Source of the DNA: Halobellus limi
GTDB taxonomy: Archaea > Halobacteriota > Halobacteria > Halobacteriales > Haloferacaceae
Length of the DNA: 64,000 bases
Assembly (NCBI RefSeq): GCF_004799685.1
Contig: NZ_CP031312.1
Location: forward strand, 124,001-188,000
Reading direction: 5' to 3'
Each line of letters starts with the position of its first letter. The stretch's first letter is position 1. Both the position numbers and the translations under genes were made by a program. Positions 1-64,000 of the stretch are shown here, one piece after another. The notes beneath the pieces were generated by a model, which ran no database searches, was not told the DNA's origin, and saw nothing but the letters and a program-made list of their open reading frames with translations.

Positions 1-426
1 GTGATCCGGAGCGTGTTCGTACTCCTGGCGCTGGCGTCGGTCTCCGCCACGCTTGCGAGTATGTACTACCTCGTCGACTCGCTCGCCCCCCGCCGGTTCT
101 ACGGCGACGGCGTCGGCGACCGGTTCTTAGATCACAAGTGGTTCCCCTGGCTGAACGACGATCCCACGGACCTCGATCGGTTCAGCCGGACCGAGATCGA
201 CTCGCCCGCGGACCTGGAGCGGGCGGTCGAGGAGTGGATCGAGGGGTACGACGAGGACACGAGAATCGACTCCGAGGAGGCCTTCCAGTACTCCCGGCTG
301 TTGAACTACAAACTAGTGGCGCGTCACAAGGCGCGGAACACGGCGTACGGAATGGCGTTCCTCCGCCTCGCGGTCGTCTGTCTGGGACTCGTCATCACCG
401 TCGGGATGCTCGGCGGCGTCTTCTGA
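1..426 (+). CDS. Small two-helix membrane protein, possibly truncated at window edge
   Basis: The frame is open from the first base with GTG, so the true start may lie upstream. The 141-residue product has a hydrophobic N-terminal segment (about residues 5-27), an acidic central part rich in Asp/Glu, and a second membrane segment at the C-terminus (about 118-140). No known domain is recognised. It precedes another membrane protein and a large tubulin-like GTPase on the same strand, so it may belong to the same membrane-associated module; that link is inference from order only. Acidic composition and GC-rich third positions support it being a real haloarchaeal gene. Confidence 0.65.
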   Translation: MIRSVFVLLALASVSATLASMYYLVDSLAPRRFYGDGVGDRFLDHKWFPWLNDDPTDLDRFSRTEIDSPADLERAVEEWIEGYDEDTRIDSEEAFQYSRLLNYKLVARHKARNTAYGMAFLRLAVVCLGLVITVGMLGGVF

Positions 427-533
427 GAGCGACCCCCTGACCGCGTCGCGGCGCTCAGAGCCGGTGAGCGAAGCGATCCGCCTCACCGACAGACCGCGCC
501 GCCGGTTACGATTAGAATAATCACTGATTGAAA

Positions 534-542
534 AAGTATTAA
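534..542 (+). promoter_or_regulatory. TATA-like box before the 259-aa membrane protein gene
   Basis: An A/T-rich AAGTATTAA element sits in otherwise GC-rich DNA. It is centred about 30 bases before the in-frame ATG at 568 but only about 18 before the ATG at 556. The usual archaeal spacing to the transcription start therefore favours a leaderless message beginning near 565-568. Confidence 0.45.
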
Positions 543-555
543 GCCGCATCCCCGG

Positions 556-1335
556 ATGCAAACACGTATGCGAAGCGCACGGCTGCTCACGATTATTCTC
601 GCTGTGGTTCTGGCCGCCGGAATGGTCGCGCCGGTAATGGCCCAGTCGGGGCCTGTCAGTACAGACATCTCGACGTCGTACGACGGCGTGGCGGACGGCA
701 GACAGGCGATCGACGTCGAGGCCACGTTCTCGGCGTCCAGCGACGTGACGGGGCTCGAGATCCAGTTCCGAGAGACCGAGAACTCCTTTATCGACTATCA
801 GGATTCGTTCAACATAACGACGAGTTCGAACGTCGAGTCCGAACGGACGAACCGGCGGACGTTCCTCATCGAGGAACTGCCGGCGGGTGAAACGGTGACG
901 ATCTCCTTCACGGCGTATCCGCGAACCCTCGACCAGGAAGAACTTCGCGCCGCCGTCATCGGAATGACCGCCGAGAACCCAAGAACGTTCGAGGACTCGG
1001 CCGTCGTCACGGCCGATACGTCTTCCTCGCCGCTCTTGGCGTATCAGAGTGCACAAGATCAGCTCGATCAGTTCGAGTTGCTCCGAACGGTCGGGATCGG
1101 GGGCGTCGTCGGGGCGGCCCTGATCGGGCTGCTCGGCCTCGTGACGGCCGGGTACACGTGGCGGATGAGACTGCCGAGCGAAATCGACGAGAAGGAAGAG
1201 GAGATCGCCAGCGATCTGGACAACCTCCTCGACGACGTCCAGGATCCGATCCTCGCCGACGAAATAGAACGAATCAAGAATAAATACGAATCCGAGGGTA
1301 TTCTGGCGTCGGACGACGACCTGGACGACCTCTGA
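556..1335 (+). CDS. Exported single-pass membrane protein next to tubulin-like gene
   Basis: 259 residues: N-terminal signal peptide (hydrophobic core about residues 9-28, ending in a VMAQS-like cleavage region), an extracellular beta-rich domain of about 145 residues, one transmembrane helix (about 178-202, Gly/Leu-rich), and a highly acidic cytoplasmic tail of about 55 residues. No family is recognised with certainty. An ATG four codons downstream (568) fits the promoter spacing better and gives a more compact signal peptide, so 568 may be the true start. The topology, with an outer domain and a charged inner tail, would suit a membrane anchor or sensor for the cytoskeletal-type protein encoded just downstream; this is inference. 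Confidence 0.75.
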   Translation: MQTRMRSARLLTIILAVVLAAGMVAPVMAQSGPVSTDISTSYDGVADGRQAIDVEATFSASSDVTGLEIQFRETENSFIDYQDSFNITTSSNVESERTNRRTFLIEELPAGETVTISFTAYPRTLDQEELRAAVIGMTAENPRTFEDSAVVTADTSSSPLLAYQSAQDQLDQFELLRTVGIGGVVGAALIGLLGLVTAGYTWRMRLPSEIDEKEEEIASDLDNLLDDVQDPILADEIERIKNKYESEGILASDDDLDDL

Positions 1336-1484
1336 CGCCGGCGTACCGGTGTGCGGTTGCTGGAAACGGCCGCGCCTGACATTGAGTGTCGGGTTGCGTC
1401 CGACAGTCGGAGGCTCACGCGGCTTTTTGCAGAGAGTGTGGGTATCCGAAATCACTATGTCGACGGGGTTAGGGATATGTTAAT

Positions 1485-3992
1485 ATGACACTGAATCCGA
1501 CGGTCGTCGTGGGGGTAGGGGAAGCAGGTGTCAAGATGACTTCCCAGGTCTACGAGGAGTTACTGGAGATGCACGACGTCGACGAGACGACGTCTTCGCC
1601 CGACTTCCTCGACGACTTCCTGTTCATCACGATCGACACTCGCGAACAGGACCTCGACCGGTTCGCGAGAGAAGAGTTTCACGACATTCTCTTAGAGCCG
1701 CAAAGCAGCGTCTGGGAGAAGAACAAAAAGGAATTCAGTTACATCCACGACGGAATCGACGACCTCGACCCCGCGGGGGGCGCCTCGCGCCAGCGTCCGA
1801 CGGCGCGGTTCTACATCGACAACGCCAGGAACTTCGACGACCTCTACTCGGAGCTGCAGACGGTCATACACACCTTCGCGGACAACGTCGCCGGCAACCC
1901 GAACCTCTGGATTATGAACTCCTACGGGGGCGGGACGGGGAGCGGTGCGTTCCCGCTTCTGACGGCGATCTTAGACGAAATCGCCGGCCGCCACGACAAG
2001 CCCTTCTGGTTCGGCGGCATCGGGTCGCTGCCTCGGCTCGACGAACTGGCCAGCGACGATATGATTCCGGCCGAGAGCAAGAACCTCTACGCGAACGCGT
2101 ACTCGGCGCTGCGCGAACTCGGCGTCCTCATCGACTACGACTTCGCCGACGACACGGTGTTCGACGACGCCGGCGGGGCGAGCTATCCCTTCGAGATCGA
2201 ACTGGAGTCGGACCCGGGAATCAAGGCGAGTTCGACGTTCGAGATCACGGAGAGCCCGTACGATTTCTACGGGCTGATGGGGCTCGACGAGAGCGAGGGC
2301 AAGAGCCACAAGCGGATGATGAACCGAATCGCGGCGAACACGGTGCTCTTCTTCTCCGAGGAGAGCGGACTGGAGGACTTCGGCGACGACCTCGTCCGCA
2401 ACGACGATCCGCCGATCCTGTACTCCATCAGCAGCGCCGGCGTCCAGGTCCCGGTGGACGGACTGAAGGAGTACACAGACCTCCTGAACGAACTCAACGG
2501 CGTGGCGCGGCGGCTCCGAGACGTTCGGTTCGACGTGAATCAGAAGCGTGCGAACCGCGACGTCCTCAGGCGAATCGTCGACCTCGACGCCGAAACCGAG
2601 TTCGACTCGGACACGAACGTCGACGTCGAACTGTTGCCGACGTCGGAGTTGACCCCAACGGACGACGACGCGGGTCAGACGGACCTGGACGAGATCCTCG
2701 AACACGTCTCGAAGCTGCAGGAGCACGCCGCAGAGCACGTCGATCGGTTCGAGATGGAGAAGTTCAGCGAGCAGCTGCTGGACGATCGGGCCGAGACGAT
2801 GCTCAACGGGACGCCGGCCCTGACCGATCAGATCGAGTTCGATCCCGATCCCGTCGTCGAGTTCTTCTACTACCAGCAGCTCGCCGAGGCGTACCGAGAA
2901 CTGGAGAACGAACACTCCTTCCCCGAGAAGCTCGAACGGGAGTGGGAGAACATCAAGGACGACATACCGGAGTCGCCGATCTCGGTCGACGTGACGCAAC
3001 TCAACAGCGCGGGAGCGGTCGAGCGCTGGGACGAGGCCGTCGCCGATTTCATCGATTACAAGCTCAGAGCCATCGACAAGGCGATCGACGACACGGGCCT
3101 CATCCGCGGGCGTGAGAAGCGGAAGAAGCTCCAGAACATGAAAGAGGAGTGGGAAGCCAAGCGGAGCAACCTCCAGCCGAAGGCCAGAACGTACAAGCAG
3201 ATCGTCAGCGGGCGCGAGATGACGAGTGCCCGCGCCAGCGACGCGAAGGTCACGATCCGGAACTTCTACCAGGAGTACGACAGCCAACTCCAGAACGACC
3301 TCGAACCGAAGGAAAGCGACATCAAGAGCACGTACCGCTCGCTGTCGAACCGGAAGGACGCGCTGGAGACGAAGCTCGAAGACCCGCCGCGGGAGCGCTT
3401 CACCGACATCCCGTTCACGAGCTTCGAGGACGTCTCGCCGGGCGTGATCGAATCGTCGGCCAGCATCGTCGATCTCGTCTCCGGCCAGGTCATCGAGAAG
3501 TCGGAAGTCGTCGACGCCACCCGCCACGCGATCGAGTCGCTGGATGAGAACCTCGAAGACGTCGCCGTGAACCGGATCGACCCGCAGATCCGAGAGTTCA
3601 TCGGCCTGCTCTCGAGCGAGGCGAACGAGGCGATCGTCGACGGGACCTACGACGCCGAAGTCGCCGGCAACGGCGTGAAACAGGCGTACAACAACTTCAA
3701 GGACGACAGCACGGTCAGTCTGGACGACGAGTTCTCCCTCCGGATGGTCGGGCTGTACGCGCAGATCCTCTTAGAGAACACGAGCGAGTTCGGTACCATC
3801 CACGAGCTGTACCGCGACCCGGACGAGAACGTCGGCCGACAGTTCGGCGTCGATATCGACGACGACGAGTTCATCACCGCGAAGTTCGCGTACCCGGAGC
3901 TGTTCCCGGACGACGAGCGAATTCCGGCCTACTTCGGTATCGAAGGCGAGTCGACGGACTCCGAGGACACCGATCTCGTGAAAACCGACTGA
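1485..3992 (+). CDS. Large FtsZ/tubulin-superfamily GTPase (Tubulin_2-like)
   Basis: The 835-residue product begins with a glycine-rich nucleotide-binding strand (GVGEAG, residues 10-15) and carries the tubulin/FtsZ signature GGGTGSG at residues 148-154, where FtsZ and tubulin bind the GTP phosphates. The rest is much longer than FtsZ or CetZ (about 350-400 aa). It contains a charged, probably helical or coiled-coil stretch (about residues 470-640) and an acidic C-terminus. Large FtsZ-like proteins of this type have been proposed from comparative genomics to take part in membrane-remodelling systems with a vWA protein and membrane partners. The two membrane proteins upstream fit that picture, but no vWA gene is visible here. 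GTP binding is strongly suggested; polymerisation and cellular role are not shown by sequence. Confidence 0.85.
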   Translation: MTLNPTVVVGVGEAGVKMTSQVYEELLEMHDVDETTSSPDFLDDFLFITIDTREQDLDRFAREEFHDILLEPQSSVWEKNKKEFSYIHDGIDDLDPAGGASRQRPTARFYIDNARNFDDLYSELQTVIHTFADNVAGNPNLWIMNSYGGGTGSGAFPLLTAILDEIAGRHDKPFWFGGIGSLPRLDELASDDMIPAESKNLYANAYSALRELGVLIDYDFADDTVFDDAGGASYPFEIELESDPGIKASSTFEITESPYDFYGLMGLDESEGKSHKRMMNRIAANTVLFFSEESGLEDFGDDLVRNDDPPILYSISSAGVQVPVDGLKEYTDLLNELNGVARRLRDVRFDVNQKRANRDVLRRIVDLDAETEFDSDTNVDVELLPTSELTPTDDDAGQTDLDEILEHVSKLQEHAAEHVDRFEMEKFSEQLLDDRAETMLNGTPALTDQIEFDPDPVVEFFYYQQLAEAYRELENEHSFPEKLEREWENIKDDIPESPISVDVTQLNSAGAVERWDEAVADFIDYKLRAIDKAIDDTGLIRGREKRKKLQNMKEEWEAKRSNLQPKARTYKQIVSGREMTSARASDAKVTIRNFYQEYDSQLQNDLEPKESDIKSTYRSLSNRKDALETKLEDPPRERFTDIPFTSFEDVSPGVIESSASIVDLVSGQVIEKSEVVDATRHAIESLDENLEDVAVNRIDPQIREFIGLLSSEANEAIVDGTYDAEVAGNGVKQAYNNFKDDSTVSLDDEFSLRMVGLYAQILLENTSEFGTIHELYRDPDENVGRQFGVDIDDDEFITAKFAYPELFPDDERIPAYFGIEGESTDSEDTDLVKTD

Positions 3993-4379
3993 GAACCGGA
4001 GCGGGGCTTCGAGTCGGCGCTTTCGTCTTTTCACCGATCCCCGGCGGGTTCCGGTTGAGGCCTATAGCAGCGCCTCGAACGCGTTGGCGACCCGATACGA
4101 GGCGGAAATCGCCGTCCAGTTCGGACGGGGACCGCCAGTATACACAAGACTTTTACTCGATTCGCCGAATCATCAGACACGGTCACGGGCGAACGCCCCC
4201 GGCGGGCGCACGGGTAGGGGTACGCGAGCGAACGTCGGGCGTCGTCCGATGGACATTTTTCGAGACCAACTCGGGAGCGGAGCCGCAAGTGTCGGTGGGA
4301 TTCGGAAAGTATCGGTGAGGTCCGGAAAGTATCGTCAGTCCAGGGTGTCGGTACGCCGGATGGCAGGTCGCGACCCTCC
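3993..4379. other. Intergenic region between convergent genes, with a short direct repeat
   Basis: No convincing gene is seen between the tubulin-like gene and the convergent membrane hydrolase gene. A T-rich stretch follows the tubulin-like stop (about 4018-4032). A 12-base direct repeat, CGGAAAGTATCG, occurs at 4303-4314 and 4323-4334, i.e. with a 20-base period. An A/T-rich patch near 4137-4160 resembles a promoter but has no recognisable gene after it. Confidence 0.5.
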
Positions 4380-5381
4380 CTACGCGAGTGCCACGTAGAC
4401 GAACACGTAGCCCACGAGCGCGACCGTGGTCCCGGCCAGTGCGATGGCGACGACCCCGAAGTTCGGCCGGAGTCGTTCCGAGACCACCACGTCCTGCCGG
4501 AGGGCCGGCCTGACCGGCGAGGCCGACCGGTACCACGAGAGCGCGCCACAGACCGAGCCGACCGCGAGGATCGAGAACACGAAGTGATACGAGACGTCGA
4601 GCGTCGGCGGCACGAGGACGAGCGCGGCGGCGCCGTACGTCGCGCCGAGCGCCGCGCTCCGGTCGGAGAACAGTCGGACCGAGCGGTCGGTCACGCGCAC
4701 GACGGCCAGCACCGCGAGCCAGACGACCGCCAGTTCGAGCGCGAACGCGCCCAGGAGGTGGATCGTCGGATCCGGGTGCAGGACGACGCGGGCGTCGACG
4801 AGGCCGACCTCGAACGGGTACAGAAGCTGCGGCGGCGAACCGGTCACCAGGTCGCCCCACGGGTGCGTGAAGAGGCCCACCGCGGCGGCCGCCGTGACGG
4901 CCCGCAGAGAGAGGTCGGTCCGGCGGGCGGTCAGGGTCGCGATTGCGAGTCCAACGAGCCCGAACGCGCCCATCACGACGCCGCCGAGCGGGCCGCTGAC
5001 CGCGACCGCGACCGCCACGAGGCCCGCGACCCCCGAGAGCGCACCCGCGTACGCGAGCCGGCGCCGTCGGTCGGATCGGCGGACGGCAGAACTCCAGAGT
5101 CCGAACGCCGGGGCCGCCACGACCGCCACGACGAGCGAGTGCGTCATCGACCGGTGGACGGTGTTGGCGGCGTCCCAGAACGCCTCGGGGTTGACCGCTC
5201 CCCCGCCGAGGAACCGGCCGCCGTCGATCGCGGCGACGGCGTAGACGACGTCGACGTCGGGGAGTGCCGCGAACGCGCCCGCGACGGCACCGAGCGCCAG
5301 CGCGCGCCGCGGCCGCCAGCCTCGCCACTCCGCGAACAGCACCGCGAGGGCGAACGCCAGCATCGCGTGACCGAGAAACAC
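4380..5381 (-). CDS. YdjM-family membrane-bound metal-dependent hydrolase
   Basis: 333 residues with many hydrophobic helices. The N-terminus reads FLGHAMLAFALAV and is followed by LPDVDVVY (about residues 39-46), then RSMTHSLVVA and THPWGDL. These His/Asp motifs (GH, PD.D, HR..THS, HPWGD) match the LexA-regulated, membrane-bound, predicted metal-dependent hydrolase family (YdjM, DUF457). The substrate is unknown. The start used is GTG at 5381; no in-frame ATG precedes the GHAM motif. It is divergent from the aminotransferase gene at 5525 and convergent with the tubulin-like gene. Confidence 0.85.
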   Translation of the reverse strand: MFLGHAMLAFALAVLFAEWRGWRPRRALALGAVAGAFAALPDVDVVYAVAAIDGGRFLGGGAVNPEAFWDAANTVHRSMTHSLVVAVVAAPAFGLWSSAVRRSDRRRRLAYAGALSGVAGLVAVAVAVSGPLGGVVMGAFGLVGLAIATLTARRTDLSLRAVTAAAAVGLFTHPWGDLVTGSPPQLLYPFEVGLVDARVVLHPDPTIHLLGAFALELAVVWLAVLAVVRVTDRSVRLFSDRSAALGATYGAAALVLVPPTLDVSYHFVFSILAVGSVCGALSWYRSASPVRPALRQDVVVSERLRPNFGVVAIALAGTTVALVGYVFVYVALA

Positions 5382-5524
5382 GTCATCGTAACCCCGCGCT
5401 CGCGGAACATAAGCGTCTCGTCAGCCATGGTAACGTACCGCGGGGTCGGAGACCGCCGGCCGCGCGCTCCGCACCGTCGCCGCGTCCAGCAGTCACTAAG
5501 TGTGGAGAGCGAGAAGACGGGGTA

Positions 5525-6652
5525 ATGACGACGCCAGCCGGCGTCCGTGACGCCGTCCCCGTGTTCGAGGAGACGAGGTATCTGAACACCGGCGCGAGCG
5601 GGCCGAGTCCCCGGCCGATCGTCGAACGGGCGCAGCGGACCGTCGAAGAACACGAGTGGGGGGCCGCCGCGGATCCGGGACCGTACCCCTACGCCTTCGG
5701 GCTCTTCGAGGACGTGAGAGCGGACGTCGCGGGCTTCATCGGGGCCGAGCGCGACGAGGTGGCGCTGACGCAGAGCACGACCGACGGAATCAACCGCATC
5801 GCCTGTGCGATGGCGTGGGAACCGGGCGACGTCGTCGTCAGGACGGACCTCGAACACCCCGCGGGGGTCCTCCCCTGGCAGCGACTCGAACGGCAGGGGT
5901 GTGAGGTCCGCGTGGCGCCGACGACCGACGGCCGGATCGACCGCGACGCCTACCGCGACGCCGTCGCGGACGCGAAACTCGTCTGTCTGAGCGCGCTGAC
6001 GTGGAACTACGGGACGCACCTTCCGGTCGCGGAACTGGTGGCCGACGCCCACGACGCCGGCGCGCGCGTCCTCGTCGACGCCGTCCAGGTGCCCGGGCAG
6101 TGCCGGCTGGACGTCCACGAGTGGGGCGCGGACGCCGTCGCGATGGCGAGCCACAAGTGGATGCTCGGGCTCTGGGGCGGCGGGTTCCTCTACGTGGACG
6201 ACGACGTCGTCGACGACTTCCACCCCGGACAGATCGGCTACCGGAGCGTCGAGGAGTCGGGCGCAGACGAGTACGAACTGAAGGAGGGCGCACCCCGCTT
6301 CGAGATCGGGACGACGAACCCCGCGCCGTACGCCGCCCTCTCGGAGTCGATCGACCTGCTCGAATCCGTCGGCCTCGACGCGATCGAGCGCCACATCGAC
6401 GACCTCGCGACCCGGTTCGTCGACGGCGTCCCCGAGGGGAGACTCGTCAGTCCGCGCGACCCGGAGTCGGGACTCGTGACCGTCACCGTCGACGATCCGG
6501 AGTCGACGGTCGACCGGCTGCGGGAGGAGTACGGGATCGTCGTTCGTTCGCTGCCGGACCCCGAGGACGCCGTGCGCGCCTCGCTGCACGTGTACAACAC
6601 GGCCGAGGACGTCGATCGACTTCTGGACGGACTGAACGAGATCGGGTGGTGA
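5525..6652 (+). CDS. Class V aminotransferase (cysteine desulfurase-like fold)
   Basis: 375 residues of the PLP-dependent class V aminotransferase family, which also includes cysteine desulfurases, isopenicillin N epimerase-like proteins and kynureninase. Visible features are YLNTGASGPSP near the N-terminus, the phosphate-binding QSTTDGIN segment (about residues 86-93), the cofactor aspartate in LVDAVQVPG, and the Schiff-base lysine in SHKWMLG (Lys211). The ATG at 5525 is chosen because it starts the conserved domain directly; the open frame upstream is arginine-rich and not protein-like. No SufE/SufU or Fe-S scaffold gene is nearby, so a general aminotransferase or epimerase role is as likely as desulfurase activity. 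Confidence 0.88.
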   Translation: MTTPAGVRDAVPVFEETRYLNTGASGPSPRPIVERAQRTVEEHEWGAAADPGPYPYAFGLFEDVRADVAGFIGAERDEVALTQSTTDGINRIACAMAWEPGDVVVRTDLEHPAGVLPWQRLERQGCEVRVAPTTDGRIDRDAYRDAVADAKLVCLSALTWNYGTHLPVAELVADAHDAGARVLVDAVQVPGQCRLDVHEWGADAVAMASHKWMLGLWGGGFLYVDDDVVDDFHPGQIGYRSVEESGADEYELKEGAPRFEIGTTNPAPYAALSESIDLLESVGLDAIERHIDDLATRFVDGVPEGRLVSPRDPESGLVTVTVDDPESTVDRLREEYGIVVRSLPDPEDAVRASLHVYNTAEDVDRLLDGLNEIGW

Positions 6653-6677
6653 TCGAGGTTCACGACCGCCGTTTCGG

Positions 6678-6686
6678 TTTTTATTG
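6678..6686 (+). terminator. T-rich terminator after aminotransferase gene
   Basis: A TTTTTATTG run lies 25 bases after the aminotransferase stop codon and directly at the 3' end of the convergent ArsC-like gene. Archaeal termination typically occurs at such T-runs. No stem-loop is needed or clearly seen. Confidence 0.4.
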
Positions 6687-7154
6687 CTACGCTGAGCCAG
6701 CTCCGCCCGGCACGACCTCGTCGAGGAGGTCGCCGACGCGCCGCTCGATCTCGTCGCGGATCGCCGCGACCTCGGCGGGCGGGCGGCCGTCGGGGTCCTC
6801 GAGGTCCCAGTCCCTGTTCTCGCCCGCCCACCCGGCGGGACAGACGTCCGCGGCCGAACAGCCCATCGTGACGACGTAGTCGCTGTCTCGGACCTCCGCG
6901 AACGCGATCTCCCGCGGCGTGCGCGCCGAGAGGTCGACCCCGACCGCGTCCATCGCCGTGACGACCTCCTCGTGGACGCGCGCTGCCGGCCGCGTCCCCC
7001 CAGTGAGCAGTTCGATGCGGTCTTCCAGTCCGCGTCGTTCGAGTTCCCGTCGAGCGAACGCGTAGGCCATCTGTGACCGGCCGGCGTTCTGGACGCAGAC
7101 GAAAGCGATACACGTGGGGTCGGATCGATCCGGAGAGTCTGAGTGGTCAGTCAT
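6687..7154 (-). CDS. Low-molecular-weight phosphatase / arsenate reductase-like protein
   Basis: 155 residues. The catalytic loop CVQNAGRS (Cys20 to Arg26, pattern C-x5-R) and a downstream DPDGRPP segment carrying the general-acid aspartate are those of the low-molecular-weight protein tyrosine phosphatase fold used by thioredoxin-type arsenate reductases. Another conserved segment, VVTMGCSAADVCP, provides additional cysteines of the kind used in the disulfide relay of ArsC. The ATG at 7154 is chosen because it starts just before the first beta strand; the open frame upstream to 7292 is unlike a protein. No arsR, arsB or acr3 gene is adjacent, so phosphatase versus arsenate reductase remains open. 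Confidence 0.85.
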   Translation of the reverse strand: MTDHSDSPDRSDPTCIAFVCVQNAGRSQMAYAFARRELERRGLEDRIELLTGGTRPAARVHEEVVTAMDAVGVDLSARTPREIAFAEVRDSDYVVTMGCSAADVCPAGWAGENRDWDLEDPDGRPPAEVAAIRDEIERRVGDLLDEVVPGGAGSA

Positions 7155-7586
7155 GAGCGGCGGAGCGGAACGCGAGCGGTCGTCCGCGGACGCCGAGACA
7201 GACCGACCGGACCCGAAACCGGCGATCGTTCCCGGGCAATCCGGAGGCGTCTCGTCGCGTATTCCACGGGATAGAGTTGAAAAGAATTTCAATTAAGTGT
7301 TTCGAGGTTCGGGGCGGTATCGACGGGGCTGTGATCGATTCGAAAGCAGGTTGTGAAAATATACAATTAATGGCCAGAAGTGACGTTTCACAGTCTGCAG
7401 AGATCGCGATGTCGTCGTCGATGGCTCAACACCACCGTGAATAGGCGTTGTGAAGTTGCACAGATAGTAAACTAAAGTGATCGGGGTTCGAGGAGGATTC
7501 GATCGTCTGCCCCCGCCTGGAACCGTGCGGAACGGCCGGATCGATGAAGTGAGGTGCCTCGGAGGGCCGTGGGTTCGACCCGTCGC
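7155..7586. other. A/T-rich regulatory intergenic region with palindromes
   Basis: No gene of convincing length is seen. The segment lies upstream of the ArsC-like gene and after the end of the DUF4397 gene. It is distinctly A/T-richer than its surroundings and contains an interrupted palindrome TTGAAA-N4-TTTCAA (7277-7292) and a second pair TGTGAAA (7352-7358) / TTTCACA (7386-7392). Confidence 0.5.
7277..7292. promoter_or_regulatory. Interrupted palindrome, candidate operator upstream of ArsC-like gene
   Basis: A perfect TTGAAA/TTTCAA inverted repeat with a four-base spacer, about 125 bases upstream of the ArsC-like start codon. Dimeric winged-helix regulators bind sites of this shape. The regulator is not identified. 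Confidence 0.35.
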
Positions 7587-8396
7587 CTACGCGGTGTCCT
7601 GCGCGACGACCAGGTCGAAGGGCGTGTCAGCGGGTTCGTCGTCCGGCGAGAGGTAGCCCGCGGCGAAGGCGGTGTACACCTGGCCGCCGCCGAGGCTCAC
7701 GTCAAAGTCGGCGACCACGTCGCCGTCGTTGCTCTCGGTGTCCCCGCGGATCTGGAGGGTATAGTCGCCGGCGGGAACCTCGACGTATCCGGCCTCCCCG
7801 TAGGCGACGCCGTCGTAGAGGGCGTCGCCGCTCGATTCGACCGTCACGTCGACCGCCGGGGCGTCCGGCGAGGCGTGAACCACTCTGACCCGCGCGGTGT
7901 CGCCGCCCGGGTCGGAGTTGTCGTCTTCGAGCACGAGCGGTTCGAACGGCTGGTCGCCGTCCTCGCCGATCTCGCCGGTTGCAGCGACGGTGTACGCCGA
8001 GTCGGCCTCGACCGGGACCGGTCCCGAGAAGACGGAGGTGTCCGCGTCCCCGGCGGCCGTGATCTCGACCTCGCGTTCCCCCGCCGGAACCTCCAGATAC
8101 GGGCTGACGGCCCCGAACGCCACGTCTTCGAGTACCGCGTCGCCGTCGACGTACACGTCTACGTTCGGCGCGTTCGGCGACATGTGCGCGACGCGAACCA
8201 TCGCGGTCCCCGCCGGCGTCTCAGTGGCCGTCTCCGTCTCCGTGGCCGTCGGCGTCGACGTGGGAGTGTCGGTGGCGGTGTCCGTCGCGGTGTCGCCCCC
8301 GCCGGAGCCGCCGCAGCCCGCGAGCCCCGCTATCGTGCCGGTGCCGATGCCGACGAGCACCCGTCGTCGAGTCGTGTCCGATGTGTCTGATGACAT
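7587..8396 (-). CDS. Tat-exported lipoprotein with two DUF4397 domains
   Basis: 269 residues. The N-terminus has a twin-arginine run (residues 10-12), a short hydrophobic segment and a lipobox ending LAGC (Cys28), so the protein is probably Tat-exported and lipid-anchored. A Thr/Asp/Glu-rich linker of about 40 residues follows, as in many haloarchaeal surface lipoproteins. Two tandem DUF4397 beta-sandwich domains follow (about 68-165 and 166-262); each begins with a VRV.H.SP.AP.VDV pattern. DUF4397 proteins are cell-surface proteins of unknown function. A TATA-like box centred about 29 bases upstream of the ATG indicates a leaderless transcript. Confidence 0.9.
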   Translation of the reverse strand: MSSDTSDTTRRRVLVGIGTGTIAGLAGCGGSGGGDTATDTATDTPTSTPTATETETATETPAGTAMVRVAHMSPNAPNVDVYVDGDAVLEDVAFGAVSPYLEVPAGEREVEITAAGDADTSVFSGPVPVEADSAYTVAATGEIGEDGDQPFEPLVLEDDNSDPGGDTARVRVVHASPDAPAVDVTVESSGDALYDGVAYGEAGYVEVPAGDYTLQIRGDTESNDGDVVADFDVSLGGGQVYTAFAAGYLSPDDEPADTPFDLVVAQDTA

Positions 8397-8420
8397 CCGG
8401 TTTCGACGACGTTTGACAGA

Positions 8421-8430
8421 AATATAATAG
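8421..8430 (-). promoter_or_regulatory. TATA box of the DUF4397 lipoprotein gene
   Basis: On the minus strand the sequence reads CTATTATATT, 25-34 bases upstream of the ATG at 8396. This spacing predicts a transcript starting at or next to the start codon. Confidence 0.6.
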
Positions 8431-8646
8431 CTTTCGCAGATCAGACTAAAATCTCACTCAAATCCCGCTAAAATCCATACACAGGCTCTCTATTAGCAGG
8501 TATAGATCCACGGACGAAAGGATTTTATGCTGTATTCTCGGATATGTGAAATACGGAGGAAACAGTATCGTCGCGTCGATTCCAGGGGGGAGAACGCCGG
8601 GTCGAGACGCCGCCGCCAGTCGGCCGTCGGGCCGCCCGAGCGGCGT

Positions 8647-8727
8647 CTCCGTTCGTGGACGTCGCGGTGACGCCTCCGTTCGAGGACGACAAGGTGACAC
8701 CTCTCTTCGTGGACGTCGCGGTGGCGT
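8647..8727 (+). repeat. Three imperfect 27-base tandem repeats
   Basis: Three head-to-tail units start at 8647, 8674 and 8701. Each begins CTC(C/T)(G/C)TTCG and contains GGACG. In one plus-strand frame they read as a 9-residue Arg/Gly-rich repeat and in another as a Val/Asp/Pro repeat. They lie between the DUF4397 gene and the small regulator gene, just upstream of the latter's promoter. Confidence 0.7.
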
Positions 8728-8839
8728 CCCGGGGGGGACGACGGGGATCGGACCGTTACCAGCGGGCACATCGACGGGGCCGTCGTCGGTTGCGCCGCGG
8801 CAGTGCCGACCTCGGAACCGCGAGGCCGCCCGCCGGAGG

Positions 8840-8848
8840 TTTCTTAAC
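8840..8848 (+). promoter_or_regulatory. TATA-like box of the winged-helix regulator gene
   Basis: TTTCTTAAC lies 25-33 bases before the ATG at 8873. The position supports this ATG as the start of a leaderless message. Confidence 0.5.
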
Positions 8849-8872
8849 GGCACACGGAGAACCGTCGGAGGG

Positions 8873-9151
8873 ATGGATACGGTCCTCTGGCAGACGCTCG
8901 CGGGCACACGCGGAGGACCGAACCGCGCCCGTATCCTGCGCGCGCTGGACGAGCGACCGCGGAACGCCAACCAGTTGGCCGAGGAGTTCGACCTGGCGTA
9001 CAACACGATCAGACACCACCTCGACGTCCTCGAAGACAACGGTGTCGTCGAGAGCAGCGAGGCCGACTACGGGACGGTGTATCTGCCGAGCGAGCGCGCG
9101 CGGACCCACTGGGACACCGTCGAGACGATCATCACACAGATAGAGGAGTAA
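8873..9151 (+). CDS. Winged-helix (ArsR-like) transcriptional regulator
   Basis: 92 residues. A compact winged helix-turn-helix domain: helix 1 around RARILRALDERPRNANQLAEEF, recognition helix region LAYNTIRHHLDVLEDNGVV, then a wing with YGTVYLPS. Most of the protein is DNA-binding domain, as in small haloarchaeal ArsR/HTH_20-type regulators. The start is set by the TATA-like box 25-33 bases upstream; the longer open frame runs back through Arg/Gly repeats and is unlikely to be translated. A small membrane protein gene follows after 63 bases, probably in the same operon. Confidence 0.88.
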   Translation: MDTVLWQTLAGTRGGPNRARILRALDERPRNANQLAEEFDLAYNTIRHHLDVLEDNGVVESSEADYGTVYLPSERARTHWDTVETIITQIEE

Positions 9152-9214
9152 CATGACTCACGAACGGACCAATCGACGCTCGAATCCGCTCACGAGCGGA
9201 GGGGAGGTGGCAGT

Positions 9215-9496
9215 ATGTCGCTGATGCTCGACGCTGCCCGCATCGCCGCGGGACTGAACGTGCTGCTGCTGCTGGTGATGATCGGCGTGTGGGCCGACAC
9301 CTACCGCGAGGTCCGCGCGCCGTTCACGCTGGCGTCGATCGTCTTCGCGGCGTTTCTCCTCGCCGAGAACGCGGTCGCGCTGTACTTCTACTTCACCGCC
9401 CCCGCGATGCCGACGGTCGCCGTCCAGGTGATGATGATCCTGCAGATCCTCGAAACCGCCGGGATCGGCGTGTTGACGTACGTGACGCTGCAGTAG
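9215..9496 (+). CDS. Small three-helix membrane protein paired with regulator
   Basis: 93 residues with three predicted transmembrane helices (about 8-27, 37-58 and 67-90) and short polar connections. No enzymatic motif is seen. It follows the winged-helix regulator gene after 63 bases on the same strand. Haloarchaeal genomes often pair a small HTH protein with a small membrane protein, and the pair could form a sensor/regulator unit. Function unknown. Confidence 0.75.
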   Translation: MSLMLDAARIAAGLNVLLLLVMIGVWADTYREVRAPFTLASIVFAAFLLAENAVALYFYFTAPAMPTVAVQVMMILQILETAGIGVLTYVTLQ

Positions 9497-9580
9497 TCGG
9501 CTCGGTCGACGGGACGGCTCTCACCGGCGTGTCGAGAGCGCCGCCGGACCACTTACTTACCTCGCCCGCGACGGTCCGGT

Positions 9581-10429
9581 GTGACACGCAGAAACGCGAG
9601 CGACACGTTCGACATCGGCGGCGAACTGACCGTTCACCGGCTGGGATACGGCGCGATGCGGCTGACCGGCGAGGACATCATCGGGGAACCCGACGACGTC
9701 GAGAACGCGAAGAGGGTGCTCCAGACCGCGGTGAGCCTCGGCGTCGACTTCATCGACACCGCGGACTCCTACGGCCCCGGCGTCAGCGAGCGGCTGATCG
9801 GCGAGACGCTCGCGCCCTACGCCGACGACCTCGTGATCGCGACGAAGGGCGGACTCCTGCGGAACCGCGAGGGCGAGTGGCTGCGGTCGGGGAGCCCCGA
9901 CAGCCTCCGGAACGCGCTTTTGGCCAGTCTCGATCGGCTCCGAACCGACAGCATCGACCTGTATCAGTACCACCGCGTGGACCCGGACGTCGACCTCGAA
10001 GACTCGGTGACCGCGCTCGCGGAGTTGAAAGACGACGGCGTGATCGGACACGTCGGCCTCAGCAACGTGAGCGTCGAGCAGCTGGAGACCGCCCGGGAGA
10101 TCGTCGACGTCGCGACGGTCCAGAACCGGTACAACCTCGGGAACCGTGAGTCGGAGGCCGTCCTCGACGTCTGCGAGTCGAACGACATCGGGTTCGTCCC
10201 GTGGTTCCCGCTGGGCGCGGGCGACCTCGGCGAGAAGGCGTCGGTGCTCGAAGCCGTCGCCGACGCGCACGACGCCTCGGAGTACCAGGTCGCCCTCGCG
10301 TGGTTGCTCCAGCACTCGCCGGTGACCCTGCCGATTCCGGGCACCTCCTCGATCTCTCACCTCAAGGAGAACGTGGCGGCGTCGCACCTCGAACTGACCG
10401 ACGAGGAGATGCGACGGCTGGACGAGTAG
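9581..10429 (+). CDS. Aldo/keto reductase
   Basis: 282 residues, NAD(P)H-dependent oxidoreductase of the aldo/keto reductase superfamily (TIM barrel). Visible signatures: FIDTADSYG with the catalytic Asp and Tyr, VIATKGG with the catalytic Lys, and the LYQYHRVDP strand with the His of the tetrad, followed by GHVGLSN and a C-terminal IPGTSSISHL phosphate-binding segment. Start is GTG at 9581, close before the first beta hairpin. Substrate cannot be deduced. It appears to be a single-gene unit between the small regulator pair and the pentapeptide-repeat gene. Confidence 0.92.
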   Translation: MTRRNASDTFDIGGELTVHRLGYGAMRLTGEDIIGEPDDVENAKRVLQTAVSLGVDFIDTADSYGPGVSERLIGETLAPYADDLVIATKGGLLRNREGEWLRSGSPDSLRNALLASLDRLRTDSIDLYQYHRVDPDVDLEDSVTALAELKDDGVIGHVGLSNVSVEQLETAREIVDVATVQNRYNLGNRESEAVLDVCESNDIGFVPWFPLGAGDLGEKASVLEAVADAHDASEYQVALAWLLQHSPVTLPIPGTSSISHLKENVAASHLELTDEEMRRLDE

Positions 10430-10509
10430 CGACGCCCGCCACCGAGTCGAGACGGCGACTACGACGATAGTATCAATAGATCGCGGCCGACAGGTCCTCC
10501 GGAACACAG

Positions 10510-12081
10510 ATGGACGATCCCTCGGGAACGCGGTGCACGTTCACGTTCGATCCCGCGGCCTGGAGCGAGCAGGCGGGGACGAGAAGTCCGCTGTACGGGG
10601 ACCTCCTCGACGAGGGGGAGGTCTGGCGCTGTCCGCACGAGGCCGAGGGCGACGCCGACAGGTGCCTCTTTCACCGCCCCGTGGCGGAGAAGGACGACCG
10701 GGCGGTCAGAAAGGCGTTTCTCGAAAAGATCGACGAGATCGGACGAGAGCCGAAGCAGTTCATCGGAGCGCGGTTCGGTTCGCTCGCGCTCGACCACCGG
10801 ATCGTCGAGTGCCGGGACAACCACCGGATCGACCTGCGGCACGCCCGGTTCGAGGGCGAGGCCAGTTTTCGGTACGCGATCGTTCGACAACCGCTCGCAC
10901 TGGAGGGCGCGTCGTTCCAGGCCCGACCGATATTCACCGAGACCGCATTCGAGGGCGAGGTGTACCTGACCAAGGCCGCGTTCGAGGCGTCCGCCCGGTT
11001 CATCGAGGCCGAGTTCGCCGCCGGCGTCTGGGGGTACAAGGCCGAGTTCGCCGACGCCGACTTCCACATGGCGGAGTTCGGCGGACCGGTCGACTTCAGC
11101 GAGGCGGCGTTCGAGTCGGCGCAGTTTCGGGAGAACGAATTCGCGTCGGTGGTCCGGTTCGAACTCGCCACGTTCGAGGAGGTGACGTTCTCCGGGAGTC
11201 GGTTCGGTGGCCGCCTCTACTTCGACGGAGCGACGGTACCCGAGCGCGTGAATCTGGGAAAGACGGCGTTCGAGGCGTCGGCGTCGTTCGAGGACCTCGA
11301 ACTCGACGTCGGACACTGCTGTGTCGACCTGGGAGAGGCGACGATACCGTCCGGGCGACTGCACGTGCCCGAGTCGGGGACTCTCGTGTACGACCTGGCC
11401 GACGCGACGCTCGGCGACGTCGAAATCGCCGGCGCGGAGGCGGTCGAGCGGCACATCGATCGCTTCCGCGTACGCAACACGACGTTCGACGGGTTCGACT
11501 TCGGACGCTACCGGAAGTTGCTCCACGAGCGGGACTGGAACGTCCATACGGTGGTCGACGTCCCCGGACTCGACGACGGTGCCGGGTCCCCCTCGGCCGG
11601 AGACCTCGAGAGCACGTACCTCAAGGCGAAGAACGGCGCGAACGAGATCGGCGACACCAAGGCGGCCGCGGAGTTCTTCCGGCGGGAGATGCTCAACAGA
11701 CGCGACCAGTACGTGCCGACGGCGCTGGACGGCGACGCCGGTCCCCGAGAGCGCGTCGCCGCCGCGGGCAGGTGGGCGGCGAACTCGCTTCTGAACGTCA
11801 CGGCCGGATACGGGGAGCGTCCCTCGCGGGTGGTCGGCGTCTCCGTCGGAACGATCCTCCTTTTCAGCGGGCTCTTCGCCGCCGTTCAGCCGGTTCCGCC
11901 CTACGAGACGTCGATCGGTTACCTCATCCTCAGCCTCGAGTCGTTCATCACGCTCGTGCTGGGCGGCGCGGAGGACGTCGGAAGTCCCTGGATCCGCCTG
12001 CTCGCTCAGATCGAGGGGTTCGTCGGCGCGTTCCTCATCGCGCTGTTCGTGTTCACGTTGACGCGTTCGATCCACCGATAG
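10510..12081 (+). CDS. Pentapeptide-repeat protein fused to a two-helix pore-like membrane domain
   Basis: 523 residues in three parts. The N-terminus has Cys9, Cys41, His43, Cys52 and His55, a pattern that could bind zinc. Residues about 85-310 form a five-residue repeat with Phe or Leu at the central position and Ala two residues before it (AAF, ARF, AEF, ASF), as in right-handed beta-helix pentapeptide-repeat proteins. The C-terminus has a helix (about 428-448), a hydrophobic re-entrant-like segment (about 455-478, containing ITLVLGGAED) and a last helix (about 495-518) ending in a basic tail. This resembles the Ion_trans_2 two-helix pore module but lacks a TVGYG filter. It could be a gated channel with a beta-helix cytoplasmic domain; ion selectivity is unknown. 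Confidence 0.82.
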   Translation: MDDPSGTRCTFTFDPAAWSEQAGTRSPLYGDLLDEGEVWRCPHEAEGDADRCLFHRPVAEKDDRAVRKAFLEKIDEIGREPKQFIGARFGSLALDHRIVECRDNHRIDLRHARFEGEASFRYAIVRQPLALEGASFQARPIFTETAFEGEVYLTKAAFEASARFIEAEFAAGVWGYKAEFADADFHMAEFGGPVDFSEAAFESAQFRENEFASVVRFELATFEEVTFSGSRFGGRLYFDGATVPERVNLGKTAFEASASFEDLELDVGHCCVDLGEATIPSGRLHVPESGTLVYDLADATLGDVEIAGAEAVERHIDRFRVRNTTFDGFDFGRYRKLLHERDWNVHTVVDVPGLDDGAGSPSAGDLESTYLKAKNGANEIGDTKAAAEFFRREMLNRRDQYVPTALDGDAGPRERVAAAGRWAANSLLNVTAGYGERPSRVVGVSVGTILLFSGLFAAVQPVPPYETSIGYLILSLESFITLVLGGAEDVGSPWIRLLAQIEGFVGAFLIALFVFTLTRSIHR

Positions 12082-12180
12082 CGGTCGCGGCGGGTTCGAG
12101 TGTCCACCACGAGCGCAGTCCGGGACGAGTCCCCGGCAATATTTGTGCGAGAAACGCGTACGCACCACCGGGGTGAGACG

Positions 12181-12303
12181 ATGCCCCTGGTACCGCACTA
12201 TCCGACCGACGAACCGAAGCGCGATCGCCGCGTCCCGGACATCGACGAGATCGTCGACGACATTCTCGGGAACGGCGACGACCCGCAACCGGTCGTCGGG
12301 TGA
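12181..12303 (+). CDS. Small acidic protein, 40 residues
   Basis: An ATG at 12181 opens a 40-residue frame with a proline-rich start and an acidic stretch containing DIDEIVDDILG. A purine-rich GGGGTGAG lies just before the ATG, and an ATATTTG element lies about 42 bases upstream. Composition matches haloarchaeal proteins, but length makes the call uncertain. No family is recognised. Confidence 0.45.
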   Translation: MPLVPHYPTDEPKRDRRVPDIDEIVDDILGNGDDPQPVVG

Positions 12304-12687
12304 TCCCGACGGGGCGGGGTGCGATACCGCATTTTTTCGGGTGGCGGACCAGCGCGTCGACGGGACGATCGCCGTCGACTTCAGAATCCGATATGTCGCG
12401 CTTTCGGTGCCTCTAGCGGAGTGTTACAGCGGACAGGGTGGTGTTAGCCACCGTCGGGAGTTCGTATTAATAGGTTCGGGAGGAACTTTCCGGACCTTTA
12501 TTTTCGAGGGCGGGATCGGCGGTCCGTTTCTCCCATCGAAACTGACATATACTTCATCTGACCGTACCGATGTTGGCCCATTATTGGGTAATGTTGCAAG
12601 TTGACAGGGGGGATATCCCGCACATCTTCGGGTTTCGATCATAAATGACCAGAGATATAAACCTCTGTAGCGTTACTGTGAGATGGT
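12304..12687. other. Intergenic region upstream of TRAP transporter operon
   Basis: No gene is seen. The region has several A/T-rich patches in GC-rich surroundings, a CCCA-TTAT-TGGG palindrome (12577-12588), a CATATAC element near 12546, and the operon's TATA box at its end. The density of such elements suggests a regulated promoter. Confidence 0.5.
12654..12662 (+). promoter_or_regulatory. TATA box of the TAXI-TRAP operon
   Basis: GATATAAAC lies 26-34 bases before the ATG at 12688. It is a strong match to the haloarchaeal TATA consensus and indicates a leaderless or nearly leaderless operon transcript. Confidence 0.65.
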
Positions 12688-13734
12688 ATGTCATCCGAAA
12701 GAAGTCGACGGAGATTCCTCGAAGCGGCCGGTGTCGCAGGCGTTGCAGCCCTCGCTGGATGTAGCGGCAACGGCGGCGGCGACGGTGACGGCGGCGGCGA
12801 CGGTGACGGTGACGGCGACAGCGGTGGGGACACCGCGACCGAAACCGAGACCGAGACGGGCGGCGACGGAGGGGACACCGAGACCCGCCTGAGCTGGCAC
12901 GCCGGCGGCACCGGCGGCACCTACTACCCGCTGTCGAACGAGTTCAAGACCATCGTCGAGGCGAACACGGACTTCTCGCTGAACGTCCAGTCGACGGGCG
13001 CGAGCGTCGAGAACGTCGGGAGCCTCGCGGACGGATCCGCCGACTTCGCGCTGATCCAGAACGACATCGCGTACTTCGCGAAGAACGGGACGGGCATCGA
13101 GACGTTCGAGGGCAACCCCATCGAGAACCTCCAGGGCGTCGCGACGCTGTACCCCGAGACGATCACGGTCGTCACGCTCCAGGACACCGGAATCGAGACG
13201 CTGAGCGATCTCAGCGGCGCGACGATCAACACCGGCGACCTCGGGTCCGGGACCCAGGTCAACGCGAACCAGATCCTCGAAGCCGTCGGCATCACCGACT
13301 ACAACGAGCAGAACGCCGGCTTCTCGCAGGCGTCCGAACAGCTCGCGAACGGCGACATCGACGCCGCCTTCGTCGTCGGCGGCTGGCCGGTCGGCGCCAT
13401 CGAGGACCTCGCGAACACGAACGACATCCACATCGTCCCGATCGAGGGCGACAACCGCGATGCCGTCAAGGACGCCGCCTCCTGGTTCGCCGACGACACG
13501 ATCCCCGCCGGGACGTACACCGGCGTCGACGAGGCCGTCGAGACCGTCGCCGTGCAGGCGATGATCGCGACCAACGCCGGCGTCCCCGCCGAGACGGTCG
13601 AGACGGTCACCGCGGCCATCTTCGACAACCTCGACGAGCTGTCGATCAAGACGGACTTCATCACCGTCGACAGCGCACAGGACGGGATGTCGATCGAGCT
13701 CCACGAGGGCGCGGCGGCGTACTTCGACGCGTAA
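12688..13734 (+). CDS. TAXI-family TRAP transporter solute-binding lipoprotein
   Basis: 348 residues. A Tat signal (RSRRRF, residues 5-10) and a lipobox LAGC (Cys25) are followed by a very acidic Gly/Asp linker, then the binding domain from about residue 68. Motifs GGTGGTYYPL, STGASVENV and ADFALIQNDIAY are typical of TAXI (TRAP-associated extracytoplasmic immunogenic) proteins, which bind organic acids or amino acids outside the membrane and deliver them to the permease. The permease and a DUF1850 protein follow on the same strand. The bound substrate is not predictable; glutamate and dicarboxylates are known for some relatives. Confidence 0.92.
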   Translation: MSSERSRRRFLEAAGVAGVAALAGCSGNGGGDGDGGGDGDGDGDSGGDTATETETETGGDGGDTETRLSWHAGGTGGTYYPLSNEFKTIVEANTDFSLNVQSTGASVENVGSLADGSADFALIQNDIAYFAKNGTGIETFEGNPIENLQGVATLYPETITVVTLQDTGIETLSDLSGATINTGDLGSGTQVNANQILEAVGITDYNEQNAGFSQASEQLANGDIDAAFVVGGWPVGAIEDLANTNDIHIVPIEGDNRDAVKDAASWFADDTIPAGTYTGVDEAVETVAVQAMIATNAGVPAETVETVTAAIFDNLDELSIKTDFITVDSAQDGMSIELHEGAAAYFDA

Positions 13735-13812
13735 CTCCGTCGGAGAGCCACCTCTTCGAGGGTCCGTCCGTACCGTAGCTGTCAAAAGCGAACTTCTGTT
13801 TATTCCCAAGCG

Positions 13813-14325
13813 GTGAACCGAACAGCAATCACACGAAAACGCGCGCTCGTGGTGCTGGGGGTCGTAGCGATCGCCGCAGCGGTGGTTCTCGCCGGCGCGG
13901 CCGCGGCCGTTCCGACCGGACAGGTGCTCGTGGTCGAGGACGTCGACACGGGGGAACACTACGTCACCCAGCCCGTCGAGAACGGAAGCACCGTCGGGCT
14001 GGAGTACACACACAGCGTCGAGAAGACCCGCGTGTACGACGAGTACCGGATCGAGGGGGAGACGCTCGTGAACACGCGGATGGAGTTCGAGTCTTACGGC
14101 TGGGGGCTGCCGTCGAGAGTGAACGTGACGAACGTCAACGGGACGTTCGTCTACGAGCCGCCGGAGCCCATTATGAGGACCGAATCGCTCTCGGTGTCGC
14201 CGGGACGGATCGCAAACCATACGTTGATCATCGACGACCGAGAGTATGACCTGGTCGCGGAGACGAACGCCAGTGACGTCCGGATCCACGTCGAGCGGCG
14301 AACGATAGGAGACATATTCCTATGA
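13813..14325 (+). CDS. DUF1850 protein of TRAP transporter operon
   Basis: 170 residues. An N-terminal hydrophobic segment (about residues 11-33) anchors or exports the protein; the remainder contains the DUF1850 pattern with YTHSVEKTRVYDEYRI and a FESYGWGLP segment. DUF1850 genes are regularly found between TAXI binding proteins and fused TRAP permeases, so this is probably an accessory subunit, exact role unknown. Start is GTG at 13813. The stop overlaps the permease start by four bases (ATGA), implying translational coupling. Confidence 0.85.
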   Translation: MNRTAITRKRALVVLGVVAIAAAVVLAGAAAAVPTGQVLVVEDVDTGEHYVTQPVENGSTVGLEYTHSVEKTRVYDEYRIEGETLVNTRMEFESYGWGLPSRVNVTNVNGTFVYEPPEPIMRTESLSVSPGRIANHTLIIDDREYDLVAETNASDVRIHVERRTIGDIFL

Positions 14326-17033
14326 GTACGAACAACGAAACAGACGGCGCAGACGGTGCCCAAGAGGAGATATCCAGAGAGGAGGCCGAAGAGCTCATCG
14401 AGGAGATCGAACGCCGCCGCGCGTTGAAAGGGTTGGCCGCCCTCGCGGTCGCCGTAATCGGGATCTCCTTCTCGCTGTTTCAACTGGCGCTTGCGGCGCG
14501 GAGCTTCACCTTCACGATCCCGCTCCCGTTCGTCGAGAACTTTCAGGTGTCGTTACAGCTCCTGCAGGCCAACGCGATCCACGTCGCGTTCGCGCTCGTG
14601 CTCACGTTCCTGATGTTCCCCGCCAGTATGGGCGACGGGTTCGTCTCGCGGAGCCTGGGCCGTCTCGTCGACGCCGTCGAGGACGCGTTCGGCGCCGACA
14701 ACCCGCTCGCGACCGCGTTCGATCGACTCCGGGGCGCGTTCCGCTGGGCGTTCCTCGATCCCGATCGGAGCCGGGTCACCCCCTTCGACGTGCTCTGTAT
14801 GGTCGCCGCCGCGCTCTCTGCGCTCTACTTCCTGATGGAGTTCCCCGAGATCCAAGATATGCGCGTGTTCGGCCTCGAATCGGGCCGACCGGTCACGGAG
14901 ATCTACACGTTCCTCGAACCGGTCCTGGGCGGCGTCCCGTTCATCAGCGAGTACTCCTACGCGATGATCCTCGGCGTCGTCGGCGTCCTCCTGGTGCTCG
15001 AAGCCACCCGCCGGACGCTCGGCCTCCCGCTCATGCTCATCGTCGCCACGTTCATCGTCTACGCGCGCTGGGGCTATCTCATCAGCACCGGCACGCCGTT
15101 CCTCGGCCTGCTCGCGATCCCCGAACTCACCTGGCCCGACATCGTCCAGAACCTCTGGTACAACACCGAGAACGGCGTGTTCGGGATCCCGGTCACCGTG
15201 TCAGTCAGCTTCATCTACATCTTCATCCTCTTCGGCTCGTTCCTGGAGATGAGCGGCGCGGGCCAGTGGTTCATCGACCTCGCGTACGCGGCCACGGGCA
15301 AGCGCAAGGGCGGCCCCGCGAAGGCGAGCATCCTCGCGAGCGGGTTTATGGGGACGATCTCGGGGTCGTCGATCGCGAACACGGTCACCACCGGCGCGTT
15401 CACGATCCCGCTCATGAAGCGCTCGGGGTACTCCCCGGAGTTCTCCGGCGCGGTCGAGTCCTCGGCGTCGTCGGGCGGGCAGATCCTCCCGCCCGTGATG
15501 GGCGCAGCCGCGTTCCTGATGGTGCAGTACACGGCGACCCCGTTCCGCGAGATCATCATCCTCGCGACGGTGCCGGCGGTCGTGTTCTTCTTCGGCGTCT
15601 GGGTGATGGTCCACTTCAAGGCGGTCCAGGAGGGAATCGGCGGCCTCGAGGAGACCACGCCCGTGGTCGAACACATGAAGAAGGGCTGGTTCTACCTCGT
15701 GCCCATCTTCCTGTTGCTGTATTACCTCATCATCGAGCGGCTGTCGGTCTCTCGATCCGCGTGGTTCACGCTCGTCGCGCTCGTCGCGCTCATCACGTTC
15801 ATCGCGGCCTACAGCGAGAAGACGCGCGCGTTCCTGCTCGGCTCTCTCGCCGTCATCGTCGGCGTCGAACTGGCGAGCTACGTCGTCGCCGGCGTCGCCG
15901 TCACCGGACTCCTCGCCGGGAGCGGCGGGTCGGGGGTTCCGCTCGCGGAGGCCGCGTCGGTCGTCCTCCCCCGGATCGGCTGGTACGCGATGCTCGCCGG
16001 CGCGGTGACGATGCTCGTGTACTCGGACGTGCAGTCGAAGGTCCTCGATCTCAACCCCACGGTGCAGGAGGCCGCCGAGTCGGCCGGACGCCGAGGCGGA
16101 CGCGACCTCGGTGAGAACCAGCTGTTCCGCGTCGGCACCTTCGTCGTGAAGTCGATGGAGGAGGGCGCGCGCACGGCCGTCCCCGTCGTCGTCGCCGTCG
16201 CCGCGGCCGGCATCATCCCCGGCGTCATCAGCGTCTCGGGGCTGGGGCCGAACCTCACGTCGCTGCTCTTGGCGCTCTCGGGCGGGTCGATCGTAGTGAT
16301 GCTTCTCGTGACCGCCGTCGCGAGCATCATCCTCGGGATGGGGATGCCCACGACGGTCACGTACATCATCCTCATCTCGATGCTCGCGACGCCGCTGGTC
16401 GAGTTCGGCATCCCGCTCCTGGCCGCGCACCTGTTCATCCTCTACTTCGGCGTCATCGCCGACATCACGCCCCCCGTCGCCGTGGCCGCCTACGCGGCCA
16501 GCGGGGTCGCGAAGTCCGATCCCTTCGAGACCGGCGTGAAGGCCTTCTCGCTGTCGCTGAACAAGGCGATCGTTCCCTTCGCGTTCGTGCTCGCGCCCGG
16601 GATCGTGCTGCTCCGACAGAAGGAGAACGCCGCCGAACTGCCCATCCGCGACCAGTACCGCGTCGTCAACTTCACCGATCTGGCGGAGCTGTCCTACTCG
16701 ATCCCGGAGATCCTGATCCCCATCATCGGTGTGTTCCTCGGCGTCGTCGCGCTCGGGGCGACCGTCATCGGGACGCTGTACGGATCCGTGAACCGGGCCG
16801 AGCGGACCGCGTTCGCGTTCAGTTCGCTCCTGCTTATGGCCCCACGACTGCTCTCGGAGTCGGTCTTCGGCGTCCTGGGTCTGGCCGGCGTGACGGTCTC
16901 GGTCGATGCGCTGCTGCTCGACCTCGCGCTCCGCGGTGTCGGCTTCGTCCTCTTCGTCGCGCTCGTCACGAAGAACCGGCGCGAATCGGAATCCGCCGGC
17001 GGGCGAACCGAGGTCGAAGCCGCGTCGGCGTAG
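14322..17033 (+). CDS. Fused TRAP transporter permease (4TM/12TM)
   Basis: 903 residues with about 18-20 predicted membrane helices, the size expected for a fusion of the small (DctQ-like) and large (DctM-like) TRAP permease subunits as used with TAXI binding proteins. The cytoplasmic N-terminus is charged. Conserved DctM features include the GFMGTISGSSIANTV segment, SSASSGGQILPPVMGAAAF and GMGMPTTVTYIIL. It forms the sodium- or proton-driven membrane channel of the transporter. Overlaps the DUF1850 gene by four bases. C-terminal extra helices (about residues 790-885) extend beyond the core. Confidence 0.93.
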   Translation: MSTNNETDGADGAQEEISREEAEELIEEIERRRALKGLAALAVAVIGISFSLFQLALAARSFTFTIPLPFVENFQVSLQLLQANAIHVAFALVLTFLMFPASMGDGFVSRSLGRLVDAVEDAFGADNPLATAFDRLRGAFRWAFLDPDRSRVTPFDVLCMVAAALSALYFLMEFPEIQDMRVFGLESGRPVTEIYTFLEPVLGGVPFISEYSYAMILGVVGVLLVLEATRRTLGLPLMLIVATFIVYARWGYLISTGTPFLGLLAIPELTWPDIVQNLWYNTENGVFGIPVTVSVSFIYIFILFGSFLEMSGAGQWFIDLAYAATGKRKGGPAKASILASGFMGTISGSSIANTVTTGAFTIPLMKRSGYSPEFSGAVESSASSGGQILPPVMGAAAFLMVQYTATPFREIIILATVPAVVFFFGVWVMVHFKAVQEGIGGLEETTPVVEHMKKGWFYLVPIFLLLYYLIIERLSVSRSAWFTLVALVALITFIAAYSEKTRAFLLGSLAVIVGVELASYVVAGVAVTGLLAGSGGSGVPLAEAASVVLPRIGWYAMLAGAVTMLVYSDVQSKVLDLNPTVQEAAESAGRRGGRDLGENQLFRVGTFVVKSMEEGARTAVPVVVAVAAAGIIPGVISVSGLGPNLTSLLLALSGGSIVVMLLVTAVASIILGMGMPTTVTYIILISMLATPLVEFGIPLLAAHLFILYFGVIADITPPVAVAAYAASGVAKSDPFETGVKAFSLSLNKAIVPFAFVLAPGIVLLRQKENAAELPIRDQYRVVNFTDLAELSYSIPEILIPIIGVFLGVVALGATVIGTLYGSVNRAERTAFAFSSLLLMAPRLLSESVFGVLGLAGVTVSVDALLLDLALRGVGFVLFVALVTKNRRESESAGGRTEVEAASA

Positions 17034-17241
17034 CGAGCGGGAGGCCACCCCGTTCGCGCGGCGTCTGCCGGACAATCGACAGGCTAAGATACACTCGGGT
17101 CGGAGTAAACCGATAGACACTATTGGCCGGCTGGAAATCGGTGCGTATCGCTCGACTCGGTAGGGACCGCGGGGCGGGACGATCGCGTCCGGATCGGCGG
17201 CGCCACCGAGGAGTCGGCGGCCGAAAGGAGAGTCACGAACT

Positions 17242-17898
17242 ATGTCGATCACAGCAAAGGTACACATCCGACACGAACACCTCGCGCTCGTTCCGACGCT
17301 ACAGAACCTCGACGGTGTCAGCATCCGCGTGATCACCCAGGGGACGACCGACCCGGGGTCGACGTACTTCCCGTTCCTGATCGAGTACGACGACCACGAG
17401 AAGCTCGAATCGATGCTCGAAGACGACGTCACCGTCGAGCAGTTCGAGTTGATCGACCGGACGGGCGACACCGCCATCTACTACATCGAGCACACGCCCG
17501 AAACGATCCTCATCAGCAGCGTCGTGACCGAACAGAACGGGTTTCTCGTCCACACGGAGACGAAAGACGGCGGGTGGCTGGTCCACCTGTTGCTGCCGGA
17601 TCGGGCGGCGCTCAACGCCATCTGGGAGTACGCGATCGAGAACGACATCGAACTGGACATCATCGAGATCTACAGCAACGAGGACGCCGGCGGCGAGTCC
17701 TCCTACGGCCTCACCGACGAACAGCGGGCGGCGCTGCAACTCGCCTTTTCGGAGGGGTATTTCAACGAGCCGCGGGACATCTCGCTCAGCGAGGTCGCCG
17801 AGGAGATGAGTCTCTCCTCGACGGCGATGAGCGGGCGGCTCCGGCGCGGGATGCGGAACCTCATCGCGGCGACGATCGCCGACCGGGACCGCGATTGA
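17242..17898 (+). CDS. HTH_10 (bacterio-opsin activator type) transcriptional regulator
   Basis: 218 residues. The N-terminal about 155 residues form a small ligand- or signal-sensing alpha/beta domain seen in haloarchaeal Bat-like regulators. The C-terminal HTH_10 domain (about 160-213) starts LTDEQRAALQLAF, contains the turn ISLSEVAEEMSLSSTAMSGRLRRG and ends with a helix, as in bacterio-opsin activator family proteins. It follows the TRAP operon on the same strand after about 208 bases and could regulate it; that is inference from position. Confidence 0.92.
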   Translation: MSITAKVHIRHEHLALVPTLQNLDGVSIRVITQGTTDPGSTYFPFLIEYDDHEKLESMLEDDVTVEQFELIDRTGDTAIYYIEHTPETILISSVVTEQNGFLVHTETKDGGWLVHLLLPDRAALNAIWEYAIENDIELDIIEIYSNEDAGGESSYGLTDEQRAALQLAFSEGYFNEPRDISLSEVAEEMSLSSTAMSGRLRRGMRNLIAATIADRDRD

Positions 17899-17997
17899 CG
17901 TCCCCCCACAGCCGACGCGCGAGCCTCCCGGTCACGGGCCCGAAAGACCACCGCGTGTGAGTGGGAGCCGCACGCGACACGCGGTAACCGCCTCTCG

Positions 17998-18141
17998 ATG
18001 CCCCCATCCTGCGGGTGCACCGCCGACGAACTCGCCGCCACGCTGGAGGATTCGGGGTTCTGGGGTCCGGCAATGCCGCTGGCGTCGACGTACGAGGTGC
18101 TGGACAACGGCGACAACGTCTGGGTCGCGCCGGAAGAGTAG
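17998..18141 (+). CDS. Small hypothetical protein, 47 residues
   Basis: An ATG at 17998 opens a 47-codon frame ending TAG at 18139-18141. The product has a CGC motif near the N-terminus, a helix with DELAATLEDSG and an acidic C-terminus with NGDNVWVAPEE. Codon use and acidity resemble real haloarchaeal genes. It lies 99 bases after the HTH_10 regulator. No family is recognised. Confidence 0.45.
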   Translation: MPPSCGCTADELAATLEDSGFWGPAMPLASTYEVLDNGDNVWVAPEE

Positions 18142-18181
18142 ACCACGGCGTATCGAGGTCGTCAAACGGTGGGTCGAATAG

Positions 18182-18352
18182 ATCAGATCAGAGCCCCCGG
18201 AGACGTGGGGCCCACAGCAGAACGCGATCGTCGACGACCAGCTCGATGCCGCGCAGGCCGCACCGACGTCGGTCACACATCGGAAACGCGTGAGAGACGT
18301 AGCTGAAGGCATTCTCGCGGAGAGTGACGACCCCGGCGACAAGTCGGCCTAA
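18182..18352 (+). pseudogene. Possible remnant of a degraded gene
   Basis: After a TAG at 18179-18181, the same frame stays open to a TAA at 18350-18352 and encodes about 56 residues that look protein-like (acidic, GC-ending codons; contains IVDDQLDAAQAA and RVRDVAEGILAES). There is no ATG or well-placed start, so this looks like the 3' end of a gene interrupted upstream by a stop. The parent family is not recognised. Confidence 0.35.
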
Positions 18353-18433
18353 GTTTTCGGTGGTCCGTGCCGAGTGTTCGAGGCCGCCGCGGAATCGATC
18401 GAGGGGACGGTGCTCGCCGATCTGCCACCCGGG

Positions 18434-19213
18434 CTACCCGTCAAGGACGGTCACGGAATCGCCGACGCGGAGTCGGCGTCCGCGGTCCGCCTCGGGAACG
18501 TCGGCGATGAGCATCGCGGTGAAGAAGTGCTCGAAGGCGTCCGGGTCGGCCCACTCGGGGAAGGTCTCGCGACGCTTCTCGACGAAGCGCTCGCGGAAGT
18601 CCGGCGTGACCGCCCCGGTGTCGGGGTCGCGACCGGGAACCACGCAGCGACCGCAGGGCGTGACGCCCTCGAAGCGGACGTCCCCGATCTCGAACGCCGG
18701 CGCGTCGTCGCCGACGAACCGGTCCTCCCAGAAGGCGGGGACCCCGGAGACCTCGACGTTGGCGCGCAGGCGTCGGCGCGCCCCCTGGACGGAGACGTCC
18801 TCGAACCAGGAGGAGACCGTTTCGAGCGTGGCCGTGCTGACGACCGACGGTCCCATCTCGCGGCGGTCGACGAACCCGCGTCGAGCGTCGCGTTCGAGCG
18901 CGAGGTCCAGATCGAAGAAGTCGCCGAACCACGCCGCGGCGCGTCCGCGTTCGGACTCCCGGGTGAGGTCGAACTCCGCGGTCTCGCCCGCCCGCGTCTC
19001 GACGGCGAACGCGCCCGTCTCCGGGTCGTAGTCCGTCGCGAGTTCGTGCACTCGCTCCGTCCGCTTCCCGTTGACCACGTCGCCCCCGGCGTCGAAGAGC
19101 GCGAACTCCCGATCCCCCTCCAGCGTCCCGCCGTCGAGGACCTCGGCGGCGCGGACGTCGGTCCCGCCGAGGCCCTTCAGGGGGTACACGCGGAGCCGTT
19201 CGAGTCGTGCCAT
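18434..19213 (-). CDS. MOSC-domain protein (YcbX/mARC-like)
   Basis: 259 residues. The N-terminal MOSC_N beta-barrel (about 1-115; begins with RLRVYPLKGL) is followed by a MOSC domain with LRANVEVSG, an EDRF segment and TPCGRC. Cys187 corresponds to the cysteine that binds the molybdenum cofactor in YcbX/mARC enzymes, which reduce N-hydroxylated compounds using electrons from a partner flavo- or Fe-S protein. Unlike E. coli YcbX, no ferredoxin domain is fused. The ATG at 19213 is preferred over the GTG one codon upstream. Confidence 0.88.
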   Translation of the reverse strand: MARLERLRVYPLKGLGGTDVRAAEVLDGGTLEGDREFALFDAGGDVVNGKRTERVHELATDYDPETGAFAVETRAGETAEFDLTRESERGRAAAWFGDFFDLDLALERDARRGFVDRREMGPSVVSTATLETVSSWFEDVSVQGARRRLRANVEVSGVPAFWEDRFVGDDAPAFEIGDVRFEGVTPCGRCVVPGRDPDTGAVTPDFRERFVEKRRETFPEWADPDAFEHFFTAMLIADVPEADRGRRLRVGDSVTVLDG

Positions 19214-19429
19214 CACCCGCAGTGAGGCGACGGAGCGTGATTACGGTTACCGTTCGCGCGGAGGAGAGGCCGGGTTCGTCGAGAGGGTTCGTCGACCCGC
19301 GATCGCGACGAACCCCGAACGCGATAGAGAGCGACGGAGCGGCGGTCGGCGGAGCGAGAAGACGTGGACCGACGGCGATTACGGAGAGGGAGCGACGGGA
19401 GACGCAGAGTGGACGGGTGGGCTAGACGA

Positions 19430-19687
19430 CTACCGTTCGGTCCGATACACCGGCCGAAGCGACGTGACGTCCTTGTCGTAACCCAGCCACACGCTGAGGG
19501 CCGTCGCGACCAGCACCAGATACACCGGGTACAGGAGCAGGAGGACGTACCCGAAGGCGAACGCCGTGAGGGTTCCGTACCAGTACAACAGCAGCGCGGC
19601 CGCGAGGCCGACGATCGCGCCCGCGACGACTCCGAGCCGGAACGCGCGAGCGGCGTCCGGACCGGGCGCGGGTCGAGACGGATGCAT
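19430..19687 (-). CDS. Small two-helix membrane protein
   Basis: 85 residues starting at the ATG at 19687, with two transmembrane helices (about 18-37 and 43-65), a Pro/Arg-rich N-terminus and a short charged tail. No known family. It is divergently arranged with the DmdA-like gene at 19838, sharing a 150-base A/T-rich promoter region. Confidence 0.6.
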   Translation of the reverse strand: MHPSRPAPGPDAARAFRLGVVAGAIVGLAAALLLYWYGTLTAFAFGYVLLLLYPVYLVLVATALSVWLGYDKDVTSLRPVYRTER

Positions 19688-19804
19688 ACGCCTGTTTTCG
19701 GCCGGAACAAAATAAACGATGCGAGGTATGGAGTGATCTAGCACGCAGTTTCCGACCCACCTTTTCCGAACACCGGGATAAAAGCACGGTACTATCAGGG
19801 TTAC

Positions 19805-19813
19805 ATTTTATTT
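19805..19813 (+). promoter_or_regulatory. TATA box of DmdA-like gene
   Basis: ATTTTATTT lies 25-33 bases before the ATG at 19838 in an A/T-rich segment. It predicts a leaderless transcript. Confidence 0.6.
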
Positions 19814-19837
19814 GGGTATGATAACATCATTCATAGG

Positions 19838-21214
19838 ATGTCAGGAGACGCCGACCACCCGAACTTCCCGAGTGTCGACCAGTCCGATCGATCCGTTCCA
19901 CGGAATCTCCGCCAGACGGGCGATCCGGGCATCCAGATGCTCGTCTCGACCCGCGTCCGTAAGTCCCCGTTCTTCCACAAATCGTTCAACGAAAACGGCG
20001 CGTGGCGCTGTACCGTCTACAACCGACTCTACCACCCCCGCGGGCTCGTCGAGCCCGAGGACGGCGGTGCGATGGCCGAGTACGACGCGCTCACGAACGA
20101 CGTCACGCTGTGGGACGTCGCGGTCGAGCGACAGATCCGCGTGAAGGGCCCCGACGCCGAGGCGCTGACGAACTACGTTGTCACCCGCGACGTGACCGGG
20201 ATGGACCCGATGGACGGGAAGTACGTCATCCTCTGTAACGAGGAGGGCGGCGTGCTCAACGACCCGGTCCTGCTGCGCCCCGAGGAGGACGAGTTCTGGT
20301 TCTCCATCTCGGACTCGAACCTGATGCAGTGGCTCCAGGGCGTCAACGTCGACAACGACTTCGACGTCGAGATCGACGAGATCGACGTCGCCCCGATGCA
20401 GATTCAGGGCCCCAAGGCCGAGGACGTCATGGTCGACGTCGTCGGCGACGAGGTCAAGGATATCCCCTACTACGGCCTGATGGAGGCCGAGATCAACGGC
20501 GCCGACGTGCTCATCAGCCAGACCGGCTTCTCCGGCGAGGCCGGCTTCGAGATCTACGTCAAGGACGCCCACAAGAAGGCCGACAACGTGTGGGACCCGG
20601 TCCACGAGAGCGTCAAGGACCACGGCGGTCGTCAGATCGCGCCCGGTCACCACCGCCGCATCGCGGCCGGGATCATGTCCTGGGGCCAGGACCTCGACTT
20701 CGAGACCTCCCCGTTCCAGGTCAACCTCGGCTACCACGTGCCCGACGACAAGGAGGCGGACTACATCGGCAAGGAAGAGCTCGAGAAGCAGAAAGAGCAG
20801 ATCGAGAACGGCAACTACCCGTTCACGCACAAGCTCGTCGGCCTCAAGCTGGCCGGTGAGCCCATCCGTGACTACGCGCCGGACTTCTGGCTCATCTCCG
20901 ACCCCGAGACGGGCGAAGAGTGCGGGTACATCACCTCGCCGTGGTGGAACCCGGACCTCGAGACCAACATCGCGATGGGCTACGTGCCCGCCGAGAAGAT
21001 CGAGGAAGTGACGGACACGCCGCTCAACGACGAGATCTACGACGAGGACCTCGATCTGGAGTTCCAGGTCCACCTTCCCGACGAGTACTCCGAGGAGCCC
21101 GGCGAGCCGACCTTCGCCACCTTCGCCAAGGTTCCGTTCAAGGAGTCGGTCAACCCGAGCGCCCGCGAGCAGGCCAAGCTCAACGCGCGCAAGGAAGCCG
21201 AACAGAACAACTGA
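19838..21214 (+). CDS. GcvT-family THF-dependent methyltransferase/demethylase, DmdA-like
   Basis: 458 residues of the aminomethyltransferase (GcvT) fold. The order of motifs CTVYNRLYHP, LWDVAVERQI, VKGPDA, GVLNDPVLLR and IQGPKAEDVM resembles DMSP demethylase DmdA and other THF-dependent demethylases more than glycine-cleavage GcvT. Such enzymes move a methyl group from a sulfonium, amine or methoxy substrate to tetrahydrofolate. The C-terminal part (about 330-458) is the GCV_T_C barrel plus an acidic tail. No glycine-cleavage GcvP or GcvH gene is adjacent; instead GlyA and a methylene-THF reductase-like gene lie within 5 kb. The substrate is not decided by sequence: DMSP, glycine betaine and related compounds are candidates. 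Confidence 0.82.
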   Translation: MSGDADHPNFPSVDQSDRSVPRNLRQTGDPGIQMLVSTRVRKSPFFHKSFNENGAWRCTVYNRLYHPRGLVEPEDGGAMAEYDALTNDVTLWDVAVERQIRVKGPDAEALTNYVVTRDVTGMDPMDGKYVILCNEEGGVLNDPVLLRPEEDEFWFSISDSNLMQWLQGVNVDNDFDVEIDEIDVAPMQIQGPKAEDVMVDVVGDEVKDIPYYGLMEAEINGADVLISQTGFSGEAGFEIYVKDAHKKADNVWDPVHESVKDHGGRQIAPGHHRRIAAGIMSWGQDLDFETSPFQVNLGYHVPDDKEADYIGKEELEKQKEQIENGNYPFTHKLVGLKLAGEPIRDYAPDFWLISDPETGEECGYITSPWWNPDLETNIAMGYVPAEKIEEVTDTPLNDEIYDEDLDLEFQVHLPDEYSEEPGEPTFATFAKVPFKESVNPSAREQAKLNARKEAEQNN

Positions 21215-21242
21215 GGCTGTCGACACCGCCGACCGATCAGGG

Positions 21243-21256
21243 TTTTCTTTTTATTG
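21243..21256 (+). terminator. T-rich terminator after DmdA-like gene
   Basis: A TTTTCTTTTTATTG tract begins 29 bases after the stop codon. Such T-runs are the usual archaeal termination signal. Confidence 0.5.
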
Positions 21257-21345
21257 TCGCAACCGGGACGGTCGGATGCACCGTCGGCGGGGCAAGTGCT
21301 CGATCCGCGAGAACGACGGCGACCGCACGGGGACGATCGACGGGC

Positions 21346-22164
21346 CTATCCGGTGAGCGTCACCGGACGGTCCGCCGAGAGCATCACGTCTTCGGCGATG
21401 CTGCCCAGGATCGCTTTCTGGACCCCCGAACGCCGTCGGCCGCCCATCACGATCCCGTCGACGTCTCGGTCGTCGGCCGCCGCCAGGATCTTCCGGGTCA
21501 CCTCGCCACCGACGGCGACGCGCTCGACGGAGAGACCGCGTTCTTCGAGCATATCAGCCGCCGCGACCGCCGAGCCGATCTCCTCGAAGTCGTGCGGCGG
21601 CGCGCCGGCGTAGTCCTGATGCGGGAAGACGTACAGGACCGTCACGGCGACGTTCGCTGCGGCGTCCGGGAGGCTCGCGGCGTACCGCGCCTGGTGGCGC
21701 GCCCGTTCGACGCTGCGGTCGATCGGGAGCAGCAGCTCTCTGGGACCGTCGTCGATCACCATCTCGGTGCCCGTGATCGTGACCGGGCGGTCCGTCGAGA
21801 CGAAGACCTCGCGGACGGTGCTCCCGAGCAGGATCGGTACCACTCCGGACCGCTTCCGGCCGCCCATCACGATCTCGTCGCAGTCGAGGTCGTCGGCGAT
21901 CCGGACGATCTCGGCCGCGACGCCGCCGTCGCCGACGCGGCGATCGACGGCGATCCCGTGGGACTCGAGGTGCTCGGCCGCACCCACCGCCGGATCGAAC
22001 TCCTCGAACTCGACGTCGTCTACGGTGTCGAGGCTGCTCGGCGGGACGACCGTCAGCACCGTCACCTCGACCTCGGACTCGGCGTTCGGGAGGCTCGCGG
22101 CGTACCGCGCCTGATTGAGCGCTCGATTCTCGTCGTCGTCGACGGGGAGGAGTACCTGGTACAT
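21346..22164 (-). CDS. Tandem universal stress protein (two UspA domains)
   Basis: 272 residues made of two UspA domains (about 1-140 and 141-272). Each starts with a beta strand and ends in the nucleotide-binding glycine pattern: GGRKRSGVVPILLGST in the first and GGRRRSGVQKAILGSI in the second. Both therefore probably bind ATP or a related nucleotide. Cytoplasmic. Haloarchaea often place Usp genes beside transporters or metabolic operons; here it lies between the DmdA-like gene and glyA. Confidence 0.92.
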   Translation of the reverse strand: MYQVLLPVDDDENRALNQARYAASLPNAESEVEVTVLTVVPPSSLDTVDDVEFEEFDPAVGAAEHLESHGIAVDRRVGDGGVAAEIVRIADDLDCDEIVMGGRKRSGVVPILLGSTVREVFVSTDRPVTITGTEMVIDDGPRELLLPIDRSVERARHQARYAASLPDAAANVAVTVLYVFPHQDYAGAPPHDFEEIGSAVAAADMLEERGLSVERVAVGGEVTRKILAAADDRDVDGIVMGGRRRSGVQKAILGSIAEDVMLSADRPVTLTG

Positions 22165-22332
22165 ACCGTATGAACGTTCGTCGTAGTTACAATTATAACC
22201 AGGTCATCGTTCTTACCTGACAGGAAAGCGGGAGGACCGTCGGGTCGCCTCATAATGGTTACTCTCGTCTCGTACCGCCGAGCGCCGGCAACAGGGGTGA
22301 CGCTCGGCGGCGAAAAGTGAGAGTGATCGGTA

Positions 22333-23580
22333 TCAGTCGTACAGCGGATACTCGTCGGTTAGTTCGTCGACGCGCGAGGCGACCGTCGCGCGCGTCTCCT
22401 CGCTCTCGGGGTCCTCGACGACGCGCGCGATGAGGTCTGCGACCTCCCGACACGTCGATTCGGTGAACCCGCGCGTCGTGACCCCGGGCGTGCCGATCCG
22501 GACGCCGCTGGGGTCGAACGCCGAGCGCGTCTCGCCGGGGACCGTGTTCGCGTTCAGGACGATCCCGACGGACTCTAAGGCCGACTCGACCGTCTTGCCG
22601 GTCGTGTCGGGGTGCGACGGACGGAGGTCCACCAGGAGGAGGTGGTTGTCGGTGCCGCCCGAAACCAGGCTGAAGCCGTGCTCCTGCAACCGCTCGCCGA
22701 GCGCCTGCGCGTTTTTCACCGTCTGTTCGGCGTAGGCCCGGAAGTCAGAGGAGAGCGCCTCGCCGAAGCCGACGGCCTTCCCCGCGACGTTGTGCATCGC
22801 CGGCCCCCCCTGCGCCCCGGGGAAGACCGCGGCGTCGATGGCGTCGGCGTGTTCCTCGTCGCACATCACGATCCCGCCGCGGCCCGCCCGGATCGTCTTG
22901 TGCGTCGACCCCGTCACGAAGTCGGCCACGCCGACCGGCGAGGAGTGTACGCCCGCGGCGACCAGTCCCGTGATGTGGGCGATGTCCGCCAGGTGGTACG
23001 CGTCGACGTCGTCGGCGACCGCCTGAATGCGCTCCCACTCGACTTCTCGGGGGTAGGCGGAGTATCCCGACACGATGATGTCGGGGTCGAACGACTCGGC
23101 CGTCTCCGCCAGCCCCTCGTAGTCGACGTAGCCCGTCTCCTCGTCGACCTCGTACTGTTCGACCTCGTAGGTCTGACCCGCGAAGTTCGCGGGATGGCCG
23201 TGCGAGAGGTGTCCGCCGTGAGTGAGATCGAGCGAGAGGATCTTGTCACCGGGGTCGAGCATCGCCAGGTAGACCGACATATTCGCCTGCGACCCCGAGT
23301 GCGGCTGGACGTTCACGTGCTCGGCGCCCCACAGTTCCTCGGCGCGCTCGATCGCTAACTCCTCGACCTCGTCGGCGTACTCACACCCCGCGTAGTACCG
23401 CTCGCCCGGGTAGCCCTCCGCGTAGTTGTTCGTCAGTTCGGAGCTCTGGGCGGCCATCACGGCCTCGCTCGCGTGGTTCTCGCTCGCGATCATCGCCAGC
23501 GTCTCGTTCTGTCGCCTGCGCTCGCCTTCGAGCGCCTCCGCGACGGCAGGGTCGGCCGCCGCGACGGATTCGTACGTCAT
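22333..23580 (-). CDS. glyA: Serine hydroxymethyltransferase
   Basis: 415 residues, typical for the family. PLP-dependent interconversion of serine + THF and glycine + 5,10-methylene-THF in the cytoplasm. Visible: SENHASEAVM near the N-terminus, the NVQPHSGSQAN segment, LDLTHGGHLSHG, the cofactor Asp/His in LADIAHI, and the Schiff-base lysine in TGSTHKTIRAGRGG (Lys228). The ATG at 23580 is chosen over the upstream extension because a TATA-like box is centred about 30 bases upstream and the conserved domain begins at once. In this context it could join glycine and methylene-THF from sarcosine/dimethylglycine oxidation into serine. Confidence 0.97.
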   Translation of the reverse strand: MTYESVAAADPAVAEALEGERRRQNETLAMIASENHASEAVMAAQSSELTNNYAEGYPGERYYAGCEYADEVEELAIERAEELWGAEHVNVQPHSGSQANMSVYLAMLDPGDKILSLDLTHGGHLSHGHPANFAGQTYEVEQYEVDEETGYVDYEGLAETAESFDPDIIVSGYSAYPREVEWERIQAVADDVDAYHLADIAHITGLVAAGVHSSPVGVADFVTGSTHKTIRAGRGGIVMCDEEHADAIDAAVFPGAQGGPAMHNVAGKAVGFGEALSSDFRAYAEQTVKNAQALGERLQEHGFSLVSGGTDNHLLLVDLRPSHPDTTGKTVESALESVGIVLNANTVPGETRSAFDPSGVRIGTPGVTTRGFTESTCREVADLIARVVEDPESEETRATVASRVDELTDEYPLYD

Positions 23581-23606
23581 ACGCTCCCGTCTCGGGGCCA
23601 ACGGCG

Positions 23607-23613
23607 GATAATT
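23607..23613 (-). promoter_or_regulatory. TATA-like box of glyA
   Basis: On the minus strand GAATTATCC covers this position, 27-33 bases upstream of the ATG at 23580. It fits a leaderless glyA transcript. Confidence 0.45.
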
Positions 23614-23845
23614 CTGTCTTCTGACACAATATGATAGGAGTCCGATAGGCTGTGGCCGGTGCGGGCCGGTCGCGAAACGCCGCGCGGACGGACCGAGTAG
23701 CGGGGACGAACACCGACCGGGGTGACGGAGGCGAGCGCCGGTGAGAGCAACGGAGGCGAGTACGGGTCGAAAAGGGGAACGAGGAGTCTCGAACGGGGAG
23801 TAGAACGATCGCGGCCGCGGAGAAGGCGACGCGTTCGGAGGACCG

Positions 23846-24703
23846 TCAGCCGTTCAGCCGGCTCTGCCGCCAGGATTCGAGGTCGGACGTCTGATTGAAC
23901 GTGTAGATGTGAAGCCCCTGGAGTTTGTACGTCTCGTCGTCGACGTACGGCGCGAGTCCCTCGATCAGTTCGTCCGGCTTGTAGCGTCCGCGCGAGCCGA
24001 TGAACTGCTTGATGAACCCCACGATGCCGGTCGTCTTCCGCAGGAACTTCACGGAGTCGCCGACGCCCACCTTCCGGGAGATGTTGATCAGCTTCTCGTA
24101 CTTCATGACGCCCGGGATCCCCACCTCAACGGGGAGGTCGATTCCGCGGCCGCGGATCTCCTCGATCCACTCTAAGATGGTGTCGGGGTCGTAACACAGC
24201 TGCGTCACGATATACGTCGCGTAGGGCGCTTTCTTCTCCATCGCCTCCGCCAGTTCCTCCTCGGAGATGAAGTCGTGACCCTCCGGATAACCCGTGATCC
24301 CGACCTCCTCGAACTCGTACTCTAGGTCCTCCAGCGCCACGAGCAGGTCGTAGGCCGACTCGAACTCGCCGACCGCCTCCTCTTTGTCACCGCCCGGCAC
24401 GAAGATGTCTGTGATCCCCGCCTCCGTCAGTCGGCGCGCGATCTCTTCGAGTTCCTCGGGGCCCTCGATGTACCGCGCGGCGATGTGCGGGACCACCTCG
24501 TAACCCGCTTCAGCAGCCTCCTCGCACTTCTCGACGGTTCGGTCGATCCCCAGCTGCGGCGACGTCGTGATCGCCACGGTCGCCCCCTCCGGCAGCTCCG
24601 AGAGCTCCCCCTCGAAACTGTCGAACGGCATCAACTCGAAGCGCGCCGTACTCAACAACTGCGTAACGCCGTCTGCGACCCCGCGCTGTGTACCAACAGA
24701 CAT
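23846..24703 (-). CDS. 5,10-methylenetetrahydrofolate reductase family protein
   Basis: 285 residues, about the size of MetF. The sequence follows the TIM-barrel MTHFR pattern: FELMPFDSF near the N-terminus, ATVAITTSPQLGIDRTVE, VVPHIAARY, TDIFVPGGDKE and YIVTQLCYDPDTI, where the Gln lies near the folate. The family reversibly converts methylene-THF and methyl-THF with a flavin. Next to GlyA and a DmdA-like demethylase, it could run in the oxidative direction, returning methyl-THF to methylene-THF; direction is inference. The promoter is a TATA-like element at 24729-24737. Confidence 0.85.
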   Translation of the reverse strand: MSVGTQRGVADGVTQLLSTARFELMPFDSFEGELSELPEGATVAITTSPQLGIDRTVEKCEEAAEAGYEVVPHIAARYIEGPEELEEIARRLTEAGITDIFVPGGDKEEAVGEFESAYDLLVALEDLEYEFEEVGITGYPEGHDFISEEELAEAMEKKAPYATYIVTQLCYDPDTILEWIEEIRGRGIDLPVEVGIPGVMKYEKLINISRKVGVGDSVKFLRKTTGIVGFIKQFIGSRGRYKPDELIEGLAPYVDDETYKLQGLHIYTFNQTSDLESWRQSRLNG

Positions 24704-24728
24704 CCTTGTCTAACGATGGGGAGGGACG

Positions 24729-24737
24729 TACTTTTGT
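24729..24737 (-). promoter_or_regulatory. TATA-like box of the MTHFR-family gene
   Basis: On the minus strand ACAAAAGTAC spans this position, 26-34 bases upstream of the ATG at 24703. It fits a leaderless transcript. Confidence 0.45.
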
Positions 24738-24819
24738 CTATTGGCGCGTCGAAGCCGGAGAGGAGATCTACGCTCGAAAAAAGTCGGGCGGGGATCGACG
24801 CGGGTAGGGATCGACGCCG

Positions 24820-26118
24820 TCAGGACGCGTCCGGTGCGGACTGTCGAATCCGTGCCGCCACGTCTTCGACGGACAGTTCGCGCTTGGGATCGTCGGAGAC
24901 GCGCCGCAGGACCAGATCGAGGACGTTGAGCTGGCGGAGGAGCCGCCGCGTCCGGTCGTGCTCTAATCCGAGATCGCGGCCGACCTCGTGGACCGTTCTG
25001 GCGTCGACGACCGCGTCGACGACGTCGTGCAGCGTCAGTCGCTCCGGGAACCCGATCCCGTCGGCGACGAGTTGGTCGTCCGGAAGCGGATCGATCCGGG
25101 GATGCTCTCGGGCCCCCTCGCTGCGCGCGTCCGATGACGAGCGATCGGCCGAGACGGCCCCACTAGCGGAACCGGACCGCTCTTCGTCGGGCGATCCGTC
25201 GGCTCCGGACCGGGTCTCGTAGGACGTCGGCGAGTGGACTCCCGCTTCGATCATGTACCGACGGACGGTCTCGTCGGAGACGTCCATCTCGATCCGCTGG
25301 CTCATCTCCTCGAAGGTGTCACAGGCCTCATAGAGCCGCCGGAGGTACGGCGTGTCGTCGTACGGCGGCACCGACTCGTCGCGGGCGGCCGCGAGCGGGT
25401 CCGCATCGTCGGAATCGGCGTCGGGGGAGACGACGTCGTCGGAACCGACGCCGGAGGTCGGATCGGCCGCCGTCGGATCGGACGCCGCCGAACCGATCGG
25501 TCGGTCCGTCGGGTCGGAACCCGTACCCGAGGTGTCGCCGAACGTCGAGGCCGCCGGGGAGCTCCCTCGCCCGGAATCTTCCGCGTTCCGCTCTGAACCG
25601 TCCGGATTCCGCTCGGCGCCGTTCGCATCCCGAGGCGTGCCGCGCGATCCGGGCGAGTCGCCGCTTCCGTCGGCGACCGACTGGTCACCGGACGCGGCGG
25701 CGTCCGACGCGTCCGCTCGGTTCTCGGACCGGACGCCGGTACCCAGATCGGTATCGATGACGACGTCGACCGTCGCGGTGAGGGTTCCGTCGTCGAACTC
25801 GGCGTCGGTCGAGCGGGCCGAAACCGCCGTCTCGTCGAACGGAGTCTCGCGAGCGCCGTCCGTCGAAGCGTCCGGAAAGAGGGGCAACTGGACGGTGAGA
25901 TCGAGCGTTCCGTGCTCGACGCTCGCCGACGCCACTTCGGGGCCCGACGACGCCTCGCAGAACGGGATCGCCACCTCGACTGTGGCGCGGAGCGATCCGC
26001 TACCGGCTTCGTCCGCACTCGCAGCCGCTTCGACCCGACGCACGGTTCGACCGTCAGACCCGAGGCGCTCGATCACGCGCGAGAGAGCGTCGAACGAGGA
26101 GTGCGGCTGCATCGCCAT
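24820..26118 (-). CDS. Putative DNA-binding protein with two HTH segments and a long disordered linker
   Basis: 432 residues from the ATG at 26118; a TTG 66 bases upstream is an unlikely alternative. The N-terminal about 130 residues form a beta-rich domain. A Ser/Asp/Ala/Gly-rich, probably disordered linker follows (about 140-260). Then comes a helix-turn-helix-like segment (YLRRLYEACDTFEEMSQRIE, then SDETVRRYMIEAGVHSP), another disordered stretch, and a second HTH-like domain at the C-terminus (LHDVVDAVVDARTVHEVGRDLG, LEHDRTRRLLRQLNVLDLV). The pattern suggests a regulator. Related haloarchaeal proteins are uncharacterised as far as I can tell. Confidence 0.75.
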   Translation of the reverse strand: MAMQPHSSFDALSRVIERLGSDGRTVRRVEAAASADEAGSGSLRATVEVAIPFCEASSGPEVASASVEHGTLDLTVQLPLFPDASTDGARETPFDETAVSARSTDAEFDDGTLTATVDVVIDTDLGTGVRSENRADASDAAASGDQSVADGSGDSPGSRGTPRDANGAERNPDGSERNAEDSGRGSSPAASTFGDTSGTGSDPTDRPIGSAASDPTAADPTSGVGSDDVVSPDADSDDADPLAAARDESVPPYDDTPYLRRLYEACDTFEEMSQRIEMDVSDETVRRYMIEAGVHSPTSYETRSGADGSPDEERSGSASGAVSADRSSSDARSEGAREHPRIDPLPDDQLVADGIGFPERLTLHDVVDAVVDARTVHEVGRDLGLEHDRTRRLLRQLNVLDLVLRRVSDDPKRELSVEDVAARIRQSAPDAS

Positions 26119-26287
26119 ATCACTGACAGAATCTAACACATTGTGGTTGGGTAACGGTACGTGCGGAATGGTGAAGGCCTTCAAAAGGTGGGACCGCGGG
26201 GGCCCGCAGTGAGAGCAGAATGGTGACGGGACGGCGGCGAAGTCGAACGGTGGCGAGTCGAACGGCGGCGAGAACGGACGGGTGCGT

Positions 26288-27253
26288 TCAGGGCACCGTG
26301 GCGATGCTCACGATCCGCTCGCCGGTGACGACGACGCCGCCGGGGGACGCGGAGTACAGAACCCCGGCCGCGCTGGCGGTGATCGTCTCCAACCGCTCGA
26401 AGGACGCCGGGTCGAACACCGCACCGAGTTCCTCGCCCGCGCTCACCTCGTCACCGACGCCGAGGTCCGATCGGAGCTCGAAGAGGCCGGACTCCTCGGC
26501 GACGACCCGCGGCGCGTCGTCTCGGAGGAGTCGCTGGTCCGTCGTCCGGTTCACGCGCTCGTCGACGACGTCCAGTTCGCGGAAGACGTTCCAGACGCCC
26601 TCGACGCCCGATCGGACCGCCGAGCGGGCGACGGTCCGGCTGTTCGAGAGTTCCGCGGTTATCGCGGGAACGCCGGCCTGTGCGGCCGCGAGCCGGAATT
26701 TTCCGGCGAATCCGTCGGAGACCGCGTCGCCCTCGACCGCGTCGTCGTCGGCCAGGAGAAACGCCGTGCCGAACGCCTCCGCGAGCGCCCGGGCCTCGTC
26801 GTCGCTCCGGCTGAAGCGGACGTGTTCGAGCATCTCCGGCATCCCGGTGTGGAGGTCGACGGCGGCGTCGCTCTCCTCGACGAGCGGCCAGAGGTTCGCG
26901 ACGAGTCGCTCCTGAAAGCTCCCGTCGGGGTCGCCGGGCCAGATGCGGTTGAAGTTCGAGTGAAAGGCGTCGTACGCCTCGGGCGTCAGATACGATCGGT
27001 GGTCGAAGGCGATCGGGTTCGTGACCGGGACGGCGACGACCGTACCCGCGATATCGGCGTCGACGAGGCGGTCGTGGAGGCGGCGCAGCGCCGCCGGCCC
27101 GTTGAGTTCGATTCCGTGCTGGGCCGCCTGCACGAACACCGTCGGGCCGTCGCCGCCCTCGTAGCGATGGACGGTGACGGAGACGTCGCGACCGGAGGGG
27201 AAGTGTCCGAGTTGGCGGTCGGACACCGTATGCGTCACGCGGGCGTGATCCAT
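26288..27253 (-). CDS. Succinylglutamate desuccinylase/aspartoacylase family hydrolase
   Basis: 321 residues of the M14-like zinc amidohydrolase family (AstE/AspA). HGIELNG (about residues 46-52) supplies the His and Glu zinc ligands and AAVDLHTG supplies the third histidine. The C-terminal domain (about 240-321) has a beta-rich, lipoyl-like shape. The family removes acyl groups from N-acyl amino acids; close relatives in halophiles also include ectoine-pathway deacetylases. The exact substrate is unknown. Ends near the small regulator gene, from which it is separated by 48 bases, so the two may share a transcript. Confidence 0.88.
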   Translation of the reverse strand: MDHARVTHTVSDRQLGHFPSGRDVSVTVHRYEGGDGPTVFVQAAQHGIELNGPAALRRLHDRLVDADIAGTVVAVPVTNPIAFDHRSYLTPEAYDAFHSNFNRIWPGDPDGSFQERLVANLWPLVEESDAAVDLHTGMPEMLEHVRFSRSDDEARALAEAFGTAFLLADDDAVEGDAVSDGFAGKFRLAAAQAGVPAITAELSNSRTVARSAVRSGVEGVWNVFRELDVVDERVNRTTDQRLLRDDAPRVVAEESGLFELRSDLGVGDEVSAGEELGAVFDPASFERLETITASAAGVLYSASPGGVVVTGERIVSIATVP

Positions 27254-27301
27254 ACCCGGAGGGAGCGGCCGGGCGGTAAAAAGTCCCGGGAGAGCACGCG
27301 A

Positions 27302-27691
27302 TCAGGCGTAGGCGTCGTCGAACTCGCGTTCGCGGCGCATCAGCTCCTCGACCCCGTGTTCGAGGATTCCGCGACCCATCGCGGTCGGTCGGTAGTACGT
27401 GTAGAAACCCTGACTGTCGGCGGTCCGTCGCTGGCGCTTGTCGACGAGGCCGACGTCGACCAGTTCGTCGAGGTGGTAGTGGAAGTTGTGCGCCTCGACG
27501 TCGACCGCGGCCTTGAGGTCGGCGGCGCTCAGTTCGTCGTTGGCGACGAGCGTTCGCAAGATTCGAAAGCGCGTCCGGTGGCTGATCGCCCGCTGCATCG
27601 CCAGGTACTCTTCGAGCGTGAGCCCGCTGTCGTCGGGGAGCGGCGGCTCTGGCTGTCGGACTCCGTCGCTTGGACGGTCGGTTTCTGCCAT
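27302..27691 (-). CDS. ArsR-like winged-helix regulator
   Basis: 129 residues. A winged helix-turn-helix covers about residues 30-110: ISHRTRFRILRTLV, then LSAADLKAAVDVEAHNFHYHLDELVDVGLV, then a wing with FYTYYRPT. The C-terminal helix may dimerise. It is transcribed divergently from the gene at 27802, with a 110-base shared promoter region, and directly precedes the AstE/AspA-family gene. It is a plausible local repressor of one or both sides. Confidence 0.88.
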   Translation of the reverse strand: MAETDRPSDGVRQPEPPLPDDSGLTLEEYLAMQRAISHRTRFRILRTLVANDELSAADLKAAVDVEAHNFHYHLDELVDVGLVDKRQRRTADSQGFYTYYRPTAMGRGILEHGVEELMRREREFDDAYA

Positions 27692-27766
27692 CTGGAACGA
27701 CTCGGTCGAACGTTGACTCCCGAAGTACTTAGTCGTTCTCGACTAGAGAGTTCCTGAGATCGCCGG

Positions 27767-27779
27767 TATTTATATACTG
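27767..27779 (+). promoter_or_regulatory. TATA box of the 222-aa conserved protein gene
   Basis: TATTTATATACTG is centred about 29 bases before the ATG at 27802, the strongest TATA match in this part of the window. Predicts a leaderless transcript. Confidence 0.65.
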
Positions 27780-27801
27780 TTCCGCCGAACCGGACGCTCG
27801 A

Positions 27802-28470
27802 ATGCGGCAACGAATCGTCGACGACCTCCCCCGGGCGGTCGGTGACTCCCAGGCCCTCGCACCGCCGCGGCGCGAGCGGTTTCTGGTCTACCTGATGGGC
27901 CCCTATCGGACGTTCGACGTCGACGCACTCCTCTCAGACGACGCGGCCGTCGAACGCGACGCTCCGTCGTTCGCGACGTGGGAGGAAACCAGCGGCGAGT
28001 ACGCCGAGGACGAGGTGTTGCGCCTCCTCCAGGAGACGCGAGACTGTCTGCGCGACCGCGGATTCAACGCCTTTCTCGCGATCGACGTCGGGATTCCGCT
28101 GGAGGAGATGGACGCGGCGACGCAGAGCATCGCCTTCGCGCGGGCGAGCAACGCGGTCGTGTTCGTCGCCCCGCAGGTGGGCGACAATCTCGGCGTCGGG
28201 ATCGAGATCGGAAGCGTCCTCGAAGACCTGCTGTCGACCGAGGGGATGCGCGGGCCGGCCGCCGACGCGACGCCGCCGGAGCGCGCGCGCCGCGTGATGG
28301 TGGCGACGGAACCGTCGGTTCGGAGTGCGATGCTCGGATCGGTCAACGCGCGCTGGGACGCCAGCGTCCGGACGTTCACCGACGCGGCGGACTGCTGTCG
28401 ACTGTGCGCGCAGTTCTGTACCCACGTCCAGAACGAGGAGCTGTACGGTACGTTCGATCGACTGGAGTAG
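27802..28470 (+). CDS. Conserved haloarchaeal protein with nucleoside-deoxyribosyltransferase-like features
   Basis: 222 residues. The middle resembles the Rossmann-like nucleoside 2-deoxyribosyltransferase fold: an early strand ending GPYR, a helix, an IDVGIPLEEM segment, and NAVVFVAP followed by GVGIEIGSVLE with an acidic residue in the usual catalytic position. The C-terminus adds a cysteine-rich element (CCRLCAQFC) that could bind metal. It probably corresponds to a haloarchaeal domain-of-unknown-function family (DUF7509-like, recalled rather than searched). Divergent from the ArsR-like regulator. No biochemical role is proposed beyond a possible nucleotide-binding function. Confidence 0.75.
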   Translation: MRQRIVDDLPRAVGDSQALAPPRRERFLVYLMGPYRTFDVDALLSDDAAVERDAPSFATWEETSGEYAEDEVLRLLQETRDCLRDRGFNAFLAIDVGIPLEEMDAATQSIAFARASNAVVFVAPQVGDNLGVGIEIGSVLEDLLSTEGMRGPAADATPPERARRVMVATEPSVRSAMLGSVNARWDASVRTFTDAADCCRLCAQFCTHVQNEELYGTFDRLE

Positions 28471-28562
28471 CCGCACGAAGCCAGGCGATGCCGCGAGAGT
28501 ACCGATCTTGAGGCCGCGAACCGAACGATCGCGACGTGTACGGGCCGCGAACACGTCGCGTC

Positions 28563-28570
28563 TTTTATCC
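28563..28570 (+). promoter_or_regulatory. TATA-like box of creatininase-family gene
   Basis: TTTTATCC lies 24-31 bases before the ATG at 28594, consistent with a leaderless transcript. Confidence 0.5.
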
Positions 28571-28593
28571 GATCGCTCGGTGAACCGCCGCGC

Positions 28594-29325
28594 ATGCATC
28601 TGGAACGCGAGACGTGGACCGACGCCGAGAAGTCGGAGGCGGAGGTGGCGCTGCTTCCGGTCGGCAGCACGGAACAGCACGGCCCGCACGCTCCGCTCGG
28701 CACCGACACGCTGGACGCTGAGGCCGTCGCCGAGGCTGGCGCTGACCGGTACGACGACCCGGTGGTCGTCGCGCCCGCGATCCCGGTCGGCATCGCCGAG
28801 GAGCACCGCCGCTTCTCGGGGACGCTGTGGACGACGGAGTCGACGTTCCGCGCGTACGTCCGCGACGTCGTCGGAAGCCTCGCCTCGCACGGCTGGGACC
28901 GGGTCGTCGTCGTGAACGGCCACGGCGGGAACATCGCGGCGCTGAGAGAGGTGACGGCGCGGATCGTCCGCCACGACGACGCCTACGCGGTCCCGTTCAC
29001 CTGGTTCGACGAGGTGGGCGAGCACAGTTCGGAGATGGGCCACGCCGGCCCGCTGGAGACGTCGCTGCTCCGCCACTCGGACCCGGAGACGGTTCACGAG
29101 GACCGCCTGGAGGAGGCCGCCGAGGGCGGGAGCGACCGCTGGGGCGACTGGCAGGGCCGGGTCAACCTCGCCGTCGACTCCGACGAGTTCACCGACAACG
29201 GCGTCGTGGGCGATCCCCGGGAGTCGAGCGCCGAACTCGGCGAGGAGCTGCTCGACCGGTCCGCCGAGGCACTCTGTGATCTGCTGGACGCCGTGCGCGA
29301 GCGGGATCCCGGACCACGGGAGTGA
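28594..29325 (+). CDS. Creatininase-family amidohydrolase
   Basis: 243 residues. Metal-ligand motifs of the creatinine amidohydrolase family are clear: GSTEQHGPHAPLGTD (Glu, His and Asp ligands, about residues 28-42), VVVNGHGGN, and an MGHAGPLETS segment with a further ligand Glu. The family includes creatininase, ArfB-type formamide hydrolases of deazaflavin/riboflavin synthesis and MftE-like peptidases. A DMGDH/SARDH-type gene begins 242 bases downstream. A creatinine role would fit, since creatine breakdown gives sarcosine, but no creatinase is seen and the family is broad. Confidence 0.85.
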   Translation: MHLERETWTDAEKSEAEVALLPVGSTEQHGPHAPLGTDTLDAEAVAEAGADRYDDPVVVAPAIPVGIAEEHRRFSGTLWTTESTFRAYVRDVVGSLASHGWDRVVVVNGHGGNIAALREVTARIVRHDDAYAVPFTWFDEVGEHSSEMGHAGPLETSLLRHSDPETVHEDRLEEAAEGGSDRWGDWQGRVNLAVDSDEFTDNGVVGDPRESSAELGEELLDRSAEALCDLLDAVRERDPGPRE

Positions 29326-29526
29326 ACCGCGAGGCGGGTCCCGAGCCGCGACGGGCTCGTTGCATCCACCGTCGCACGTCGTATCGACGGGCTGTCAGTC
29401 TGAGGTTTCGCGACGGGTCGAGTCACAGAGCGCATTCGTCTCCGTCGAAATTCGAAAATCTCCGGTTACAGGGGCGAGCCGTCCGAGGATGCGGTATTTT
29501 TCCGCGTCTGGATTCGAGGTACCGTG

Positions 29527-29535
29527 TTATTTATG
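29527..29535 (+). promoter_or_regulatory. TATA box of the first dimethylglycine/sarcosine dehydrogenase-type gene
   Basis: TTATTTATG lies 33-41 bases before the ATG at 29568, predicting a short leader of about 10 bases that includes GGGAGATGA. Confidence 0.55.
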
Positions 29536-29567
29536 CCCGTGACACCGTCACCGGGAGATGAACACTA

Positions 29568-32114
29568 ATGAGCGAGCCGGAACTGCCGTCGCAGGCGGAG
29601 ACCGTCGTCATCGGAGCCGGAGCGGTCGGCTGTAGCGTCGCCTACCACCTCACCGAGTTGGGTGCGGAGAACGTCGTCGTGATCGACCAGGGACCGCTGC
29701 CGGTCACCGGCGGATCGTCGGTGCACGCGCCGGGGATCATATTCCAGACGTCGCCGTCGAAACTCCAGACGAAGGCGGCCCACTACACGAGTCGACTCCT
29801 CTCGGACGCCGGCGTCTACGACGAGGTCGGCGGCATCGAACTCGCCCGCAGCGAGGAGCGGATGGACTTCCTCGAACGACGGGTCGAGTGGGCGGAGTCG
29901 TACGGACTGCCGGACCCGCAACTCCTCTCGCCGGAGGAGGTCACGGAACACCTGCCGCTGGTGAACGAAGAGGAGATCCTGGGCGGGTACTACTCTCCCA
30001 CAGACGGCCGGGTCGACGGCATCGCCGCGCTGCAGTGGTACATCGCGAACTCGGGCGCGGACTTCTACGGGAATACGGAGGTGACAGACCTCGACGTCGC
30101 CGGCGGCGAGATCGGCGCGGTGGAGACCGACCGGGGAACGATCGACTGCGAGCGCTGCGTGATCGCGACGAACAACTGGGGCTATCAGACCGCGGAGATG
30201 GCGGATCTCGACCTGCCGATCGCGCCGGTCGAGCACCAGTACGTCGTCACAGAGCCGATGGAGGAACTCGCCGACGCCGACTCGAACGTCGGCGACAACA
30301 CCGACGGCCTCCTCGTTCCGGGGAACCGCGACGTGCAGGAGTACATGAGCGAGGGGCCGCACCGCCCCGTCGGCCGCGACCAGGACAACTCCCTGTATTT
30401 CCGGACGCACGGCAGTTCCCTGGGGATGGGGTCGTACAACCACGAGTCGCTCTCGGTCGACCCCGACGCGATGGGCAAGAACGACGACCGGCAGGCGTCG
30501 GTCCGCGGCTTCACGCGCGAGCACTGGGAGGAGCCGACCCATCCCGATCGGGAGAAGTCGCCCAAACAGGCGTTCGACGAACTGCTGCCGGCAACGAAGG
30601 GGAAGGAGTACGAGATGACGGAGAACGGCATCTTCGTGTTCACGCCGGACGGGATGCCCGCGGTGGGTCCGACCCGGGTCGGGGGGCTCTGGAGCGCGCT
30701 GGCGATCTGGTGGACCCACTCCGGCGGCTACGGCCGGATCGTCGCCGAGTGGATGGAAAACGGCGTTCCCAGACTGCCCTCGGGCCCGGTCGACACCGGC
30801 GGCGTGCACGTTCGACGCTTCGAGCCGCACGCGGGCGAGAAGGACTACTTCGTCGACAAGGGCGCGAAGCGCTACCAGCAGGTCTACAGCATCGTCGAAC
30901 CGCGCTGGCAGCCCGAGGAGCACCGCGGTCTCCGGACGAGTCCGTTCTACCACCAGCAGAAGGAGTTGGGTGCCGAATTCTACCAGTCGGGCGGCTGGGA
31001 GTCCGCGCAGTGGTACGACTCGAACGCCGACCTCCTCGAGCAGTACGAGGACGAGATCCCCGAGCAGGACGGCTGGCGGGGGATCAACCGCTCGGCGATC
31101 GAGGGAGCCGAACACCTCCACACCCGCGAGGCCGTGTCGATGTTCGACATGACCTCCTTCAGCAGCATCGTCGTCGAGGGGAGCGAGGCGGAGGCGTTCC
31201 TCCAGCGGATGTGCAGCAACGACGTCGAGATGGACGTCGGCAAGGTCCGCTACTCGCTGCTCCTGAACGAGGGCGGCGGCATCCTCGCGGACGTGACGGT
31301 CGTCCGGCTCGACGACGAGAAGTACCTCGTGACCACCGGCGGCGGCAACTCGCCGGGTATCCACGGCGGCTGGCTGGAGGAACACGCCCCCGAGACCGTC
31401 TCCGTCACCGTCGAGGAGGGCGCAAGGAGCACGATCGGCCTCTGGGGGCCGAAATCGCGGCTCCTGCTCCAGCGGGTCACCGACGCCGACGTCTCCGACG
31501 ACGGCTTCCCGTACTTCACCGCCAAACAGATCTACGTCGGCGAGGTGCCCGTGATCGCGATGCGGGTCTCCTACGTCGGTGAGCTCGGCTGGGAGCTGTG
31601 GGCGCCGACCGAGTACGGACAGCGCCTCTGGGAGACGCTCTGGGAGGCGGGACAGGACCTCGACGTGCGACCGATGGGCGGCGGTGCGCTGGAGTCGATG
31701 CGCTTAGAGAAGGGCTTCCGCCTGTGGGGCACCGACATCGACACCGACTCGAACCCCTACGAGGCCGGTCTCTCCTTCGCCGTCGACCTCGACACCGACT
31801 TCGTCGGAAAGGAGGCGCTCGAAGCGGCGAAGGCCGAGGGCATCGACGACGAGATCACGCCGATCACCCTCGACGACTCCGAGGACGTCCTCCTGAGCGG
31901 CCGTCCCGTCCTCGTCGACGGCGAGCCCGAGGGCTACGTGCAGGCCGCGGACTTCGGGTACAGCGTCGGGAAGTCGATCGCCTACACCTACCTCCCGACG
32001 GAGTACACCGAGGCGGGGACCGACGTGCAGGTCCGGTGTGAGGGCGAACTGTACGACGCGACCGTCCGGGACGAACCGCTGTTCGACCCCGGCCGCGAGA
32101 AGATCCTCCGATAG
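29568..32114 (+). CDS. FAD oxidoreductase-GcvT fusion, dimethylglycine/sarcosine dehydrogenase family (copy 1)
   Basis: 848 residues. The N-terminal DAO domain has the Rossmann motif GAGAVG (16-21) and a GGSSVHA motif whose His53 aligns with the histidine that carries covalent FAD in mammalian dimethylglycine dehydrogenase. An FAO_M-like linker domain follows (about 380-450). The C-terminal half (about 455-848) is a GcvT folate-binding domain with GGGILADVTV, GLWGPKSRLLL, YVGELGWELW and a GCV_T_C barrel. Such enzymes oxidise N-methyl groups and trap the carbon as methylene-THF, passing electrons to ETF. Whether it uses dimethylglycine, sarcosine or another N-methyl amine is undecided. Shares domain order with the gene at 38466. 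Confidence 0.9.
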   Translation: MSEPELPSQAETVVIGAGAVGCSVAYHLTELGAENVVVIDQGPLPVTGGSSVHAPGIIFQTSPSKLQTKAAHYTSRLLSDAGVYDEVGGIELARSEERMDFLERRVEWAESYGLPDPQLLSPEEVTEHLPLVNEEEILGGYYSPTDGRVDGIAALQWYIANSGADFYGNTEVTDLDVAGGEIGAVETDRGTIDCERCVIATNNWGYQTAEMADLDLPIAPVEHQYVVTEPMEELADADSNVGDNTDGLLVPGNRDVQEYMSEGPHRPVGRDQDNSLYFRTHGSSLGMGSYNHESLSVDPDAMGKNDDRQASVRGFTREHWEEPTHPDREKSPKQAFDELLPATKGKEYEMTENGIFVFTPDGMPAVGPTRVGGLWSALAIWWTHSGGYGRIVAEWMENGVPRLPSGPVDTGGVHVRRFEPHAGEKDYFVDKGAKRYQQVYSIVEPRWQPEEHRGLRTSPFYHQQKELGAEFYQSGGWESAQWYDSNADLLEQYEDEIPEQDGWRGINRSAIEGAEHLHTREAVSMFDMTSFSSIVVEGSEAEAFLQRMCSNDVEMDVGKVRYSLLLNEGGGILADVTVVRLDDEKYLVTTGGGNSPGIHGGWLEEHAPETVSVTVEEGARSTIGLWGPKSRLLLQRVTDADVSDDGFPYFTAKQIYVGEVPVIAMRVSYVGELGWELWAPTEYGQRLWETLWEAGQDLDVRPMGGGALESMRLEKGFRLWGTDIDTDSNPYEAGLSFAVDLDTDFVGKEALEAAKAEGIDDEITPITLDDSEDVLLSGRPVLVDGEPEGYVQAADFGYSVGKSIAYTYLPTEYTEAGTDVQVRCEGELYDATVRDEPLFDPGREKILR

Positions 32115-32237
32115 CCGACCCATCCGGAGACTGAAGGGCCCCCGACGCGAATCGGCACGCGAACCAAGCGTCTCACCGAACCCGCAGAGAGGCGGACCGA
32201 CCGCCGCCACGTGGGACGTCCAGGCACGCCACAACCA

Positions 32238-33506
32238 ATGACCGAAACAGAACACGAGTCCGACACCGACACCGACGCATTGCCCGTGGAGTACGTCGAC
32301 ATCGAGCGCGCGCGCGAGCGCCTCGACGACGACACCGTCGTCAAGCAGACCCCCGTCGAACGGAGCACCTCGATCGGCAACCTCGTCGACGCCGACGTCT
32401 ACCTGAAGATGGAGCACCTCCAGTGGACGGGGTCGTTCAAGACCCGGGGCGCGTACAACAAGATCAGCCAGGACGTCGCCGACGGCGTCACCGAGTTCGT
32501 CGCCGCCAGCGCCGGCAACCACGCCCAGGGCGTCGCCCTCGCCGCCACGAAGTGCGGCGCCGACTCGACGATCTACATGCCCGAGGACGCGCCGCAGGCG
32601 AAGGTCGACGCCACCCGGAGTTACGGCGCGACGGTCGAGTTGAAGGGCAAGGACTTCCAGGAGACGATGAGCCACGCGCAGGCGGCCGTCGAGGAGAGCG
32701 ACGCGGAGTTCGTCCACGCCTACGACGACGTCGACATCATCGCCGGGCAGGGGACGTTGGGGACGGAGATGTACCACGACTGTCCGGACGCCGACACGGT
32801 GATCGTCCCCATCGGCGGCGGCGGGCTCATCAGCGGCGTCTCCACGGCACTCAAGCACCTCTCGCCGGAGACGCGCGTCGTCGGCGTCCAGGCCACGGGC
32901 GCCGAAACCGTCCACGAGAGCCTCGACAAGGGGATCCCGGTCACCTTAGACGAGGTGGACACCATCGCCGACGGCATCGCCACCGGCGGCATCTCCGAGG
33001 CGACGCTGTCGATCATCCAGGCGAACGTCGACGAGGTCGTCACCGTCTCCGACACCGAGATCGCCCAGGCGATCCTCTTCCTGATGGAGCGCGCGAAGCA
33101 GGTCGTCGAGGGCGCGGGGGCGGCGTCGGTCGCGGCGCTCCTGAGCGACGACCTCGACGTCTCCGGGGAAACCGTGATGCCGCTGCTCTGCGGCGGCAAC
33201 CTCGACATGACGCAGTTGCAGACGGTCGTGGTCCACGCGCTGACCCAGCGGAAACAGCGGATCCGCCTGCGCGTCCGGATCGACGACCGCCCGGGGAAGA
33301 TGCACGAGTTGTCGGGCATCATCGCCGACCAGGAGGCGAACATCCACGACGTGCGACACGACCGCTCGGTCGAGGACTTAGAGGTCGGCGAGGCCTACCT
33401 CGTGTTCACCGTCGAGACCAGCGGCGCCGAACACGCCGCGGGGATCGTCGACGCCATCGAGGCCGCCGACTACACCGTCGAGGACGTCACCAGAGCGACC
33501 GAGTAG
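32238..33506 (+). CDS. ilvA: Threonine/serine ammonia-lyase with ACT domain
   Basis: 422 residues. PLP-dependent dehydratase fold: the Schiff-base lysine is in TGSFKTRGA (Lys68), a phosphate-binding loop is in IGGGGLISG (about 193-201), and NHAQGVA forms a cofactor-contacting helix. A C-terminal ACT domain (about 335-410; RIDDRPGKMHELSGI) indicates catabolic, short-form allosteric regulation rather than the long biosynthetic IlvA with double ACT-like domains. It deaminates threonine to 2-oxobutyrate and usually also serine to pyruvate. In this context it could drain serine made by GlyA. The ATG at 32238 is used; upstream codons are not conserved-looking. Confidence 0.93.
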   Translation: MTETEHESDTDTDALPVEYVDIERARERLDDDTVVKQTPVERSTSIGNLVDADVYLKMEHLQWTGSFKTRGAYNKISQDVADGVTEFVAASAGNHAQGVALAATKCGADSTIYMPEDAPQAKVDATRSYGATVELKGKDFQETMSHAQAAVEESDAEFVHAYDDVDIIAGQGTLGTEMYHDCPDADTVIVPIGGGGLISGVSTALKHLSPETRVVGVQATGAETVHESLDKGIPVTLDEVDTIADGIATGGISEATLSIIQANVDEVVTVSDTEIAQAILFLMERAKQVVEGAGAASVAALLSDDLDVSGETVMPLLCGGNLDMTQLQTVVVHALTQRKQRIRLRVRIDDRPGKMHELSGIIADQEANIHDVRHDRSVEDLEVGEAYLVFTVETSGAEHAAGIVDAIEAADYTVEDVTRATE

Positions 33507-33558
33507 CGAGCCGTCGGGTTTCTTAACGCCTATTACCCGGACCCGTCGAACCGATCAC

Positions 33559-34887
33559 GTGAGTCGCCAGCGATCGATGCGTCGGTGGGCCTTCGTGGCG
33601 GTGGGTGCGGCCATTATGGGCGGGGCCGGGACCTACCAGTTCGTCTGGTCGTCGCTCAGCGCCGCCGTCGGGACGCGCATCTCCGCCTCCCCGACCGCGC
33701 TCGGGACCGTCTTCACCCTCTTCGTGATCGCCCAGACGCTCGTCCAGCTGCCGGCCGGAGGCATCCGTGACCGGTACGGGCCGCGGAAACTCCTCGTGGC
33801 CGCGGCGGCGCTGATGGCCGCGGGCTACGTCGGTCTGGGGGTCGCTCCGACGTTGCCCGTGGCGTACGCGTCGTACGCCGTCGGCGGCCTCGGCGCCGGC
33901 ATCGCCTACACGGTGGCGGTGAACACGCCCGTCAAGTGGTTCGACGAGTACCGCGGGCTGGCTACCGGCATCGTCTCGATGGCCTACGGCGGGGTGAGCT
34001 TCGTCGTGATCCCGCTCGTCAGAGGGTCGATCGACGCCGCCTTCACGCGGACCCTGCTCGTGCTGGGAGTCGCGGTCGGCGTCGTGAGCCTGCTCGCCGC
34101 GGGGCTGCTCAGGGATCCGGAGTCGGTGTCCGGCTCGGCGACGGCCGCCGACGGAGGGTCGGAGGCGGCCGAGACGGCCGCGGATTCCGGCGAGCGCGAC
34201 CCCGACGACTCGACCGACGCAAACGGCCTCGACGACCCGGCCGACGCGAACGACCCCGACGGCTCGGTTGCGCCAGCCGCTTCCGCCGACGCCACCGACG
34301 CGGTGGGCTGGCGGACCGCCGCCCGAACCTGGCAGTTCTGGGTCTTCTACGGCGTGCTCGTCGTCGTCAACGGCGTGGGGCTGATGCTGATCGGACAGTC
34401 GGTGGGCTTCACGACCGGGCTCGGTCTCTCCGCGGCGACGGCGACGACCGTCGCGTCGAGCATCGCCCTGGCGGACGGCGCCGGGCTGCTCGTCCTCGCC
34501 GGGTTGTCGGACCGCCTCGGCGAGGAGCGGACCGCCGGCGCGTCGCTCGTGCTGTGCGGGCTGACGCTCGCCGGCGCGGTCGCCAGCGGCAGTCGGGGCC
34601 ACGGCTCGCTGTTCGTCGCGTTCGTGGCCGCGGCGGCGTTCTTCCGGAGCCCGGTGTTCGCGATCTTCCCGAGCCTCGTCGGCCGCTACTACGGCGAGGC
34701 CCGCTCCTCGGAGAACTACGCGGCCATCTACACTGCGAAGGTCCCGGGCGGCGTGTTCGGCGGCACCGTGACCGGCGCGCTGATCGCCGCGCTGGGCTGG
34801 TCGACCGCCTTCTACGTCGGCGCCGCGCTGGTCGTGGCCGCCGGCGTCGCCGCCCTCGCGCTGCGACCGGTGAGCACGGGCGGGTAG
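33559..34887 (+). CDS. Major facilitator transporter, OFA (oxalate/formate antiporter-like) family
   Basis: 442 residues with about 12 membrane helices and a hydrophilic acidic loop between helices 6 and 7 (about 190-245, rich in Asp and Ala). The first half has a GGIRDRYGPRKLL loop, the MFS motif A between helices 2 and 3. The overall look is that of OFA-type MFS proteins, which transport small carboxylates such as oxalate and formate. Start is GTG at 33559, only 52 bases after the dehydratase, so the two may be cotranscribed. A formate substrate would suit the nearby formate-THF ligase and formate dehydrogenase, but this is inference. Confidence 0.85.
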   Translation: MSRQRSMRRWAFVAVGAAIMGGAGTYQFVWSSLSAAVGTRISASPTALGTVFTLFVIAQTLVQLPAGGIRDRYGPRKLLVAAAALMAAGYVGLGVAPTLPVAYASYAVGGLGAGIAYTVAVNTPVKWFDEYRGLATGIVSMAYGGVSFVVIPLVRGSIDAAFTRTLLVLGVAVGVVSLLAAGLLRDPESVSGSATAADGGSEAAETAADSGERDPDDSTDANGLDDPADANDPDGSVAPAASADATDAVGWRTAARTWQFWVFYGVLVVVNGVGLMLIGQSVGFTTGLGLSAATATTVASSIALADGAGLLVLAGLSDRLGEERTAGASLVLCGLTLAGAVASGSRGHGSLFVAFVAAAAFFRSPVFAIFPSLVGRYYGEARSSENYAAIYTAKVPGGVFGGTVTGALIAALGWSTAFYVGAALVVAAGVAALALRPVSTGG

Positions 34888-34960
34888 TCGGTGGCTCGTC
34901 GTCTCCCGTGAACGTCGACGGGCCCCGGTCTCGGAACCGAGGAGCGCGAGACCGTCGCGG

Positions 34961-36415
34961 TCACCGCCGGTAACTCCCGCGGCCGACGTCGAGTTCGCCG
35001 AACGCGACGTGCCACCCCGACCGGGGACCGAGCAGTTCGACAGACGTCCGATCCCGGTACTCGTTACCGTTCCAGCCGCCCGAGAACCACTCGTTGCGGC
35101 CGTCGACTGTCGCGGCCACCGACACCGTGGTTCCCTCGTCGGCGTCGTAGTCGGCGTAAACGCGGCTCTCGTAGGTGTAGCACCGCCGGGTCTCGGAGGG
35201 ACCCGACGGACAGTCGACGCGAGTTCGGTCGTACTGGGGAGCCAGAAGCGGTTCGGTACCGAACGGATCGGCCGTGTCGATGGAGTCCTCGGCGACGGCC
35301 GTCACGGTGAGCGTGAAGCTTCCGTCGTGAGCGACGCCGGTCGACGGGTCCGCGGGATCGTACTCCTCGGGGCTGATCGGCTCGGTCCACCCCATCGTCT
35401 CGTTCTCGACGGTTCGGTAGTAGTACCGCGAGACCTCGATACGGTCCGCGGAGACGGCGATCATCGGCCCGTGCTCGGTCTCGACGACTTCGGAGGAGAA
35501 GTTCACGGGCTCGGCGCCGGCGCCGGAAGCGACACCCGGAACGTAGCGTTCTTCGCTGGCGTCCTCGACGAACACCGCCGAGAGGCGGACGTCGTCGGAG
35601 TCGGTCGGAGCGGGGACGTAGAACGTCGGGTCCTCCAGCGTCCCGTCGGCGTCGATGCTCACCTCGTACTCGTAGGTGCTCTCGTGACTCGCGGCCACCC
35701 GCTCCTGGCCGACGACCCACAGGCCGCCGAGGAGGAGCCCGAAGACCACGACGATCGCGAGGGCGCCGATCCCGACCGCACGCCAGCGGCCGTCCGCGTT
35801 CCGTTCGCGCCGGGCGAACGCGTAGCCGACGACCGCGACGGCGACGCCGGCGACGAAGCCGACCGGCAGTCCCACGATCGCGGACGGCCAGATCAGCGGA
35901 TCGAGAACGGCGGTGACCGCGTACGCGACCGCCGCGAACGTGACCAGGCCGCCGAGAACGCTTCCGACAGCGGCGATCGGGGAACGTCGACGTCGGACTC
36001 GAGACGCCGTCCTGCGGGCGTCGCCACTGCCGGACGGGCGATGCGCCGCCTCGAGGATTCCCCCGAGGGCCCCACCGATCCCCGCGACGAGCACCTGCCC
36101 GACAACGGCGGCGAGCGAGAGGGCGGTCGCGATCCCCAGCCGTGCGAGCGGCCCGTCGACGACCGAGAGCGGGAGGTCACCGAAACGGACGGCCACCACG
36201 ACGGCGGTGAGAACGACGCCGAAGAGGGCCGTGACGACCCCGGCGAGGACGCCCGCAACCGCGCCGCCCCGCGCGTCGTCTCGTTCGAGATACCCCGCGA
36301 CGCCGCCGCCGAGGAGCGGCGCGACGAGCAGTACCAGCGGAACGACTCCGAGGACCGCACCCACGACGCCGCCGACGATCCCGTTTCGGACGGTCCGGCG
36401 AGGTATCGACCTCAT
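34961..36415 (-). CDS. Membrane protein with DUF5518-like N-terminus and large extracellular domain
   Basis: 484 residues. The N-terminal 270 residues hold about six to seven hydrophobic helices; the glycine-rich GGGVAGYLERDDARGGAVAG pattern resembles haloarchaeal DUF5518 membrane proteins. After the last helix, the C-terminal about 210 residues form a predicted extracellular beta-rich domain with acidic and aromatic residues. No catalytic motif is recognised. The gene is convergent with the OFA transporter. Two TAATTGTCAC repeats lie directly upstream of the start and may control it. Confidence 0.75.
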   Translation of the reverse strand: MRSIPRRTVRNGIVGGVVGAVLGVVPLVLLVAPLLGGGVAGYLERDDARGGAVAGVLAGVVTALFGVVLTAVVVAVRFGDLPLSVVDGPLARLGIATALSLAAVVGQVLVAGIGGALGGILEAAHRPSGSGDARRTASRVRRRRSPIAAVGSVLGGLVTFAAVAYAVTAVLDPLIWPSAIVGLPVGFVAGVAVAVVGYAFARRERNADGRWRAVGIGALAIVVVFGLLLGGLWVVGQERVAASHESTYEYEVSIDADGTLEDPTFYVPAPTDSDDVRLSAVFVEDASEERYVPGVASGAGAEPVNFSSEVVETEHGPMIAVSADRIEVSRYYYRTVENETMGWTEPISPEEYDPADPSTGVAHDGSFTLTVTAVAEDSIDTADPFGTEPLLAPQYDRTRVDCPSGPSETRRCYTYESRVYADYDADEGTTVSVAATVDGRNEWFSGGWNGNEYRDRTSVELLGPRSGWHVAFGELDVGRGSYRR

Positions 36416-36718
36416 CTCATCTAATTGTCACGCTAGGTGCTTAATTGTCACCGCGCGGAGAGGGGTCGGGAAGCGGGATCGGAATCGGACGTCCCTCGTG
36501 TCTCGACGTGACCGAAGAACGCCAGTGCCCGGTCACGGTGGGTACAGTCGAGTCGTATCCGGACCAGTCCGTGGCTACTGCGAGAAGCGCTCTGGGGAGA
36601 GATATCGCTCAGTGACGTCGAGAACGATCGCGCTTCCTACGACGAACCGGCGACGACGGTCCGGGAATTGCGATCGGCGACTCGCGAAAAAATTCGACGG
36701 CGAAAAGCGGCGAGGCCG
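36416..36718. other. Intergenic region between membrane protein gene and etfA
   Basis: No gene is seen in about 300 bases. It contains the direct repeat described separately at its left end, and the sequence after the etfA stop on its right. Nothing else stands out. Confidence 0.5.
36422..36451 (-). repeat. Two TAATTGTCAC direct repeats, 20-base period, candidate operator
   Basis: TAATTGTCAC occurs at 36422-36431 and 36442-36451, exactly two helical turns apart. The first copy begins 7 bases upstream of the membrane protein's start codon, so in the minus direction both lie in its promoter. Spacing suits a dimeric or cooperative regulator. Confidence 0.5.
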
Positions 36719-37684
36719 CTACTCGGAGTGGCCGCGCGCTTCCAGTTCCTCTGCGATCGCCGGCGCCACCTCGTGGAGGTCCGCGATCACCGCCCAATCG
36801 GCCTTCTGGATGATCGCCGCCTCCGGATCCGTGTTGATCGCTAGGATGTTCTCCGCCCCCTTACACCCCACCATGTGCTGGACCGCACCGCTGATCCCCG
36901 CGGGGATGTAGATTTCCGGCGCGATCTTCGCTCCCGTCTGCCCGATCTGGTCGTCGTGCGGCCGCCATCCCTCGTTGACCGCCGCGCGCGAGGACCCCAG
37001 CGCCGCGTTCGGCACCCGCTCGACCAGCGCTTCCAGTTCCGAGAAGTCCCCGTCGGTTCCACGACCTCCGGAGACCACCACCCGGGCCTCCCCGAGCGGC
37101 ACGCCCTCCACGTCGGATTCCTCGACCGACGTCAGTTGCACCCGCAGGTCGCCGTCCGCGAGGTCCGGCGCGAACGCCTCGACAGCGGCCGCGTCGCCGC
37201 CGGTCGCCGAGGCCGATACCTCGTTAGCCGCCACCGTCAGCAGGTTCGTCTCCGCCGTGAGCCTCGAATGCTCGATCAGCGTCCCGCCCCACCGCTGGCG
37301 GGTCAGCTCGTAGGAGTCGCCCACTTCCACGTCCGTGACCTCCGCCGCCATCGTCACGTCCAGCTTCGAGGCCGCGTGCGCCAGCGTCTCCGCGCCTCGA
37401 TCAGTCCCCGGCGCGATCACCGCTTCCGTGCCGACCTCTTCAGCGCACTGCACGACCGCGCGACCGTACGCTTCCGGCGCGTACTCCTCGAGGCTGTCGA
37501 CGGCGTGCAGCGTCTCGACCCCGTGGTCGCCGGCCTCGCCAGCGACGTCTTCGGCACCAGCCCCGAACGCGATCGCTTCCAGCGGTTCGCCGGCCTGGTC
37601 GGCGACGTCACGCGCCAAAGCCAGCGCTTGCAGCGACACGTCGTCCAGTCCTTCCTCGTCGTGTTCGACGAGCGTGAGTACCAT
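36719..37684 (-). CDS. etfA: Electron transfer flavoprotein alpha subunit
   Basis: 321 residues. The C-terminal FAD-binding domain carries the hallmark ETF-alpha signature: SRAAVNEGW, DQIGQTGAKIAPEIYI, GISGAVQHMVG and INTDPEAAIIQKADW. With EtfB it takes electrons from FAD-linked dehydrogenases in the cytoplasm and hands them to a quinone reductase at the membrane. Lies one base after etfB and downstream of a DMGDH/SARDH-type gene, all on the minus strand, so the ETF is most likely dedicated to that dehydrogenase. Confidence 0.96.
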   Translation of the reverse strand: MVLTLVEHDEEGLDDVSLQALALARDVADQAGEPLEAIAFGAGAEDVAGEAGDHGVETLHAVDSLEEYAPEAYGRAVVQCAEEVGTEAVIAPGTDRGAETLAHAASKLDVTMAAEVTDVEVGDSYELTRQRWGGTLIEHSRLTAETNLLTVAANEVSASATGGDAAAVEAFAPDLADGDLRVQLTSVEESDVEGVPLGEARVVVSGGRGTDGDFSELEALVERVPNAALGSSRAAVNEGWRPHDDQIGQTGAKIAPEIYIPAGISGAVQHMVGCKGAENILAINTDPEAAIIQKADWAVIADLHEVAPAIAEELEARGHSE

Positions 37685-37685
37685 C

Positions 37686-38441
37686 TCAGACCACCTCCAG
37701 TTCTTCGAGCACGTCCACGACGTCCTCGGCCGCCTCCGGGCTCTCCCCGAGGATCTCCGCGGGACTGTCGTCCGTCTCCGGCACTTCCAACTCGACCAGT
37801 TCCAGGTCGTCCTCGCGCGGGTCGGGCTCGCTCTGTGCGACGGACGCTTTGCGCGCCTGCATCTTCGCCCGCATCGACGGGTACCGCGGCTCGTTCAGCC
37901 CCTCTTTCACCGTGATCACCGCGGGCAGGGCCACCTCGTAGACTTCCGACCCGCCCGGGATCTCCCGTTTGGCCGTCGCCGTCCCGCCGTCGACGTCGAG
38001 GTCTTTGATGCCCGTCACGCAGGGCAGGCCGAGTTCTTCCGCGACGCGAACGCCCACCTGATGGTTCGCCGCGTCCGCCGATTCGTTGCCGAACAGCAGC
38101 AGGTCGAACTCCGTGTCGCTCTCCTCGACCGCTTCAGCGATGGCTTCCGCCGTCCCCGCGGGACCCCACTCGGCGTCCCCGCCATCCAGCAGAATCCCGT
38201 CGTCGGCCCCCATCGCGATCGCCGAGCGGAGTTGCTCGGTCGCTTCCTCCTCGCCCAGCGTCAGCACGGTCACGTTCCCCCCGTGCTCTTCGACGAGTTG
38301 GACGCCTTCCTCGACCGCGCACTCCTCGTGGGGGCTGAACGTGAACCCCAGCGACGTCGTGTCGATATCGAGGTTGTCCTCCGTCAACGATACCTTCGCG
38401 CCCGTCTCCGGCACGCGCTTGATTGCTGTGAGTATCTCCAT
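37686..38441 (-). CDS. etfB: Electron transfer flavoprotein beta subunit
   Basis: 251 residues. ETF-beta features include ANHQVGVRVAEEL (AMP/FAD-contacting helix) and the family signature VITVKEGLNEPRYPSM followed by a charged helix. Forms the soluble heterodimer with EtfA. It starts 24 bases after the stop of the DMGDH/SARDH-type gene and ends one base before etfA, making a three-gene operon (dehydrogenase-etfB-etfA). Confidence 0.96.
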   Translation of the reverse strand: MEILTAIKRVPETGAKVSLTEDNLDIDTTSLGFTFSPHEECAVEEGVQLVEEHGGNVTVLTLGEEEATEQLRSAIAMGADDGILLDGGDAEWGPAGTAEAIAEAVEESDTEFDLLLFGNESADAANHQVGVRVAEELGLPCVTGIKDLDVDGGTATAKREIPGGSEVYEVALPAVITVKEGLNEPRYPSMRAKMQARKASVAQSEPDPREDDLELVELEVPETDDSPAEILGESPEAAEDVVDVLEELEVV

Positions 38442-38465
38442 AAGTGTGTGCTCCGTCTCCTCCCG

Positions 38466-41000
38466 TTAGTATTCGTTGCGGAACAGCCGGTCGTTCTCCG
38501 GATCGAAGACCCCGCCGTTGCCCGCGACCTCAACTTCCACCGGGTAGTGCTGGCCGAAGTACTCCACCTGCAGTTCCCGGCCCTCCTCGGCGTACTCCTG
38601 GGGCAGGTACGACAGCAGCAGATGCTTGCCCACCGACGGGCCCGTCCCCGCCGACGTCACGTACGAGCGACGGCCCTCCTCGTCGATGAGCACCTCGCCG
38701 TCCTGATCGAGGATCGGCTCGCCACCCGTCATAAACCGCGGCTCGCCGCCCTCCGGCGCGTGGTCCGTGACGGACAGCGTACACAGCGTCGCCGCGTTCT
38801 CCTCGTCGATCGCTTCCGCGTACGCGTCCTTCCCGATGAAGTCCGCGTCCTTCACCCCGTGGAACGTCAGCCCCGCTTCCGCGGGGTTGTAATCGATTTC
38901 GAGCTCCGCGCCCATCAGCCGGTAGCCCTTCTCCATCCGACCCGTCTCGCCGTAGACGCCCGTCCCGACCGGCCGGATGTCGTGCTCTTGGCCCGCCTCG
39001 TAGACCGTGTCCCAGAGGCGCTGGCCCCGGTCCATCGGCGCGTAGATCTCCCACCCGAACTCGCCCACGTAGGAGATCCGCAGCGCCTTCGCGGACACGC
39101 CGTTGATCGTCACGTCCTTCATCTCCGCGAAGTCGAAGGAGTCGGCCGTCATCGGCTCCTCGCTGATCGAATCCATCAGCGCTTCCGCGTTCGGCCCCCA
39201 CACGCCCAGCGTGCACAGTTCCGAAGAACGACCGATGAGTTCGGCGTCGCCTTCGAGGTGGTCGCCGAACCACGTCTTGTCCTGGCCCGCGTGGGAACCG
39301 CCGGTGATCACCCGGTAGTGGTTCTTCCCGAGACGCGCGACGGTCAGGTCCGCGACGAACCCCGCGTTCGGCGCCAGAATCGGCGTGTAGGAGGCGTCAC
39401 CCACCTCGATGTCCATCGACGCGACGCAGAGCCGCTCCATATTCTCGTAGGCGTCGCTCCCGATGATGTCGAAGATCCCGAAGCCCGTGTCGCCGATCAT
39501 CCCCACGTTGTTCCGCAAGTGCAGGTGCTCGCCGAGGATGATGTCCGACCACCAGCGACTGTCCCACTCGTTGGGGCGCTGGAGGTCTTCGATCTGGTCT
39601 TCGTACTTGTCGACCAGATCCGCGTTCGACTCGAACCAGCGCGGGCGCTCCCAGCCGCCGGCCTCGAAGAACTCGGCGTCGAGATCCTCTTGACGGTTGT
39701 AGAAGGCACTCGTCCGGAGCGGGCGGGTGGACTGCCACTGCTCGCGCGGGTGGACGATGCCGTAGATCTTCTGATAGCCCTCGTGAGCGCGGCTCTTGAC
39801 GAACTCGTTCGTCTCGCCGTACTCGTCGAAGCGAGCGACGTGGTCGTGGGCGACGATGTCGATGTCGGGGTGGCCCTTCGTCATCCACTTCGAGACTTCC
39901 CGGGCGATCGCGGGCGCCTCCTTGATCCAGATGGCCGCACACGACCAGAGCCCGTCGACCTCGGGGATCGGGCCGAGCAGCGGGTGGCCGTCCGGCGTGA
40001 CGGAGAGCAGCCCGTCGATGGAGTGTCGAATGCCCGCGTCCGGGTCGTCGAGGAGGTCCGGAATGATCTCCAGAGCGTGCTCCATCGAGGGCTCGAAGGC
40101 GTCGTCGGTGAGTGGGGGCTGAGTCGGCGAGAGCGGCGACTCCTCGATGGAGGGGACGTCCTCGACGTCCCAGAGGATGGGTCGGTGCTCGTAGGAGCCG
40201 ACCTCGATGTCGTTGCCGTGCTGGCGCTCGTACATCTGGGTGTCCATGTCCCGGACGACCGGGTAGTTGATCTCGCCCTCGCCGTCCTCGAAGCGTTCGA
40301 TGGGTCCGACAGAGACCATCTGGTGGACGGCGGGGGTCAGCGGAATGTCGACGCCGGCCATATCCGCGATTTTGGGGCTCCAGAGGCCGGCGGCGATGAC
40401 GACCTCGTCGGCCTCGACGGTTCCTTTCTCGGTCTCGACGGCGGTGATCTCGCCGTCCTCGACGTGGAGGTCGGTGACTTCCGTGTTCGGCGCCGTCCGG
40501 AGCGCGCCCTTCTCGTCGGCCTGCTGGCGGTAGAGTTCGCCGGCGCGAAGCGGGTCACAGGTGCCGGCGCCGGTGCTGTAGAAGCCGCCCTTGATGATGT
40601 CGGTGTTGACGTAGGGGACGAGTTCCTCGACCTCCTCGGGCGTGAGGAGCCTTCCCTCCTCGCCGAATGCCTTCGCGGAGACGACGCGGCGCTTGAGTTC
40701 CTCCATCCGCTCCTCGGTTCGAGCGACCTCGATCCCGCCGGAGTTCGTGAAGGTGCCGAACTCGCGGTAGATGTCCCGGCTGTCCGACGTCAGCTGGGTC
40801 ATGTCTTTGCTGTGTTCGACGGGGAAGATGAAGTTGGAGGCGTGGCCGGTCGAGCCGCCGGGGTCCGATAGGGGCCCCTTGTCGATCAGGAGGATGTCGT
40901 CTCTGCCGCGTTCGGCGAGTTCGCCTACGAGGGAGCTGCCGACGATGCCAGCTCCGATCACTACGGTACCTGCCGTCGATGGGAATTCGTTCGAGCTCAT
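38466..41000 (-). CDS. FAD oxidoreductase-GcvT fusion, dimethylglycine/sarcosine dehydrogenase family (copy 2)
   Basis: 844 residues. Same architecture as the gene at 29568: DAO Rossmann motif GAGIVG (16-21), GGSTGHA with His53 in the position of the covalent-FAD histidine, an FAO_M-like middle (about 380-450), then GcvT and GCV_T_C domains (about 455-844) with GVWGPNAEALM and YVGEFGWEIY. Predicted to oxidise an N-methylated amine, transferring the one-carbon unit to THF and electrons to ETF. It is the first gene of an operon with etfB and etfA. The FAD-site flanks differ clearly from copy 1 (ASNFIF against APGIIF), suggesting a different substrate. Confidence 0.91.
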   Translation of the reverse strand: MSSNEFPSTAGTVVIGAGIVGSSLVGELAERGRDDILLIDKGPLSDPGGSTGHASNFIFPVEHSKDMTQLTSDSRDIYREFGTFTNSGGIEVARTEERMEELKRRVVSAKAFGEEGRLLTPEEVEELVPYVNTDIIKGGFYSTGAGTCDPLRAGELYRQQADEKGALRTAPNTEVTDLHVEDGEITAVETEKGTVEADEVVIAAGLWSPKIADMAGVDIPLTPAVHQMVSVGPIERFEDGEGEINYPVVRDMDTQMYERQHGNDIEVGSYEHRPILWDVEDVPSIEESPLSPTQPPLTDDAFEPSMEHALEIIPDLLDDPDAGIRHSIDGLLSVTPDGHPLLGPIPEVDGLWSCAAIWIKEAPAIAREVSKWMTKGHPDIDIVAHDHVARFDEYGETNEFVKSRAHEGYQKIYGIVHPREQWQSTRPLRTSAFYNRQEDLDAEFFEAGGWERPRWFESNADLVDKYEDQIEDLQRPNEWDSRWWSDIILGEHLHLRNNVGMIGDTGFGIFDIIGSDAYENMERLCVASMDIEVGDASYTPILAPNAGFVADLTVARLGKNHYRVITGGSHAGQDKTWFGDHLEGDAELIGRSSELCTLGVWGPNAEALMDSISEEPMTADSFDFAEMKDVTINGVSAKALRISYVGEFGWEIYAPMDRGQRLWDTVYEAGQEHDIRPVGTGVYGETGRMEKGYRLMGAELEIDYNPAEAGLTFHGVKDADFIGKDAYAEAIDEENAATLCTLSVTDHAPEGGEPRFMTGGEPILDQDGEVLIDEEGRRSYVTSAGTGPSVGKHLLLSYLPQEYAEEGRELQVEYFGQHYPVEVEVAGNGGVFDPENDRLFRNEY

Positions 41001-41138
41001 CGGTGTACAAACTCAGTTTTGGGTTCGGTCATCTTGGTTTTTGGTGTCGCGTCGCAAAGCTTCACACGTCTGTCCGCTGGGTGTCCGCTACGTGTACAGT
41101 GTCTGTATCTAACGATAATTAATCACACCTTCAATACT

Positions 41139-41156
41139 CCACGTCATTTTACGTGG
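41139..41156. other. Hairpin with CCACGT/ACGTGG stem
   Basis: A perfect six-base inverted repeat with a six-base A/T-rich loop lies upstream of the dehydrogenase-etf operon and downstream of the small membrane protein gene. It could be a terminator for the latter or an operator for the operon. The rest of 41001-41270 shows no gene. Confidence 0.4.
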
Positions 41157-41270
41157 GAGCGCGGCCGCTCCCGCGCGAGAGAAGATCCGTCCGCCGACGG
41201 ATTCACCGCCCCGGTGGCGCTCGGCGTCGTTCCTCCGCCCCGCACACCCTGTTTGCGCGCGACGGTCCGG

Positions 41271-41405
41271 TCACAGCAACAGGAACAGGGCGAACGGGAG
41301 AACGAACAGGAGGACGAACAGGCCCAGCAGTCCGAGCCCGTAGCTCACGACGGTTGCCAGGCCGGCGGTCCAGGCGGGATGATCGAATCGAGCGGGTGCG
41401 TTCAT
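41271..41405 (-). CDS. Small single-helix membrane protein, 44 residues
   Basis: From the ATG at 41405 a 44-residue product has a short polar N-terminus (NAPARFDHPAWTAG) followed by a long hydrophobic helix to the end. Small proteins with a similar start are, to my recollection, conserved in haloarchaea. Function unknown. Lies between the HdrD-like gene (divergent) and the dehydrogenase-etf operon. Confidence 0.55.
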   Translation of the reverse strand: MNAPARFDHPAWTAGLATVVSYGLGLLGLFVLLFVLPFALFLLL

Positions 41406-41636
41406 ACGTGTCAACGGCTTCGGATGGCGGGTGCTTAGTTGTGGTGACGCCGCGGACTCCACAACCAGTCAGTAACGATATACGACGTGGTCGACGCGGC
41501 CGGGCCACTGGCCTCCGCCGACGCGTCCGAAACCCGTCCACGCGACAGGCACGGACGCGTTGGAGTCGGTAGCGAGACGATCCGGTCCCGAAGTGATCGA
41601 TCCGATATCGCGGCGGGCCGGCGGTTCGTGCCAACC

Positions 41637-41644
41637 TTTATACT
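41637..41644 (+). promoter_or_regulatory. TATA box of HdrD-like gene
   Basis: TTTATACT lies 25-32 bases before the ATG at 41669, indicating a leaderless transcript. Confidence 0.6.
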
Positions 41645-41668
41645 CGGATTGGCGAACTATACGGAATA

Positions 41669-43852
41669 ATGGTTGCTGAAGGAACCGTAACGAGACCGAC
41701 GTTCTGGGGTATCGGGCACCTCGGCAAGATCGCGTTTTACCTCCTTGCCGTCGTGACGATCCTGGTGTTCGCCTACGGCGTCTACCGGCGGGTCGACCGC
41801 TACACGGCCGGACAGGCGGACTGGTTCGACAGGCTCGACGACCTCCCCCATCGAATCGTCAGTAGCGCGCGAATCGTGCTCTCGAACAAGAAGCTCTTCG
41901 ACCGGGATACCGCGGGCGGGCTGATGCACGCGTTCATCCTGTGGGGCTTTCTCACGCTCCTCATCGGGACGACGATCCTCGCGATCGATATGGACGTCTA
42001 TCAGCCGATCACCGGACTGGTCGGCACCGAGCAGTCGTTCTTCGTGGGGGACTTCTACCTCTCGTACTCCTTCGTGATGGACACGATGGGGCTGCTGTTC
42101 GTCGTCGGCGTCGGCGTCGCGCTGTACCGCCGGTACGCCGCACGGAAGTGGCGCCTCCACGGCAAACACACGAGCCTGGAGGACGACCTGTTCATCTGGG
42201 CGCTCTTCCTCCTCGGCGTCGGCGGCTACCTCACCGAGGGCCTGCGCATCCTCGGCACCGGCTTCCCGGAGTTCGAGACCGTGAGCTTCGTCGGCTGGTT
42301 CGTCGCCGAGGTGCTCGCCATCGCGGGGATGACGCAGATGACCGCCGAGGCCATCTACCCGGCGGTCTGGTGGTCGCACTCGCTTCTCGCGTTCGCGTTC
42401 ATCGCCGCGATCCCGTTCGGGAAACCGTTCCACATGCTCTCCTCGTACGCGAACATCGTCACGCGAGACGAGAAGGCCGGCGCTCGGCTCCCGGGTATCC
42501 CGGCCGACCTCGACGCCGACACCGGCGCCGAGAGCATCGACGACTTCTCCTGGAAGGAGATCCTCGATCAGGACGCCTGTACCAAGTGCGGGCGCTGTTC
42601 CTCGGCGTGTCCGGCGGAGACCTCGGGTCGGCCGCTCGATCCGCGGGACGTGATCCTCGATCTGAAGCGGTACCGCGAGGACCTCGACGCCGGCGAGACC
42701 GAGGAGGTCGACATCGTCGCCGACGGCGGCGAGAGCGTCGTCGCCGCCGAGACGATGGAGTCGTGTATGGCCTGTATGGCCTGTATGGACGCCTGCCCGG
42801 TCGACATCGAGCACCTGAAGTCGTTCACGCGGATGAACCGACAGCTCACCGACCAGGGCGACGTCGACTCGAACGTCCAGGACACCTTCGACAACATCAT
42901 GGGGATGGGCAACACGTTCGGCGACCCGCCGGAGGAACGCGCCGCGTGGTCTGAGGAACTCGACTTCGACGTCACCGACGCCCGCGAGGAGGACGTCGAG
43001 TACCTCTGGTACGTCGGCGACTACCCGAGTTACGACGAGCGGAACAAGCAGGTCGCCCGCTCGCTCGCGAAGATCCTCGAACACGCAGACGTCGAGTACG
43101 GCATCCTCTTCGAGGACGAGAAGTACGACGGCAACGACATCCGCAGGCTCGGCGAGGAGTTCCTCTACGTCGACCTCGCGGGCTATCACGTCGAGAAGTT
43201 CGAGGAGGTCGATCCGGAGAAGATCATCTGTACGGACCCCCACTCCTACAACACGTTCAAGAACGAGTACCCGGAGGTCGAGTACGAGGACTTCGCCGAC
43301 GAGCCCCTGATGCAGTTCGAGTTCGACGGCGAGTGGAACCAGGATGGAGAGATCGACGTGCTGCACTGGACGCAGGCCGTCGAGGAGATGGTCGAAGACG
43401 GTCGGCTGGGACTCCGCGGCAACGAGCTCGACGTCACCGTCACGTACCACGATCCGTGTCACCTCGGCCGGTACAACGACGAGTACGAGGCGCCGCGTGA
43501 GCTCATCCGGGCGACCGGAGCGACGCTCGCGGAGATGCCGCGCAACCGCAACGAGTCGTTCTGTTGCGGCGGCGGCGGCGGCGGCCTCTGGATGGACATC
43601 GACGAGGAGTCGAAGCCGAGCGAGGAACGGATGCGCGAGGCGCTCGAAGACACCGAAGCCGGCGACGCCGTCGAGAAGTTCGTCGTCGCCTGTCCGATGT
43701 GTATGACGATGTACGAGGACGGGATGAAGACCGGCGGCTACGAGGACGACATCGAGATCGTCGACGTGGCGGAGCTCCTCGTCGACGCGATCGAGAGCGG
43801 ACCCGGAATCGAAGCGACGTCGACCTCCGGAGCCACCGGTCAGGCCGACTGA
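41669..43852 (+). CDS. Membrane-bound HdrD-like iron-sulfur oxidoreductase, candidate ETF:quinone reductase
   Basis: 727 residues. The N-terminal about 250 residues have about five or six membrane helices resembling a NarI/HdrE-type cytochrome-b domain. Two ferredoxin-type 4Fe-4S motifs follow: Cys304-307-310-314 and Cys366-369-372-376, each C-x2-C-x2-C-x3-CP. The C-terminal half carries CCG-type cysteine motifs (DPCHLGRY and FCCGGGGGG) as in heterodisulfide reductase HdrD and glycolate oxidase GlcF. Related membrane proteins accept electrons from ETF and reduce menaquinone in some bacteria. Its place beside the dehydrogenase-etfBA operon, divergently transcribed, supports this role here. Confidence 0.88.
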   Translation: MVAEGTVTRPTFWGIGHLGKIAFYLLAVVTILVFAYGVYRRVDRYTAGQADWFDRLDDLPHRIVSSARIVLSNKKLFDRDTAGGLMHAFILWGFLTLLIGTTILAIDMDVYQPITGLVGTEQSFFVGDFYLSYSFVMDTMGLLFVVGVGVALYRRYAARKWRLHGKHTSLEDDLFIWALFLLGVGGYLTEGLRILGTGFPEFETVSFVGWFVAEVLAIAGMTQMTAEAIYPAVWWSHSLLAFAFIAAIPFGKPFHMLSSYANIVTRDEKAGARLPGIPADLDADTGAESIDDFSWKEILDQDACTKCGRCSSACPAETSGRPLDPRDVILDLKRYREDLDAGETEEVDIVADGGESVVAAETMESCMACMACMDACPVDIEHLKSFTRMNRQLTDQGDVDSNVQDTFDNIMGMGNTFGDPPEERAAWSEELDFDVTDAREEDVEYLWYVGDYPSYDERNKQVARSLAKILEHADVEYGILFEDEKYDGNDIRRLGEEFLYVDLAGYHVEKFEEVDPEKIICTDPHSYNTFKNEYPEVEYEDFADEPLMQFEFDGEWNQDGEIDVLHWTQAVEEMVEDGRLGLRGNELDVTVTYHDPCHLGRYNDEYEAPRELIRATGATLAEMPRNRNESFCCGGGGGGLWMDIDEESKPSEERMREALEDTEAGDAVEKFVVACPMCMTMYEDGMKTGGYEDDIEIVDVAELLVDAIESGPGIEATSTSGATGQAD

Positions 43853-44094
43853 CGCGGACGACCGTCGTCGCTTCCCGATTATCGGTACCGGGTCGAGCCC
43901 CCGTCCCGGATCGTTCGCGGCGGGCGAATCGGTTTCGGAACTGACCGCTCGCGAAACACGTCTGGCACGTGAGGGGTCGGATAACTTCCGGAACGGCGGC
44001 CTATCCTCTGGCAAGGCGATCTTCCGAGTCTCTCTTCCCGAATCGCGGAAAGTTATTTGTAAACGGGTCGTGTCGGTGAGAGTGGTTCCGCGCG

Positions 44095-44538
44095 ATGTAC
44101 GACCAGATACTGATACCATACGACGGGAGCGACGAGGCGATAAAGGGCGCAAAACACGGGATCGAACTCGCCGCCGCGCTCGGCGCGGAGGTGCACGCAC
44201 TGTACGTCATCGATCTCCCCGGCGCACCGCGGGCGCTGGCGCTTCGGGACGACGAGGACAGGATGCGAGAGGAGTACGAGGAGTACGGCAACGAAGTTCT
44301 GGGCAACCTCGCGGACGTCGCCGACGAACACGGCGTCGAGTGCACGACCGCGATGCGAACCGGGACGCCGAACGAGGAGATCGTCGGCTACGCCGAAGAC
44401 GAGGGGATGGACGCCATCGTGATGGGGTCGGCCTACCGAGGCACGATCGGCGGCATCCTCGGGGGAACGATGGACAAAGTGGTCAGAACCGCGACGGTCC
44501 CCGTGATCACTCAGCGGATGCAGATGGACGAACTCTGA
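44095..44538 (+). CDS. Universal stress protein (UspA)
   Basis: 147 residues, a single UspA domain. Begins YDQILIPYDGSDEA; the nucleotide-binding glycine pattern MGSAYRGTIGGILGGT is near the C-terminus, followed by the last strand TVPVI. Probably binds ATP. An A/T-rich GTTATTTG element lies about 45 bases upstream with a short leader. Location beside the HdrD-like gene is typical of haloarchaeal Usp genes near energy or transport genes. Confidence 0.93.
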   Translation: MYDQILIPYDGSDEAIKGAKHGIELAAALGAEVHALYVIDLPGAPRALALRDDEDRMREEYEEYGNEVLGNLADVADEHGVECTTAMRTGTPNEEIVGYAEDEGMDAIVMGSAYRGTIGGILGGTMDKVVRTATVPVITQRMQMDEL

Positions 44539-44588
44539 GAGCCCGAGTCGAATGCGAACGACTGCCACGCGGCGGCGGCGGTTCGCGC

Positions 44589-44759
44589 TCAGGAATCAAC
44601 CAACCGTTTTTCTCGGAAGTAGATGACGATGCTCGCCGACAGAAACACGACGCCGGCAACGGCGAATTCGCCGGCCGCCAGGGCGAGCAGCGCGACTGCG
44701 AAGAGCACCACGACGAAGACGGCGGCGACGGTCGCGAGCACGTTTACCATACGTTCCAT
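44589..44759 (-). CDS. Small two-helix membrane protein, 56 residues
   Basis: A 56-residue minus-strand frame from ATG (44757-44759) to TGA (44589-44591). The product begins MERMVNVLATVAAV and has two closely spaced hydrophobic helices with a basic C-terminal end (YFREKRLVDS). The hydrophobic pattern and charged tail support a real membrane protein. It is convergent with the Usp gene, 50 bases away. No known family. Confidence 0.6.
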   Translation of the reverse strand: MERMVNVLATVAAVFVVVLFAVALLALAAGEFAVAGVVFLSASIVIYFREKRLVDS

Positions 44760-44975
44760 CAGGTAACGGGAGCGATTAAAACACTGTCGTCGACGTGGGA
44801 GAATCGAACGGGCGTCGCCTGCGACCCGTCGGGTCTCGACCGGGGAACACGAGTCGATTCCAGGTGATGGCGAATCCCATAGGGACTGTGGTGGAAATCC
44901 ATCGTTCGGTTTCAGCCGAATCGGATACCGCGGCCAGCCGAGAGCCTGACCACCGGTCGTCCACGATACCCCCTA

Positions 44976-45392
44976 TCAGTAGTCGTGTTTGAACTCCCAG
45001 TGGTACCGACAGCTGTGACACGTCGCCCACTCGGGGACGTCGATGACCCTCGGATGGCGGCGTCCGTGTTCCATCTCTGATCCGCAGACGGGGCAGATGA
45101 AGTGCTGAAGTTCGAGTTTCGGGAACTCGTCGTAGTCGAACGTCGCGACGCAGCGCCTGCAGTCGATGTCGTCGTGTGGGTGGTGCTGGTTGACGTCGCT
45201 GCCGCACCGGGCGCAACTCAGCAACGCGGGGGGCCGAGAGGCCCATCCGACGTCGCCGTCGAGCGTCGTCGTGCTCGTTTCGGGACTCGACAGCCGGAAG
45301 CCGGATTTCTCCGGGTCGGCACGCAGCGGTTCTACGATGCGGACCGCGACACGGCGGAGCCACCGAACCACAACTCGTAAATTATCTATCAC
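44976..45392 (-). CDS. Zinc-ribbon protein
   Basis: 138 residues. Four Cys-x2-Cys knuckles (SCARC, DCRRC, ICPVC, TCHSC) form two probable zinc ribbons in the C-terminal two thirds (about 58-130); the N-terminal part is basic and may be helical. Likely binds nucleic acid or a protein partner. No neighbour suggests a specific role. Confidence 0.72.
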   Translation of the reverse strand: MIDNLRVVVRWLRRVAVRIVEPLRADPEKSGFRLSSPETSTTTLDGDVGWASRPPALLSCARCGSDVNQHHPHDDIDCRRCVATFDYDEFPKLELQHFICPVCGSEMEHGRRHPRVIDVPEWATCHSCRYHWEFKHDY

Positions 45393-45861
45393 GATGTGGA
45401 GCCTGAACGGGAGAGTCGTCCGTTGCCACCGCTGCGTCCGGATGGCCGCGAGAGTCGGTGATATCGGGGGAGACCACCTCCAGTTGATGATTGCACAGAA
45501 TTCTCACGGTACCGAGTATCACACAGGTGAAAACAATAAACGCGTCGGCCGGCTAAATCCGACGTTCGTGGGATAAAAAATCTCTGCATACCGACGAGGA
45601 ACGCCCGCCTCAGTCGCTCCACGGCGAATATTGCCCAAGGTTTAATATACCTCAACGATTGTTAATGGGTGAGGTTGTGTAACACTCCACGTAAGAGTGG
45701 CCCAACCGACGATACGCGACGGTGGGGACACTCCCGTCGTCAACGGCATAGCCAGAGAAGCGAACGGCACGGGGGGACGGAACAGATTGAAACGCAGACG
45801 AGCCAACACACGACAATCATGACCGAAATACGACGGACGTGCGGCGCAACGGAGGTAGCGT
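45393..45861. other. Long upstream region of the BCCT transporter gene
   Basis: About 470 bases without a convincing gene. It contains a good TATA box (45641-45650) far upstream of the transporter, implying a leader of about 190 bases, and a short ORF (45820-45872) that overlaps the transporter start. The long leader is unusual in a genome where leaderless messages dominate and suggests post-transcriptional control. Confidence 0.5.
45641..45650 (+). promoter_or_regulatory. TATA box upstream of BCCT transporter
   Basis: TTTAATATAC predicts transcription from about 45673, leaving an untranslated leader of about 190 bases before the transporter ATG at 45862. Confidence 0.5.
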
Positions 45862-45872
45862 ATGTCAGATAG
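45820..45872 (+). other. Short upstream ORF overlapping the BCCT start
   Basis: ATG at 45820 opens a 17-codon frame ending TAG at 45870-45872, so it overlaps the first codons of the transporter in another frame. A GGAGGT ribosome-binding site (45851-45856) lies inside it, five bases before the transporter ATG. This arrangement is typical of translational coupling. The product is not otherwise protein-like. Confidence 0.4.
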
Positions 45873-47610
45873 CGACAAGACCGGAGAGATGTCCGACGGC
45901 CTCCAGGTGGAACTGTTCCACCCGGAGTCCGACCGCGAGCCGGGCGACACCAACATCCAGAAGTTCGGATTCGACATCCATCCGGTCGTGTTCCCGGTCG
46001 CACTGCTTCTCATCGCGGTGTTCATCGCCGTCACGATCCTGCTCGGCGATCAGGCCGCGCAGGCGTATTCAGCGGTGCGCAGCTTCTTCGAGGGGAACTT
46101 CGGCTGGTTCTACCTCCTGGCGGTGAACATCTTCATCGTCACGATACTGTACTTCGCGCTCGGTAAGTTCGGAACGATCCGGATCGGCGGCGTCGAAGCC
46201 GAAAAGGAGTTCAGCGACTTCTCGTGGATGGCGATGCTGTTCAGCGCCGGGATGGGAATCGGCCTGATGTTCTTCAGCGTCTCCGAACCGCTGTACTACG
46301 TCTCGAACGTGCCGGGGTTCTACGGCGCCGAGGCGGGAACCGGCGCAGCGGGCGTGGCCGCGCTGACGCAGACGTTCTTCCACTGGGGCTTCCACCCGTG
46401 GGCGATCTACGGACTGGTCGGCCTCGGCCTCGCCTTCTTCTCGTTCAACCGCGGACTGCCGCTGACCTTCCGGTCGATCTTCTGGCCGCTGCTCGGCGAG
46501 CGGATCTACGGGTGGCCCGGCCACGTGATCGACCTGGTGACGGTGTTCGCGACGCTGTTCGGGCTGGCGACCTCGCTGGGCCTCGGCGTCGCGCAGGTGA
46601 ACACCGGGCTCTCGTACGTCCTCGGTGATATGCTCGGACTCGTGAGTATCCCGACCGGTACGATGCCGCAGGTGCTCCTGATCGCCGGGATCACCGCCAT
46701 CGCGACGCTCTCGGTCGCCGCCGGTCTCGAAGGCGGCGTCAAGCGGCTGAGCACGATCAACCTCTACCTGATGTTCATCCTGCTCGGCTTCCTCATCATC
46801 GTCGGCCCGACGCTCTACATCTTCGGCGCGTGGGTCGAAGGCCTCGGCGCGTACTTCGGTAGCATCGTCGAGCTCGCCTTCTTCACGGGCACGCTGGGTC
46901 AGGGCGGCGGTACTGTCGGCGCCTGGACGGTGTTCTACTGGGCCTGGTGGATCGCGTGGTCGCCCTTCGTGGGGATGTTCATCGCGCGGATCTCGAAGGG
47001 CCGCACCGTCCGCGAGTTCGTGATGGGCGTGCTGTTCCTGCCGTCGCTGTTCTCGACGATCTGGCTCGCCGCCTTCGGTGGCGCCGCACTCCAGAACACG
47101 ATCGTCGGTAACGGGCAGGTGCTCGCGACCTACAACGAGTTCGGACAGACCGTCGCGATGTTCGCGATGTTAGAGCAGTTCCCGCTCGGGGCCATCTCGG
47201 GGCTGCTCGCGACCCTGCTCGTGATCACCTTCTTCGTGACGTCTTCGGACTCGGGCTCTCTGGTCATCGACCACCTGACGTCCGGAGGGAAACACGACGT
47301 CCCGAAGGCCCAGCGGATCTTCTGGGCCGTGACGGAAGGTGCCGTCGCCGCCGTGCTGCTCATCGGAGGCGGCCTCGGTGCCCTGCAGACGGCCGCGATC
47401 GCGACCGGGTTCCCGTTCGCGATCATCCTCGTCCTGATGTGTTACACCGTCTATCAGGGCCTCCAGAACGAACACGAGATCCTGTCCTCCGAGCAGTTCG
47501 CAGAGCGCATCAAGGATCTCACCGAACAGGACGAAGTCGACGTCGTCACCTCCGGCAGCGAGACCGTGACCGGAGTCAGAGGAGGTGCAGACACCGAAGG
47601 CGGCGACTGA
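45862..47610 (+). CDS. BCCT-family (betaine/choline/carnitine) transporter
   Basis: 582 residues with 12 predicted membrane helices. The BCCT signature is clear in the segment WTVFYWAWWIAWSP followed by FVGMFIARISKGRTVREF (about residues 355-385), with the Trp cluster that binds the trimethylammonium group. Charged N- and C-terminal cytoplasmic tails. Probable sodium-coupled uptake of glycine betaine or a relative, used for osmoprotection or, given the neighbours, as carbon source. The start is fixed by the GGAGGT site five bases upstream. Confidence 0.95.
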   Translation: MSDSDKTGEMSDGLQVELFHPESDREPGDTNIQKFGFDIHPVVFPVALLLIAVFIAVTILLGDQAAQAYSAVRSFFEGNFGWFYLLAVNIFIVTILYFALGKFGTIRIGGVEAEKEFSDFSWMAMLFSAGMGIGLMFFSVSEPLYYVSNVPGFYGAEAGTGAAGVAALTQTFFHWGFHPWAIYGLVGLGLAFFSFNRGLPLTFRSIFWPLLGERIYGWPGHVIDLVTVFATLFGLATSLGLGVAQVNTGLSYVLGDMLGLVSIPTGTMPQVLLIAGITAIATLSVAAGLEGGVKRLSTINLYLMFILLGFLIIVGPTLYIFGAWVEGLGAYFGSIVELAFFTGTLGQGGGTVGAWTVFYWAWWIAWSPFVGMFIARISKGRTVREFVMGVLFLPSLFSTIWLAAFGGAALQNTIVGNGQVLATYNEFGQTVAMFAMLEQFPLGAISGLLATLLVITFFVTSSDSGSLVIDHLTSGGKHDVPKAQRIFWAVTEGAVAAVLLIGGGLGALQTAAIATGFPFAIILVLMCYTVYQGLQNEHEILSSEQFAERIKDLTEQDEVDVVTSGSETVTGVRGGADTEGGD

Positions 47611-47786
47611 TCGCGACTCCCGTTCGAGACCACCCGAACCGTTCACGACCGACGACGTTCCTCACTCCATTTTGTTCGCGGACCGAGAACCACCGGAGAG
47701 ACAGAGACATCCGGAGTCTCGCGCCGGCACACCGTACCGTGACGGGCGCGTTCCGCGAGTGCGCGGCACGGTGACGAGACGCCCGA

Positions 47787-48044
47787 TCAGTAGTACTTCC
47801 AGTCGTCCTCGTCGTCGTCGCTCGGCGGCCGCCGGGTCACTCCCTCAGCGTCCTCGTCGTCCTCGTCGATCTCGTCGGGCCAGCGGATCCCGTCGCCGCT
47901 GAGGCTCTGATAGAGGAAGCCGCCGAGGGCGACGAGCATCACGAGCAGGAACAGCGATCCCGCGATCGTCACGAGGTCCCCGAGCGACTCGAACGGGAGC
48001 TGCAAGGGACTGACGCCCGCAGCCCTCGGTGAGATCACGATCAT
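47787..48044 (-). CDS. Small single-helix membrane protein with acidic tail
   Basis: 85 residues: a short N-terminus, one membrane helix (about 24-47) and a highly acidic cytoplasmic tail ending in aromatic residues. Similar in its N-terminal pattern (VSPLQLP) to the start of the multi-helix protein encoded just upstream at 48206, so the two are probably functionally linked. Function unknown. Confidence 0.65.
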   Translation of the reverse strand: MIVISPRAAGVSPLQLPFESLGDLVTIAGSLFLLVMLVALGGFLYQSLSGDGIRWPDEIDEDDEDAEGVTRRPPSDDDEDDWKYY

Positions 48045-48205
48045 ACGCCACCTACGGACTCCAGTCGCTTAATACGTCCCGTGGGGACGGGTCGCTGGCG
48101 GCGTGCTCCGGGCGTTGCACGAGAGCGGAGCGGGTTTCGCGAAGAGAGAACAGAACCGGAGGAGAGAGGAGCCGAAAAAAGAAGAGCGGAACCGAGGGGA
48201 TGGCC

Positions 48206-48799
48206 CTACTGGGCCTGCCGTTCCGCCGCGTCGGCGTGGACCCACTGCCGGACCGTACCGCCGATGCCGACGGCGGCGATACCGAACCAGACGGCCACGC
48301 CGAGGAGGAGCGGGAGGACGAGCACGGCCACGGCGGCCACCAGTCCGACACCGACCAGGCCCAACCACGGATCGCCGAGTGCGGCCATATCGGCGAGGTA
48401 GCTCCCGGCGACGGCGAATCCGATTCCGCCGAGGGCGAGGAGTCCCCCGCCGAGCACGGCGCCCCCGGCGACCGTGAGCGCCGCCAGTCCGACGCCGAGG
48501 CTCGCGAGTTGCGTGTAGGCGTACGCGACGACGAAGGAGAGCAGCCCGTACGCGAATACCCCGTAGACCGCCGAAAGCGGGAGGTTCGACGCCGACGCCT
48601 CGACGGCGGCGGAGACGCGGTCGCCCCAGCGGTAGAGGACGAACCCGCCGAAGAACGTGCTTGCGAGAAACGCGACCATCGCCCTGACGGTCGCCGGTGT
48701 CTCGGTGACGACCGCCGGGTCGAGCGTCTGCAGCGGGAGCTGAACCGGGGCTCCGACGGGAGACCCTGCACCGACCACGGCGGCGACCTGCGAAATCAC
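48206..48799 (-). CDS. Multi-helix membrane protein of unknown function
   Basis: 197 residues from the GTG at 48799 (an ATG at 48679 is an alternative). Five or so hydrophobic helices rich in Gly, Ala and Val; short polar loops. The N-terminal PVQLPLQTL resembles the PLQLPFESL of the downstream small protein, suggesting a paired function. No family is recognised. A repeat array lies just upstream of the gene. Confidence 0.65.
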   Translation of the reverse strand: MISQVAAVVGAGSPVGAPVQLPLQTLDPAVVTETPATVRAMVAFLASTFFGGFVLYRWGDRVSAAVEASASNLPLSAVYGVFAYGLLSFVVAYAYTQLASLGVGLAALTVAGGAVLGGGLLALGGIGFAVAGSYLADMAALGDPWLGLVGVGLVAAVAVLVLPLLLGVAVWFGIAAVGIGGTVRQWVHADAAERQAQ

Positions 48800-48850
48800 G
48801 CTACGGTGTAGCACGACGCGTGGTGAAAGTGTGTCGGTACGACCCGGGAG

Positions 48851-48960
48851 ATCCCACCGCGATCGGCTCACCAAGAGCCCGTGATCGGCCCATCAAGAAT
48901 CCACCGCGACCGACCCACCAGGATCCCACCGCAATCGGCTCACCAAGGGCCCACCGCGCC
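48851..48960 (+). repeat. Degenerate 25-base tandem repeats, about 4.5 copies
   Basis: Units start near 48851, 48876, 48898 and 48923 with a partial unit at 48948. Each contains a CCACCG-(C/A)GA/AATCGGC-like core followed by CACCAAG. The second unit is three bases shorter. The array is non-coding by appearance and lies between the membrane protein gene and the end of folCP. Confidence 0.65.
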
Positions 48961-49058
48961 CCGGCGCTCGGGGGACCTCGGGATCGAGTGCACGACCAAG
49001 TCTCAGAACCGGGCGTTCGGCGAGACCGACGCAGCGCGGCCGTCGAGCGCCGGACGGA

Positions 49059-51533
49059 TCAGGAGTCGGGATCGAGGCGGCCGTCGACAGCGCGGATGGC
49101 CGCGGCGTTCTCTCGGACGTCGTGGACGCGGACCACGTCCGCGCCGCGGTCCGCGGCGAGCGCGGTTCCGGCGACCGTGGGCGTGAGTCGACCGTCGTCA
49201 GCGTAGTCGATCGCCTCGTACATCGACTTCCGGGAGTGGCCGATGAGCACGGGACAGCCGAGCGCGCTGAACTCCGCGGCGCGGTCGACGAGCGCGTACG
49301 ACTCGGTTGGCGATTTGCCGAACCCACAGCCCGGGTCGATGACGATCCGGTCGCGGTCGATCCCCGCCCGCTGGGCCCGGAGGAGTTGCTCTCCGAGTTC
49401 GTCGATGACGTCCTCGACGACGTCGTCGTAGATGGGCGAACTGTCCGGATCGACCGGGATCGAGAGGCTGTGCATCAGGACGAGCGCGGCGTCGTGATCG
49501 GCGACGACGAACGGCATCTCGGGGTCGGCGAGCCCGGAGACATCGTTGACGATGTCCGCGCCCGCGTCAAGCGCGGCGTCGGCGACCGACGCCTTCCACG
49601 TGTCGACGGAGACCGGGACGTCGAGTTCGGAGAGGGCCTCGATCACCGGGACGACGCGATCGATCTCCTCCTCGGCAGGCACCGGATCCGCACCGGGGCG
49701 GGTGCTCTCTCCGCCGACGTCGACGATGTCTGCGCCGGCTTCCACCATCGCCTCGGCGCGCTCGACGGCCGCTTCGAGCGCCTCGTACTCGCCGCCGTCG
49801 TGGAAGCTGTCCGGAGTCACGTTGAGGATGCCCATCACGGCCGTTTCCTCGCCGGCGAGCGGTCCGAGCCCGGACTCGCGAGAGGGCTCGATCGGCCCCA
49901 GCTGCTCGTCGAGTTGTGTCGCGACGCGCCTGAGTCCGAGGCCCTCGTTCGAGAGCGCCGTCACGAGCGTTCGCAACTGATCGGACGTCCCCGCGATCAC
50001 CGTGGCGACCAGTTTCTCCGGGCTCCCCGCCGTCGATCGACGGCAGCCGCCGCCGACGTCGGAGACGAGTTCGGCGACTCGCTCGGCCTGCGCTTTCCGG
50101 AGGTACGTTCTGAACACCCGGCGATCCATTTCGCCGACCGGCGCGTTCCCGCCGGCGGCGGTCCCGGTCGCCGCCGCGTCGGCGGCGCGGTCGAAGGACG
50201 CGCCCACGAACGACGACGCGACGTGTGATCCGCGCGTGCGCGCGGTCGGGACGAGTCGGCGGGTCCACCGGTCTCGGGCCTCCGCGACGGTGTACAGCGA
50301 TCCCGACACCAGAACGAAGTCGTCGGGGTCGGCCGCCTCGATGGCCCGCTCGGTCGCTTCCGGGACGGACGCGACCGTCTCGACCGATCCGGCGTGCGCC
50401 GAGAGCGTCTCCGCGAGCGCGCCCGGGTGCTCGGCGCGGTCGAGGTCGGGACGCGTCGCGTACGCCGTCTCGACCTCGGGCAGAGAGTCCACCATCTCCC
50501 CGTAGGCCTTGTCGGCCATCGCGCCGAACACCAGGTGGAGGTCGTCGTAGTCGTAGCGGCCGAGCAGGTCCGCGAGCGTCGCCGCCGCCCCCGGGTTGTG
50601 CGAACCGTCGAGGACGACCATCGGTTCGGTCGACATGATCTCGAACCGGCCGGGCCAGACCACCGACCGGAGCCCGTCGGCGATCGCGTCGGTGTCCACG
50701 TCGGCGATCTGACGCGCCAGCGTCGCGGCCACGCCCGCGTTGCAGGCCTGATGCGAGCCGAGGAGCGGCAGGTTCGTCTCGAGCGACCAGTCGGGGCCCG
50801 CGATCGACACCACGCTCTCGACCGCCGAACGCATCCCGGACTCGACGGCGACGACGTCGGGCGCGTCCGCTCCGTCGCCGCGTTCGGGACCCACGGAGAC
50901 GACGTCGGTCACCTCCCGGATGGCTTCGAGCGCCGACCCGTCCGCGCCGGTCACGAGCGGACCGGTCTTCGGCGCGACCTGGGCTTTGTCGCGAGCGATC
51001 TCCTCGACGGTCTCGCCCAGGAGTTCGGTGTGTTCGAGGCTGACGCTGGTGACGGCGCTGGCGACCGGGTCGACGGCGCTCGTCGCGTCGTACCGGCCGC
51101 CGATGCCCACCTCCAGGATCGCCACGTCGACGTCCATCTCGCTGAAGTGCCGGAGCGCGACGGCCGTGAGGACCTCGAAGTGGGTCGGTTCGTCGTCGTC
51201 CGCTCGAAGGCGGTCAATGCAGGGCGTGAGTTCCTCGGCGTACGTCGAGATCAGCGACTTCGGGACCTTGCGTCCGTCGACGCGTACCTGTTCGCGGAAG
51301 TCGTTCAGCCCGGGCGACGTGAAGAGCCCGACGTTCAGGCCCGCGCGACGGAGCACGCTCTCGAGCATCCGCGCCGTGCTCCCCTTCCCGTTCGATCCGG
51401 CGATCTGGACGCAATCGACGTCGTCCTGCGGATCGCCGAAGTGCGAGAGCATCCTGGCGGTCGTCTCGATGCCGAGTTTCGGCCGGCGCCGCTGAAACGA
51501 GGTGAGGTAGTCCGCCGCCTCGTGGTATTTCAT
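49059..51533 (-). CDS. folCP: Fused folylpolyglutamate synthase-dihydropteroate synthase
   Basis: 824 residues. The N-terminal about 420 residues are FolC-like, with the ATP loop GSNGKGST (46-53). A linker of about 130 residues follows. The C-terminal about 270 residues are dihydropteroate synthase, with MGILNVTPDSFHDGG, DIVDVGGESTRPGA and PGCGFGKSPTESYALV. Such FolC-FolP fusions are known in haloarchaea and supply folate cofactors. Its place among THF-using genes is notable. Promoter: a TATA-like element on the minus strand at 51560-51569. Confidence 0.95.
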   Translation of the reverse strand: MKYHEAADYLTSFQRRRPKLGIETTARMLSHFGDPQDDVDCVQIAGSNGKGSTARMLESVLRRAGLNVGLFTSPGLNDFREQVRVDGRKVPKSLISTYAEELTPCIDRLRADDDEPTHFEVLTAVALRHFSEMDVDVAILEVGIGGRYDATSAVDPVASAVTSVSLEHTELLGETVEEIARDKAQVAPKTGPLVTGADGSALEAIREVTDVVSVGPERGDGADAPDVVAVESGMRSAVESVVSIAGPDWSLETNLPLLGSHQACNAGVAATLARQIADVDTDAIADGLRSVVWPGRFEIMSTEPMVVLDGSHNPGAAATLADLLGRYDYDDLHLVFGAMADKAYGEMVDSLPEVETAYATRPDLDRAEHPGALAETLSAHAGSVETVASVPEATERAIEAADPDDFVLVSGSLYTVAEARDRWTRRLVPTARTRGSHVASSFVGASFDRAADAAATGTAAGGNAPVGEMDRRVFRTYLRKAQAERVAELVSDVGGGCRRSTAGSPEKLVATVIAGTSDQLRTLVTALSNEGLGLRRVATQLDEQLGPIEPSRESGLGPLAGEETAVMGILNVTPDSFHDGGEYEALEAAVERAEAMVEAGADIVDVGGESTRPGADPVPAEEEIDRVVPVIEALSELDVPVSVDTWKASVADAALDAGADIVNDVSGLADPEMPFVVADHDAALVLMHSLSIPVDPDSSPIYDDVVEDVIDELGEQLLRAQRAGIDRDRIVIDPGCGFGKSPTESYALVDRAAEFSALGCPVLIGHSRKSMYEAIDYADDGRLTPTVAGTALAADRGADVVRVHDVRENAAAIRAVDGRLDPDS

Positions 51534-51897
51534 ACCAACGTATCGTCGCCGGTCGCCTGATTAACTTATCGCAGCGGAGACGACCGCGGTAATTTTACGA
51601 AATGTGATAGTTCGGGCGTGAGACCGAATACACCGAGCATATCGGATATTTTCTCGAAAGGCGGGTTCCGGGCCATCCGATCAATTCCGGAGACGGATCG
51701 GGAAGACCCGGTTTTATCCGCCCGTCAGAGGCGTTGGGCCAGTGTTTGTGAAGGTATTTTAGTACCGTGGGCCTCGTTGCGGTCCGAGCATACCGGGCGC
51801 GTATTTTGACCGTCTCTCGCCGACTGAAACACGTCTTCTCCGATTTCTGTAACTTTTTTCCGATACCCTTACGTGAGGTGCGCGGGACACCACGAGT
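51534..51897. other. Divergent promoter region between folCP and fhs
   Basis: No gene is seen. The region separates two divergent folate genes. It contains the folCP TATA element and A/T-rich runs upstream of the fhs gene (a TTTTTT run near 51853-51860). A shared regulatory region is plausible. Confidence 0.5.
51560..51569 (-). promoter_or_regulatory. TATA box of folCP
   Basis: On the minus strand GATAAGTTAA reads across this position, centred about 31 bases before the ATG at 51533, consistent with a leaderless transcript. Confidence 0.55.
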
Positions 51898-53619
51898 ATG
51901 ACGTCCGAAGACGACGGCGGTTTCCCCACAGATTACGAGATCGCAAAGGACGCGGAGAAAGAACCGATCAAAGACGTTCTCGAGCCGTGGGGCATCGACA
52001 ACGACGACATCGAACTGTACGGCGACTACAAGGCGAAACTGTCCCACGAGGGCGTCGACCGCCTCCGCGACAACGCCGAGAACAAGGAGGGCAACCTCGT
52101 ACTCGTGACGGGGATGACGCCGACGCCGATGGGCGAGGGCAAGACGGTCACGACCGTCGGCCTCGGCCAGACGCTCAACCACGTCGGCGAGGACGCGATG
52201 ATCGCGATCCGCGAGCCGTCGCTCGGGCCGGTCTTCGGCGTCAAGGGCGGCGCGGCCGGCGGCGGCTACTCGCAGGTGCTCCCGATGGAGGACATCAACC
52301 TCCACTTCACCGGTGACCTCCACGCGCTCACCTCCGCGCACAACCTCATCGCGGCGATGCTCGACGCGAAGATCTCCCAGGACGACGAGTTCGACGTCGA
52401 CATCAACGACGTCGCGTGGCCGCGCGCGATGGACATGAACGAGCGGGCGCTCCGCGACATCGTCGTCGGTCTCGGCGGCAAGTCCGGCGGGACGCCGCGG
52501 GAGAGCCGGTTCCTCCTGACGGCGGCCTCCGAACTGATGGCCGTCCTCTGTCTCGCCGAGGACCTCGCGGACCTCAAAGAGCGCATCGCGCGCATCATCG
52601 TCGCCTACGACACGGACGGCGAGCCGATCACCGTCGACGACGTCGACGCCACCGGCCCGGCCGCGATGCTCCTGAAGGACGCGATCAAGCCGAACCTCGT
52701 CCAGACCATCGAGGGCACGCCCGCGTTCGTCCACGGCGGCCCCTTCGCGAACATCGCTCACGGCACCAACTCCCTGATCGCCGACAAGACGGCGTTCGGG
52801 ATGGGCGATTACCTCGTCACCGAGGCCGGCTTCGGCTCGGACCTCGGCGCCGAGAAGTTCATGAACATCGTCTGCCGTCTCGGCGACATGACGCCGAACG
52901 CGGTCGTGCTCGTCTCGACCGTGCGCGCGCTGAAGTACCACGGGATGGGGATGTGGCCCGCCGACCTCGAAGAGGTCAAAGAGGCCGGCGTCGACGAACT
53001 CGAAGCCGGCTTCGCGAACCTCGACAAGCACGTCCGCAACCTCCAGAAGTTCGGCGTCCCGGTCGTCGTCGCGCTCAACCGCTTCCCCGACGACACCGAC
53101 GAGGAGGTCCAGGCCGTCCTCGATCACTGTCGCGAGGACCTCGGCGTCCGCATCGCCGAGTCGAACGTCTTCGCCGAGGGCAGCGAGGGCGGCGTCGACC
53201 TCGCCGAGAACGTCGTCGAGGCCGTCGACGAGGGCGATGAGGACGAGTTCGACCACCTCTACCCCGACGACGCGCCGATCAAAGAGAAGATCGAGACCGT
53301 CGCGACCGAGGTCTACGGCGCAGACGGCGTCAACTTCACCGGCGGCGCCGAGGACGACATCGAACGGCTGAACGACCTCGGCTTCGACGACGCGCCGGTC
53401 TGCCTCTCGAAGACGTTCCACTCGCTCAGCGACGACCCCTCGAAGAAGGGCGCGCCCGAGGGCTGGGAACTCGAAGTCCGCGAGCTGTACCCCTCCGCGG
53501 GCGCGGGCTTCATCGTCGCGCTGACGGGCGACGTGCTCGACATGCCGGGCCTGCCGGCGACCCCCGCCGCGGCCGGAATGGACATCGACGAGGACGGCAA
53601 CATCAGCGGCCTGTTCTAG
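51898..53619 (+). CDS. fhs: Formate-tetrahydrofolate ligase
   Basis: 573 residues. Catalyses formate + THF + ATP to 10-formyl-THF, or the reverse to make ATP. The ATP loop TPMGEGKT is at residues 76-83; REPSLGPVFGVKGGAAGGGY and DINLHFTGD segments follow, and LMAVLCLAEDLADLKERI and GFGSDLGAEKFMNI are typical. Bacterial enzymes are about 555-560 residues. In the proposed pathway it would link the formyl-THF pool to free formate. Divergent from folCP. Confidence 0.97.
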   Translation: MTSEDDGGFPTDYEIAKDAEKEPIKDVLEPWGIDNDDIELYGDYKAKLSHEGVDRLRDNAENKEGNLVLVTGMTPTPMGEGKTVTTVGLGQTLNHVGEDAMIAIREPSLGPVFGVKGGAAGGGYSQVLPMEDINLHFTGDLHALTSAHNLIAAMLDAKISQDDEFDVDINDVAWPRAMDMNERALRDIVVGLGGKSGGTPRESRFLLTAASELMAVLCLAEDLADLKERIARIIVAYDTDGEPITVDDVDATGPAAMLLKDAIKPNLVQTIEGTPAFVHGGPFANIAHGTNSLIADKTAFGMGDYLVTEAGFGSDLGAEKFMNIVCRLGDMTPNAVVLVSTVRALKYHGMGMWPADLEEVKEAGVDELEAGFANLDKHVRNLQKFGVPVVVALNRFPDDTDEEVQAVLDHCREDLGVRIAESNVFAEGSEGGVDLAENVVEAVDEGDEDEFDHLYPDDAPIKEKIETVATEVYGADGVNFTGGAEDDIERLNDLGFDDAPVCLSKTFHSLSDDPSKKGAPEGWELEVRELYPSAGAGFIVALTGDVLDMPGLPATPAAAGMDIDEDGNISGLF

Positions 53620-53652
53620 GCTCGCTGAACCGGCTTCGAGTCCGATAGCGGC

Positions 53653-53662
53653 TTATTTTTTG
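53653..53662 (+). terminator. T-rich terminator after fhs
   Basis: TTATTTTTTG lies 34 bases downstream of the fhs stop codon. Matches the archaeal T-run termination pattern. Confidence 0.5.
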
Positions 53663-53730
53663 CGAGAATAGCGGGATCGAGAACGACCGGCAGTCCCGTC
53701 GCCGGCCTACGACTCCTCGGTCAGGTCGGC

Positions 53731-54291
53731 TTACGACTCCTCGGCCAGCACCCACAGCGCCCGGTAGAGGTCCCACAGCGAGCACTCACACCGCTCGGCG
53801 ACCGCACGGTACGTGTCGAGATACCGCTCGTAGTCGGCCGCAGTCGGCGGCGACGGGTACGCCGAGTCGAGTTCGCCGTACTCGCGGAGGGTCGCCCACT
53901 GCCGTTCGTCGACGACGACGTACTCCTCGGGGTGGAGGAACTGGCAGAACGCCGAAGCGATCGGGACGTCGACGCCGGCGAGGTCCCTCAGGTGCGAGAG
54001 CTTCGCTTCGGGGGAGTCGGCGTCGACGGCCGCCTCGATGGCCGCGTGGACGTCCTCGTAGTCGTTGTCGTCGTAGGCGTCTTCCAGCGCCCGGCGCTCG
54101 GCGTTCGGCATCCCGCCGAGGAACCGGCGGCCGTACCACTGGACGATCCACTCGGGGTCCCGCCAGCCGTAGTCCCCGCTCGCGAGCATATCCGGCAGCA
54201 TCTCCAAGTGCTCCTCCTCGGCGTGTGCGAGCGGCTGAATCTCCGGGTATTTTTTGGCCTTCTCCTCGACGAGATCCGCAGTGAGTTCCAT
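53731..54291 (-). CDS. Conserved hypothetical protein, possible helix-hairpin-helix fold
   Basis: 186 residues, acidic and mostly helical. The middle contains LSHLRDLAGVDVPIASAFCQF followed by LHPEEYVVVDERQWATLREYG. This resembles the all-helical DNA-glycosylase-like fold, where a GV(G/D)-x-A-S helix-hairpin element precedes a conserved Asp (VVDERQ). The full glycosylase catalytic set is not evident. The ATG at 54291 is used; the upstream frame is not protein-like. Confidence 0.7.
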   Translation of the reverse strand: MELTADLVEEKAKKYPEIQPLAHAEEEHLEMLPDMLASGDYGWRDPEWIVQWYGRRFLGGMPNAERRALEDAYDDNDYEDVHAAIEAAVDADSPEAKLSHLRDLAGVDVPIASAFCQFLHPEEYVVVDERQWATLREYGELDSAYPSPPTAADYERYLDTYRAVAERCECSLWDLYRALWVLAEES

Positions 54292-54540
54292 ACGGGCCGT
54301 TGCCGTGCCAGGACCCTCATACTGTCGGAGGCGACTCCCCGTCCCTCCCGGGGTTCGCGATCCGGACGCTCGTCGACCGAGCGGGCCGGCACCGCTGTCG
54401 GCGGCCGCGTTCGTCCGTCGCCGTCGCGCGCCGGAGGTCCACGCATTTTCTCGACGGCGGCTCTGAATGCGACACCGCCGTTTTTCGGTTCTCTCAAACG
54501 TCTTCGCGGGGAATCCCAGATTCTGAGAACCCACGGGTTC

Positions 54541-54548
54541 TTTACTAT
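54541..54548 (+). promoter_or_regulatory. TATA-like box of VOC dioxygenase gene
   Basis: TTTACTAT lies 24-31 bases before the ATG at 54572, indicating a leaderless transcript. Confidence 0.5.
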
Positions 54549-54571
54549 CGTTACTGAGGAACGTTCTGTCG

Positions 54572-55513
54572 ATGTCACCGGAAGTCGCACGGCTGGGACA
54601 CGTCGCACTGGAGACGCCGGATCTGGAGGAATCGCTAGCCTTCTTCGGCGACACGGTGGGCCTGGAGGTCGTCGAACGGAGCGGGGGGACGGCGTACCTC
54701 CGCGCCGTCGAGGAGTGGGATCACCACTCGCTCAGCCTGACCGAGGCCGACGAGTCCGGGATCGACCACGTCGGGTGGCAGACCGAGGAACCGGAGCACG
54801 TGGCGGCGTTCGCCGAGCAGTTCGAAGCGCAGGGAATGGACGTCACCTGGATCGAGGAGGGCGCGGAGGCGGGCCAGGGCGAGGCGATCCGCTTCGAGGT
54901 GCCGAACGGCCACCGCTTCGAGCTCTACGGCGAGATGGCGAAGCCCGACGCCCCCGAGGAACGGCGTTCGCGGCTGAAGAATCGCCAGTACGATCCCACC
55001 GACAACGATCCGATCGCCCCGAACCGCATCGACCACCTCCAGATCTGGGACCAGGACGCGAAGGAGTGCGCCGAGTGGATCCGGGAGGAACTGGGCTACC
55101 AGGTCCAGGAGTACTACGACCTCGAGGACGGGTCGCGCTGGGGGACGTTCCTGAGCGCCTGCGGCGTCAAGATCGACCTCGCGATCGTCCAGTCGGAGAA
55201 CGACGACGACGACGCCGCGGTCCACCACGTCGCCTACGAGGTCGACTCGGCGAACGACCTCTTCGAGGCCCACAACGTGATGAACGAGAACCGGGTTCCG
55301 GTCGACGGGATCGGTCAACACGGCATCTCCCGCGGGGAGTTCATGTACGCCCGCGACCCCACCAGCGGGCACAGGATCGAGTTCAACACCGGGAGTTACC
55401 TCACGCTGGATCCCCACTGGGAGCCGGTCGCCTGGGAGGAAAACGACATCAGCGACGGCGACGACCACCAGTGGATCGGCGGTATCGACTCGCTGGAGCG
55501 CGTGAGGTACTGA
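54572..55513 (+). CDS. VOC-family extradiol dioxygenase-like protein
   Basis: 313 residues with two tandem VOC (vicinal oxygen chelate) domains (about 7-130 and 148-285), as in type I extradiol dioxygenases such as catechol 2,3-dioxygenase. Metal ligands are visible in the second domain: His in RIDHLQIW, His in VHHVAYEV and Glu in RIEFNTGSY. Predicted Fe(II) ring-cleaving dioxygenase; the substrate is unknown and no other aromatic-degradation genes are nearby. Confidence 0.88.
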   Translation: MSPEVARLGHVALETPDLEESLAFFGDTVGLEVVERSGGTAYLRAVEEWDHHSLSLTEADESGIDHVGWQTEEPEHVAAFAEQFEAQGMDVTWIEEGAEAGQGEAIRFEVPNGHRFELYGEMAKPDAPEERRSRLKNRQYDPTDNDPIAPNRIDHLQIWDQDAKECAEWIREELGYQVQEYYDLEDGSRWGTFLSACGVKIDLAIVQSENDDDDAAVHHVAYEVDSANDLFEAHNVMNENRVPVDGIGQHGISRGEFMYARDPTSGHRIEFNTGSYLTLDPHWEPVAWEENDISDGDDHQWIGGIDSLERVRY

Positions 55514-55850
55514 AGGAGGCGTCGACGGGGCGCGCCGATCGGATCTCGGGTTGGGTCGGGTCGAAACCGGTGACGGACACGCACGTGTCCGTCCAGCCGG
55601 TGGAGCGCAAACGCTCCGGGCGGACGTCCCAGATCGTGGGCGTGATCTGATACGTTGTGGCGCCGGGGACGCGTCCTATCCGATCGTTCCCGTCCGCCTC
55701 GGAGATCACCTATTACACCGCCTCATCCGGACAAAACGGCCATACTGGGCTTTCGTCCGGGTATCTCGGTGCGAGTGTGTGAGAAAGATTCATACTCGTG
55801 GCCGGGCAGGAATACAAACGAGATGAATAATCACGCGGAGGGAGCACGTT
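55514..55850. other. Upstream region of the formate dehydrogenase gene
   Basis: No full gene is seen. It holds a TATA-like TTCATACTC (55789-55797), a 12-codon ORF at 55823-55861 and a GGAGGG ribosome-binding site inside it, before the dehydrogenase ATG. Confidence 0.5.
55789..55797 (+). promoter_or_regulatory. TATA-like box upstream of formate dehydrogenase
   Basis: TTCATACTC is 26-34 bases before the ATG of the short upstream ORF at 55823, not before the dehydrogenase ATG at 55851. The transcript would start at the short ORF. Confidence 0.45.
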
Positions 55851-55861
55851 ATGTCGAGTGA
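55823..55861 (+). other. Short upstream ORF overlapping the formate dehydrogenase start
   Basis: A 12-codon frame (ATG 55823, TGA 55859-55861) overlaps the dehydrogenase ATG at 55851 in another frame and contains its GGAGGG site. It would be leaderless from the TATA at 55789-55797. The arrangement mirrors that of the BCCT gene. Confidence 0.4.
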
Positions 55862-57965
55862 CGAACAAGACCCCGTGAAGACGATCTGTCCGTACTGCGG
55901 CGTCGGCTGCGGGATCCAGGTACAGCCCGGAGAGGACCCCGGCGATATGCGGTTTATGCCGTGGGGCGACGCGCCGGTGAACGACGGGCGCGTCTGCATC
56001 AAGGGCGGCGCGGCGACGCAGGTCGTCGACCACGAGGACCGGCTCACCGACCCGCTGATCAAGGAGGACGGCGAGTTCCGCGAGGCCTCCTGGGAGGAGG
56101 CCTACGAGCGGATCGTCTCCGAGATGGAGGAGATCCGCGAGGAGTTCGGCCCCGACGCGATGGGCTTCTTCGGCTCCTCGAAGACGATGAACGAGGAGAA
56201 CTACCTCCTCCAGAAGCTCGCGCGCCGCTACGGCACGAACAACGTCGACAACTGCACGCGGATGTGCCACGCCTCGACGGTGTACGCGCTGCGGACGAGC
56301 CTCGGCGCGGGCGCGATGACCAACAGCATGGAGGACCTGATGAACGAGGCCGACGTGCTGTGGATCCAGGGCGCGAACCCCGCCGAGCAGCACCCCATCG
56401 CCAACAGCAACTACTTCCGACAGGCCGTCCTCGACGGCGCGACGGTCATCCAGGTCGACCCCCACGCCAACAAGACGACGACCTCCTTCGACATCGAGGA
56501 GACCGAACGTCACCAGCACCTCCAGCTGGAGCCGGGCACGGACATCCCGCTTCTCAACATCGTCCTGAAGACGGTGCTGGAGAACGACTGGGTCGACGAG
56601 GAGTTCGTCGAAGAGCGCACCGAGGGCATCGAGGACCTCCGCGAGACGCTGGAGGACTTCGACAAGGAGGCCGCCGCCGAGGAGTGCGGCGTCCCGCTCG
56701 AGGACATCGAACTCGCCGCCGAGAAGTACGCGACGGCCGACAACGCCGCCATCTTCACCGGGATGGGGATGAGCCAGCACACCTGCGGCGTCGACAACGT
56801 CCAGAACGAGATCAACCTCGCGCTGGCCACCGGTAACCTCGGTCGCCCCGGCACGGGCGTCAACCCGCTCCGCGGACAGAACAACGTCCAGGGGACCTCC
56901 GACGTCGGCGCGATGCCGAACGTCCTGCCCGGCTACCAGCTCGTCGACGACGACGAGGCTCGCGAGAGCGTCGAGGACGTCTGGGGGTTCGAGATCCCCG
57001 ACGAGCCCGGCCTGACGAACGTCGAGATCACCCAGAGCATCGGCGAGCAGATCCAGGGGATGTACGTGATGGGCGAGAACCCCGTCATGTCCGAACCCAA
57101 CGCCAACCACGTCTCCGACCTCCTCGACGAGCTCGGCTTCCTGGTGGTCCAGGACATCTTCATGACCGAGACCGCCGAGTACGCCGACGTCGTGCTGCCG
57201 GCGACGACGTGGGCCGAGCGCGGCGGCACCGTCACCAACACCGACCGCCGCGTCCAGCGGATGCGCGGCGTCCAGAAGGTCCACGAGAACACCAAGCACG
57301 ACCTCGACATCCTGTGTGAGGTCGGAACGCGACTGTTCGGCGAGGGCTTCGACTTCGACACGCCCGAGGAAGTGTTCGAGGAGCTCCGCCAGGTCTGCCC
57401 GAGCTACCACGGGATGACCTACGACGCGCTCGGCGAGGAGGGCATCCACTGGCCCTGCTACGAACCGGGCGACGAGGGCGATCAGTACCTCTATGAGGAC
57501 GGCTTCGACACCGAGAGCGGCCTCGGGCAGATCGAGGGCGTCACCCACCAGCCGCCGAAGGAGGTGCCCGACGAGGAGTACCCGCTCATCCTCACGACCG
57601 CGCGGCTCGAAGAGCACTACAACACCGGGACGATGAGCCGACGCTCGCCGCGGCTCAACAAGCAGTACCCCGAGAACTTCGTCGACGTCCACCCGAACGA
57701 CGCCGAGCGCTACGGCATCGAGGACGGCGAGAAGATCACGCTGAAGTCCCGCCGCGGCGAGATCGAGGTCGAAGCGCACGTCACCGAGGACATCAAGGAG
57801 GGCGTCGTCTGGACGACGCCGCACTTCGCTGCGGCCTCGGCGAACCGGCTGACGAACGACGTCCTCGACGAGCGAGCGAACATCCCCGAGTACAAGGCCG
57901 CCGCCGCGGAGATCGAAGTCGGCGTCGAGCCCTCGGAGACGAGCGACGCGCCGGCCGACGACTGA
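55851..57965 (+). CDS. fdhF: Formate dehydrogenase catalytic (alpha) subunit
   Basis: 704 residues of the molybdopterin oxidoreductase family. N-terminal 4Fe-4S ligands Cys13, Cys16, Cys20 and Cys49 (PYCGVGC ... GRVCIKGG); catalytic site NCTRMCHAS with Cys139-His140, where selenocysteine stands in E. coli FdhF. Later: WIQGANPAEQHPI, GMGMSQHTCG, RPGTGVNPLRGQNNVQG and a C-terminal pterin-binding barrel. Oxidises formate to CO2. No adjacent beta or gamma subunit is visible, so the electron acceptor (ferredoxin or another partner) is unknown. The start is set by GGAGGG nine bases upstream. Confidence 0.94.
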   Translation: MSSDEQDPVKTICPYCGVGCGIQVQPGEDPGDMRFMPWGDAPVNDGRVCIKGGAATQVVDHEDRLTDPLIKEDGEFREASWEEAYERIVSEMEEIREEFGPDAMGFFGSSKTMNEENYLLQKLARRYGTNNVDNCTRMCHASTVYALRTSLGAGAMTNSMEDLMNEADVLWIQGANPAEQHPIANSNYFRQAVLDGATVIQVDPHANKTTTSFDIEETERHQHLQLEPGTDIPLLNIVLKTVLENDWVDEEFVEERTEGIEDLRETLEDFDKEAAAEECGVPLEDIELAAEKYATADNAAIFTGMGMSQHTCGVDNVQNEINLALATGNLGRPGTGVNPLRGQNNVQGTSDVGAMPNVLPGYQLVDDDEARESVEDVWGFEIPDEPGLTNVEITQSIGEQIQGMYVMGENPVMSEPNANHVSDLLDELGFLVVQDIFMTETAEYADVVLPATTWAERGGTVTNTDRRVQRMRGVQKVHENTKHDLDILCEVGTRLFGEGFDFDTPEEVFEELRQVCPSYHGMTYDALGEEGIHWPCYEPGDEGDQYLYEDGFDTESGLGQIEGVTHQPPKEVPDEEYPLILTTARLEEHYNTGTMSRRSPRLNKQYPENFVDVHPNDAERYGIEDGEKITLKSRRGEIEVEAHVTEDIKEGVVWTTPHFAAASANRLTNDVLDERANIPEYKAAAAEIEVGVEPSETSDAPADD

Positions 57966-58035
57966 TCGCGGAAGTAGCGACCCCCGCCGACCCGCGCGGA
58001 CGACACCGTTTCGTGTTTCGGCGTCGGACCGGCAC

Positions 58036-58215
58036 GTGAGAATCGAGACCGCGGTCGACGTCGACGTCGCAATCGACGTCCACGCGAACTGCATAGTCGC
58101 CGACGCCTACAGCGTGGACGTCCACCCCCACAGCGAGGTCGTCGATGCCTACAGCGGGTCGGTATCGCCGTTCGCTTTTCGCACACGAGGAGAGACAGAT
58201 GCCACCACAGCGTGA
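58036..58215 (+). other. Short repeat-containing ORF between fdhF and CBS gene
   Basis: A 59-codon frame from GTG 58036 to TGA 58213-58215 overlaps the start of the next gene by 17 bases. It is rich in Val-Asp (GTCGAC steps) and holds two copies of a GTCG-CGA-GCCTACAGCG-like segment (about 58093-58109 and 58139-58155). Because GTCGAC is palindromic, the minus strand also reads as Val/Asp-rich. It may be a small gene or simply low-complexity spacer DNA. Confidence 0.3.
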
Positions 58216-59038
58216 TTCGGATCCCGATGGATCGCTTTTGGAGTTCGACGAGGTCACCGTCGAGGAGTACATGACGACGGACGTCGACACCGTCGCGCCC
58301 GACGCCTGGGTGACCGACGTGGTCGACCGCCTGAAGGAGGGATCGCAGTACAGCGGCTTCCCGGTCGTCGACGACGACCGGACCCTGCTCGGGTACGTCG
58401 GTGCGATCGACCTCCTGGAGCGGCCCGGCGACGAGTCGGTGGCGACCGTGATGAGCCGCGACCCGGTCGTGGTGAGACCCGAGATGACGGTGAAGAACGC
58501 GGCGCGCGTGATCCTCCGGACCGGCCATCAGTTCCTCCCGGTCGTCGACGGCGAGCGGACACTGCTCGGGACGTTCTCGAACGGGGACGCGGTCAGAAGC
58601 GGGATCGAGCGGACGACGCCGACGAAGGTCCAGAGCACCAGAGAGATGCTCGAACGGAGCCACGACGCCACCGTCGACGTGTCCGAGCGCGGGGTGTCGG
58701 TCGACGCGCTCGTCCCGACTCAGCGGGAGGTGTACGCCGACGAACTCGAGGGGCGGAAGTACGAACTCCAGCACGAACTCGCGGAGCCGTTGATCGTCGT
58801 CTCCTCCGGGTCCGAACGGTTCCTCGTCGACGGCCACCACCGCGCGATGGCCGCCCGGCAGCTGGGCATCGAACGAACGCTCGCGTACGTCCTCACGGTT
58901 CCGGAGGGCGACGTCGGCGAACTCGGATTCCGGAAGGTGGCGCGAGTGGCGGGCCTGGAGTCGCTGGCCGACATCGACGTCAACGACTACCTCCAGCACC
59001 CGCTCATCGAGAAGACCGATCCGACCCAGGAGGGTTGA
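58199..59038 (+). CDS. CBS-domain pair with ParB-like domain
   Basis: 279 residues. Two CBS domains (about 17-75 and 80-140; VEEYMTTDVDTVAPDA, then VATVMSRDPVVVRPEM) form a Bateman module that binds adenylates such as AMP or ATP. The C-terminal part (about 155-255) is ParB/sulfiredoxin-like, with a VDGHHRAMAARQLG motif. A CBS-ParB combination occurs in archaea, function unclear. The ATG at 58199 is chosen over an upstream frame lacking conservation signals. It follows fdhF by 233 bases and could be an energy-sensing regulator. Confidence 0.85.
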   Translation: MPPQRDSDPDGSLLEFDEVTVEEYMTTDVDTVAPDAWVTDVVDRLKEGSQYSGFPVVDDDRTLLGYVGAIDLLERPGDESVATVMSRDPVVVRPEMTVKNAARVILRTGHQFLPVVDGERTLLGTFSNGDAVRSGIERTTPTKVQSTREMLERSHDATVDVSERGVSVDALVPTQREVYADELEGRKYELQHELAEPLIVVSSGSERFLVDGHHRAMAARQLGIERTLAYVLTVPEGDVGELGFRKVARVAGLESLADIDVNDYLQHPLIEKTDPTQEG

Positions 59039-59122
59039 TCCGCCCGATCGCGCGAGCCTCCGCGCGCCCGGGTGAACCGGGAGTGATCAGTCGCGGCGAC
59101 GCTCGCGTGGACCGGACGGAAG

Positions 59123-60958
59123 TCAGTCGCTACGGCGCGCGATCGAGTCGCGCCCGGCGACCGGGGTGTCGTCGTCGACGACGTCGAGGAGGTCCAATCG
59201 GTCGAGGAGGTCGCGGGTCGGAATCCCCTCCTCGTTCCACCCGCGGGCCGCGTAGTAGCGGCGGCGAAGGCCGTCGAACCAGTCGGTGTCGATGGCGTCG
59301 CCGGAGGCGGGGCCGCCCGCGAGCGGTCGCTCGAACACAGAGGGGAGCGTCTCGTCGGACGCGTCGAAGCCCTCGCGGACGTTGAACAGTCGGGTCAGCG
59401 TCCAGGTGCGTTCGCCGACGCGGAGCAGCTCGGCCGGGTCCGTCGGTGCGGTGGCGTCGACCGTCGACAGCCACTCGGCCCCGAGGTCGTCCTCCAGCAC
59501 CGCGCCCGCGAAGTCGTCGGCGATCAGGCTCCAGAGGACGGAGGTGATCGTCTGCTCGCGGATCACGAGGCGGACGCGGTCGGTGTCGTCCCAGGAGTCG
59601 CCCTCGAACACCTCCGTCTCTGCCGGGAGCGAACGCCGGTGACACGCCCCGCGGTCGCTCGTCGCGTACGCCAGCGCCATCGTCGGCGACCCCCGCGGGT
59701 CGTAGGCCGGGAGTTCCATCGACTTGATCGTCGGCACGAGGTCGGCCCCGCCGAGTCGCTCGGCGGCGGCCTCGACCCCGTCTGCGAGGGCGTCCGGGAC
59801 GCCGTCCTCCCGGTGGGCGATCGCGTCGATGAGCCCCCGTGCGGCCTCCTCGTCGCCGAAGTCGGGGGTCGACCCGAGTGCGTCGGGGGCGTCGGGGACG
59901 TCGACGATGCCGGCCTCGACGGCGCGGACGGTCCAGGCGACGGCGTTACCGGCGCTGATGACGTCGATCCCGAGCCGGTCGCAGTCCTGACCGAGGGCGG
60001 CGACCGCGTCGAAGTCGTCGATGCCGAGGCCCGCGCCGAGCGACATCGGCGTTGCCCCGCGCGGCACCGACTCGCCGGCCTCGGTTTCGACGCGGAACCC
60101 GCCGGGAATCTCGGAGTCGCCGTCGGCCTCCCGCGCGACTGCCGCCTCTCGAACCGCGTCGATACCGATGTCCGCCGCGCCGTCGAAGGAGCCCTCCTGC
60201 CAGCCGCGGGTCGAGAGGACGCCCACCTCGTCGGCGAAGTCGACGGTCTCGAGCGTCGCGCTCGCGGCGTGCCAGCGGCCGACGTCGTGTTCGCGGTACC
60301 GGCGCTCGTACTCGTCGCGGAGCGCCGCGACCTCCCGGGACGGTTCGGGTTGCGATCCGCGGGCGACGACCGCCTTCAGCCGTTTCGCCCCCATCACCGC
60401 GCCCGCACCGCCGCGGCCGGCGTGGTGGTCGCCGCCGTCGGACGCGATGGTCGCATAACGCACCCGGTTCTCGCCCGCGGGACCGGCACACGCGACGGCG
60501 CCCTCGAAGGCGTCACACGTCTCGACGACGTCCCGACCCCAGAGGTCGTCCGCGGGAGAGAGCGTCGCTGTCCCGTCGGCGATTTCGAGGACGGTGGGTT
60601 CGTCGGCCTGGCCCGTGATCGCCACGCCGAGCGCGCCGCCGAGCGCGCCGACGAGGGAGGAGGCGAACTCGCCGCCGCTGTAGGAGTCGAGGAACGTGCC
60701 CGTCAGCGGCGAGCGGGTGATCGCCGCGAACTGGGGTTCACCCGGGAGCAGGCCGCTGAGCGGGCCCAACGTGAACAGGAGGTAGTTGGCCGGACCGAGC
60801 GGATCCGTCCCCGGTTCGAGGCGGTCGTACAGGTACCGTGCCCCGAGTCCTTTGCCCCCGACGTACTCGGCGAGCCACCGGTCGGGAAGCCGCTCGCGTT
60901 CGACGGAGCCGGCGCTCAGATCGACGTGAAGCAGGTCCGTGGGGGCCCCGTCGGTCAT
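59123..60958 (-). CDS. Aldehyde:ferredoxin oxidoreductase-family protein lacking cluster cysteines
   Basis: 611 residues. The N-terminal AOR domain has LPDRWLAEYVGGKGLGARYL and ITRSPLTGTFLDSYSGGEF, and the pterin-contact segments GPAGENRVRYA and GRGGAGAVMGAKRLKA are conserved. AORs use a tungsten bis-pterin and bind a 4Fe-4S cluster through a CxxC-x3-C motif plus a distant Cys. Here the corresponding stretch (AVAREADGDSEIPGGFRVE) has no cysteine, and the usual C-terminal DSxxxCxF site reads VLWSLIADDFAG. The protein may bind tungstopterin without the cluster or have lost activity. Confidence 0.88.
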   Translation of the reverse strand: MTDGAPTDLLHVDLSAGSVERERLPDRWLAEYVGGKGLGARYLYDRLEPGTDPLGPANYLLFTLGPLSGLLPGEPQFAAITRSPLTGTFLDSYSGGEFASSLVGALGGALGVAITGQADEPTVLEIADGTATLSPADDLWGRDVVETCDAFEGAVACAGPAGENRVRYATIASDGGDHHAGRGGAGAVMGAKRLKAVVARGSQPEPSREVAALRDEYERRYREHDVGRWHAASATLETVDFADEVGVLSTRGWQEGSFDGAADIGIDAVREAAVAREADGDSEIPGGFRVETEAGESVPRGATPMSLGAGLGIDDFDAVAALGQDCDRLGIDVISAGNAVAWTVRAVEAGIVDVPDAPDALGSTPDFGDEEAARGLIDAIAHREDGVPDALADGVEAAAERLGGADLVPTIKSMELPAYDPRGSPTMALAYATSDRGACHRRSLPAETEVFEGDSWDDTDRVRLVIREQTITSVLWSLIADDFAGAVLEDDLGAEWLSTVDATAPTDPAELLRVGERTWTLTRLFNVREGFDASDETLPSVFERPLAGGPASGDAIDTDWFDGLRRRYYAARGWNEEGIPTRDLLDRLDLLDVVDDDTPVAGRDSIARRSD

Positions 60959-61140
60959 ACGAATCAAGGTAGCGTCCCGAGAATCATTAAGGGTTTGTTC
61001 CGCAACGATACCGGCCCTATCGGACGGAATCTCGATTCGCCCGGTTTCCTCGGGCGAGGTGTCGAAGCGGGTTTGGAACGTCTGTTAAGCGGATTTGGAA
61101 CGTCTGTCGAAGCGGCGTCCGGAACGAGTGTCGAACCGGA

Positions 61141-61521
61141 CTACTCGGTCGTCGCGATGGCTTCGATCTCGACGGCGGCGCCCTTCGGGACAGCTCCGGC
61201 CCCGACGGCGCTCCGGGCGGGCGGTTCCTCCTCGAAGAACTCGCTGTAGGCCTCGTTGAACTCGTCGAAGTCGTCGATGTCGTCGAGGAAGACCGTCGTC
61301 TTCAGGACGTCAGACAGCGAGAGGCCCTCGGATTCGAGGATCGCCTCGACGTTCCGGAGACACTGTCGCGTCTGATCGGCGACGGACTCGTCGTCGAGGA
61401 GTTCGCCGTCGGTCGTCAGCGGGAGCTGGCCCGCCGTGATCAGGAGGCTGCCGTTCGTCGTCGCCTGGCTGTACGCGCCGACCGCCGCGGGTGCGTCGTC
61501 GGTGCTGATGGTTCGCTTCAT
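61141..61521 (-). CDS. RidA-family reactive-intermediate deaminase
   Basis: 126 residues, standard RidA/YjgF size. Starts RTISTDDAPAAVGAYSQA; includes LITAGQLPL, DVLKTTVFLDDIDDF and the catalytic arginine in ARSAVGAGAVPKGAAVEIE. RidA enzymes hydrolyse enamine/imine intermediates such as 2-aminoacrylate formed by PLP dehydratases. A threonine/serine dehydratase is in the same window. Small cytoplasmic trimer in other organisms. Confidence 0.94.
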   Translation of the reverse strand: MKRTISTDDAPAAVGAYSQATTNGSLLITAGQLPLTTDGELLDDESVADQTRQCLRNVEAILESEGLSLSDVLKTTVFLDDIDDFDEFNEAYSEFFEEEPPARSAVGAGAVPKGAAVEIEAIATTE

Positions 61522-61615
61522 ACGGCAGTGGATACTTCGGTGGGCGTCTTAAAAGTCGGTAGCTCGGAGTCGCCGACTCAACGTGTCCGCGTGTCGAGTG
61601 GTTGTGTCGCGTCGG

Positions 61616-62026
61616 TCACTGGTTGATGATGACGATGGCGACGAGCGCCAGGCCGATCCCCGCGGCCTTCTGGATCGAGAGCGGTTCGCCGAGCGCGGCG
61701 ACGCTGATTACGGCCGCCGTCACGAAGTACATCCCGCCGATGGTCGAGACGATCGCCGTAGAGCCGACGGTGACGCCGACGAACGTCGAGACGACGCCGA
61801 TGGCGGCCGCGACGCCGGCGACGGCCGAGTAGAGCAGTCCCCGGTTCGTTACCGCGAGAGAGGCGTCGGAGACGACGACGTAGAGCCCGGTCACGACCGT
61901 CGCGGTCAGGTAGGAGACGAACGCCGCCGTTTCCGGATCGATGCTGTTCGAGGCCACGTTCCCGAACGTGATCCAAAAGCCCCACGCGAGCATCGTCCCG
62001 AGGCCGAAGAGGATCGCCGGGTTCAT
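61616..62026 (-). CDS. Half-size EamA-like membrane transporter
   Basis: 136 residues with four or five hydrophobic helices, the size of one EamA repeat of drug/metabolite transporters. Conserved features include a Trp/Phe-rich first helix (AWGFWITFGNVAS), GGMYFVTAAVI and a final ALGEPLSIQKAAGIGL. Single-repeat DMT proteins usually work as dimers. The substrate is unknown. A start at 62026 (ATG) begins directly with helix 1. Confidence 0.82.
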   Translation of the reverse strand: MNPAILFGLGTMLAWGFWITFGNVASNSIDPETAAFVSYLTATVVTGLYVVVSDASLAVTNRGLLYSAVAGVAAAIGVVSTFVGVTVGSTAIVSTIGGMYFVTAAVISVAALGEPLSIQKAAGIGLALVAIVIINQ

Positions 62027-62364
62027 CGGCGAACACCCGATCTCACCGTATCTCCACGAGAGCGGCGCGGATTCGAGAGGTCGCTCCGGAATCGACCCGC
62101 GTCTCCGGTTACGTTCCGCGAGCGTTCGGCAGCGGTGTGCGATCGGACGACACCTATCTGCGGGTTTCCGGTAGTCGGACTCGACCGTCCCGATGTACTC
62201 CGGAGTCGTTCGGTGGTGGTGTGTGAGGGCAACGAGTCGTTCGTGGTGCGATGCACGGCCATATTCGACGCTAGAACGAGCCGGGTGTTGAGACTGCCGG
62301 CGTTACTCAAAGGGACAACTATCCAACAGTACAGTTTTTATCTCGGCCGCGGTTACCTTCGGTA
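62027..62364. other. Upstream region of the potassium channel gene
   Basis: No gene is seen in about 340 bases between divergent genes. A related, imperfect pair GCGTTCGGCAGCGGTGTG and TCGTTCGGTGGTGGTGTG lies near 62119 and 62203. A TATA-like box precedes the channel gene. Confidence 0.45.
62335..62342 (+). promoter_or_regulatory. TATA-like box of the potassium channel gene
   Basis: TTTTTATC lies 23-30 bases before the GTG start at 62365, indicating a leaderless transcript. Confidence 0.5.
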
Positions 62365-63609
62365 GTGGTTGACTCACAGGGGCAGTCGGAGGAGCGGCCG
62401 TTCGAGGAGGTCTTCTATCCGACGGACCGCGTCCCGTTCGTCGAGTGGCGGGAGTTCTCCGGCGCGAAGTCGACCGTCGCGGTGATGGCCGCGATCACCG
62501 TCCTCGCGTTCGTGACCGGGCTCTCGAACCTGAGCCAACCGCAGCCGGTCGTCGAAGGTCCGCTCGCGGCGGTTCTCCCGCTCTCGCGGACGTTCGTACG
62601 GTTCGCGGGCGTGCTGTTCGCGTTTCCCCTCGGACTCGTGACCGTCGGACTGCAACGTCGAAAGCGGATCGCCTGGCTGGCCGCGGTGGGGTCGCTCCCC
62701 GGACTGGCGCTCCTCCCGCTGACCACGGGCCGGACGACCGAGATCCCGCTGCTCCTGCTCGTCTTCGCGGCCGTTCCCCTTCTCGTGGCGAACCGGGACG
62801 CGTTCAGTCAGACGCTCGACCTGTCCTCGCTGCAGATCGCGGCGCTGACGTCGATCCTCGGGGTCGGCCTGTACGGAACGGTAGGGGCCTACGGCCTCAG
62901 AGACCAGTTCCTGGAACTCGACGGGTGGGGCGACGCGTTCTACTACGTGATCGTCACCATCGCGACGGTCGGCTACGGCGACATCACCCCGGTGACGGTC
63001 GAGGCGAAACTGTTCTCGCTGTCGGTGATCCTCCTGGGGACCGGTGCGTTCACCGTCGCCGTGGGCGCGCTGATCGGCCCGGCGATCGAATCGCGGATGG
63101 CGGCGGCGTTCGGAACCATGACTGCATCAGAACTCTCGCTCCTCGAGGACCACGTGGTGGTCCTCGGGTACGGCGACGTGACCGAATCGTTCCTCGAACG
63201 GATCGACGAGGAGACAGACCTCGTGGTGGTGACCGAGAACGCGGACGCGGCCTCCCGGTTGTCCGGCGAAGGGGTCGAGGTACTGACCGACGACCCCACG
63301 GACGAGTCGGCGCTGCGAGACGCCCGGGTGAACGTCGCCAGCGGCGTCGCGGTCGCCGGCGACGACGACGCGGAGAACGTCCTCGCCGTCCTCGCCGCTC
63401 GAAACGTGAACCCCGACGTCCGGATCGTCGCCGTCGCCAACGAGGAGACCCACGTCGAGAAACTGGACGCGGTCGGTGCGGACGAGATCATCGACCTGCG
63501 CGCCATCGGCGGGCGTCTGCTCGGGGAGTCCGTGCTCGGGGAGAACGAGACCGGTTCCGGGCGCCGTCGGTCCGAGAACGACGGCGGAGCGGACCCCTCG
63601 ACCGAATGA
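62365..63609 (+). CDS. TrkA-N/RCK-domain potassium channel
   Basis: 414 residues. The N-terminal half has about six hydrophobic segments; the pore loop carries TVGYGD (201-206), the potassium selectivity filter. An RCK/TrkA-N Rossmann domain begins about residue 263 (HVVVLGYGDV) and continues to about 385, with VVVTENADAA and LTDDPTDESAL motifs that bind nucleotide or ions. The C-terminus is charged. Start is GTG at 62365, supported by the TATA box. Maintaining potassium is central to haloarchaeal osmotic balance. Confidence 0.93.
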   Translation: MVDSQGQSEERPFEEVFYPTDRVPFVEWREFSGAKSTVAVMAAITVLAFVTGLSNLSQPQPVVEGPLAAVLPLSRTFVRFAGVLFAFPLGLVTVGLQRRKRIAWLAAVGSLPGLALLPLTTGRTTEIPLLLLVFAAVPLLVANRDAFSQTLDLSSLQIAALTSILGVGLYGTVGAYGLRDQFLELDGWGDAFYYVIVTIATVGYGDITPVTVEAKLFSLSVILLGTGAFTVAVGALIGPAIESRMAAAFGTMTASELSLLEDHVVVLGYGDVTESFLERIDEETDLVVVTENADAASRLSGEGVEVLTDDPTDESALRDARVNVASGVAVAGDDDAENVLAVLAARNVNPDVRIVAVANEETHVEKLDAVGADEIIDLRAIGGRLLGESVLGENETGSGRRRSENDGGADPSTE

Positions 63610-63675
63610 ACCCGGGGAGGGCGGCGGAGCGGCGTCGTCAACAGAGTAATACCGTCCCGTGCTAACAGGTATCGT

Positions 63676-64000
63676 ATGAGCGAGAGCGGAGAATCCGAAC
63701 CGGGGCAGACGCTCTCGGACGCGCTCCTCGTGGCGTTCGTCGGATCGGGGGCCGTCGTGCTCGTCGGGTTCTTCTTCCCGTCGTTCGTCGGCGACGCCCT
63801 CGGCGGGCGGGCGTGGCTCGGCCTCTCACTGCTGTTTTTCGGCTCCGGCCTGGGCTACCTCGCGGCGCTTCCGTACGAGGGCGTCGACGCCGAGAAGACG
63901 TACGCGGCGACGCTGCTCCGCGTTCGCCGTGGTTCGCTGCGGACGCACCTGTGGAACCTCGTCTCGCATCAGAATCCGATCACGCTGGGACTACCGGTAC
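63676..64000 (+). CDS. Membrane protein, truncated by window end
   Basis: ATG at 63676 opens a frame that runs off the window end (108 residues seen). It has a Ser/Glu-rich N-terminus followed by at least two hydrophobic helices (about 17-36 and 46-66), then a basic segment. No family recognised. It starts 67 bases after the potassium channel and may be cotranscribed with it. Confidence 0.65.
   Translation, partial: MSESGESEPGQTLSDALLVAFVGSGAVVLVGFFFPSFVGDALGGRAWLGLSLLFFGSGLGYLAALPYEGVDAEKTYAATLLRVRRGSLRTHLWNLVSHQNPITLGLPV

Follow-up and report, generated by a model that had tools for sequence, protein, structure and literature searches.

The window analysed here is a 64,000-nucleotide stretch of the Halobellus limi contig NZ_CP031312.1 (positions 124,001 to 188,000). 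It encodes on its reverse strand a 611-aa protein of the aldehyde ferredoxin oxidoreductase (AOR) family without the ligands of the iron-sulfur cluster (59123–60958), referred to below as the cluster-free AOR. The gene begins with ATG, a TTG 9 bases upstream being a possible alternative start, and has no internal stop. Its product matches the Pfam domains AFOR_N (5e-62, 209.6 bits) and AFOR_C (7e-87, 292.4 bits), both above cut-off, which together span the protein from end to end; among Pfam domains only AFOR was found, and the FdhD domain PF02634 was not. Homologues with 79–91% identity are present in other Halobellus genomes, and the closest solved structures are AOR-family enzymes with about 30% identity. 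Convergent with this gene lies that of a soluble formate dehydrogenase (FDH) alpha subunit, FdhA (55851–57965, forward strand, 704 aa), which reaches 746.9 bits against TIGR01591 (cut-off 666) and retains the cluster motif CPYCGVGC and the catalytic Cys-His (CTRMCH). A C1 gene, formate–tetrahydrofolate ligase (Fhs; 51898–53619, forward strand; PF01268, 9e-249), also lies nearby. FdhA and Fhs are the partners within reach of the cluster-free AOR in the window; YqeC is encoded in the same genome, not among the window neighbours. Beside Fhs, a reverse-strand gene (49059–51533) encodes a protein with Mur-ligase-like and pterin-binding (dihydropteroate-synthase-like) domains and forms part of a folate/C1 gene group. 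The CBS-domain protein between FdhA and the cluster-free AOR (58145–59038, forward strand) probably stands outside the system, because in Halobellus rarus (L006) the two flanking genes are separated by just 109 bases. A RidA-family deaminase (61141–61521, reverse strand) is encoded 182 bases upstream of the cluster-free AOR on the same strand and adjoins it in six Halobellus-type loci only. RidA, EamA, the CBS protein and a potassium channel were rejected as partners, since they neighbour the cluster-free AOR only in Halobellus-type loci. The genome further contains three cluster-bearing AOR-family genes (L001, L003, and L004) and one fragment (L005, G000:C3:42331-42750), a 161-aa ORF that matches the C-terminal part of AFOR_C only and is probably an AOR paralogue in decay.

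Residues were compared in an alignment of 51 members of the cluster-free clade, 15 canonical AORs and 5 sister proteins, numbered according to Pyrococcus furiosus AOR, whose cluster ligands C288, C291, C295, and C494 all align on cysteine. The 51 clade members inspected have no cysteine at any of these four positions, and all four cysteines are present in the 15 other AORs and the five sister proteins of the same alignment. In the protein of the window the corresponding positions are G280, a gap, G286 and D481. The former cluster region (60053–60148, reverse strand, codons 271–302) lacks, according to the alignment, both CxxCxxxC and Glu311-Tyr312-Glu313, and the sequence WSLIADDF (59510–59533, reverse strand, codons 476–483) stands where ordinary AORs have their second pterin motif, DxxGLC, and the fourth cluster cysteine (C494 replaced by D481). 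A search for displaced ligands in all common cysteine columns of the 51 clade members recovered none: cysteines shared by at least half of the clade occur only at C157, C326, and C439, columns that are distant from the cluster site and often hold cysteine in ordinary AORs as well. A preliminary description of this DNA, which had reported the absence of the four cluster cysteines and the scatter of the remaining ones over unrelated positions, was accurate on both points, and the ligands at shifted positions that it had named as a possible refutation did not turn up, there being no clade-wide cysteine near the cluster site.

The losses extend beyond the cluster. In all 51 clade members Glu311 is replaced by Arg, Tyr312 by Gly, and Glu313 by Ala, Gly, or Ser; C494 is likewise changed in all of them, and Asp489 is replaced by Trp across the clade. 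These glutamates and the tyrosine have been assigned as acid residues in aldehyde oxidation, with Glu313 as the proposed proton acceptor, in an account that also describes the roles of Tyr427, His448, and the main-chain Mg ligands at 93 and 183 (PMC12096430). Retained are Thr243 (50/51) and, without exception, Tyr427, His448, Asp343, and the AGRGG loop. The preliminary statement that the pterin-binding motifs are kept therefore applies to the first motif (DRLGID, residues 338–343) and the AGRGG..AVMG loop and fails for the second (DxxGLC, residues 489–494), which has become WSL(I/V)xD. Arg182-Ala183, which lies at the Mg/phosphate end of the pterin-binding site, is replaced by His-His in the window protein (60422–60427, reverse strand, codons 178–179), and Arg76 is Gln in the Halobellus proteins. 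Of 86 columns conserved to at least 90% in 12 canonical AORs and the 5 sisters (with three divergent canonical sequences set aside), 66 are retained in the clade; the 20 changed columns include all cluster ligands and residues 311–313. As described in PMC13328260, WORs carry the cluster and show, over 92 clades, very little variation in these active-site residues and the cluster site. The open-licence PMC literature yielded no account of an AOR without the cluster, and other literature may hold one. One member of the clade, L096 (G009:C1:1890249-1892159), has the former cluster loop extended by a long acidic insertion, which splits its match in two, and the same split is seen in other genomes of that genus.

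According to an AlphaFold2 model (pLDDT 88.5, pTM 0.92), computed from an alignment of 45 of the 51 clade sequences after exclusion of six with over-long starts or inserts, the cluster-free AOR is predicted with high confidence to adopt the full-length AOR fold, in line with the structure prediction that the preliminary description had proposed as a check. The model superimposes on P. furiosus AOR (1aor) with Z 46.1 and TM 0.90, and on the set of 9mqx, 1aor, 1b25, and 9g7j with Z 45–46, TM of about 0.90, rmsd 2.1–2.2 and 29–32% identity. With these enzymes it shares the whole fold, T243, Y427, H448, the first pterin motif and the AGRGG loop; unlike them, it has neither the [4Fe-4S] ligands nor Glu311/Tyr312/Glu313 nor the second DxxGLC, and it is linked to FDH and cofactor genes. 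Family members from the same type of organism are Haloferax volcanii WOR83 (PDB 9q1t) and the canonical haloarchaeal AORs L001, L003, and L004, the last three of which keep the cluster cysteines. In a tree of 53 rows, which contained 33 of the 51 clade rows, the cluster-free proteins form a single clade (support 100/100), to which the cysteine-bearing L081–L084 and then L085 are nearest. These rare sister proteins, from four haloarchaeal genomes and one outside the class, share 39–42% identity with the cluster-free AOR, have the same His-His at positions 182–183 in four of five cases and Tyr at 93 in all; unlike it, they keep the four cysteines and Glu311-Tyr312-Glu313. The simplest history is a single loss of the cluster on the stem of the clade. 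Pairwise comparison of five Halobellus genes gives dN/dS values of 0.13–0.18, and the gene is under purifying selection. That the protein is cluster-free is supported by this selection, the AOR-fold model and the loss seen in every one of the 51 orthologues compared with P. furiosus AOR, which is the conservation among haloarchaeal homologues that the preliminary description had asked about.

The window protein matched 230 of 391 genomes of the haloarchaeal class at E 1e-60. Of these, 217 were counted as carriers, 7 were unclear, and 6 contained other AORs; carrier status follows the tblastn E-value, and the carriers include 12 genomes whose match is split or partial. Across 294 genomes of the phylum, the matches listed from outside the haloarchaeal class had at most 41% identity. 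Co-occurrence was scored in 384 of the 391 genomes (217 carriers and 167 non-carriers, the 7 of unclear status being omitted) as raw counts that ignore kinship among genomes, as do the Fisher p-values calculated from them, on which no weight is placed. An orthologue of the soluble FdhA is present in 143/217 carriers and 26/167 non-carriers. Many of the loci have a second FDH type nearby, an exported protein of 1000–1160 aa with a twin-arginine-like start, whose nearest solved structure is 9vap, an FDH alpha subunit (E 2.6e-221), and which falls below the TIGR01591 cut-off. It was detected in 46 of the 74 carriers without soluble FdhA orthologue vs. none of 80 non-carriers, the latter search having spanned 80 of 142 intended genomes with the query and threshold that were positive in the 46 carriers. 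Either FDH type, soluble or exported, occurs in 189/217 carriers. At the thresholds used 28 carriers have neither, 25 of them with a weaker FDH-like match and 3 with none, so that 214/217 carriers have an FDH if weaker FDH-like matches are included. Conversely, the 26 non-carriers with an FdhA orthologue, 25 of which encode YqeC, indicate that the cluster-free AOR is dispensable for some haloarchaeal FDHs; it may serve a subset of them, notably the exported type.

The gene neighbourhoods of 51 loci, mostly one per genus, were inspected with flanks of at most 8 kb (less for the window slice and some other loci). The neighbours include an FDH alpha subunit (26/51), YqeC scoring above its NCBIfam cut-off (19/51), an FlpD/ferredoxin-domain (Fer4) polyferredoxin (15/51), a MobA-like nucleotidyltransferase (14/51), DUF7124 (13/51), a TorD/NarJ-like chaperone (11/51), a formaldehyde-dehydrogenase-like ADH (9/51), Fhs (5/51), and an FDH-beta-like ferredoxin (5/51). 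The MobA-like protein is named by similarity only, as it remains below the cut-off (105.8 vs. 151.85). In all 13 loci that contain it (L041, L042, L048, L050, L053, L056, L058–L060, L070, L071, L073, and L099) the DUF7124 gene (PF23439) follows the cluster-free AOR directly downstream on the same strand, and in 12 of them it overlaps the end of that gene, by 1–8 bases in 11; DUF7124 is thus likely a co-translated partner. The remaining partners vary in order and strand from genus to genus, as expected if the neighbourhood reflects a functional tie rather than mere inheritance.

The most constant companion of the cluster-free AOR is YqeC (TIGR03172), which was found in 216/217 carriers vs. 55/167 non-carriers; the sole carrier without it is a genome of 85% completeness. 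YqeC is also present alongside 168 of the 170 orthologues of the soluble FDH. In the 12 carriers with a listed YqeC position, 7 of 12 cluster-free AOR loci lie within 10 kb of YqeC, whereas none of the 28 canonical AORs in the same genomes does. A role as accessory protein to selenium-dependent molybdenum hydroxylases has been proposed for YqeC (PMC2276186), and deletion of yqeC in C. difficile is reported to cause no clear phenotype (PMC11448449). SelD was absent above cut-off from 23 of 25 carriers tested, and each of the other two has an additional YqeC beside SelD, so the copy linked to the cluster-free AOR mostly occurs without SelD. A selenium link via YqeC was rejected, as no more than 3 of 61 genomes, two of them carriers, had SelD above cut-off. 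Haloarchaeal YqeC is accordingly found in two settings (G016:C5:384406, G053:C2:251440, and G185:C10), adjacent to SelD or independent of SelD together with FDH and the cluster-free AOR, and its use as a selenium marker would mislead in these organisms. The idea that the cluster-free AOR merely marks genomes with molybdoenzymes was likewise rejected: PF00384 enzymes are encoded in 10 of 18 genomes that have neither YqeC nor the cluster-free AOR; in genomes with YqeC only they are present in 18 of 18.

In bacteria, FdhD sulfurates the FDH cofactor and delivers it to the enzyme (PMC13197769, PMC10609526). A search of 61 haloarchaeal genomes at E 1e-10 gave no FdhD, and at E 1 none of 28 had a match above cut-off, while 8 control genomes were positive above cut-off. 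According to a 2023 review, halobacteria often possess FDH genes without fdhD, and which proteins substitute for it was posed there as a question (PMC10609526). The formate-dependent growth documented for Halodesulfurarchaeum, a haloarchaeon with FDHs (PMC5437934), implies that haloarchaeal FDHs are matured somehow.

Two readings had been offered for the cluster-free AOR at the outset, a cluster-free tungsto-enzyme and a non-redox cofactor-binding protein. The second fits better because Glu313, Glu311, and Tyr312 were lost along with the cluster, with cofactor binding itself putative. We therefore lean, at just under an even chance, toward an accessory protein that assists maturation of the FDH cofactor, performs no redox chemistry and probably binds a bis-pterin. 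Several features suggest this redox-silent role: residues on the pterin side are retained, the electron path has disappeared together with the catalytic acids, and the gene keeps company with those for YqeC, MobA-like and TorD-like proteins. This branch of the tungsten aldehyde oxidoreductase fold would have ceased to be an oxidoreductase and would still bind W/Mo-bis-pterin, or pterins alone. The protein might hold the pterin cofactor without redox chemistry, as an intermediate for steps carried out by YqeC and the MobA-like protein, before the FDH alpha subunit receives the cofactor; possible partners in this process are the TorD-like protein and, in loci that have it, DUF7124 with its translational coupling to the cluster-free AOR. 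Cluster-free AOR and YqeC would then jointly take the place of FdhD, with a guanylylation scaffold, sulfuration and hand-over as candidate steps. A more specific proposal is no better than possible: a single recruitment of the tungsten-AOR fold in haloarchaea would have produced a redox-silent carrier of bis-pterin, which replaces FdhD together with YqeC in loading the Mo/W cofactor of FDH. The likeness to FdhD would lie in the proposed job of an FDH-dedicated cofactor accessory, as the two belong to unrelated families. YqeC tracks soluble FDH more completely than the cluster-free AOR does and is thus at least an equal candidate for the core FdhD replacement. AOR enzymes contain bis-MPT without a nucleotide and FDH contains bis-MGD; a hand-over from one to the other would therefore need an extra step. 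Pterin binding may also be weak or gone, given the loss of the second pterin motif and the Gln at position 76 in Halobellus. This motif loss, the bis-MPT/bis-MGD mismatch, the 26 FdhA-containing genomes without the cluster-free AOR, the 28 carriers with neither FDH type and the unproven function of YqeC all count against a role in FDH maturation.

The retention of T243, Y427, and H448 in the active site would also be compatible with a cluster-free W/Mo enzyme that performs a formate or formaldehyde reaction of its own and passes electrons directly to a partner such as FDH, the FlpD/ferredoxin-domain protein or the DUF7124 protein. The formaldehyde-dehydrogenase-like ADH, Fhs and the FlpD/Fer4 polyferredoxin at some of the 51 loci would suit such a reaction. 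We regard it as unlikely, however, because the proposed proton acceptor Glu313 (PMC12096430) is gone in the whole clade, no electron-transfer gene constantly adjoins the cluster-free AOR, and WORs are described as cluster-carrying (PMC13328260). Doubtful, too, is a pterin-free protein that reuses the AOR scaffold as a structural or regulatory FDH partner or as a folding chaperone. The combined loss of the second pterin motif, E311/Y312/E313 and the cluster would be in keeping with it, as would the FDH linkage, but the AGRGG loop, D343, Y427, and H448 are invariant in 51/51 sequences and the 66 retained columns out of 86 are more than a mere scaffold should require. Tungsten enzymes without net redox chemistry have a precedent in acetylene hydratase, and a lost electron path with a partly retained active site could point to a hydratase or hydroxyl transferase type of enzyme whose pathway shares the FDH locus by chance. 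Acetylene hydratase retains its cluster, however, and across genomes the tie is to FDH and YqeC, not to a gene of any metabolic pathway, which makes this option very improbable. Finally, an artefact can be dismissed, since the sequencing or frameshift error considered in the preliminary description, like a pseudogene or a misalignment, finds no support in an intact full-length ORF whose AFOR_N and AFOR_C domains are complete and cover the whole protein, so that nothing is missing by frameshift, in the low dN/dS, in the same losses in 51 orthologues or in the confident AOR-fold model.

If the preferred reading of a non-redox accessory protein for FDH is correct, the cluster-free AOR would be, as far as the literature covered goes, the first member of the AOR family that works without an iron-sulfur cluster and the first that is an accessory factor rather than an enzyme. 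Over half of the sampled haloarchaeal genomes (217/391) would then contain a gene for which the annotation "aldehyde ferredoxin oxidoreductase" is misleading. The link to the cluster-free AOR would provide YqeC with a selenium-independent setting for functional testing. Moreover, the cluster-free AOR and YqeC, together with DUF7124, would be named candidates for the FdhD-less maturation of FDH in halobacteria, the question raised in PMC10609526.
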